From contig CACYEI010000059.1 in the NCBI GenBank assembly GCA_902773355.1, positions 1 through 32,134 of the forward strand: a stretch of DNA of 32,134 nucleotides. Direction: 5' to 3'. Made by a program: the position numbers and the translations under genes. Below, piece by piece: positions 1 through 32,134 of this stretch (position 1 is the first letter of the stretch; every line of letters starts with the position of its first letter). The DNA comes from an uncultured Spirochaetales bacterium (GTDB taxonomy: Bacteria > Spirochaetota > Spirochaetia > Sphaerochaetales > Sphaerochaetaceae). Below the pieces are notes generated by a model. It was not told where the DNA came from. It searched no databases and was given only the letters and a program-made list of their open reading frames with translations.

Positions 1-1278
1 ACGCTTAACGCTGAGAGAATTGAAACTGAATATGATAAAAAATTAGCTGAATATACAAAAAAAATTCAGATAGCAGGTTTTAGAAAAGGGAAAGCACCGT
101 CTTCTCTGATAGAATCAAAATATGGGAAAGAGATCAGGGAAGAAGTCACATTTAAACTTATGGAAGATAATCTTCAGGAAACAATTAAAACTCTGGATAA
201 AAAAGATGCACCTCTTTATTCAAGTACTCCTGTATTACAGAATGAAGATAAATTATTACCGTTTAAAAAAGGAAGTGATATAACCTACAGCGTGATTTAT
301 GATGTTTATCCTACCATAAATATGCCAGAGAAATATACAGGGTTAGATGTAGAAGTAAGCATAGAAGATATAGATAAAGAAAAACTTCTAAATGACAGGC
401 TGAAAGATATTCAAGAAAGAAATGCAATAGTAGTACCTAAACTTGGAGCTATAGAAAGCGGAGATATTGTAACTTTGGATTACTATGAGGTAGATGAAAA
501 CGGAAATAAAATTGAAAAAAAATCAGAAAAAGATTTTATTTTCACTGTAGATAATTCATATAATTTCTTTAAGTTGGATAAAGATATTATAGGTATGAAG
601 AAAGATGAGTCTAAGACTATTGAAAAAACGTATACTGAAGACATGCCTGATGAATATTTGAATAGAAATGTGAAAATATATGTTGAAATAAAAAACGTAA
701 GGACTAAGAATATACCTGCCTTAGATGATGAACTAGCACAAGATGTAAGTGCAGACTTTAAAACTTTAGATGATTTAAAAAATTCAATTAAAAAACAAAT
801 AGATGAAGAATTAGAAAATGATAATAAAAATATTAAACTTCAAGCTTATTTAGAAAAAGCAGTAGATCCACTTAATATTGTAATACCTGAAAGTTTAATT
901 AATTCATCTTTAGATCTCTCATGGGAAAGATTTTTAAGACAATATAATGCTGATCCTAAAGAAATAGAAGAAATGTATGCCAAAAACGGTATTACTAAGG
1001 ATTTATATATAAAAGAAAACAGAACAGGTGCTATTAAACAGCTACAACATGATATTTTTATAGAAGAAGTCAGTACAATCAATGATTTTAAAATTCCTGA
1101 AGAAGATATAAATGCTGAATTAGAAAAACAAAATATAAAAAAAGATGACCCTAATATTGATTTTATTAAAACACAGATGCAAGACAATTTAAAATTTGAG
1201 AAGGCTGTTAATTTTATTCTTGATAATAACAACTTCATAAATAAACCTAAAGGAGAAAATAATAAGAATGAAAACTAA
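1..1278 (+). CDS. tig: Trigger factor, 5'-truncated by window edge
   Basis: This is a ribosome-associated chaperone and peptidyl-prolyl isomerase that shields nascent chains at the tunnel exit. The frame is open from base 1, so the gene starts upstream; by comparison with the family about 15-20 N-terminal residues are missing. The ribosome-docking signature GFRKGKAP is encoded near bases 79-102. An FKBP-like isomerase domain follows (around [13 protein letters not shown] and the later IGMKKDES), then a long helical C-terminal arm rich in Lys, Glu and Asn. The stop overlaps the clpP start by 11 bases, and clpX and tatD follow on the same strand. The tig-clpP-clpX order is widespread in bacteria, which supports the call. 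The first in-frame ATG in the window (base 160) is internal, because the docking signature lies before it. Confidence 0.95.
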
Positions 1279-1870
1279 GTCATTTGTTATTCCTACAGTT
1301 ATAGATACCACAGGTATAACAGAACGTGCCTATGATATTTACAGCAGACTGCTAAAAGAGAGAATTGTTTTTTTAAATGGGGAAATAAACGATGAAAAAG
1401 CAGATTTAGTTGTGGCACAGTTGCTTTTTCTTGAATCTGAAGATCCAAATAAAGATGTAAATCTTTATATCAATTCTCCAGGAGGTAGCGTTACTGCGGG
1501 TTTGGCCATTTATGATACCATGCAGTATTTAAATCCAGATGTAAGTACTATATGCGTAGGTCAATGTGCTTCTATGGCTGCTGTTATTCTATCAGGTGGG
1601 GCTAAGGGAAAAAGATTAGCATTACCTTCTTCTAGAATAATGATTCATCAGCCATGGGGGGGGGTTCAAGGTCAGACTTCAGATATAGCCATTCATGCTA
1701 AAGAGATACTTAGATTAAAATCATTACTGACCAAATACGTATCAGATAACACAGGAAAGGATTATGATAAAGTAGCTTCAGATATGGAAAGAGATTTCTT
1801 TATGTCTGTAGAACAAGCCTGTGAATACGGAATCACAGATAATGTTTTAATCAGAAACAAAATAAAATAA
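1268..1870 (+). CDS. clpP: ATP-dependent Clp protease proteolytic subunit
   Basis: ClpP is the serine peptidase that forms the tetradecameric barrel working with ClpX or ClpA-type unfoldases in the cytoplasm. At 200 residues it has the usual family length. The catalytic triad is visible: Ser102 in GQCASMAAV, His127 in MIHQPWGG, and Asp176 in MERDFFMS. The substrate-binding strand [11 protein letters not shown] is intact. The usual Ala before the nucleophile motif is Cys here (GQCASM), a mild variation. AGGAG lies about 12 bases before the ATG, rather far, but no closer in-frame start exists and the N-terminus fits ClpP. The gene overlaps tig by 11 bases and clpX follows after 12 bases, so one operon is likely. 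A run of nine G residues falls within codons 130-133 (see findings). Confidence 0.97.
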
Positions 1871-1882
1871 GGAAAACAGATA

Positions 1883-3145
1883 ATGGCAAGAAATTATAAA
1901 AAAATATGTTCATTCTGTGGTCAGACTGAAGATGAAGTTTTTCTAGCAGATGGACCAAATGGTGTTCATATATGTGAAAACTGCATTAATAATGCTAAAG
2001 AAATAATAAAAGAACAAAAAATAGAAGCAAAAAAAGCTACTTTTTCACTTCCTGATCCACTACCTACTCCAGAAGAACTAAAAGATTTTTTAGATCAATA
2101 TGTAATAGGTCAGGAAGAAGCCAAAAAAGTCCTAAGCGTAGCTGTTTACAATCATTATAAAAGAATAAAATTTGAAGATAAGTTTAAAAAAGAAAATGTA
2201 GAAATAGATAAATCAAATGTACTTCTTGTAGGTCCTACTGGCTCTGGTAAAACACTTTTAGCAAGAACTTTAGCCAGAAAGCTTGAAGTACCGTTTGCCA
2301 TAGCAGATGCAACAACTATAACAGAAGCTGGATACGTTGGAGAAGACGTAGAGAACATACTGTTAAAGCTGATAGAAGATGCAGATGGAGATGTTTCTGC
2401 TGCAGAATATGGAATAGTCTTTATTGATGAAATAGATAAGATAGCTAAAAAGGGAGAAAATGTTTCTATTACACGTGATGTTTCAGGAGAAGGGGTCCAA
2501 CAAGCCCTTCTTAAAATAATAGAAGGAACCATAGCATCTGTTCCACCTAAGGGCGGAAGAAAACATCCACATGAAGAAACTATTAAGATAGATACCAACA
2601 ATATACTTTTTATTTGTGGCGGTGCATTTGTTGGACTGGATAAAATAATAGAAAAAAGGGTTGCAAAATCAAGTATTGGTTTTGGTTCTGAGATTCAGGA
2701 TGATAATAAAAAAGACCTTAGCTATTTATATAGCCAGCTTCTGCCTGATGATTTAATAAAGTTTGGTTTGATACCTGAATTTATTGGGCGTCTTCCTATA
2801 CATGTAGGTTTAAACAATTTAACTATTGAGGATATGGAAAATATTATCACATATCCAAAAAATTCTATTTTAAAACAATATAAGGCATCTTTAGCTGTAG
2901 ATTCCATAACTTTAACAGTAACAGATGAGGCTATAAAAAAGATTGCTACTATTGCTTTTGAGCAAAAAACAGGCGCAAGAGGTCTTAGAAGTATCTTTGA
3001 AGATATGATGCTGGATACAATGTTTAGTATTCCATCCAAGAAGAATGTAAAAGAATTGATTGTAAATGAAAAAACTGTAACGGGTGAAAAGCCAACCATT
3101 GTTTATTCTGATAGTAACCAAATAAAGCAAATTCAAGACAAATGA
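1883..3145 (+). CDS. clpX: ATP-dependent Clp protease ATP-binding subunit ClpX
   Basis: ClpX is the AAA+ unfoldase that recognises tagged substrates and feeds them into ClpP. The 420-residue length is normal. An N-terminal C4 zinc-binding domain is present (Cys9, Cys12, Cys31, Cys34). Walker A GPTGSGKT is at 117-124 and Walker B FIDEID at 180-185. The pore-loop region AGYVGEDVE follows residue 148, and the C-terminal small AAA domain carries the sensor-2 arginine region KTGARGLRS. The ribosome site AAGGAAAA lies about 9 bases before the ATG. The stop overlaps the tatD start by 4 bases (ATGA), suggesting translational coupling. Nothing looks degenerate. Confidence 0.97.
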
Positions 3146-3912
3146 TAGACTCTCATGCTCATTTTTGTTTGGTTTTAGAGCATGGGGGAGAAATAAAAAG
3201 CTCTCTTGAAGCTCTTAGATTAGCCATAGATATAGGCAGTACTCATTCAGATTTACCTGAAAGATATAACTGTTTAAAGGATTATCCGCATATTCTTTTG
3301 GCAGGGGGCATGGGGCCATGGGAAACAGGAGAAAAAGATAATCCAAAAAGCATAAATCAAATAACCTCAGAACTAAATATTCTTAAAGATTATATAATCA
3401 AATATAATGTTAAATTTATTGGTGAAACAGGATTAGATAATCACTATGAGTATGGTACTGTAGAATTACAGGAATATCTTTTCAGGGAACAGCTGGAGCT
3501 GTCCTATAAGCTATCCAAACCTGTTTTAATTCATAATAGGGAAGCAGATGACAGCATTATTTATGATCTGCTTAATATTAAACATTATCACACTGGAATC
3601 ATACATTGCTATTCAGGTAATCTTAAACTTATGAATACAGCCATTTCGGAAGGTTTTTATATAAGCTATGCTGGGAATATTACATATAAGTCCAATTCAT
3701 ATTTAAGAGATACGCTTGAATATGTTCCCATAGACAGGCTTTTAGTAGAAACAGACTCCCCTTACCTTCCACCTGTTCCACTTAGAGGAACAGTAAATAT
3801 TCCTCTAAATGTCAAATATGTATATAAATGTATATCTGAAGTTCTGAATATACATGAGGAAAAATTAATAGAACAGGTTCATTCTAATTTTATGAACTTC
3901 TGTAATATGTAA
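3142..3912 (+). CDS. tatD: TatD-family metal-dependent hydrolase
   Basis: TatD proteins are TIM-barrel metallohydrolases; characterised members are DNases with 3'-5' exonuclease activity. The metal ligands are in place: the N-terminal HxH in DSHAHF, Glu in FIGETGLD, His in VLIHNREA, His in GIIHCYSG, and Asp in [10 protein letters not shown]. The length of 256 residues is typical. The ATG overlaps the clpX stop by 4 bases and no independent ribosome site is obvious, so translation is probably coupled to clpX. The physiological substrate cannot be told from sequence; a role in DNA quality control beside the Clp genes would be speculation. A 59-base gap then separates it from the outer-membrane gene. 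Confidence 0.9.
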
Positions 3913-3971
3913 GTTGTACTTTTGGTTTTTTACAGCGTGGACATTGATTATATTTAATAAGAGGATTTTAA

Positions 3972-5177
3972 ATGAAAAAACTATTACTGGTATTTTTTTT
4001 ATTTCTAGTTATATGCGGTACTTTAACAGCAAAAGAAAACAGTAAGTTTTCATTTGTATTTGCTGATTTGGATCAACATCCTGAAATATTGGATGGTTTT
4101 CTTCCTACACTACTTGAAGTAGGTATGGATTATAATCTATTTAAATTATCTGAAGATGAAATAACAAAAATTAGATTCACTTTAGGTGGTGGATATACAC
4201 AGAGACAGATTTATCAGCACCCTTTAACAGGAAAGCCTTTAGATGACCATATTCTGATTTATGATGTTATCCAGGTATTATGGGATCTTAGATTCTCTCA
4301 GACATTTATCAATAATATAATGCTTAATTTAGGATATAAAGGGCGCTGGGAAAAGCCTGTAGATTCACTACTGCTGTCTGGTGGAGGCATACCTAAGCCA
4401 TCAAGTATAGCACGTAAAAGAGGAATAAGCGGTGAAACAGATGTAGTTTCTATTGATGATTGGTTTAAAAATGAAATGGGAGATGAAGTAAGCAAAGAAT
4501 CTACACCTATCTATCCAGATTTTCATGAGGAAAGTAACGTTTTTAATATACTATATACAGAGTTTGTTTATAATAAAATGAAAGATACTGGCGTAATTAA
4601 TGATGGATATTTAGTCAAATTAAAAATAGAAACAGCCCTGCCTTTCATAAATAAAAATGCTTGCTATTTGGGTGCTTCCTTAAATGCAGTGGCTAGTAAA
4701 ACACTATATGAAATACACAGTAATTCAAATAAAAACTTATTTTCAATAGTTCTTATAGACAGAGTTAATATAAGCTACGGATATGGTAGCGCTTTTCCTA
4801 CATTTGCCCAATCATCATATTCTTTAGGACGTAAAGTTAGAGGTTTCAACAGCAGAAGCTACAATACTAACTTCAGCATGGTTAACAACCTAGATATAAG
4901 ATTCTCAGGACCTGAATTTCCTATTAAACAGATATTTCCACGTTTAAACGTTTTTTTAGATATAGGTTATGGAACAGGTAATTACTTTAACACAGGATAT
5001 AATACAAAAGAAGTTAAAGGAAATAATTTTTTGGCTTCCAGTGGAATACAGATAGAAATGGATTTTTTTGATATGTTTGATTTGGGTATAGAATTTGCAT
5101 ATCTTTTATCTGGAAAAAATGTAAAAAATCCTTCAAAAAATTTTCAAGTTGGAGCAACTTTTTTCCTTGATTTCTAA
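3972..5177 (+). CDS. Outer-membrane beta-barrel protein, Omp85-like barrel without POTRA domains
   Basis: The protein has 401 residues with a Sec signal peptide (residues 1-20, cleavage after LTA) and ends in Phe (FLDF), as many outer-membrane barrels do. Alternating polar/hydrophobic strands fill the mature part. The motif GRKVRGF at 286-292 resembles the conserved loop-6 (V/I)RG(F/Y) of Omp85/BamA/TamA barrels, and the following stretch (NNLDIRF, then a proline-containing turn) matches the strand after it. No POTRA-like region fits between the signal peptide and the first strands, so it would be a barrel-only member. GAGGA precedes the ATG. A possible promoter is TTTACA (3929-3934), 16-base spacer, TATTTA (3951-3956), but its start point would fall within the ribosome site, so read-through from tatD may matter. 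The Omp85 assignment is inferred from one motif plus topology. Confidence 0.6.
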   Translation: MKKLLLVFFLFLVICGTLTAKENSKFSFVFADLDQHPEILDGFLPTLLEVGMDYNLFKLSEDEITKIRFTLGGGYTQRQIYQHPLTGKPLDDHILIYDVIQVLWDLRFSQTFINNIMLNLGYKGRWEKPVDSLLLSGGGIPKPSSIARKRGISGETDVVSIDDWFKNEMGDEVSKESTPIYPDFHEESNVFNILYTEFVYNKMKDTGVINDGYLVKLKIETALPFINKNACYLGASLNAVASKTLYEIHSNSNKNLFSIVLIDRVNISYGYGSAFPTFAQSSYSLGRKVRGFNSRSYNTNFSMVNNLDIRFSGPEFPIKQIFPRLNVFLDIGYGTGNYFNTGYNTKEVKGNNFLASSGIQIEMDFFDMFDLGIEFAYLLSGKNVKNPSKNFQVGATFFLDF

Positions 5178-5231
5178 TAAAACATTTCTACATCTAAACA
5201 TGTACAACTTTTATAAATATAGAGAATTGTC

Positions 5232-6752
5232 ATGAAATTTTTAATAAAAAATGCTTTGATTGCAGATGGAACAGAAAATGAACTTTTTAATGCTGATGTG
5301 CTTACTGAAAAAGATAAAATAATAGATATTGGCCGTTTTAATTCAGTTTCTGATGCAAAAATCATTAATGCAGATAAAAAAATACTATGTCCAGGTTTTA
5401 TGGATATGCATGCTCATAGTGATTTGGAAATATTAAGAAATCCATCCATGAATCATAAAATATTTCAGGGGATTACGTATGATTTGTCAGGAAACTGTGG
5501 TGTAGGAGTTTTTCCAAGGGAAATAAATGATTCGCCTGCTTTTGCAGACATACTTGGACACTATGATAACTGGGACTGGACAGACTACACTTCATATAAA
5601 AGCAGAATTAACAGTATATTTAACATAAATTTTCTTCAAAATCATGCCATGTTACGAATGAATGCAATTAATGGAAATCCGAATAGAGTTGCTACTTCAG
5701 AAGAAATAAAGAGAATGTGTTATTTACTTGAAAAATCACTTGAAGAAGGCTGTATGGGTTTATCTTCAGGACTGTATTATGCACCTAATATGTATGCTGG
5801 AGCAGATGAAATATTAAGCCTGCTAGATGTTGTAAAAAAACATAATGCTTTATTCTGTGTCCACCATAGATGTGAGGGAGATTTTATTTTATCATCAATA
5901 GATGAAGTGATTTCATATGCACTTAAAGCTGATGTCAGACTTGAAATTTCTCATCTAAAAGCCATAGGAGTTAAAAACCAAGATAAGGTGGATGAAGTTC
6001 TCAATAAAATACATAATGCTGAATCCAAAGGGCTTGATATAGGTTTTGATCAGTATCCGTATGAATATGGCAGTACCAGTTTGTTTAGCCTTCTCCCTCC
6101 GTCATACCTTATGCTTAGCCATAATGATTTAATTTCTGCATTACAAACTGCTTTATCTGATACTTCAGAACGTCTTAAACTTATTTCAGAGATTGAACAT
6201 CCCAATGGCTGGGACAGTGTTATAGAACTGTGTGGGTTTGATAATATTTCAATAGCAGTACTGGAAACAAATCCAGAATATACTGGATTAACTCTAACAG
6301 AATGTTCAGAAAAAATGCATTGTGATCCATACAGTGCTCTTTTTAAAATTCTTATAGAAGAAAAAGGCTGTGCTCTTATGTTTGATATAACACAAAGCAC
6401 AGAAAATTTGATAAAAATAATGAAAGACCCTCTTATGTGCTTTGGTACAGACGCATTATATACAGGTTCTTCTGCTCACCCTAGAAGTTCTAGTGCTGCT
6501 GTACATATCTTAGATTATTTCTGTAAGAGAAATCATGTTTTCAGTTGGTCACAGTTAATAAATAAAATGACTGGAAAAGTAGCTGAAAGAATTGGATTGA
6601 AAAACAGAGGATACATAAAAAAAGACATGAAAGCAGATTTAGTTCTGTTTAATCCAGATACTTTACATGATAATTCATCAATAACAAATCCTTATGCTTT
6701 AAGCTCAGGTTTAGAGCTTGTTATGATTAATGGACAAATTATAAAAGATTAG
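5232..6752 (+). CDS. D-aminoacylase / N-acyl-D-amino-acid deacylase family amidohydrolase
   Basis: This family removes N-acyl groups from D-amino acids, or carries out related amide or hydantoin hydrolysis, with a binuclear metal centre in a TIM barrel. The 506-residue protein shows the amidohydrolase start (KNALIADGT), the metal motif HAHSD at 60-64, the family hallmark GNCGVGVFP with Cys89, a downstream EISHLKAIG histidine, and FGTDALYTG near the C-terminal active-site Asp. A final DLVLFNP-type segment belongs to the composite beta-sandwich. There is no signal peptide, so it is cytoplasmic. It starts 54 bases after the barrel gene with only a weak AGAGAA ribosome site. A role in recycling D-amino-acid peptides from cell wall or diet is plausible; the exact substrate is not visible. 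It converges with the minus-strand MacB-like gene. Confidence 0.85.
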   Translation: MKFLIKNALIADGTENELFNADVLTEKDKIIDIGRFNSVSDAKIINADKKILCPGFMDMHAHSDLEILRNPSMNHKIFQGITYDLSGNCGVGVFPREINDSPAFADILGHYDNWDWTDYTSYKSRINSIFNINFLQNHAMLRMNAINGNPNRVATSEEIKRMCYLLEKSLEEGCMGLSSGLYYAPNMYAGADEILSLLDVVKKHNALFCVHHRCEGDFILSSIDEVISYALKADVRLEISHLKAIGVKNQDKVDEVLNKIHNAESKGLDIGFDQYPYEYGSTSLFSLLPPSYLMLSHNDLISALQTALSDTSERLKLISEIEHPNGWDSVIELCGFDNISIAVLETNPEYTGLTLTECSEKMHCDPYSALFKILIEEKGCALMFDITQSTENLIKIMKDPLMCFGTDALYTGSSAHPRSSSAAVHILDYFCKRNHVFSWSQLINKMTGKVAERIGLKNRGYIKKDMKADLVLFNPDTLHDNSSITNPYALSSGLELVMINGQIIKD

Positions 6753-6782
6753 AATTCTAAATAATATTTAAATTCTAAATTA
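6753..6782. repeat. Imperfect 18-base direct repeat / AT-rich inverted repeat between convergent genes
   Basis: AATTCTAAATAA at 6753-6764 recurs as AATTCTAAATTA at 6771-6782, a period of 18 bases. The same segment can fold as an AT-rich hairpin (AAATA-A-TATTT core flanked by GAATT/AATTC). It lies directly after the amidohydrolase stop codon in the 74-base gap before the convergent permease gene. No T-tract follows, so I do not call it a terminator. Confidence 0.4.
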
Positions 6783-6826
6783 TGTGGTAGATGACAGACT
6801 GCACCTAAATGATTTTATAACATGTC

Positions 6827-8005
6827 CTATTCATAGCTTAAAGCATCTATTGGATTAAGTTTGGCTGCTTTTCTGGCTGGGTACCAACCAAAGAATACTC
6901 CTATTATAATGGAAAAACCAGCTGCAATAACAAAAGCTGTATAAGACAAATAAAGTTCCCATCCTACTATATCTGATAAAACTTTACTAAGAAGAATACC
7001 AAAAACAACTCCTATAAAAGCACCTACCATAGTTAAAGCTATAGCTTCTGTTAAAAACTGACCTCTTATAACCCTAGGAGAAGCTCCTAATGCTTTTCTG
7101 ATACCTATCTCTCTTGTTCTTTCCGCTACGGATACAAGCATTATATTCATAATTCCTATCCCACCAACTAAGAGAGAAATCCCTGCTATAGCCGCTAAAA
7201 ATGTACTAAATGTACCTGTTATTTCATCAGCTATTTGAACAAATGTAGCAGAAGAAAAAAGAGTAAAGTTTCTTGATTCTGTTAAAGAATTTAAATATGT
7301 TTCAATTTTATCTGAAACAGCTACTGTATCAAACCCTTCTGCAACTTTTATACTATAAAGACTAACAGCATTTACTTTTAAATAACGCTGAACATATGTA
7401 TTATAGGGTATATATACAGAATCATTATATGACATACTTAAAGAACCATCTTTTTCCTTCATTACCCCTATTACCTGATAGCTTTTTCCTGCATTACCTC
7501 TATATAAAGTTACATATTTTCCTATTGGATTTTCTCCATTAAATAAATCAGTAGCTATTGTATTCCCTAAAACTATGACCTGCCTTTTATTCATATTCTC
7601 ATTTTCAGAGAACCAAGTTCCTATATCTACTTCATAGCTCATTATCTGATTCCAGTCAGAATCTGTCCCGTAAAGCTGAAAGTTTGAATATTCTTTTTTA
7701 TAGCGTATTTTAACATTAGATGAATTCAAAGGTATTACAGAATCTATACCATCAATTTTTTCAATTAGTTCATCTCCAAAAGTTCTGGTAAAAATACCAT
7801 CTGTATTTCTTCTAACATAAAGGGAAATTAAACTTGTACCCGCACTATCAAGTGAGGAAGTGATACTTTTTGAAGCACTTTGTCCCAAAGTAAGAATAGC
7901 CACCACAGCCATTACACCTATGACAATACCCAATAAAGATAAAAGCGTTCTTAATTTATTTGCAAAAAGTGATTTAAATGCCAATTTAATATTTTCTATA
8001 ACCAT
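6827..8005 (-). CDS. MacB/FtsX-family ABC transporter permease
   Basis: This is the membrane subunit of a MacB- or LolCE-type mechanotransmission ABC transporter. The 392 residues give one N-terminal membrane segment (about 20-40, LLSLLGIVIGVMAVVAIL), a periplasmic MacB_PCD-like domain (about 45-265), and three C-terminal segments (about 265-290, 315-340, 350-378). It ends with the hallmark WYPARKAAKLNPIDAL. GAGAGG precedes the ATG. The ATPase is a separate upstream gene, unlike fused MacB of Escherichia coli. With the adaptor, ATPase and TolC-like genes it makes a complete trans-envelope pump. The cargo could be a macrolide, peptide or lipoprotein-like substrate and cannot be decided here. 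A 140-base repeat-rich gap separates it from the ATPase gene, unusually long inside an operon. Confidence 0.9.
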   Translation of the reverse strand: MVIENIKLAFKSLFANKLRTLLSLLGIVIGVMAVVAILTLGQSASKSITSSLDSAGTSLISLYVRRNTDGIFTRTFGDELIEKIDGIDSVIPLNSSNVKIRYKKEYSNFQLYGTDSDWNQIMSYEVDIGTWFSENENMNKRQVIVLGNTIATDLFNGENPIGKYVTLYRGNAGKSYQVIGVMKEKDGSLSMSYNDSVYIPYNTYVQRYLKVNAVSLYSIKVAEGFDTVAVSDKIETYLNSLTESRNFTLFSSATFVQIADEITGTFSTFLAAIAGISLLVGGIGIMNIMLVSVAERTREIGIRKALGASPRVIRGQFLTEAIALTMVGAFIGVVFGILLSKVLSDIVGWELYLSYTAFVIAAGFSIIIGVFFGWYPARKAAKLNPIDALSYE

Positions 8006-8063
8006 TACTTACCCTCTCAAATTAACCATCTCAAAACTACTCAAACAAAACTACTGAAAATAC

Positions 8064-8098
8064 ATATTCCATATTCTATATTCTATATTCCATATTCT
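8064..8098. repeat. Five tandem heptamers (ATATTCY)
   Basis: Five exact 7-base units run end to end: ATATTCC, ATATTCT, ATATTCT, ATATTCC, ATATTCT. The only variation is C/T in the seventh position. The array lies in the gap between the ABC ATPase and permease genes of the MacB-like operon, upstream of the permease ribosome site. No protein is encoded. Confidence 0.9.
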
Positions 8099-8109
8099 AT
8101 ACATATTAA

Positions 8110-8163
8110 TTATTTATTCATTTCAATTTATTTATGCATTTCAATCTATTTATGAATTTCAAT
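8110..8163 (-). repeat. Three tandem 18-base units overlapping the ATPase stop codon
   Basis: On the minus strand the units are ATTGAAATTCATAAATAG (8163-8146), ATTGAAATGCATAAATAA (8145-8128) and ATTGAAATGAATAAATAA (8127-8110). The first unit is the end of the ATPase gene, coding Ile-Glu-Ile-His-Lys-stop. The two downstream units are near-copies in the same frame (IEMHK-stop, IEMNK-stop), so the gene tail including its stop codon has been reiterated. Confidence 0.92.
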
Positions 8164-8847
8164 CTGGCCATCTCTGATTCTAATTATTTCATTACAGGAC
8201 ATACCTACATCATCACTATGTGTTACTACAACAATTGTTCTTCCTTCTTCATTTAACTGTGTAAACATATCCATAATCTGTAGACCTGTTTTTGAATCAA
8301 GTGCTCCAGTAGGTTCATCTGCTAAAACAAGTGATGGATCTGTAACTAAAGCCCTAGCTATAGCCACTCTCTGTTTCTGACCACCAGAAAGTTCAGTAGG
8401 CTTATGCTTCATTCTGTCTTTCAAACCAACTTTAATAAGAGACTCCTCTGCAAGTTCTCTGCGTTCAAACACACTAATATCATTGGAATAGATTAACGGC
8501 GTCATAACATTTTCCAAGGCATTTAACTTAGGAAGCAGATTAAACTGCTGAAAGACAAAACCTATCTTTTTATTTCTTACATATGCAAGTTCTGACTCAG
8601 ATAAATTACTTATATCTTCATTTTCAATAAATATCTGCCCTTCTGATGGAGTATCTAAACAACCTATTAAATTCATAAGCGTGGATTTGCCACTTCCAGA
8701 TGGCCCCATAATAGCTATATAATCATTTTTCAATATAGAAAACGAAACATTATTTAACGCCTTAACCACAGAGTCCCCTACAACAAAATATTTACTAATA
8801 TTTTTAAGTCTGATTACACAGTTATTCAATGTGTCTAAAACTGTCAT
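8146..8847 (-). CDS. MacB/LolD-type ABC transporter ATP-binding protein
   Basis: This is the cytoplasmic ATPase for the adjacent FtsX-like permease. Its 233 residues carry all ABC motifs: Walker A GPSGSGKST, signature LSGGQKQRVAIARAL, Walker B LVLADEPTGALD, and the switch histidine in VVVTHSDD. The sequence around FVFQQFNLLPKLNALENV is typical of the MacB/LolD subfamily. It begins 15 bases after the adaptor stop and has a weak ribosome site. Its last five codons and stop codon form the first unit of a tandem repeat that extends downstream. The split ATPase/permease arrangement is common outside the proteobacterial MacB. Confidence 0.95.
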   Translation of the reverse strand: MTVLDTLNNCVIRLKNISKYFVVGDSVVKALNNVSFSILKNDYIAIMGPSGSGKSTLMNLIGCLDTPSEGQIFIENEDISNLSESELAYVRNKKIGFVFQQFNLLPKLNALENVMTPLIYSNDISVFERRELAEESLIKVGLKDRMKHKPTELSGGQKQRVAIARALVTDPSLVLADEPTGALDSKTGLQIMDMFTQLNEEGRTIVVVTHSDDVGMSCNEIIRIRDGQIEIHK

Positions 8848-8862
8848 TTTCCACTTAACCTT

Positions 8863-9951
8863 TTATCTTACCATACTGCTTCTTGATGTATTTCTTGACT
8901 GCGGCTGTGTAAAAAACATATTTGACACTGAAGACTTAGTAGTATATACCAGCGTATCATCCGGGCTGACATTACCAGATAAAATCTGATAAGTATTTTC
9001 ACCTAGATATTTTACCTGAACTTGAACTTCTTCTGTACTTCCATCTGAAAGTTTTTTTGTAACATAACTATTACCACTTCTGGTAGTCACAGCGTCTTGC
9101 GTAACCAAAAGCATAGCATTTTCTGATTCTACAGAAATTATACCATTAAATGAGAAACCACTTTTTAATCTTTCAGGTGGATTAGGTATCTCTATCTCCA
9201 CATCAAGAACACCTATCCCATTATTAGAATACCTCCCTACAAGAGGGATATAAGAAACATATCCATCAAAATAGACACCTGGAAGAGCATCACTACTTAA
9301 AACCGCTTTAGTTGAGATATCTAAAAGCTGTGCATCTATTTCATCTACTTCTACTTTAGCCTTAAGTTTTGTATTATCTATAACAGTTGCTACTGTTGTT
9401 CCAGCTTGGGCATAATCATCCACATTAGCCTTAACGGATACAACTACACCATTAAAATTTGCATAGCATTTGGTTTTTTCCAAGTTTTGCTCGGCAATTT
9501 TTAATTTCTTCTCTAAAAGATCTAAATCTCTGGCACTGGAGTTTCCAACTATTTTAGCTTTTTCTAAGTTACGTTTAGCATCTTCCACACTATAAAGCTG
9601 TTCAGAATCTTCTAATTCAGCTATTAAATCACCTTTCTTTACTGAATCTCCTTCTTTAACATATACAGCAGAAATGGTTCCCTGAGCCTTAGTTACTACA
9701 TTTTGAGTCTGATATGCTTCTAAAGAACCTGAAATATCTATATTTGACACATATATTTCTTCTCTGATTTTAGTTTCAAGCTGAACAAGTTCTGTAGTTA
9801 ACTGTCTATTCAAACTATTTGATAATCTATTTGTACATGTTATAAACAATACAGTTAAAAGAGCAATAATAACTATAACTAAAACAGCTGTCTTTATTGT
9901 TTTTCTTTTCTTTTTGTTTCTACTATCCTTAATCAGTTCTTGATCATTCAT
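8863..9951 (-). CDS. MacA-like periplasmic adaptor (HlyD/RND membrane-fusion protein)
   Basis: The adaptor bridges the inner-membrane ABC permease and the outer-membrane channel. The 362 residues begin with a basic cytoplasmic tail (NKKKRKTIK), then one membrane anchor (about 21-38). A split biotinyl-lipoyl-like domain follows (ISAVYVKEGDSVKKGDLIAEL and ANFNGVVVSVKANVDDYAQAG) around a coiled-coil hairpin (about 115-160), then beta-barrel and membrane-proximal domains. It ends in a Ser/Arg/Gln-rich tail. GGAG precedes the ATG. It lies downstream of the TolC-like gene and 15 bases upstream of the ATPase gene, so all four genes probably act together. I keep the generic call because the substrate is unknown. 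Confidence 0.88.
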   Translation of the reverse strand: MNDQELIKDSRNKKKRKTIKTAVLVIVIIALLTVLFITCTNRLSNSLNRQLTTELVQLETKIREEIYVSNIDISGSLEAYQTQNVVTKAQGTISAVYVKEGDSVKKGDLIAELEDSEQLYSVEDAKRNLEKAKIVGNSSARDLDLLEKKLKIAEQNLEKTKCYANFNGVVVSVKANVDDYAQAGTTVATVIDNTKLKAKVEVDEIDAQLLDISTKAVLSSDALPGVYFDGYVSYIPLVGRYSNNGIGVLDVEIEIPNPPERLKSGFSFNGIISVESENAMLLVTQDAVTTRSGNSYVTKKLSDGSTEEVQVQVKYLGENTYQILSGNVSPDDTLVYTTKSSVSNMFFTQPQSRNTSRSSMVR

Positions 9952-9974
9952 TTTTTTCTCCGTATTTTTTCATT

Positions 9975-10000
9975 ATTTTTAATCAATATTTTTAATCAAT
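9975..10000. repeat. Perfect 13-base tandem duplication
   Basis: ATTTTTAATCAAT occurs twice in direct succession (9975-9987 and 9988-10000) in the gap between the TolC-like stop codon and the adaptor gene. Read on the minus strand the unit begins ATTGATTAAAAA and resembles the last codons of the TolC-like gene (TTG ATA AAT ATG). A further TAAATATGTA pair, 16 bases apart, overlaps that stop codon near 10013-10038. Confidence 0.85.
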
Positions 10001-10019
10001 TCTCTACATATTTAAATAT

Positions 10020-11450
10020 TTACATATTTATCAACTTAATTTTATATTCAAGCTGCAGCCCTTCCAATTTATGAATAAAATTATTAAAAGCATCTTCTTC
10101 TGTATCATTTACAGCCTGTTCATAATCATAATCACCAATCAAATTATTATCTTTCAACATCTGACTGTATGTAAGAATTTTTTGATGCGTAGATTCTACT
10201 TCCTTAAGATATTCTGATTTATTGTAAAAAGCATCTACATCATTAATAAGGGAAGAAACGTTAAGCCTATAATTATTTACTGCATCCAAATACTCTCTTT
10301 CGGCATCATTTAAATCATAAATCAACTGTTTAAGCTCTAATTCACTAACAGAACTCTTTTTAGACCCACCTTCATATTTTCCAGAAATAGTTACCGTGGG
10401 AATGGAAAACTTCCAATCATTAATATTTTCTTTAACATTTAAAGTTATAGTCCAATTTGAAGACTGATACTGAGCACCAGTAGTTAATGCCATGTCGGTA
10501 CCTAAATAACCACCTTTACTCTGAAATTTAACCGTAGGTGTTAACGAACCTGATAAATTAAGTTTTGATTTCAAGTCAGTTTTTTCTCTTATTTTTTCAT
10601 TAACCTGTTCTAACTTTAATTTCTTATTCAGTACAGAATAAGATGTAATATCTTCATCATTTTCTGGTATAATAAAACTTAAATCAGCATCTCTAATTTC
10701 TGTTACATCTACATATTCAGTTCCAAATTTGACAACAAAGTTATTTTTTAATGATACTAGACTTCTTTTTTGTTCATCTATTGATGCTTTAGCTTTATTC
10801 AGTTCACTTTGCCGTCTTAAATCTTCTGTAGAATTAGGAACCAAATCCCCCGAAAAAAGGTCAGTTTCATAATTATTCAAATTTCTGTTATAGCTTTTTT
10901 CTGCATTTAAAATATTATGTTCCAAATTCAATATAGAGCTCACGGATGAAATATAATTATTAATAAAGTTCAACCTTTCAGAATTATCCTTATATCTTTC
11001 ATTAAGTTCATCTATCCTATCTGAAATGTCATTTTCATTTTCATTTAAAGAAAAAGTCTTATTTAAAGATGTTCCTAAAGAAAGATTGTAAAAATTATTT
11101 TCATCAAGTCTAACAGAATGAACCGCAGTTCCTACTGTAGATGCTGAACCAAAAGATAGAGTATTAGATATTGTAAGATCATCTGCTATCTCGGGATATG
11201 TAACTGAAGCAGAAACAGCAGGTAAATAAAAACCGTTTCCTGAATAATCATCTGAAACAGTAACAGAGTACGCAGAACCTTTAATTTCATTTAGGGCTTT
11301 AGTTAATGACTGTCTTTCTTTAGATAAACCTAAACTTGTCTTATTATAACTGCTTTCCCAAGCCTTTATAGCCAAGCTCTCTAACTCTTCGGAAAATAAA
11401 GCTGATACACATATCATAAAAAGAATAATGATAATAGTTATTTTTTTCAT
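10020..11450 (-). CDS. TolC-like outer-membrane efflux channel of the MacAB-type pump
   Basis: The 476-residue protein has a Sec signal peptide (about 1-20, cleavage after LFS). Two blocks of alternating beta segments (around 60-130 and 300-370) alternate with long helical, coiled-coil-prone stretches rich in Asn, Glu, Lys and Leu (about 140-260 and 375-470). That layout matches the duplicated strand-helix-helix plan of TolC proteins, but no strong family signature is visible, so the call rests on layout and on being first in an operon with adaptor, ATPase and permease. A TTGACA-17-TATTTA promoter lies directly before the ATG with no ribosome site, so the mRNA may be leaderless. Short repeats overlap the stop codon. 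Confidence 0.7.
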   Translation of the reverse strand: MKKITIIIILFMICVSALFSEELESLAIKAWESSYNKTSLGLSKERQSLTKALNEIKGSAYSVTVSDDYSGNGFYLPAVSASVTYPEIADDLTISNTLSFGSASTVGTAVHSVRLDENNFYNLSLGTSLNKTFSLNENENDISDRIDELNERYKDNSERLNFINNYISSVSSILNLEHNILNAEKSYNRNLNNYETDLFSGDLVPNSTEDLRRQSELNKAKASIDEQKRSLVSLKNNFVVKFGTEYVDVTEIRDADLSFIIPENDEDITSYSVLNKKLKLEQVNEKIREKTDLKSKLNLSGSLTPTVKFQSKGGYLGTDMALTTGAQYQSSNWTITLNVKENINDWKFSIPTVTISGKYEGGSKKSSVSELELKQLIYDLNDAEREYLDAVNNYRLNVSSLINDVDAFYNKSEYLKEVESTHQKILTYSQMLKDNNLIGDYDYEQAVNDTEEDAFNNFIHKLEGLQLEYKIKLINM

Positions 11451-11458
11451 AAAATCTA

Positions 11459-11487
11459 TAAATAATGAATATAAAACGACCTGTCAA
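11459..11487 (-). promoter_or_regulatory. Sigma-70-type promoter of the MacAB-TolC-like operon
   Basis: On the minus strand a perfect -35 TTGACA (11487-11482) and a -10 TATTTA (11464-11459) are separated by exactly 17 bases. Only 8 bases lie between the -10 box and the ATG at 11450, so transcription would start at or within about three bases of the start codon. No Shine-Dalgarno sequence is present. Confidence 0.65.
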
Positions 11488-11541
11488 TATTCAGTCTGAA
11501 ATTCTACTTTTATTTCAAGTTTCTATAAAACATATCTATAT

Positions 11542-11592
11542 TAAGTTATATTTCTACTAAAATTATATCTCTACTAAAATTATATTTCTACT
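11542..11592 (-). repeat. Three tandem 17-base units overlapping a stop codon
   Basis: On the minus strand AGTAGAAATATAATTTT (11592-11576) is followed by AGTAGAGATATAATTTT (11575-11559, one difference) and AGTAGAAATATAACTTA (11558-11542, two differences). The first unit carries the last codons and TAA stop of the small barrel gene (Val-Glu-Ile-stop). The unit is not a multiple of three, so downstream copies lie in other frames. Confidence 0.92.
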
Positions 11593-12185
11593 GAGAAATA
11601 AGCTCTTATAACAAGTGAACTTAAAGATTTATCTATTGATATTTTTTTATTTTCAAAACGTGGATTAACTAAGGAGATGGAACCCTCTAAACCAAGTCCT
11701 ATGGTATCATTTAAACGTCCTCTAGCCCCACCCTGTAGTACTAGACCAAATTTCTGACTGAAATTTTTTATACCATTGTAATCAAAGATTAAAATACACG
11801 CACCAAAAGCACCATAAATTTCAAAAGATTTCTTTAACAAATATCTATAATCTAACGTTATCTCATAATGTGTCTGTACTTCTGAAAAACCATTAAAAAT
11901 TCTAGTAAAACCTGCTACATCAATATTAAATTTAATACCTAAAGAAAATTTATCTTCAAATCTAGCTGGGGTAAAAATCAATGAATAATACATTCCAAAA
12001 TCAATATGTTTATCTGATTCAAAAATTTCCACATGTACACTTGGACCTACGTTAAAATTAAACTGAGATAAATCATTTCTAGTTATATGACTTACTGACT
12101 CATCATAAGCACATACATAGAACAAACTAAACATTAAATAAAAGATAAGAGGTAATAATTTACTAATTGATCTTATTTTTCCCAT
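11580..12185 (-). CDS. Small outer-membrane beta-barrel-like protein, function unknown
   Basis: A 201-residue secreted protein of no family I can name. The N-terminus has a basic start and a hydrophobic stretch (LLPLIFYLMFSLFYVCA), a probable signal peptide cut near residue 26. The rest is strand after strand of alternating residues with glycine turns (FGMYYSLIF, LGIKFNIDVAG, YEITLDYRYLL, IYGAFGACIL, LGLEGSISL), and it ends with aromatic-rich strand AYFSVEI. This is the appearance of an 8-stranded barrel of the opacity/OmpW size class. Its ATG lies inside the end of the nucleotidyltransferase gene (13-base overlap), implying coupled translation. The end of the gene forms the first unit of a tandem repeat. 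Confidence 0.7.
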   Translation of the reverse strand: MGKIRSISKLLPLIFYLMFSLFYVCAYDESVSHITRNDLSQFNFNVGPSVHVEIFESDKHIDFGMYYSLIFTPARFEDKFSLGIKFNIDVAGFTRIFNGFSEVQTHYEITLDYRYLLKKSFEIYGAFGACILIFDYNGIKNFSQKFGLVLQGGARGRLNDTIGLGLEGSISLVNPRFENKKISIDKSLSSLVIRAYFSVEI

Positions 12186-13081
12186 AATTTTATTGGATAA
12201 ACTCCGCTTTCTGTCTTTTCTTTTAAGCTTTTTCTTACCATCTCTCTGTCTTCAATATAAGTCATGCCAAACCATTTTTCTGGTGTATTAAAAACTTGTA
12301 AACTTCCTTCTCCATTATCTATTATTTCAGAAAGACAATCTGAAAGTATATATTCGGCTTTTAAATCAAGAATTGAATTTTCCCAGAATTTATACAAATA
12401 TTTTTTCATTAAATTTAAAACATTTGGTGTAAGACCAAATAAATTCATTGAAACTGTTTCTTCCCCAGTTAAAAATAAATTCTTTCCATGATAATGTGAA
12501 ACAATTCTATCATTTTGATACTGTATTTCCTTATGCTCAGTAAGTTTAGTCAAATAGCTATCTTTTACTTCACAAATTCCTCTACTTACAGAACCTTTTA
12601 AACTCATGGTATTTTTTAATAAATAACCAACTAGAGAATATCTATTACTGTCATTATTTATACCACTTAAATATGAACCTAAAATTTGAAAAGATTTAAG
12701 CCCATAATAGTCATCTGAGTTTATTATGGCAAAAGGATTATTTAAATATTTTTCTGCAGAAAGAACTGCCTGAACCGTTCCCCAGGGTTTTTTTCTTTCA
12801 GTACTTAATTTAATCTGTTTTTCAGACATTAATGTTGTTGTGGTCTGAAAGACATATGAAGCATCAGCATTTTTTGCTATTCTGTCAAATAATACTTCTC
12901 TGAATTCTTTTTCTATATCAGGTCTTATTATAAAAACAATTTTTTTAAATCCACTTCTTAAAGCATCATAACAACTATAATCTAAAAGAGTCTCTCCGTT
13001 ATTTCCCACTCTCTCCAGCTGTTTTATACCGCCATATCTAGATCCTATTCCAGCTGCTAAAACTAACAATATTGGTTCCAT
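12173..13081 (-). CDS. Sugar-1-phosphate nucleotidyltransferase-like protein
   Basis: A 302-residue GT-A-fold nucleotidyltransferase. The nucleotide-binding signature LVLAAGIGSRYGGIKQ is at 6-21, a KPWGTVQAVL segment at 98-107, and NSDDYYG at 121-127 supplies the metal/nucleotide-binding aspartates. Such enzymes activate sugar phosphates, or choline-type phosphates, with UTP or CTP for envelope glycans; the exact substrate is not readable. It has no signal peptide. GGAG lies about 7 bases before the ATG. It starts 24 bases downstream of the tRNA-Arg gene and overlaps the following barrel gene by 13 bases, so tRNA, nucleotidyltransferase and barrel gene may be co-transcribed. Confidence 0.8.
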   Translation of the reverse strand: MEPILLVLAAGIGSRYGGIKQLERVGNNGETLLDYSCYDALRSGFKKIVFIIRPDIEKEFREVLFDRIAKNADASYVFQTTTTLMSEKQIKLSTERKKPWGTVQAVLSAEKYLNNPFAIINSDDYYGLKSFQILGSYLSGINNDSNRYSLVGYLLKNTMSLKGSVSRGICEVKDSYLTKLTEHKEIQYQNDRIVSHYHGKNLFLTGEETVSMNLFGLTPNVLNLMKKYLYKFWENSILDLKAEYILSDCLSEIIDNGEGSLQVFNTPEKWFGMTYIEDREMVRKSLKEKTESGVYPIKLWEK

Positions 13082-13105
13082 TTAAATCTCCATTTAAATA
13101 ATAAT

Positions 13106-13177
13106 TAGGCATGCAGGGAATTGAACCCTGATTATATCCTCCGGAGGGATACGTTCTATCCGTTATACTACATGCCC
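13106..13177 (-). tRNA. tRNA-Arg (anticodon CCG)
   Basis: The minus strand folds as a 72-nt cloverleaf. The acceptor is GGGCATG/CATGCCT with a G-T first pair. The anticodon stem is TATCC/GGATA with loop CTCCGGA, so T33 and anticodon CCG reading Arg codon CGG. The T stem is CAGGG/CCCTG with loop TTCAATT. The D arm (GTAT/GAAC) has GG in its loop but an A-A mismatch in the stem. The discriminator is A and CCA is not encoded. It sits between two same-strand protein genes with gaps of only 16 and 24 bases. Confidence 0.9.
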
Positions 13178-13193
13178 TTAATCATAATTTATA

Positions 13194-13631
13194 TTATTGC
13201 TCCTTTTTATAATATCCAAATTTATCTTTTTCATTAAAATTTTCTAACGTAAGAAGATATGCCCCATCTGGGTTAACAGAAAAGTGAAATGAGTAAGAAT
13301 CTACCAAAAACTTATTTTCTTCTAGTGTTTTTAATTCATACTCAGTATATCCACTACCTACATATGAGCGGACTAAAGTTCTGTCAACAAATTCTATTCT
13401 ATCACCAAGGATTTTTTCTCCACTGCTGTAAACCCAAAGCGAATTTTCATAAATATCTGCCCAATCATTATCTGTTTTTACTGATTTAGAATTTACAATA
13501 TTAGAAAAAATTAAAAATACAGACAGTGAAACTATTATTGCTATAACAATTACTATTAGCAATAAACTAAAGAATTTTCTTTTTTCTTCTTTAGACATTT
13601 TTTTTAATGTGTCTGAAAGATTCTTTCCCAT
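13194..13631 (-). CDS. Small single-pass membrane protein, unknown function
   Basis: This 145-residue protein matches no family I recognise. A basic N-terminal region (KKMSKEEKRKFF) leads into one strong membrane segment (about 22-46, LLLIVIVIAIIVSLSVFLIF). About 100 residues outside the membrane follow, predicted to be strand-rich (WVYSSGEKILGDRIEF, RSYVGSGYTEYEL, YLLTLENF). It is probably a membrane-anchored periplasmic domain. It starts 32 bases after the ParB-like gene and ends 16 bases before the tRNA, so it is likely the second gene of a short operon. The ribosome site is weak. Confidence 0.7.
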   Translation of the reverse strand: MGKNLSDTLKKMSKEEKRKFFSLLLIVIVIAIIVSLSVFLIFSNIVNSKSVKTDNDWADIYENSLWVYSSGEKILGDRIEFVDRTLVRSYVGSGYTEYELKTLEENKFLVDSYSFHFSVNPDGAYLLTLENFNEKDKFGYYKKEQ

Positions 13632-13663
13632 GACAGTAGAATATCATCTCTAATATTTTTAAG

Positions 13664-14536
13664 CTACTTCTTTTTTTTGTGTTCTTTTTTTATCTTTTCT
13701 GCTGTTTGCTTAGCACTGATTTCTATATTTTCTTTCTTATCCTCATCCCAACGCTTTACCAAGTACAAGTAAACATCACCTTCCGTATGTCCAGGAAAAT
13801 CTGATAAGAGCTTTTCTTCTCTGATAGCATCTAAAATCGGTTTATAAACGTTTATATACCAAGACTTAGCTCCTTCTTCAAATGTTAATTCATAATTAAG
13901 TTTCTCATTTGCAAAATACTTATGAACCAAAATATGCTGCACCAAATCTGCATAGGAACCAACTCCAGTAAATACTATATCTCCCATTGGAATATAAGAT
14001 GGTGTGTACTGCTGTAAAAACCTGTTTCTTTCATAGTTCACAGCTTTTTTCTTAAGCTCAGGTATAGTCATATCAGGGCTTATTTTAATCATAGAATTTA
14101 AAACAACTATTTCAGCATCTATATATTTTACACCATTTATCTTAGCTACAGACACTCTATGGTTTCCATCTCTTACAAAATACCAACCGTTAATTTCATA
14201 AACAGATATTGGAGGAAACTCTTCATTCTTTTTCAAAACCAAATCCAAATGTTTCCATCTGCTTTTTAAATGATCATTTTTAGGCATAAAATCATAAGAA
14301 AAATCCATATACCTATTTTCTGAACCAATTATATGATCAATTGCTATAGGATGAACTCCTTTATATGTTTCACTTATTGGTCTAATCAATGCAGTAACTT
14401 CATATAAGGAAAACAAGCCAGTGTTCTTCCAGCCAAACGCAGAAAAAATAGCCTCAAATCTGGCTTTTCTTCGTGCAAAATTATAGTCATTTTCAACTTG
14501 AGTTAATTTATCATCATTAAAAAAATCTAAATTCAA
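13664..14536 (-). CDS. ParB/sulfiredoxin-fold-like protein, unknown function
   Basis: A 290-residue cytoplasmic protein. The central segment HPIAIDHIIGSENRYMDF (62-79), then an acidic/basic linker, ISVYEINGWYFVRDGN (110-125) and HRVSVAKINGVKYIDAEIV match the pattern of ParB N-terminal/sulfiredoxin-like domains, whose DGNHR motif (123-127 here) contacts nucleotide in CTP-using members. The flanks are not ParB: there is no helix-turn-helix and no partner parA nearby. The C-terminal third is helical and ends in a lysine-rich tail (KKEHKKKK). A ribosome site AGGAAGGG lies upstream of the ATG. The fold assignment comes from motif memory, and the biological role is unknown. Confidence 0.6.
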   Translation of the reverse strand: MNLDFFNDDKLTQVENDYNFARRKARFEAIFSAFGWKNTGLFSLYEVTALIRPISETYKGVHPIAIDHIIGSENRYMDFSYDFMPKNDHLKSRWKHLDLVLKKNEEFPPISVYEINGWYFVRDGNHRVSVAKINGVKYIDAEIVVLNSMIKISPDMTIPELKKKAVNYERNRFLQQYTPSYIPMGDIVFTGVGSYADLVQHILVHKYFANEKLNYELTFEEGAKSWYINVYKPILDAIREEKLLSDFPGHTEGDVYLYLVKRWDEDKKENIEISAKQTAEKIKKEHKKKK

Positions 14537-14620
14537 TAATTCCCTTCCTTTTTCAATCTATTATTTTACATATTCTTAAATTATTTAAAATATTATTTCT
14601 TAAAAATTTTAAAAATTTTT

Positions 14621-14626
14621 ATTATA
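14621..14626 (-). promoter_or_regulatory. Candidate -10 box upstream of the ParB-like gene
   Basis: A perfect minus-strand TATAAT lies 85 bases before the ATG at 14536, in the 136-base gap after the metallophosphoesterase gene. No good -35 is found at 16-18 bases. The intended leader contains an AT-only palindrome (AAAAATTTTTAAAATTTTT). The gap otherwise holds nothing I can name. Confidence 0.35.
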
Positions 14627-14672
14627 CATTTCTTAAATTCAACCCCATTTAAAAGCCTTATATTTACTGTGT

Positions 14673-15335
14673 TTAAATATTCAATAAATAATGATTATAA
14701 ACATTTATAATTCTGGTACTCCCATAAACATGTTCTCTAACAGAATTAATATCATTCAAATGGACATGCCCATGAAGAAGAAATTTTGGATTATACTTAT
14801 CCATAAAAGATATAAAACATTTAAAACCTGTATGACATAAGTCCTCTCCATCGCCTATTCCAAACGGTGGAGCATGTGTTAAAAGTATATCCAAATATCT
14901 TCCGTACTTAATTTTGTTCTTTAGCAGATATGGAAACAACTTGCTAATTCTTTTTTCCATCTGTCTTTCTGAATACTGACTTGGACCTCCATTATAAAGC
15001 ATACAACCACCCAAACCAACTATTATTAAATCCTGTTTTTTTAAATATATGCTCTTCCCATCAATCATATTTCCAAAAAAAATTGGAAATAATTCATCTG
15101 GTCTATATTTTTCAAAATTTGGATTTTTACTTCCTGCTGTTCTATTAAAATGCTGAAGATTATGATTGCCGTAAACATAACATAAATCACAATGATAAAT
15201 GGTACTGATATAATCGTAACATTCTAAAGGTAAATCTCCACATGAAAGTGCTAAATCCAACTTACCTATATACTGTTTTCCACCTGGAGAATACACAATA
15301 GAATCATCTGTATCAGAAACGCATAATAATCTCAA
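14673..15335 (-). CDS. Calcineurin-like metallophosphoesterase
   Basis: The 220-residue protein has the binuclear-metal motifs of the phosphoesterase superfamily: an altered first motif VSDTDD (residues 6-11, where SDxH is usual), CGD at 32-34, YGNHN at 55-59, LLTHAPPFG, and HGHVH near residue 200. Members with a non-His first motif exist among Firmicutes-type relatives, so activity may be kept. There is no signal peptide. The start codon is TTG: an upstream GAGG sits 7 bases before it and the next residues RLLCVSD form the required first strand. It starts 18 bases after the exonuclease gene and probably ends the long transport operon. The substrate is unknown. Confidence 0.82.
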   Translation of the reverse strand: MRLLCVSDTDDSIVYSPGGKQYIGKLDLALSCGDLPLECYDYISTIYHCDLCYVYGNHNLQHFNRTAGSKNPNFEKYRPDELFPIFFGNMIDGKSIYLKKQDLIIVGLGGCMLYNGGPSQYSERQMEKRISKLFPYLLKNKIKYGRYLDILLTHAPPFGIGDGEDLCHTGFKCFISFMDKYNPKFLLHGHVHLNDINSVREHVYGSTRIINVYNHYLLNI

Positions 15336-15353
15336 TTTTATACCTCAATTTAT

Positions 15354-15923
15354 CTATCCTAAATACGCTATTTGAATACCTTTAGTTATTAAAAACCTTC
15401 TTAAATCTGTTAAATCAGACAGTCTGCCATTACATGCCTTCTGAAAAACTTTTCCACAATTAACTGCGTCATCTAAAGCATAATGTGCTTTATAATCAAA
15501 ACCAAACAATTCACTTAAATAAGTTAATCTATGACTACTAAGTTTAGGCCAAACTTTTCTAGAAATTTTACAGGAACAAAAATAAGCTATATGGGGAATA
15601 TCTATATTATAATATCTAAGTAAACTTTTTAGTACATTCATATCAAATGAAGCATTATGAGCTACTAAAAAATCATCACCTATAAAATAGCTAATTTCTG
15701 GCCATAAATAATCAAAATTAGGTTCGTCTTTCACATCACTTGAATGTATTCCATGAATATTTATATTGCCTGAATGAAAGTACGAATATTCATCAGGCGG
15801 TTTAATTAAGCTATAAAACTTCCCCTTAATTTCACCATCACCATTAAATCTTACAAGACCAACACTACATGCACTCTCAAAAGAAGAATTTGCTGTTTCA
15901 AAATCTATTGCTATAAAATTCAT
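15354..15923 (-). CDS. DnaQ-like (DEDDh) 3'-5' exonuclease
   Basis: A 189-residue stand-alone exonuclease domain. DEDDh catalytic residues are Asp7 and Glu9 (IDFETA), Asp94 (HNASFD), His147 and Asp152 (HYALDDA). It resembles the epsilon-subunit-like proteins encoded apart from DNA polymerase III, which act in DNA repair or RNA trimming. Its ATG shares one base with the stop of the upstream TolC-like gene (TAATG), so translation is coupled to an efflux channel although no functional tie is evident. No other domain (BRCT, helicase) is attached. Confidence 0.88.
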   Translation of the reverse strand: MNFIAIDFETANSSFESACSVGLVRFNGDGEIKGKFYSLIKPPDEYSYFHSGNINIHGIHSSDVKDEPNFDYLWPEISYFIGDDFLVAHNASFDMNVLKSLLRYYNIDIPHIAYFCSCKISRKVWPKLSSHRLTYLSELFGFDYKAHYALDDAVNCGKVFQKACNGRLSDLTDLRRFLITKGIQIAYLG

Positions 15924-17317
15924 TAGAAAATATGTGAATCTCCTATCAAATACTGTAAAGTATATATACTCTTATATAAATTGATTTTTTCTTGTAATAA
16001 CTGTATTAACAAAGTATTTCTATCAAGTATAGTTCTTAAATATTCTATCTCACCACCATAACCTGAATCTAAAAGTGATTTATTCATATTTATTTCTTCA
16101 TTCTTTAACTCTACTTCTGCATTTAAATATGATATATTAGCTATAGAAAGGTTCATTGAAGTATAATTTTCAGTAACATTATTAATGATTACAGCTTTAC
16201 TATCCAATGTATTTATCCTACTTTCATAAAGATCTGACTTTGATCTTTTCACATTTCTTATTGCTTTCCCACCATCAAAAACTGTAGTTTTCAATGCAAT
16301 AGTAAATAAGGCATTCCAATCATTTTTTCCATACCAATCTGTTTCAATAAACGGTAATCTTGGACCTGAATATGAGGCATTAACCACTAAAGCAATATCA
16401 GGTTTCCAGTTAACCTGTGCTTCAGCTATATTTTTTGAATATTCTGATATATTAGTTAAAGCATATAAAAGTTTAAGGTTTGTTCTTTCATCAGAAACTG
16501 ATTTATCTACATATGTTTTTAAACTTAATTTAGAATAGTCACTAACCAATTTATTTAGTTTTTCATCTGCTAATTCATTTGAAATGTCATCTGAAAGCAT
16601 ATCAATTGAAAAATCATCTATCCCAGTCAACTTAGAGAGATATGATTGCATAGATAAAACTTCTTTATTAATCTGCTCATAAGCTACGTCTACTTGGGTA
16701 CTCTGAACATGTGTATTTAAAGCCTCCGTCTTGAGTATAAAACCATTTTCATATGCGGAATCAGAAAGCTCATTTAATCTTTTAGATATATTTTTCTGTT
16801 CGTTTAAAATATCATGTATTTGATTTAAGAAATATAGAGCCATTACTCTAGTCTTTAACTCCGTTAATGACTTTTCATAGGCGTCAGTATATTCTAAAAC
16901 CCTTATGTCATAAATTTGATTATACAGTTTTAATGCCTTATCCAGTTTACCCCATGTAAAAATAGGCTGAGTAAGTTCAAGCTGAAACATATAATATGTC
17001 TTTTCCATTCCATTATATATATTTATATAATCATTATACCCTGGAATATTTATATAATCTCCTATATTTACACGTATAGGATCTATTGGATTAGCTATAT
17101 ATGTTCCAGTAACTGTTAAATCCACAGTAGGGAAAAAACCAGCTTTTGCATCTAATACATCCAGTTTAGCTTTAGTTATTTCTTCCTGTGCCTTAATTAA
17201 ATCTGCATTATTTAATTTTAATGATAAAGCTAAGGAACTAGAATTATAACTGTCCAATGAATATAGAGAAAAAAGAACAAATAAAAAAACCACAATAAAA
17301 AATTTTTTCTTTAACAT
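15923..17317 (-). CDS. TolC-family outer-membrane channel of the RND efflux set
   Basis: The 464-residue protein has a signal peptide (about 1-22, FVLFSLYSLDS). It shows the TolC/OEP pattern twice: a helical segment with ITKAKLDVLDAKAGFFPTVD, a strand block and FQLELTQPIFTWGK, then a second helical block followed by DIALVVNASYSGP and ALKTTVFDGGKA. The motif pair PIFTWGK/TVFDGGKA, preceding long coiled-coil helices, is typical of outer-membrane efflux proteins. It lies 18 bases downstream of the lipoprotein gene in the RND operon and overlaps the exonuclease start by one base. No clear Shine-Dalgarno sequence precedes the ATG. Confidence 0.92.
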   Translation of the reverse strand: MLKKKFFIVVFLFVLFSLYSLDSYNSSSLALSLKLNNADLIKAQEEITKAKLDVLDAKAGFFPTVDLTVTGTYIANPIDPIRVNIGDYINIPGYNDYINIYNGMEKTYYMFQLELTQPIFTWGKLDKALKLYNQIYDIRVLEYTDAYEKSLTELKTRVMALYFLNQIHDILNEQKNISKRLNELSDSAYENGFILKTEALNTHVQSTQVDVAYEQINKEVLSMQSYLSKLTGIDDFSIDMLSDDISNELADEKLNKLVSDYSKLSLKTYVDKSVSDERTNLKLLYALTNISEYSKNIAEAQVNWKPDIALVVNASYSGPRLPFIETDWYGKNDWNALFTIALKTTVFDGGKAIRNVKRSKSDLYESRINTLDSKAVIINNVTENYTSMNLSIANISYLNAEVELKNEEINMNKSLLDSGYGGEIEYLRTILDRNTLLIQLLQEKINLYKSIYTLQYLIGDSHIF

Positions 17318-17335
17318 TTTGTTTTACTATATTTT

Positions 17336-18205
17336 TTAAGGTTCTGGAATAAAATCCTTTGTTAAAACACGAACATTTGTTTCACTGCACTGAAATGTTA
17401 TTTCAGCATACTTATCACCTGAACTAAATGAACCATCATCGTTATAATCAAATAGCAAATAAACTTTCTGCTCTGGGTATTCCTGTTCTAACTGTTCATC
17501 AGTTAACATATACTTAACAGAAGCACCCCCAACCGTAAAATTACCATGAGAATAAACATATTTTGTTATAACATTTATTCCAGAATATTCTGCATCAGAC
17601 CTCACTTGAGCTGATGTTGTATAAGTGTATGCAGCACGTTGAGGATATAAAGAATCTAAAGACTTTTCAGAACATAACCAAACTTTCTTATTATCAAAAT
17701 CATTTTCAGTTGGAGCTGTTCCACTAACAGATGTAGTGGTATCATCTACCTGACCAGTAAAAGTTGGCATACTATATCTGATTTTTTTCATTTCAATATT
17801 TGCACCATCAGCATTTGTACTATCACTTACTATTCTAACTGGAATTCTTCCTTGGATTTTTTGCTTATAGTCAGATTTATCATCTCCTAGGACTTCAATC
17901 CATATAGTTTCATAATCTGCAGTCTTCCCAAAATCAGACTTTTTTGTTTCCCACACTATTCTATTGACAGTAAAATTTCCATCTGCATTAGTTTTAGCTT
18001 TAGCTACAACATTTCCTTTCTCAGATGTATATACATAGACATCAACATCTGGCACTCCAACCTTACTGCCTGAGTTATAATAAAAAACCTGACCACTAAC
18101 ACCTGCATCAAAAACCTGAGAGCAAGAAATAAATACAGGCATTGTTAAAAACATTATTCCAAACAGACAAAATAAATTGTTTCTTTTTAATAACATATTA
18201 TTCAT
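17336..18205 (-). CDS. Lipoprotein with carboxypeptidase-regulatory-like beta-sandwich, inside RND operon
   Basis: A 289-residue lipoprotein: the lipobox VFISC puts the lipidated Cys at 28. The mature part opens with SGQVFYYNSGSKVGVPDVDV, then TNADGNFTVNRI, the pattern of carboxypeptidase-regulatory-like (transthyretin-related) beta-sandwiches. A second FTGQV...GNFTVGG segment suggests another such domain. Near the end DYNDDGSFSSGD (253-264) looks like a DxNxDG calcium loop. The ATG overlaps the RND pump stop by 8 bases (ATGAATAA), with GAGG inside the pump gene serving as ribosome site, so the product is probably made together with the pump. No RND accessory lipoprotein of this type is known to me; its role, such as stabilising the pump-channel complex or sensing substrate, is open. 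Confidence 0.75.
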   Translation of the reverse strand: MNNMLLKRNNLFCLFGIMFLTMPVFISCSQVFDAGVSGQVFYYNSGSKVGVPDVDVYVYTSEKGNVVAKAKTNADGNFTVNRIVWETKKSDFGKTADYETIWIEVLGDDKSDYKQKIQGRIPVRIVSDSTNADGANIEMKKIRYSMPTFTGQVDDTTTSVSGTAPTENDFDNKKVWLCSEKSLDSLYPQRAAYTYTTSAQVRSDAEYSGINVITKYVYSHGNFTVGGASVKYMLTDEQLEQEYPEQKVYLLFDYNDDGSFSSGDKYAEITFQCSETNVRVLTKDFIPEP

Positions 18206-21200
18206 CTTTTTCCTCTTCTATTTGTTTATTATTGATATTTTCATTATTAGCATTTTTAATTAAAGCCTTTTTTAAATTTCTTTTTTCAAAAATTAAATAC
18301 ATGACAGGTATAATAAAAAGTGTAATATTAGTACTAACTAGCAAACCACCAGCTATAGCCTGACCTACAGAAGCATATAATTCTGACCCCTCACCTACAG
18401 CTAAAGCCATAGGAAGCATTCCAACCAAGGTAGTTAAGGTAGTCATTAAAATAGGCCTAAGTCTAGAAGAACCACCTTCAACTATACTTTTAAATAAAAT
18501 ATTATACTCAGACTTATAATCAAGCAATTTCCCCTTCCCTGTTTTAGAAGTATAATCACTATCTGGACTATCTATTAGATCTTCTTCTACATTTAAAAGA
18601 ATACTAGTTCTTTTCTTATCTCTGATTTGATTTATATAGTCAACAAGTATAATTGCATTGTTAACTACTATTCCAGCAAGTGAAATAATAGCTATTGCAC
18701 TCATTAAAGTCAGTGAAGAATTAAAAATCAAAAGACTAACTATAACACCTATAAGACAGAACGGAATACTTAAAAACATTATGAAAGGCTGTTTAAAGTT
18801 CTCAAACTGAATAACCATGACCATGAAAACCAAAAATATGGCTATTATTGCAGCAGTTATAACATTACTTAAAGAATCTGTTATAAGCCCCATAATCCCT
18901 GCATTTTTAGTTTCAACTCCAGAAGGAAGCGGGTTTTCCCTTATAAAATTTTCTACTGCTCTGTTTACTCCAGAAGTATCTTCACTCACTAACGTAGCTC
19001 CCACAGTTACAGCTAAGGCTCTTTCACTGTGTTTTATAGAAGAAACTGTACTATCTAGTGATAAGTTTGCTAAATCCGAAAAATATACCGTATTTCCAGA
19101 CAATGTAGTAACATTCATTCTACTTAGAACTTCCGGATCTATATCATTTTCATTTATATCACTATTCAAATGAATATTACGTCTGTTTCCATCAGCATCC
19201 GTAAAATTTCCAACATCCACACCATTAAAAAGAATACCAGAAATCATTCCAGCTTCATAAGATGTAATTCCTAAACTACTCAAATTCTCCTGATCAAGTT
19301 TTATAGATAATAGCCTTTTATCAAAATTAGTATCTATAGATGTTTGAACTACATTTGGATTGTTTTCAAGATAGTTCCTAATTTTAACTGCACTTTCATA
19401 AAGTTTATTTAAATCAGTACCTACAAGCTGTAACTTATAACCACCTCCATCTGATACATATCCCACTAATCTATCAAAGCCACCATTAGTAACAGTAACT
19501 TTAGCATCAGGAACAAGCGAAGATAATTTTTCTTGGATATCTAAAATAATATCCTGTACATTTCTCCTATTGCCTGTTTTAAGCATGACATACATATATC
19601 CATGATTAGGTATAGATGTAAACCTTGAAAAAAGGTCCGTGTCACTTCCAATATAAACAGATATTCCCTCATTTTCTGGAACTTCTTCTCTGACTATATC
19701 AGACGCCGTACGCATTTTTTCCTCTGTTTCACTCAGCATGTATCCTGCTGGGAATTCAAATGAAATATAAAACTCACCAGTATCTACAGATGGAATAAAA
19801 CTATAGCCTAGTCCCCCTATTAACATAAATGATAAAGACAATAAAAGAACAGGAAGGATTATAACATATGCCCTATGATTTAAGCTCCAGTTAAGACCTT
19901 TTTTATAATAGCCTTCCAGCTTATCATTCATCTTCATAAACCAGGTTTTTTTAGGTTCTTTATAGGACTTTCCCATTATTGTTTTAATAAGAAAAGGGAC
20001 AACCACTATAGAAACAATTAGAGAAGCAACCATACATAAAATTAGAATCAGGGCAAAGCCATTTAAAATCATCCCCATAATTCCGTTTAAAAAACAAATG
20101 GGAAGAAAAACAACCACAGTGGTCAGAACACTAGCTACAATAGAAGCACCAACTTCATCACTACCTCTAAAAATAGCTTCATCTACAGTAAAGTTTTTTC
20201 TTCCAAGATATCTTGAAGCCTGTTCTATCATTACCGTAGAGCCATCAACTATCATACCTAGAGCTACAACAAAGCTAGCGGTAGTCATAAGATTTATTGT
20301 ATTTCCAGATACCCTCATTGCTATAAAAGTGAACAAAAATGAAAGAGGAATAGAAAGTCCTATAACAATAGTAGCCCTAAAATTATTCAAATACAAAAAA
20401 ATTACCACTACTGCAATAATTATACCCAGGATTCCTGAAGATAAAACATTTGAAAGAGAACTCTTTATTGATTTAGAATCATCAGCAAAAATCTTGTAAG
20501 TTAAGGCACCATCTGTATCTTCACTGATTTCTTCCAAAACTTTTTTTATTTCACCATTAATTTTAACTGTATTTCCTGAAGCTCTTTTACTAACAGAAAC
20601 CATTATCAAATTTGAACCTTCAGATAACACTAAAGTTTCACTTTTAGGATAAGCCAAAGTTACATCTGCTACATCTTTTAATCTAATTATTACATTATCA
20701 TTTGCACCTACGGGAAGATTTTTAAATTCTTCTAAATCTGTTATTTTACCATCTAGTAAAATATCCATATTGTTCCCCTGATAAGATGCCATCCCTAAAG
20801 GTACACTTAAATTACTATAATTCAGTACCTGATAAACCTGAAGTACACTTATATTCTTACTCTGCAAATCATCAGTTCTAAGTTTAATATTTACTTGAAG
20901 ATCTGAAGCACCTGATATATTAATCTCAGATACACCATCAATTTTAGTCAGTTTTGGCTTTAAAGTATCAGAGATATAATTTAAAATCCTTCCAGTGTCA
21001 TTACCACCAATAATTGCAAATTCCATTATTGGAAGCATAGTGGCTCCACCTACAAATGATACAGGTTTCTGTGCATCCTCTGGTAAATCTTCATTTAGCC
21101 TATCTATTCTATATCTTAAATCATTAAGTTGTTCATAAGGATCCACTCCATCCTGATAAACAATTGAAATCCAACTTATAGAATCAGTGCTAGTACTGGA

Positions 21201-21440
21201 CATACTTTTATAATTTGGCAAAGTAGCAAACTCATCTTCAAGAATTTTAGTAACTTCTTCTTCAATTTCTTTAGCTGTGGCACCAGGATAAACAGTAAAA
21301 ACTTCTACTTCAGGCATAGAAATATCTGGTAAGAATTCTCTGCTTATACCTAAAATACAGTAAATGCCAAACAGTACTAATGCTATTAAAATCATAGCAA
21401 TAATAACTGGATGTTTAACTGCAAATCTGGTTATCTTCAT
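18198..21440 (-). CDS. RND-family efflux pump, hydrophobe/amphiphile (AcrB-like) type
   Basis: A 1080-residue inner-membrane pump, the usual length for the HAE class. It starts with TM1 (AVKHPVIIAMILIALVLFGI), has two large periplasmic loops (about 40-330 and 560-850), and two bundles of about six membrane segments. In TM4 the segment ALGMIVDGSTVMIEQ keeps the proton-relay Asp399, but the second Asp of AcrB is Gly, as in HAE1-type pumps with one TM4 acid. The C-terminal part includes a short insertion (about 975-1005, charged) between TM10 and TM11. The ATG overlaps the adaptor stop by 4 bases. Substrates may be drugs, lipids or bile-type compounds; the sequence does not tell. Confidence 0.95.
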   Translation of the reverse strand: MKITRFAVKHPVIIAMILIALVLFGIYCILGISREFLPDISMPEVEVFTVYPGATAKEIEEEVTKILEDEFATLPNYKSMSSTSTDSISWISIVYQDGVDPYEQLNDLRYRIDRLNEDLPEDAQKPVSFVGGATMLPIMEFAIIGGNDTGRILNYISDTLKPKLTKIDGVSEINISGASDLQVNIKLRTDDLQSKNISVLQVYQVLNYSNLSVPLGMASYQGNNMDILLDGKITDLEEFKNLPVGANDNVIIRLKDVADVTLAYPKSETLVLSEGSNLIMVSVSKRASGNTVKINGEIKKVLEEISEDTDGALTYKIFADDSKSIKSSLSNVLSSGILGIIIAVVVIFLYLNNFRATIVIGLSIPLSFLFTFIAMRVSGNTINLMTTASFVVALGMIVDGSTVMIEQASRYLGRKNFTVDEAIFRGSDEVGASIVASVLTTVVVFLPICFLNGIMGMILNGFALILILCMVASLIVSIVVVPFLIKTIMGKSYKEPKKTWFMKMNDKLEGYYKKGLNWSLNHRAYVIILPVLLLSLSFMLIGGLGYSFIPSVDTGEFYISFEFPAGYMLSETEEKMRTASDIVREEVPENEGISVYIGSDTDLFSRFTSIPNHGYMYVMLKTGNRRNVQDIILDIQEKLSSLVPDAKVTVTNGGFDRLVGYVSDGGGYKLQLVGTDLNKLYESAVKIRNYLENNPNVVQTSIDTNFDKRLLSIKLDQENLSSLGITSYEAGMISGILFNGVDVGNFTDADGNRRNIHLNSDINENDIDPEVLSRMNVTTLSGNTVYFSDLANLSLDSTVSSIKHSERALAVTVGATLVSEDTSGVNRAVENFIRENPLPSGVETKNAGIMGLITDSLSNVITAAIIAIFLVFMVMVIQFENFKQPFIMFLSIPFCLIGVIVSLLIFNSSLTLMSAIAIISLAGIVVNNAIILVDYINQIRDKKRTSILLNVEEDLIDSPDSDYTSKTGKGKLLDYKSEYNILFKSIVEGGSSRLRPILMTTLTTLVGMLPMALAVGEGSELYASVGQAIAGGLLVSTNITLFIIPVMYLIFEKRNLKKALIKNANNENINNKQIEEEKDE

Positions 21441-22495
21441 ATAACTCTAACCTTCATACCATCTAGTAAATTTGACTGACCTTCTACCACAAACATATAT
21501 TCTGAAAAATCTTCTGGTACTGCAAAATATTCATTATTGTAAATTTCAGGTATAAAATTGAAATATGACACAGAAGAATCAGACATATTATAAAAATAAA
21601 GAGATCCATCTGTATTAATAATACTGCTTTTTAGCAAATAAACATCTTCATAGGTTCTATAAACTAAATTAACCTTCACATACATTCCAGGTCTGAATTT
21701 TTCTACATTACTTGAAAGTGTAAGGATAAGTTTGAACGTCTTAGACTCTGGAGAAACATAAGGAGATATTGATTTTATCATTCCTTGTGCCTTAGTTTCA
21801 TCCCTAATAATTTCAGCTTTTATGTTATCCTTGTTATCATTAATTACATCAAAATATGATTCAGGAACATTTAAACTGATTTCTAATTCATTTAAATCTG
21901 CAATTATATAGATATAATCCTGAGGAGAAGCAACAGAACCTACTGCACTATTTTTCATTAGAACAGTGCCACTAACAGGAGCTAGAACTTCTGTGTATCC
22001 AAGCTGAACCTTTGCTAATTCATACTGAGCTTTATATGCATCATATTGAGCCTTAGCTTCTTCATAACTTTGTTTTGTTGTAGCCCCTATTTCATACAGA
22101 TTAGTCAATCTTTCAAATGTAGATTTTGAAGCTAGATAAACAGCTTCTGCTTGATCAAGCTGGAGTTTATAAGGCTCTGGATCCACTATAGCTAAAAGCT
22201 GATCCTTTTCTACATAATCACCCACATCAGATTTGTATTCCTTTACAGTACCTGAAACAAATGGAACCACCGGTATCATAGCTGATGCCTGAACATATCC
22301 TGAAAGAGTCAATGTTTGCTCTAATGTTGATTTTACTGGCCTTTCAACCTTAACAGGATTTAGAGGTTCTACATAACTTCTGTTGTCCCTATTTAACAAA
22401 AAGTACCAAATTAAATACGCCAAAACACCTATTACTGATAGAGTAATTAGCCATCTTAAAAAAATTACAAAACCCTTTTTCATAAATTTAAACAA
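21437..22495 (-). CDS. RND efflux periplasmic adaptor (HlyD family)
   Basis: The 352-residue adaptor links the RND pump to the TolC-like channel. It has an N-terminal membrane anchor (about 10-32), a lipoyl half-motif (VSGTVKEYKSDVGDYVEKDQLLAIVDP), a helical hairpin (about 110-170), the second half (LAPVSGTVLMKNSAVG), and a beta-barrel domain with FRPGMYVKVNLVY. The likely start is TTG at 22495, because AGAGA lies 6 bases upstream of it; the alternative ATG is four codons later at 22483 but sits too far from that site. It begins 31 bases after the one-pass membrane protein gene and overlaps the pump gene by 4 bases. Confidence 0.92.
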   Translation of the reverse strand: MFKFMKKGFVIFLRWLITLSVIGVLAYLIWYFLLNRDNRSYVEPLNPVKVERPVKSTLEQTLTLSGYVQASAMIPVVPFVSGTVKEYKSDVGDYVEKDQLLAIVDPEPYKLQLDQAEAVYLASKSTFERLTNLYEIGATTKQSYEEAKAQYDAYKAQYELAKVQLGYTEVLAPVSGTVLMKNSAVGSVASPQDYIYIIADLNELEISLNVPESYFDVINDNKDNIKAEIIRDETKAQGMIKSISPYVSPESKTFKLILTLSSNVEKFRPGMYVKVNLVYRTYEDVYLLKSSIINTDGSLYFYNMSDSSVSYFNFIPEIYNNEYFAVPEDFSEYMFVVEGQSNLLDGMKVRVI

Positions 22496-22526
22496 ACCAA
22501 TTCTCTTTAAATAATTATTTTATATT

Positions 22527-22997
22527 TTACAAGACGGGATCTATCATGAATTCGTCTGTTATAACAACATCATCTTCCAAAGAAGGTGTTTCAACTACTG
22601 TTGGAATAAATTTTGACATATATACATTTTCTTCCGCTCCATTAATCAAAGCAGGTAAATTAATAACAACACCATCCCATGAATAAGGTATTCTAATTTT
22701 AAACTCATATTCTTTGGGTTCGTCACCCCTGGATTCTATAACTTTTAAGATAAAGTTGAAAGACTGTCCCATGCATGTATCAGAAATTCTTTCACGTGAA
22801 AAAATTTGACCTTTTAGTTCTCCTTTAACCATTAAATCCACTCTGTAAACTGAATTATACGTAAGATTCTGTGACTCAAATGTCTTATTATCAAAATAGA
22901 TTGTATGCCCACGACCTATAACAAACATAAAAAATGCAAGTAAAATTATAACTAGTATGGATATGGATCTATATAAAAATTTTTTTGATATCTTCAT
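22527..22997 (-). CDS. Single-pass membrane protein of the importer cassette, unknown function
   Basis: A 156-residue protein with one membrane segment (about 11-28, SILVIILLAFFMFVIG) and an outside domain beginning GRGHTIYFDNKTFE. The domain is strand-rich (VDLMVKGELKGQ, YEFKIRIPYSWDGVVINLP) and ends in an acidic tail (SLEDDVVITDEFMIDPVL). I recall such proteins (possibly the DUF6672 family) beside DUF3798-type ABC importers; this memory is unverified. It sits 12 bases after the second permease gene with AGGAA before the ATG, and the RND adaptor follows, so it is at the junction of import and efflux genes. No catalytic motif is visible. Confidence 0.7.
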   Translation of the reverse strand: MKISKKFLYRSISILVIILLAFFMFVIGRGHTIYFDNKTFESQNLTYNSVYRVDLMVKGELKGQIFSRERISDTCMGQSFNFILKVIESRGDEPKEYEFKIRIPYSWDGVVINLPALINGAEENVYMSKFIPTVVETPSLEDDVVITDEFMIDPVL

Positions 22998-23009
22998 AAT
23001 AAGTTCCTA

Positions 23010-24125
23010 TTAAGCCTGTTTAGATTGAGATAATCTAGTCTGAGATAAACCTAAAGATCTTCCCACTTCTCTAAGTGCTTTTCTTTTTTTAGTTTCATAC
23101 ATAATCAACGCAAAAGTTATGACAGCATAAGAAACAAACACTCTGAAGTACTCTCCTATCATAGAATTACCCATTAATTTAGTTCCTGCACTTGGAGCTA
23201 CTATAAACAGGATATGAAAAAGTGTAACACCTAAAAAAACATTGCCTATGGTAGCTTTATCTACTGAGGCACCACCTACTAAAAGCGCAGCTATACAGAA
23301 CATACCTATTTGAGAATGTGCAGTGTATGTAGATAAATTACCCATATTCTGAAGATAAATAATCATCCCAAAACCAGCTAATACAGTAGAAATAACAATA
23401 GAAATAATACGGGTTTTTTCTACATTTATACCACTAGCTCTAGCCACTTCCATGTCCTGACCTACTGCTCTCATATCTTGCCCTAATTTAGTTTTTCTAA
23501 ACCATAATATAAACAAACAAAGCAAAGCTATAACAATAAACGTAAAAAGCGGAATTTTTACCGTTCCAATTCTTATAGCTAAAAGGTTATCCAAGCTCTG
23601 TCGCATGGCTAAAAGGCTTACTGTGTTTCTGATACCATAACCTCTTGGAAGAAGAATTGAAGAATGTACTATAGGAATTACCACACCCATAGCATATAAA
23701 ACTATTAATTGGTATATACCATTTATGAAATAGTTCATTATATAGCCTGTAATCATTTCTCTACCTTTAGCCAAATTCATTATTTTTCCTGAAATTGTAC
23801 CTAGAAGTATAGATATAGGAACAGAAATAATCATGGCAAGGATCATTCCAGGTATCCCCCAGATTTGCCAATCTGATACAAGAATCAAACCTATTTCACC
23901 TGCCATAGCACCTAATGTCATACCAAAATTCAAACCCATACCTGCCATAATAGGAATAAGTAAGCTAAGTATTAAAAAACTATTCCTAGCTATTCTAGTG
24001 ACTATTTCTGCCAGTAAATATGAAAAAGAGAAACCTGAAAGAGGAATAGCTACAGAACAGATTAATACAAACATTAATGGAACTAAATTATTTGATATAA
24101 AACTAACTATTGTATTTTTTTTCAT
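23010..24125 (-). CDS. ABC importer permease 2 (branched-chain/sugar/nucleoside type)
   Basis: A 371-residue polytopic protein of the BPD_transp_2 family, used by BMP-, ribose- and branched-chain-type importers. About ten membrane segments are visible. The family helix-loop signature GMGLNFGMTLGAMAGEIG occurs at about 63-80, and the coupling region KLGQDMRAVGQDMEVARASGINVEKTR near 215-240. The C-terminus is a cytoplasmic basic tail. The ATG overlaps the stop of permease 1 by 4 bases. The two permeases are similar enough to form a heterodimer with the double-NBD ATPase. The substrate is not readable; the neighbourhood makes a nucleoside- or vitamin-like cargo possible. Confidence 0.92.
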   Translation of the reverse strand: MKKNTIVSFISNNLVPLMFVLICSVAIPLSGFSFSYLLAEIVTRIARNSFLILSLLIPIMAGMGLNFGMTLGAMAGEIGLILVSDWQIWGIPGMILAMIISVPISILLGTISGKIMNLAKGREMITGYIMNYFINGIYQLIVLYAMGVVIPIVHSSILLPRGYGIRNTVSLLAMRQSLDNLLAIRIGTVKIPLFTFIVIALLCLFILWFRKTKLGQDMRAVGQDMEVARASGINVEKTRIISIVISTVLAGFGMIIYLQNMGNLSTYTAHSQIGMFCIAALLVGGASVDKATIGNVFLGVTLFHILFIVAPSAGTKLMGNSMIGEYFRVFVSYAVITFALIMYETKKRKALREVGRSLGLSQTRLSQSKQA

Positions 24126-25213
24126 TTTGAGACCTCAGATTTCCTTGTTAATGCATATATAATCATACCATTAGAAACTATCACCCTGATAACTTCACTC
24201 ATATCCATATGTATCATAGAATTAATGACAGTTGGTGTCATGGTAACAATCCCTTGAAACAAAAATGTTCCTATAATTACATTTGTAATACTAGCCTTAT
24301 TAACTGTAGCTCCACCTATCAATATGGCAGATACAGCTGGCAGTGCCATATTAAACGGAGCATTGTATAGCTGAATGAAACCAAAACCTTGTTCATAAAC
24401 CAAAATTCCAACAGCACCAAGCCATGTAGACATAATAACACTAAGTGCCCTGACCCTATCTATATTAACACCACAAGCCCTTGCAAATTTTGCATTTGAG
24501 CCTACTGCAGTCATAGCTGTTCCTGTTTTAGTATGTAAGAAAGCCCATATACCTAAAGCTAAAATCCCAAAAAACAAAAGTGCACCAGTAGGAATAGATA
24601 GATGACCTATATTAATTCTTAAAAACCCCGATAGTGCCTGATTAAAATATCCATCTAAAGATATAGTGGTTCTAAGCCCTGTTCCAGCATAACCCCAAAC
24701 CATATTTGGACTATGATACGGAAGCAGAAGCCACATCATACACATAAGAGAAACAGCAGAAAATCCGACATAAGTGGCAATCATCATTTCTCCACCTTTT
24801 ATTTTGTTAAGCAGAAATCCATACAATGTTCCAAACAAAACAGCAAAAGGGGTAGCAAGTAAAATAGCCATCCAAAACGTTGTAGCACCTGTAAAACCTA
24901 ACTCAATTGATAAAGTAGCCCCTAGAAGTCCAGCAATAATACCAAGAGGAAGACCAAAATTAAGGCCACATCCAGAATGTATCATAGGAACCATGGCTAA
25001 AACTAATACAGCATTCCAGCTAAATCTATTTAACGTATTACTAAGCTGTGTGAAAAAATTAGCACCTACAAACGGGGCTAAAATAAACATCAACAGCAAA
25101 AAAAGAGAGATAATCAACCGTGGAAGCCCAAAAGACTTAACAGCAGATTTTACTGTACCCATAAAACTATTGTTATCATCTATCAAATCTGTTTTTATAA
25201 TTGTCTTTCCCAT
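24122..25213 (-). CDS. ABC importer permease 1 (branched-chain/sugar/nucleoside type)
   Basis: The 363-residue partner of permease 2. It shares the glycine-rich GCGLNFGLPLGIIAGLLG segment (about 82-99) and the coupling region TGTAMTAVGSNAKFARACGVNIDRVR (about 230-255). About ten membrane segments are seen. An N-terminal extension of about 30 polar residues (KTDLIDDNNSFMG) precedes the first segment. GGAG lies upstream of the ATG, 31 bases after the ATPase stop. With the ATPase and binding protein it completes a canonical importer. Confidence 0.92.
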   Translation of the reverse strand: MGKTIIKTDLIDDNNSFMGTVKSAVKSFGLPRLIISLFLLLMFILAPFVGANFFTQLSNTLNRFSWNAVLVLAMVPMIHSGCGLNFGLPLGIIAGLLGATLSIELGFTGATTFWMAILLATPFAVLFGTLYGFLLNKIKGGEMMIATYVGFSAVSLMCMMWLLLPYHSPNMVWGYAGTGLRTTISLDGYFNQALSGFLRINIGHLSIPTGALLFFGILALGIWAFLHTKTGTAMTAVGSNAKFARACGVNIDRVRALSVIMSTWLGAVGILVYEQGFGFIQLYNAPFNMALPAVSAILIGGATVNKASITNVIIGTFLFQGIVTMTPTVINSMIHMDMSEVIRVIVSNGMIIYALTRKSEVSK

Positions 25214-25244
25214 ATATAATTCTCCATTGTTCTACACATACTAC

Positions 25245-26840
25245 TTAAACAACATTACTAACCATAAGATGACCAAACTCTTCTGAATCTGTATAAGCGG
25301 GAAGAACACCTGAGATTTTACCTCCAGAAACTATTGCTATTCTATCACAAACAGCTCTAAGTTCTTCAAGTTCAGAAGATATCATTATAACAGTCACACC
25401 GCTTTCTTTATTAAATTTTTTCAATGCATCCAAAACAAGCTTTTTAGCTCCTACATCTATTCCTCTTGTAGGTTCACTTACAAACAGAACCTTTGGCTCA
25501 AGAGCAAATGCTTTTGCTAAACATACTTTCTGCTGATTTCCACCTGACAGCTCTTTAGCTTTCTGCTGGGAACCTGTACATTTGATACTAAGCTCCTTTA
25601 TATATTTTTCGGTAACTTCTTTTATAGCTTCTTCATCTCTCCATTTTATAAATCCGCCTAAAAGCATTTTTAAATATTTATTCTGAATTTGCATGGCTGG
25701 AAAAGTTATATTCCATTCTAGTGATTCATCTAAAAGAAGCCCCACTCCACGTCTATCTTCTGAAACAAACGCTAATCTACTATCCAGACAAAGCCTAGGA
25801 TTATTAAGTGAAATCTCCTTTTCATTCAAAAAAACCTTTCCTCCAGCTTCATAAAGTCCCATTATACCATTTGGAATACCCAACTTGCCCTGGCCAGCTA
25901 AACCTCCTATACCTAATATTTCACCTTCAAAAATATCCAAGGTAACATCCCGTACTGTTTCTCCAGGCATATCAACCCAAAGATTTTGAACAGACATAAT
26001 CTTCTTAATCTCTTTTTTATTCTGAATTTTACTTTCATTGTTCTCTGCTGAAATACCTGATATTTCTCTTCCTACCATCCATTTAGTAATTTCTCTAACT
26101 GTTGTTTTATCAGCTGGTGTTTCTCTAACTATAACACCATCTCTCATTACCAACACTTTATCACAAACTGATAAAATTTCTTGAAGTCTATGCGTTATAA
26201 AAATGACAGAAATACCTCTTTTAGCCATCTCTTTTATTGATTTTAAGAGCGTATCTGCTTCTTTTTCAGTAAGAACTGCAGTAGGTTCGTCAAGTATCAA
26301 AATTTTAATATTTTTCTTTGTCAATTCTCGGGCAATTTCAGTAAACTGTTTGTGTCCTACAGGCATATTACTAATAAGCATGTCTTTATTGATATTTACA
26401 CCTAAAGTACCTATGGATTTCTGAGATATTTCATCCATTTTTTTTCTATCTAACGTATTCAATCTAGGTCCAAAAACTTCTGAAATAATACTTTTTCTCT
26501 GTGGCTCTCTATTTAAAACAATATTCTCTACTGCAGTAAATCCTGGTATTAATGAAAATTCCTGATGAACCATACCTATCCCCGCTTTTAAAGCTTCCGA
26601 AGGATTATCAAATTTCACTAGGTTGCCATCTACTAAAATTTCACCCTCATATCCACCAGTTTCCTTAATAACATTCATACCAAAAAGTATACGCATTAAT
26701 GTACTTTTACCTGCACCGTTTTCACCTACAAGACCAAGAATTTCTCCATGATTAAGAGTAAAACTAATTCCATTTAAAACATTATTTCCATAAAAAGACT
26801 TACTAACATTCTTAAATTCCAGTAAAGGAGATTCTGCCAT
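25245..26840 (-). CDS. Double-NBD ABC importer ATPase (RbsA/MglA/NupO-like)
   Basis: The 531-residue protein has two ABC cassettes. NBD1 has intact Walker A GENGAGKST (39-47), Walker B LILDEPT (181-187) and switch His217, but a degraded signature (MPVGHKQ, 159-165). NBD2 has a degraded Walker A (GLAGQGKL, 313-320) and Ser455 in place of the Walker B Asp (VLFVSEPT), yet keeps an intact LSGGNQQ signature (431-437). The composite therefore has one working ATP site (NBD1 Walker motifs with NBD2 signature), as expected for this importer class. The subunit is 100+ bases downstream of the binding-protein gene, behind a hairpin. GGAGG precedes the ATG. Confidence 0.94.
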   Translation of the reverse strand: MAESPLLEFKNVSKSFYGNNVLNGISFTLNHGEILGLVGENGAGKSTLMRILFGMNVIKETGGYEGEILVDGNLVKFDNPSEALKAGIGMVHQEFSLIPGFTAVENIVLNREPQRKSIISEVFGPRLNTLDRKKMDEISQKSIGTLGVNINKDMLISNMPVGHKQFTEIARELTKKNIKILILDEPTAVLTEKEADTLLKSIKEMAKRGISVIFITHRLQEILSVCDKVLVMRDGVIVRETPADKTTVREITKWMVGREISGISAENNESKIQNKKEIKKIMSVQNLWVDMPGETVRDVTLDIFEGEILGIGGLAGQGKLGIPNGIMGLYEAGGKVFLNEKEISLNNPRLCLDSRLAFVSEDRRGVGLLLDESLEWNITFPAMQIQNKYLKMLLGGFIKWRDEEAIKEVTEKYIKELSIKCTGSQQKAKELSGGNQQKVCLAKAFALEPKVLFVSEPTRGIDVGAKKLVLDALKKFNKESGVTVIMISSELEELRAVCDRIAIVSGGKISGVLPAYTDSEEFGHLMVSNVV

Positions 26841-26920
26841 TTAGTCTTCCTCCCTTTTTTATTTGACTTTTTATGTAATAGATAACAATAAATCATTATC
26901 TATAACATAAAAATTCAAAA

Positions 26921-26943
26921 TGGGAACTGTAATACAGTTCCCA
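26921..26943 (-). terminator. Hairpin behind binding-protein gene (partial terminator/attenuator)
   Basis: A perfect 10-base-pair stem TGGGAACTGT/ACAGTTCCCA with a 3-base loop lies 22 bases after the binding-protein stop. On the minus strand it is followed by TTTTGAATTTTT. The ABC ATPase gene starts about 80 bases further on, so it probably terminates most transcripts and lets some continue, giving excess binding protein over transporter. Confidence 0.8.
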
Positions 26944-26964
26944 CAAATTCGAATATGTTCAAAC

Positions 26965-28167
26965 TTATTTTGTAGTATAAGCCCATTCAGGAACTTCAAC
27001 ACTTGTAGCATGCATATACTTATCACCAGTTTTTCCCATAATATAAGTATCTTGATAAACAAGATAGACTTTATTAAGTTTAGCACCACTTTCAGCATCA
27101 GTGTAATTGGCCCCATTCCAACTAGCCTTAGGTGAGAACTGTGCAAAAGCTGCAGATAAGTCATCTATATCTAAAAGAGTACTCTTTCCATCTATAACAT
27201 TTTTAGCATGCTGAGCTAAACCTGCTGATACTGTATATCCATAAGAATATGTCCATGTACCAAATCTTCCAGCTCCTCCTGCTTTAACTACAGCATCTTC
27301 TACTTTAGCTAAAATAGCTTCAAAATCACCAGCCTCTGCAGTTAAATCAAGACCTAAAGCTCCAGGATAACCCATAAGAGGGGAAGGAAGGTCAGCTTCA
27401 ATAAAATAACCACCGTAAGCCATAAGCTGCTTTAAAAGAGGCTCTGTATGTGCATCGTTTGTACAGAAATATGCAGCATTCTTTCCATATTTTTCTACCC
27501 ATTCTGGTACTTTTTCCAAAATATATGCCTGTGCACCAGCAATACCAACATCTGTGGTTGGATCTGGAGCAGTTTCAAGAACAAACTTCATTCCAAAAAG
27601 TTCACATGTTCTTCTCATTATAGCAACACGCCTACTCATAGTCTCATAAGCCATATGTCTTGGGAAAGAGATATGAACAAATGTATCACAACCTAAATCA
27701 TGGGCAGATTTGATGATTAAATAACCTCTAGATACAAAATCATTATTTGAAACCAGATCAGCTGCAGCTCCTATGACAGGAAGATCTTCATGAGATTCAC
27801 CTGCTAAGCATAAAATATCAGGTCTTCTTTCCTTAATCTGGCGGAAAGCTTCTGCAGTACCAGGAACACCCTGATTGACAATTATAGCTTTCATTAAAGG
27901 ATCATCTGATAAATTAACAATAGTCTGGATAGTAGTTTCCAATTCCTCAGTAAAATTATCCGGATAAACTGCTAATTTAACCATGTCTGCACCATATAAA
28001 GCCTGAAAGGCCTCAGCTCCTCTTAAATCATCTTCAGACTGAGAAACCGAACCTGTTACAATTCCTATATGATAAGATTCATTTTTCTTATTCTCAATTC
28101 TTGGTGATGAAAAAGCAGAAGTGACAGCAATTAGCAAAGCAAACAATATGACCAGTGCTTTTTTCAT
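26965..28167 (-). CDS. DUF3798-type periplasmic substrate-binding protein of an ABC importer
   Basis: A 400-residue exported protein. The signal peptide MKKALVILFALLIAVTSAFS has no lipobox Cys, so the product is probably soluble in the periplasm. The mature part starts HIGIVTGSVSQSEDDLRGAE, the pattern I associate with DUF3798 (type-1 periplasmic-binding fold); later blocks include IIVNQGVPGTAEAFRQI, HISFPRHMAYETMSRR and AAYFCTNDAHTEPLLKQ. The start chosen has AGGAG 8 bases upstream; an in-frame start 16 codons earlier (28215) would spoil the signal peptide. Its ligand is unknown. It is divergent from thioredoxin and is the likely first gene of the long operon. Confidence 0.82.
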   Translation of the reverse strand: MKKALVILFALLIAVTSAFSSPRIENKKNESYHIGIVTGSVSQSEDDLRGAEAFQALYGADMVKLAVYPDNFTEELETTIQTIVNLSDDPLMKAIIVNQGVPGTAEAFRQIKERRPDILCLAGESHEDLPVIGAAADLVSNNDFVSRGYLIIKSAHDLGCDTFVHISFPRHMAYETMSRRVAIMRRTCELFGMKFVLETAPDPTTDVGIAGAQAYILEKVPEWVEKYGKNAAYFCTNDAHTEPLLKQLMAYGGYFIEADLPSPLMGYPGALGLDLTAEAGDFEAILAKVEDAVVKAGGAGRFGTWTYSYGYTVSAGLAQHAKNVIDGKSTLLDIDDLSAAFAQFSPKASWNGANYTDAESGAKLNKVYLVYQDTYIMGKTGDKYMHATSVEVPEWAYTTK

Positions 28168-28181
28168 AATATCTCTCCTTC

Positions 28182-28197
28182 TTGCAATCCCTTGCAA
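28182..28197. promoter_or_regulatory. TTGCAA-N4-TTGCAA dyad before binding-protein gene
   Basis: TTGCAATCCCTTGCAA contains two copies of the self-complementary hexamer TTGCAA. It lies between the binding-protein ribosome site and the divergent intergenic region, 15 to 30 bases before the ATG at 28167. It could be an operator dyad, or a 6-base-pair mRNA hairpin next to the ribosome site. Only the pattern is seen; no regulator is identified. Confidence 0.4.
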
Positions 28198-28287
28198 AAT
28201 AAAAATTAGTATCAATCTAACATTTTAAAAAAATTTATGGAATAAGAATTTACAAAATATTAATTTTTATTAATACCTGCACATTTA

Positions 28288-28314
28288 TTGAACTTATCAA
28301 ATATTATTTATAAA
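28288..28314 (+). promoter_or_regulatory. Possible thioredoxin promoter
   Basis: TTGAAC at 28288-28293 and TATAAA at 28309-28314 are separated by 15 bases, a little short of the ideal 17. They lie just upstream of the thioredoxin ribosome site (GGAGG at 28323-28327), leaving a leader of only about 12 bases. Weak evidence. Confidence 0.3.
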
Positions 28315-28332
28315 TTAAGATTGGAGGAAAAT

Positions 28333-28650
28333 ATGGCAGAAATAATTATTCATAACATGGAAGAATTTGATAATGAAGTGATTAAATCAAAAATTCCAGT
28401 ATTAGTTGATTTTTGGGCAGTATGGTGTGGACCATGTAAGATGGTAGCTCCTCACATATCAAAAATAGCTGAAGATAATGAAGGTAAAATTAAAGTTTGT
28501 AAAGTAGATGTGGATGAAAACTCAGATATAGCTCAGGAATACGGTATAAGTTCTATCCCAACCATATTATTTTTTAAAAATGGAAATGTAGTTTCTCAAC
28601 ATATAGGGGCTGCACCTTATTCTACTATTCAAGCTTTAATAAACAATTAA
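28333..28650 (+). CDS. trxA: Thioredoxin
   Basis: This small cytoplasmic disulfide reductase has 105 residues, the usual length. The active site WCGPC lies at 31-35 with Cys32 and Cys35, the cis-proline is in SIPT (Pro76), and the buried Asp is in LVDFWA. An extra cysteine (Cys56) is present. The start is the ATG at 28333 preceded by TTGGAGGAAAAT; an in-frame TTG at 28288 would add 15 residues without a ribosome site and is rejected. It stands alone on the plus strand, divergent from the importer operon and convergent with the nucleotidase gene, sharing a terminator hairpin with the latter. Confidence 0.97.
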   Translation: MAEIIIHNMEEFDNEVIKSKIPVLVDFWAVWCGPCKMVAPHISKIAEDNEGKIKVCKVDVDENSDIAQEYGISSIPTILFFKNGNVVSQHIGAAPYSTIQALINN

Positions 28651-28655
28651 AAAAA

Positions 28656-28684
28656 AGAGTGCAGTAAGTTTTTTACTGCACTCT
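28656..28684 (-). terminator. Rho-independent terminator of the nucleotidase gene (possibly bidirectional)
   Basis: A perfect 12-base-pair stem AGAGTGCAGTAA/TTACTGCACTCT encloses a 5-base loop. On the minus strand it is followed by eight T residues, a textbook terminator for the nucleotidase gene ending at 28713. On the plus strand it lies directly after the thioredoxin stop but lacks a T-tract, so it may serve there only weakly. Confidence 0.92.
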
Positions 28685-28712
28685 AAATATAACAAGATAA
28701 TTATTTATATCA

Positions 28713-30566
28713 TTATCTATCAATAGCTGCTAAATCTGATTCAGTAATTGATTCAACATTTGTATATCTTCCATCTTGAGAACTCTTTAAACTTAACTTG
28801 CCTTCTTTTATTAACTGTGCAACTCTTTCATGCTTTGCCTGATCCCAAGAATAACCAACCAACTTCCAGTTTGCATTTTCAGGCGTTACTTCATCCATGT
28901 GGAAATTAACTATACCATTAGCACTAGGTACACCTTTAACATTCATTATATAATCACCTATAATTTCTCTAACACCACCAATATCTCCTCTTACATCCAT
29001 TTCTAGAAGTTCAGGAAGTCCGTCTTCTTCTGTAAATATTACTCCATAAGAAAGCAACTGACTATTAGCTCTATAATTGTTCACAGCTACCTCATACCAT
29101 GTATTCATATCTACTGGAGTATCATCAAGAAGTCTAAGATTTAGAATTCTATCTCCTGCTGGCTTTGAAATATCTACTTCATATTTCACACCACTGAACA
29201 TATCATAGTTATAACCTCTGATGTCTGGATTAAATGAGATGGTTAAATCTCCGGGTTTGAATGTATTAATATAGCTATAAGACCATTCCATCCATTTCTT
29301 TAACTGATGACCTGTCATTCTTATCTTATAAAGTGTATTTGCATATTTATAAACTAATGCTGTATCACACTTTTTAATATCACCTCTATACATATTTGCG
29401 TTATCTACAAATAAAGCAGCTCCTGAAATCTGGGCACCAGTATAATACATCTGAACTTCATTAATTAGATTAATAAGTGCTGTTTCCTGTAATTTTGCCT
29501 GAGCTATACCAGGAATTTCATCTTCTGGAGACAAATATTCATTTTCAAGATAACCTATAACAGTCTGAGCATCTTCTCTAGCTCTTCTATCAGCATCCAT
29601 AATAAGTGGATCTTCTGATACTTTAGGATCTTCTGGATATGGTGCTATATCATAACTCTTGCTAGCTCTGTTAACTACATGATATTTCCCATCTTCTCCA
29701 TATTCCACGGTGATATTAATAACACTCATGGTCTTTCCTAAATCATTATTTTCTGTTATTAAAACATCATTTCTGTAAATACCTTCTATCTTTTTATGAC
29801 CGTGAGCTGCTAAAATTAAATCAAGCTCTGGAACTTTATCTGCAAGATCATAGACGCCAGAATCTTCTAATCCATATTCATTCTCACAATCCATATGACA
29901 AGCTGCAATCAAGACATCAACATCATCTTTAATCAAATTAACTATTTTTCTGACTTCTTCTACTGGATCGGTGACAATAATTCCTTCTTTTTCAAGATTA
30001 GCCTTATCCCATCTTACTATATTTGGAGTAACCATACCAATGATACCAATTTTAACACCATCTTTCTGAATAATTACATAGTTATCAGCTATAGGTGTAC
30101 CATCAGCATTGTAAACATTACCACATAAAACTGAACTATCATGCTGTTTGATAACATTTCTTACTACATCCATCCCATAATTAAATTCATGGTTACCTAA
30201 TACCCAAACATCATATTCCATAAGATTTTGAGCTCTAACCATAGGATGAATATCATCATGGATAAACAAATCAGCTGAATTTCCCTGAATAGTATCTCCA
30301 ACATCTACTAAAATAGTATTACTATTCTTAAATTCATTAAAAGCTGAAGATGTCTGAGTAAGACTTCCAGACATATCCACTACATACTGAGCATAATCAA
30401 ATGGTAAAAATTTCCCATGCCCATCACTTGTTGAAATAATTTGAAGATCTACTGTATCTCCAACCGCTCTTACTTTTCTTTCTGTGATAGTCTGAGCAAA
30501 TAATCCAGTTACAACAAATACAGAAAGTAAAAGTACAACTAAAAATGATTTGAGTTTATTTCTCAT
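28713..30566 (-). CDS. Periplasmic 5'-nucleotidase / 2',3'-cyclic-nucleotide phosphodiesterase (CpdB/UshA-like)
   Basis: A 617-residue exported hydrolase. The signal peptide spans about 1-24 (cleavage after FAQ). The metallophosphatase domain has all motifs: Asp48 and His50 (SDGHG), Asp91 (VGDT), Asn125-His126 (GNHEF), His224 (ACHMD), and His255/His257 (AHGHKK). The C-terminal 5'-nucleotidase domain follows from about 360, with NANMYRGDIKKCDTALVYKY and a FSGVKYEVDISKP segment that resembles the CpdB subgroup. It would strip phosphate from nucleotides outside the inner membrane and supply nucleosides. AGGAG is 6 bases before the ATG; an extended -10 lies upstream and a strong terminator downstream, so it is monocistronic. 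Confidence 0.92.
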   Translation of the reverse strand: MRNKLKSFLVVLLLSVFVVTGLFAQTITERKVRAVGDTVDLQIISTSDGHGKFLPFDYAQYVVDMSGSLTQTSSAFNEFKNSNTILVDVGDTIQGNSADLFIHDDIHPMVRAQNLMEYDVWVLGNHEFNYGMDVVRNVIKQHDSSVLCGNVYNADGTPIADNYVIIQKDGVKIGIIGMVTPNIVRWDKANLEKEGIIVTDPVEEVRKIVNLIKDDVDVLIAACHMDCENEYGLEDSGVYDLADKVPELDLILAAHGHKKIEGIYRNDVLITENNDLGKTMSVINITVEYGEDGKYHVVNRASKSYDIAPYPEDPKVSEDPLIMDADRRAREDAQTVIGYLENEYLSPEDEIPGIAQAKLQETALINLINEVQMYYTGAQISGAALFVDNANMYRGDIKKCDTALVYKYANTLYKIRMTGHQLKKWMEWSYSYINTFKPGDLTISFNPDIRGYNYDMFSGVKYEVDISKPAGDRILNLRLLDDTPVDMNTWYEVAVNNYRANSQLLSYGVIFTEEDGLPELLEMDVRGDIGGVREIIGDYIMNVKGVPSANGIVNFHMDEVTPENANWKLVGYSWDQAKHERVAQLIKEGKLSLKSSQDGRYTNVESITESDLAAIDR

Positions 30567-30589
30567 AAAACGCTCCTTACATTTTCAAA

Positions 30590-30598
30590 AGTATAACA
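30590..30598 (-). promoter_or_regulatory. Extended -10 promoter of nucleotidase gene
   Basis: On the minus strand TGTTATACT (TGn followed by -10 TATACT) lies 23 bases before the nucleotidase ATG. The -35 region is poor, as tolerated for extended -10 promoters. The predicted leader is about 17 bases and carries AGGAG. Confidence 0.5.
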
Positions 30599-30654
30599 CT
30601 GTTTAAAAATCTTTCATACCAATATTAAGAAAATTAAATTTAAATATTTACAGA

Positions 30655-30683
30655 TTGTAAAAAAATACTGCATATTTTATTAT
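30655..30683 (+). promoter_or_regulatory. Promoter abutting the LPP20-like gene (leaderless candidate)
   Basis: TTGTAA (30655-30660), exactly 17 bases, then TATTAT (30678-30683). The ATG at 30690 is only six bases beyond the -10 box, so the expected transcription start coincides with the start codon. There is no Shine-Dalgarno sequence. Confidence 0.55.
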
Positions 30684-30689
30684 ATTTTC

Positions 30690-31220
30690 ATGAAAAAAAA
30701 TATATCGTTAATTACATTATTCATTTTTTCCTTATTTTTAATTATTTCATGTTCATCTGTCAAAAAAAATAACTCTGAATTTAATTGGTGGAATTCTCAT
30801 ATAGTAAATGATTCAGAAACACACTATGAAATAGGATATGCAGAAGATCCTAATTCATCTTTAGCCAGAAAAAGAGCCATTGCTAATTCAAACTCATATT
30901 TATCCAAATACGTTAAAGATATTATTGAAAAATCCATAAACCTGTTTGACGAAAAATACGATGCTGGAGATGACTCAATTATAAGCAACTACAGAAACAC
31001 ATCACTGATTAAAACTACAAAAATTCTGACAAATGTTAACTACACCTATCATTTAGAAAACAAGAATAATTCATGTTATGCATTAGGATTTATATCAATA
31101 AGCGAATTAAAAAACAGCTTGTATCAGACAATAGATGAACTATTCACTATGTACAACTATCAAAATGATAAGCTGAAAACATCAATTTATAACATAATTG
31201 ATAAAGCATTTATCAATTAA
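30690..31220 (+). CDS. LPP20-like lipoprotein
   Basis: A 176-residue lipoprotein with lipobox IISC (Cys21). The stretch YEIGYAEDPNSSLARKRAIANSNSYLSKYV (about 47-76, quoted here as the LPP20-type glycine, alanine and arginine pattern) is characteristic of LPP20/TP0435-style repeats, in which a helix packs on a sheet. The C-terminal half returns to the sheet (YTYHLENKNNSCYALGFISI). The product is probably anchored in the outer or inner membrane; LPP20 of Helicobacter is surface-associated. No ribosome site is visible. It converges with the next gene and the two overlap by 8 bases, including both stop codons. Confidence 0.72.
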   Translation: MKKNISLITLFIFSLFLIISCSSVKKNNSEFNWWNSHIVNDSETHYEIGYAEDPNSSLARKRAIANSNSYLSKYVKDIIEKSINLFDEKYDAGDDSIISNYRNTSLIKTTKILTNVNYTYHLENKNNSCYALGFISISELKNSLYQTIDELFTMYNYQNDKLKTSIYNIIDKAFIN

Positions 31221-31965
31221 CTAAACTACTTCTATCATGCTTATATACCCCTGTCTCAGATACAACTAATCTTGATTCCAGTAATCTTTCTTTATTTAAA
31301 TATCTAAATATGCCATATGGTAAAACAATTTCAGGACTTTCTCCATCATTTATAAACATTCTGTTTACATTCTCAAGTTCACAAACCCATGTGCCAGTAA
31401 AAAAAGAAACAGAAGAAATAGAAATTGGTTCTATTGTTTTAAATGAAGCATTTGAAATTTTACCATTAAGAAGATCTTTAATAAAAACAGAAGAATCAAG
31501 CAAAGATAGATCATTTGTATTTAAGAAAATCTGATCTAATAAATAATGATACCTAAGTTTAGAAGAAACAGACAGTTCAGTATTTAATAGCAAATCCGTT
31601 AAAAAACCTTCATTTTGATTTAAAAGTAAAACAGAAATATTATCAGATGGTTCTACTGCTCCTCCATAACAATGCATTTCTCCTAATGGATAGGCACAAA
31701 AATACACAGTTTGACCACTTGGAACTTTAATGGCAATTTCTCTGGTTTCGGGTGAAACATATTTCCTAATTATTTCTTCCCCATCATTATAACACAAATA
31801 GTACCATAACTTTACTCCTTCATAATATTCCCACGGATGTTCAGGTATAATAATATTTACATGTCTGAAAAATATATCTGTCTTACATGAAAAAAAAGAG
31901 AAAATAATTAAGATAAAATAAACAGATAACATTATAAAAAATACATTTCTTCTAGAATATTTCAT
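31213..31965 (-). CDS. Lipoprotein of unknown function
   Basis: A 250-residue lipoprotein that I do not recognise. The long N-terminal hydrophobic region ([19 protein letters not shown]) ends in a plausible lipobox with Cys27. The mature part has strands such as VNIIIPEHPWEY, LWYYLCYN and TREIAIKVPSGQTVYFCAYPLG, resembling a beta-sandwich, then a more helical middle (about 130-175), then GTWVCELENVNRMF. It has no ribosome site, and GATATATTTTTC immediately before the ATG could be a -10 box for a leaderless message, but without a good -35. The gene ends inside the LPP20-like gene on the other strand. Confidence 0.65.
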   Translation of the reverse strand: MKYSRRNVFFIMLSVYFILIIFSFFSCKTDIFFRHVNIIIPEHPWEYYEGVKLWYYLCYNDGEEIIRKYVSPETREIAIKVPSGQTVYFCAYPLGEMHCYGGAVEPSDNISVLLLNQNEGFLTDLLLNTELSVSSKLRYHYLLDQIFLNTNDLSLLDSSVFIKDLLNGKISNASFKTIEPISISSVSFFTGTWVCELENVNRMFINDGESPEIVLPYGIFRYLNKERLLESRLVVSETGVYKHDRSSLVN

Positions 31966-31998
31966 GAAAAATATATCTAAAAAAATTTCAAAATTCAG

Positions 31999-32027
31999 TT
32001 CACAAAAGATATATGTTTAATTATTCT
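31999..32027 (+). promoter_or_regulatory. Possible promoter for the acidic protein gene
   Basis: TTCACA (31999-32004), a 17-base spacer and TATTCT (32022-32027) precede the ATG at 32067. The leader would be about 33 bases and carries GGAGG. Spacing is ideal, hexamers are moderate. Confidence 0.35.
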
Positions 32028-32066
32028 ATCTACAAACAATTATTTCATTCATTTTTGGAGGTAAAA

Positions 32067-32134
32067 ATGGATACTTTTGATTTTTTTGATGAATTTGAAG
32101 ATGACTATGATGATGACATAGATCTTGATGACGA
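32067..32134 (+). CDS. Acidic protein, 3'-truncated by window edge
   Basis: The ATG follows a strong ribosome site (TTTGGAGGTAAAA, spacing 6). Only about 22 codons are in the window. They encode a strikingly acidic N-terminus, MDTFDFFDEFEDDYDDDIDL, with no hydrophobic signal segment, so a cytoplasmic protein is likely. No family can be assigned from so little. The frame is open to the last base. Confidence 0.7.
   Translation, partial: MDTFDFFDEFEDDYDDDIDLDD

Follow-up and report, generated by a model that had tools for sequence, protein, structure and literature searches.

The window (the whole 32,134-nucleotide stretch of DNA that was analysed, from an uncultured Spirochaetales bacterium) carries on its minus strand a small outer-membrane beta-barrel gene and, downstream of it, a TolC-like outer-membrane efflux gene, which is followed by HlyD/MacA-like, LolD/MacB-ATPase-like and MacB-permease-like genes. 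The barrel gene falls just under the cut-off of PF13505 OMP_b-brl (E 6.1e-06; 27 bits, cut-off 28.7). The TolC-like gene of the window itself has no profile match, and two of eight aligned members of its family match PF02321 OEP. The host genome (1.18 Mb, 97 contigs) is 97.8% complete. A tandem array of three 17-nt units lies on the minus strand within positions 11542-11592, in the numbering of the whole stretch, at the end of the barrel gene. The features are listed below, with unit coordinates registered on the codons of that gene.

11580..12185, minus strand: small outer-membrane beta-barrel gene, 201 aa (open reading frame; near-threshold PF13505 match; Glu200 invariant in orthologues)
11575..11591, minus strand: unit 1, GTAGAAATATAATTTTA, coding end, stop and 5 nt, 0 mismatches
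11562..11590, minus strand: candidate promoter-like pair TAGAAA-17-TATAAT, a product of the repeat period
11558..11574, minus strand: unit 2, GTAGAGATATAATTTTA, noncoding copy, 1 mismatch
11541..11557, minus strand: unit 3, GTAGAAATATAACTTAA, noncoding copy, 2 mismatches
10020..11450, minus strand: TolC-like outer-membrane efflux gene, downstream of the 17-nt array (OEP matches in the family alignment)

Most of unit 1 consists of the last codons of the barrel gene, GTA GAA ATA TAA (Val-Glu-Ile-stop of the minus-strand frame 11580-12185), so that the stop codon lies inside the unit and the open reading frame is intact in the first copy. Three 17-base units starting in Val-Glu-Ile-stop had been reported in a preliminary description of this DNA, and they are present at 11541-11591, where TRF gives a score of 87 with 2.8 copies and 93% matches. 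Head-to-tail copies of one 17-nt unit are thus beyond chance, as dinucleotide shuffling of the 170 nt from 11451 to 11620, repeated 10,000 times, produced just 3 arrays that scored at least 80. Exact 17-nt spacing is kept across the three units despite their accumulated substitutions. An alternative TRF reading has a 34-nt period and extends to 11520. A decayed fourth or older unit further downstream was also considered and rejected, its best candidate matching at 12 of 17 positions, a level equalled in 250 of 2000 shuffles and not significant.

Comparison with relatives gives the array a direction. A search of 139 family genomes located the barrel in 12, its own included, and 10 of the 11 other loci have a readable gene end (7 + 3; the weak match L085 was left out). 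The same terminal strand ends the protein in all ten orthologues (for example YLSYEI, YLSFEI, YFSVEF, YISAEI and YGSIEL), with one extra residue in two of them (SIEIF, SIEAF), and Glu200 is invariant in an eight-sequence alignment. When these loci were compared for the presence and number of units, as had been suggested beforehand, no copies were seen: no tandem array with a TRF score of at least 30 occurs from -60 to +200 of the stop in any of the ten, and their last 12 bases recur at best at 6-8 of 12 positions, against 12 of 12 in the window. Neither the 61 nor the 139 genomes compared include one of the same genus. Since the orthologues share the coding end without the repeats, the 17-nt unit derives from ancestral coding sequence, which was then copied outward in this lineage. 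The preliminary description had held that orthologues with the same conserved but unrepeated sequence would imply coincidence; the coding end is indeed common to them without repeats, but this makes the array derived and lineage-specific and not coincidental.

The same description pointed to a second array, of 18-base units, that likewise copies the end and stop of its own gene, and this is borne out: the array at 8111-8165 covers the stop at 8146. The gene concerned is that of the LolD/MacB-like ATPase (IEIHK-stop). In the relative L091 the LolD/MacB-like ATPase shares IRDGxIE and has a different end, which places the copied end of the 18-base array in a poorly conserved tail. Beyond this array there is a further one of 7/14-base GAATATA/GAATATG units (8063-8101).

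Whether two such arrays amount to a pattern was judged from a census of 372,416 bases, made up of the window and 40 stretches of its own genome (two of them joined) with 322 gene ends; arrays had a TRF score of at least 50, a period of at least 7 and a length below 300, and genes were simple, uncurated open reading frames of at least 80 codons. Fifty arrays were found in this sample, five of them overlapping a stop. Among the 23 that touch spacers, these five compare with 3.9 expected when arrays of the same length are dropped at random on positions touching noncoding DNA. Raising the TRF threshold to 60 leaves 2 overlaps (2.1 expected), and lowering it to 45 gives 9 against 5.3, a mild excess. 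In a second approach, the last 14 bases of a gene were scored as recurring when at least 12 of 14 matched within 8-40 nt. By this measure gene ends (2 of 95) recur no more often than spacer points (13 of 848; Fisher p = 0.66), and coding points do so once in 799. Both positive gene ends, which have the strongest copies of the whole sample, sit in this one window; the pair noticed earlier is therefore real but unrepresentative, and the pattern of stop-copying arrays that it implied finds no support beyond chance placement. There is no clear enrichment at stops, and the stop overlap of the 17-nt array is where the array chanced to land. A much longer tandem repeat, of about 495 bases (1.9 copies, 82% alike), occurs at 82-1043 of L046, where it lies within a long open frame near the end of a contig.

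Arrays of this type have been described elsewhere. Of 88 VNTRs reported for Yersinia pestis, 10 extend over a stop codon, among them M59/ms05 with a 17-bp unit ending in the stop (PMC3689786), a share similar to the 5 of 50 arrays found here. As far as that account describes them, these VNTRs resemble the present array in being short tandem units that span a gene's 3' end together with its stop, and in that changes of copy number are expected to spare the open reading frame. Copy-number polymorphism, the usual mark of slippage, was measured in Y. pestis, whereas the array here is known from one genome with three units only, and the two hosts differ in phylum and base composition. The stop-overlapping VNTRs discussed in that paper show low diversity, for which its authors suggest some selection (PMC3689786); by analogy, this would count mildly against strict neutrality. 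The 17-nt array is, in sum, a real but ordinary stop-overlapping tandem array of a kind already known.

Several functional explanations can be set against a neutral origin, and a role in transcription initiation is the only one with something concrete behind it. According to this explanation, the duplication created or tunes the promoter of the downstream TolC/MacAB-like operon, whose expression would change with copy number. Exactly 17 nt separate the TAGAAA of one unit from the TATAAT of the next, and the resulting pair matches 10 of 12 consensus positions on the strand of the operon, 111 nt before the TolC-like ATG. The promoter that the preliminary description had placed beyond the array, nearer the TolC-like gene, is not borne out, as the TTGACA just upstream of that gene is not followed at 16-18 nt by a consensus -10. 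There is also a precedent in Mycobacterium tuberculosis, where the repeat length of the rnc-fpg1 spacer VNTR has been linked by experiment to the expression of the downstream gene fpg1 (PMC2734929). As reported there, it shares with the present case lineage-specific tandem repeats and a spacer that is short in relatives, and differs in starting 40 bp past the stop, in its longer compound units and in the experimental link to expression. Against this explanation, promoter-like sites in the region occur at the shuffle rate (33 against 30.2, sd 6.1) and TAGAAA matches the -35 consensus at just 4 of 6 positions. Strong pairs upstream of genes in this genome have the same count at 17 nt on the reverse strand (10 and 10), which makes the scan low-powered, and the promoter signal of the genome itself is too weak for calibration. 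It is thus quite unlikely that the array created or tunes this promoter. The fuller proposal, that a 17-nt duplication turned coding DNA into a promoter with a copy-number-tunable start for the efflux operon, is very unlikely; the repeat period does equal the optimal -35/-10 spacer, and on this view the duplicated TAGAAATATAAT block would have set -35-like and -10 boxes at consensus spacing. As a separate observation on this gene, positions 11450-11490 of the window hold no obvious Shine-Dalgarno sequence before the TolC-like ATG, and a simple Shine-Dalgarno motif is absent from 76 of 118 upstream regions of the sample.

Alternatively, the units could work at the RNA level, in transcription termination, in the stability of the mRNA 3' end or as back-up stops behind the barrel gene. 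The 17-nt unit does yield TAA, TAG and TAG in frame, one shortly after another, and stops in every reading frame, but extra stops are expected anyway in spacers of 25% GC and the barrel orthologues do without the units. The array region folds slightly worse than its shuffled versions (z = +0.61; 143 of 200 shuffles fold at least equally well). The array lacks the stable G+C-rich hairpin and adjoining T run of an intrinsic terminator, the only terminator-like site in 8000-13200 being at 12786-12769, away from it, and the array has no Rfam match. An RNA-level role is therefore highly improbable. The preliminary description had argued for a cause at the DNA or RNA level. Its DNA-level half fits a lineage-specific duplication, while its RNA-level half is left unsupported by the fold, the terminator and the Rfam results. 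The further argument, that a non-triplet period rules out protein-level selection on the downstream copies, has little force, since a copy located past a stop codon is noncoding at any period, and this applies alike to the 18-base array, whose period is a triplet one.

It is extremely improbable that the units serve as a tandem operator, bound by a regulator of the efflux operon. The array does lie, with its repeats, between the barrel gene and that operon, but the 29-mer pair has no other match in the genome with up to 3 mismatches, no inverted repeat of at least 10 nt occurs within the array and no regulator match was found among the immediate neighbour genes scanned. A dispersed repeat element (MIRU, TAACTGA type) was rejected, since the 29-mer occurs only here in the genome (up to 3 mismatches) and the 17-mer only here in the window. 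The 7-nt TAACTGA unit of marine Beggiatoaceae, for which a shared regulatory role has been proposed (PMC4679880), likewise forms direct repeats in spacers, and some of the sets described overlap the upstream stop ahead of a downstream gene. One unit recurs there at 169 sets, whereas the arrays of the present genome differ from one another in their units, and the 17-nt one is found once in the genome.

Short tandem arrays are abundant in the spacers of this genome. In the 372-kb sample (28.6% GC; spacers 25%), 22 spacer arrays score at least 50, where dinucleotide shuffles average 2.85, and five score at least 80, a level that no array reached in 40 shuffles. Their periods are scattered over 10-34 nt, and a period of 17 is thus not privileged. 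In a comparison with small samples from five further genomes (2.3-10.4 kb of spacers each), array density per 10 kb is 7.5 in the own genome, 7.8 in G012, a family relative with 43% GC, 1.2 each in G018 and G021, and 0 in G010 and G054. G054 is as AT-rich as the own genome and has no array in 2.3 kb of spacers, which speaks weakly against AT content alone as the cause. A loss of mismatch repair does not account for so many arrays, as both mutS (747 bits) and mutL (389 bits) are intact and above cut-off. Loops of 17 nt are a poor substrate for mismatch repair.

The array is most probably a near-neutral slipped-strand duplication, and many such arrays occupy the AT-rich spacers of this genome; slippage as the mechanism and near-neutrality are both what we infer. 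Slipped-strand mispairing, or an equivalent RecA-independent slip, would have added to the spacer, in tandem, two outward copies of a short tract composed of the final 12 bases of the barrel gene and the 5 that follow. Because the codons and the stop are intact in unit 1, the protein is unchanged, and the spacer would carry the further units as near-neutral DNA in which point substitutions accumulate. Speaking against it are the exact 17-nt spacing kept by units that have diverged, the mild excess of stop overlaps at the TRF threshold of 45 and the location of the two strongest gene-end copies in this one window. An incidental effect on the promoter of the downstream operon is possible.

These results carry a caution for the reading of single loci. 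Two stop-copying arrays in one window suggest a pattern, but across 372 kb of the genome stop overlaps are about as frequent as random placement predicts. Of greater interest is that the spacers of a reduced, AT-rich spirochaete hold roughly eight times as many short tandem arrays as their shuffles, despite intact mutS and mutL.
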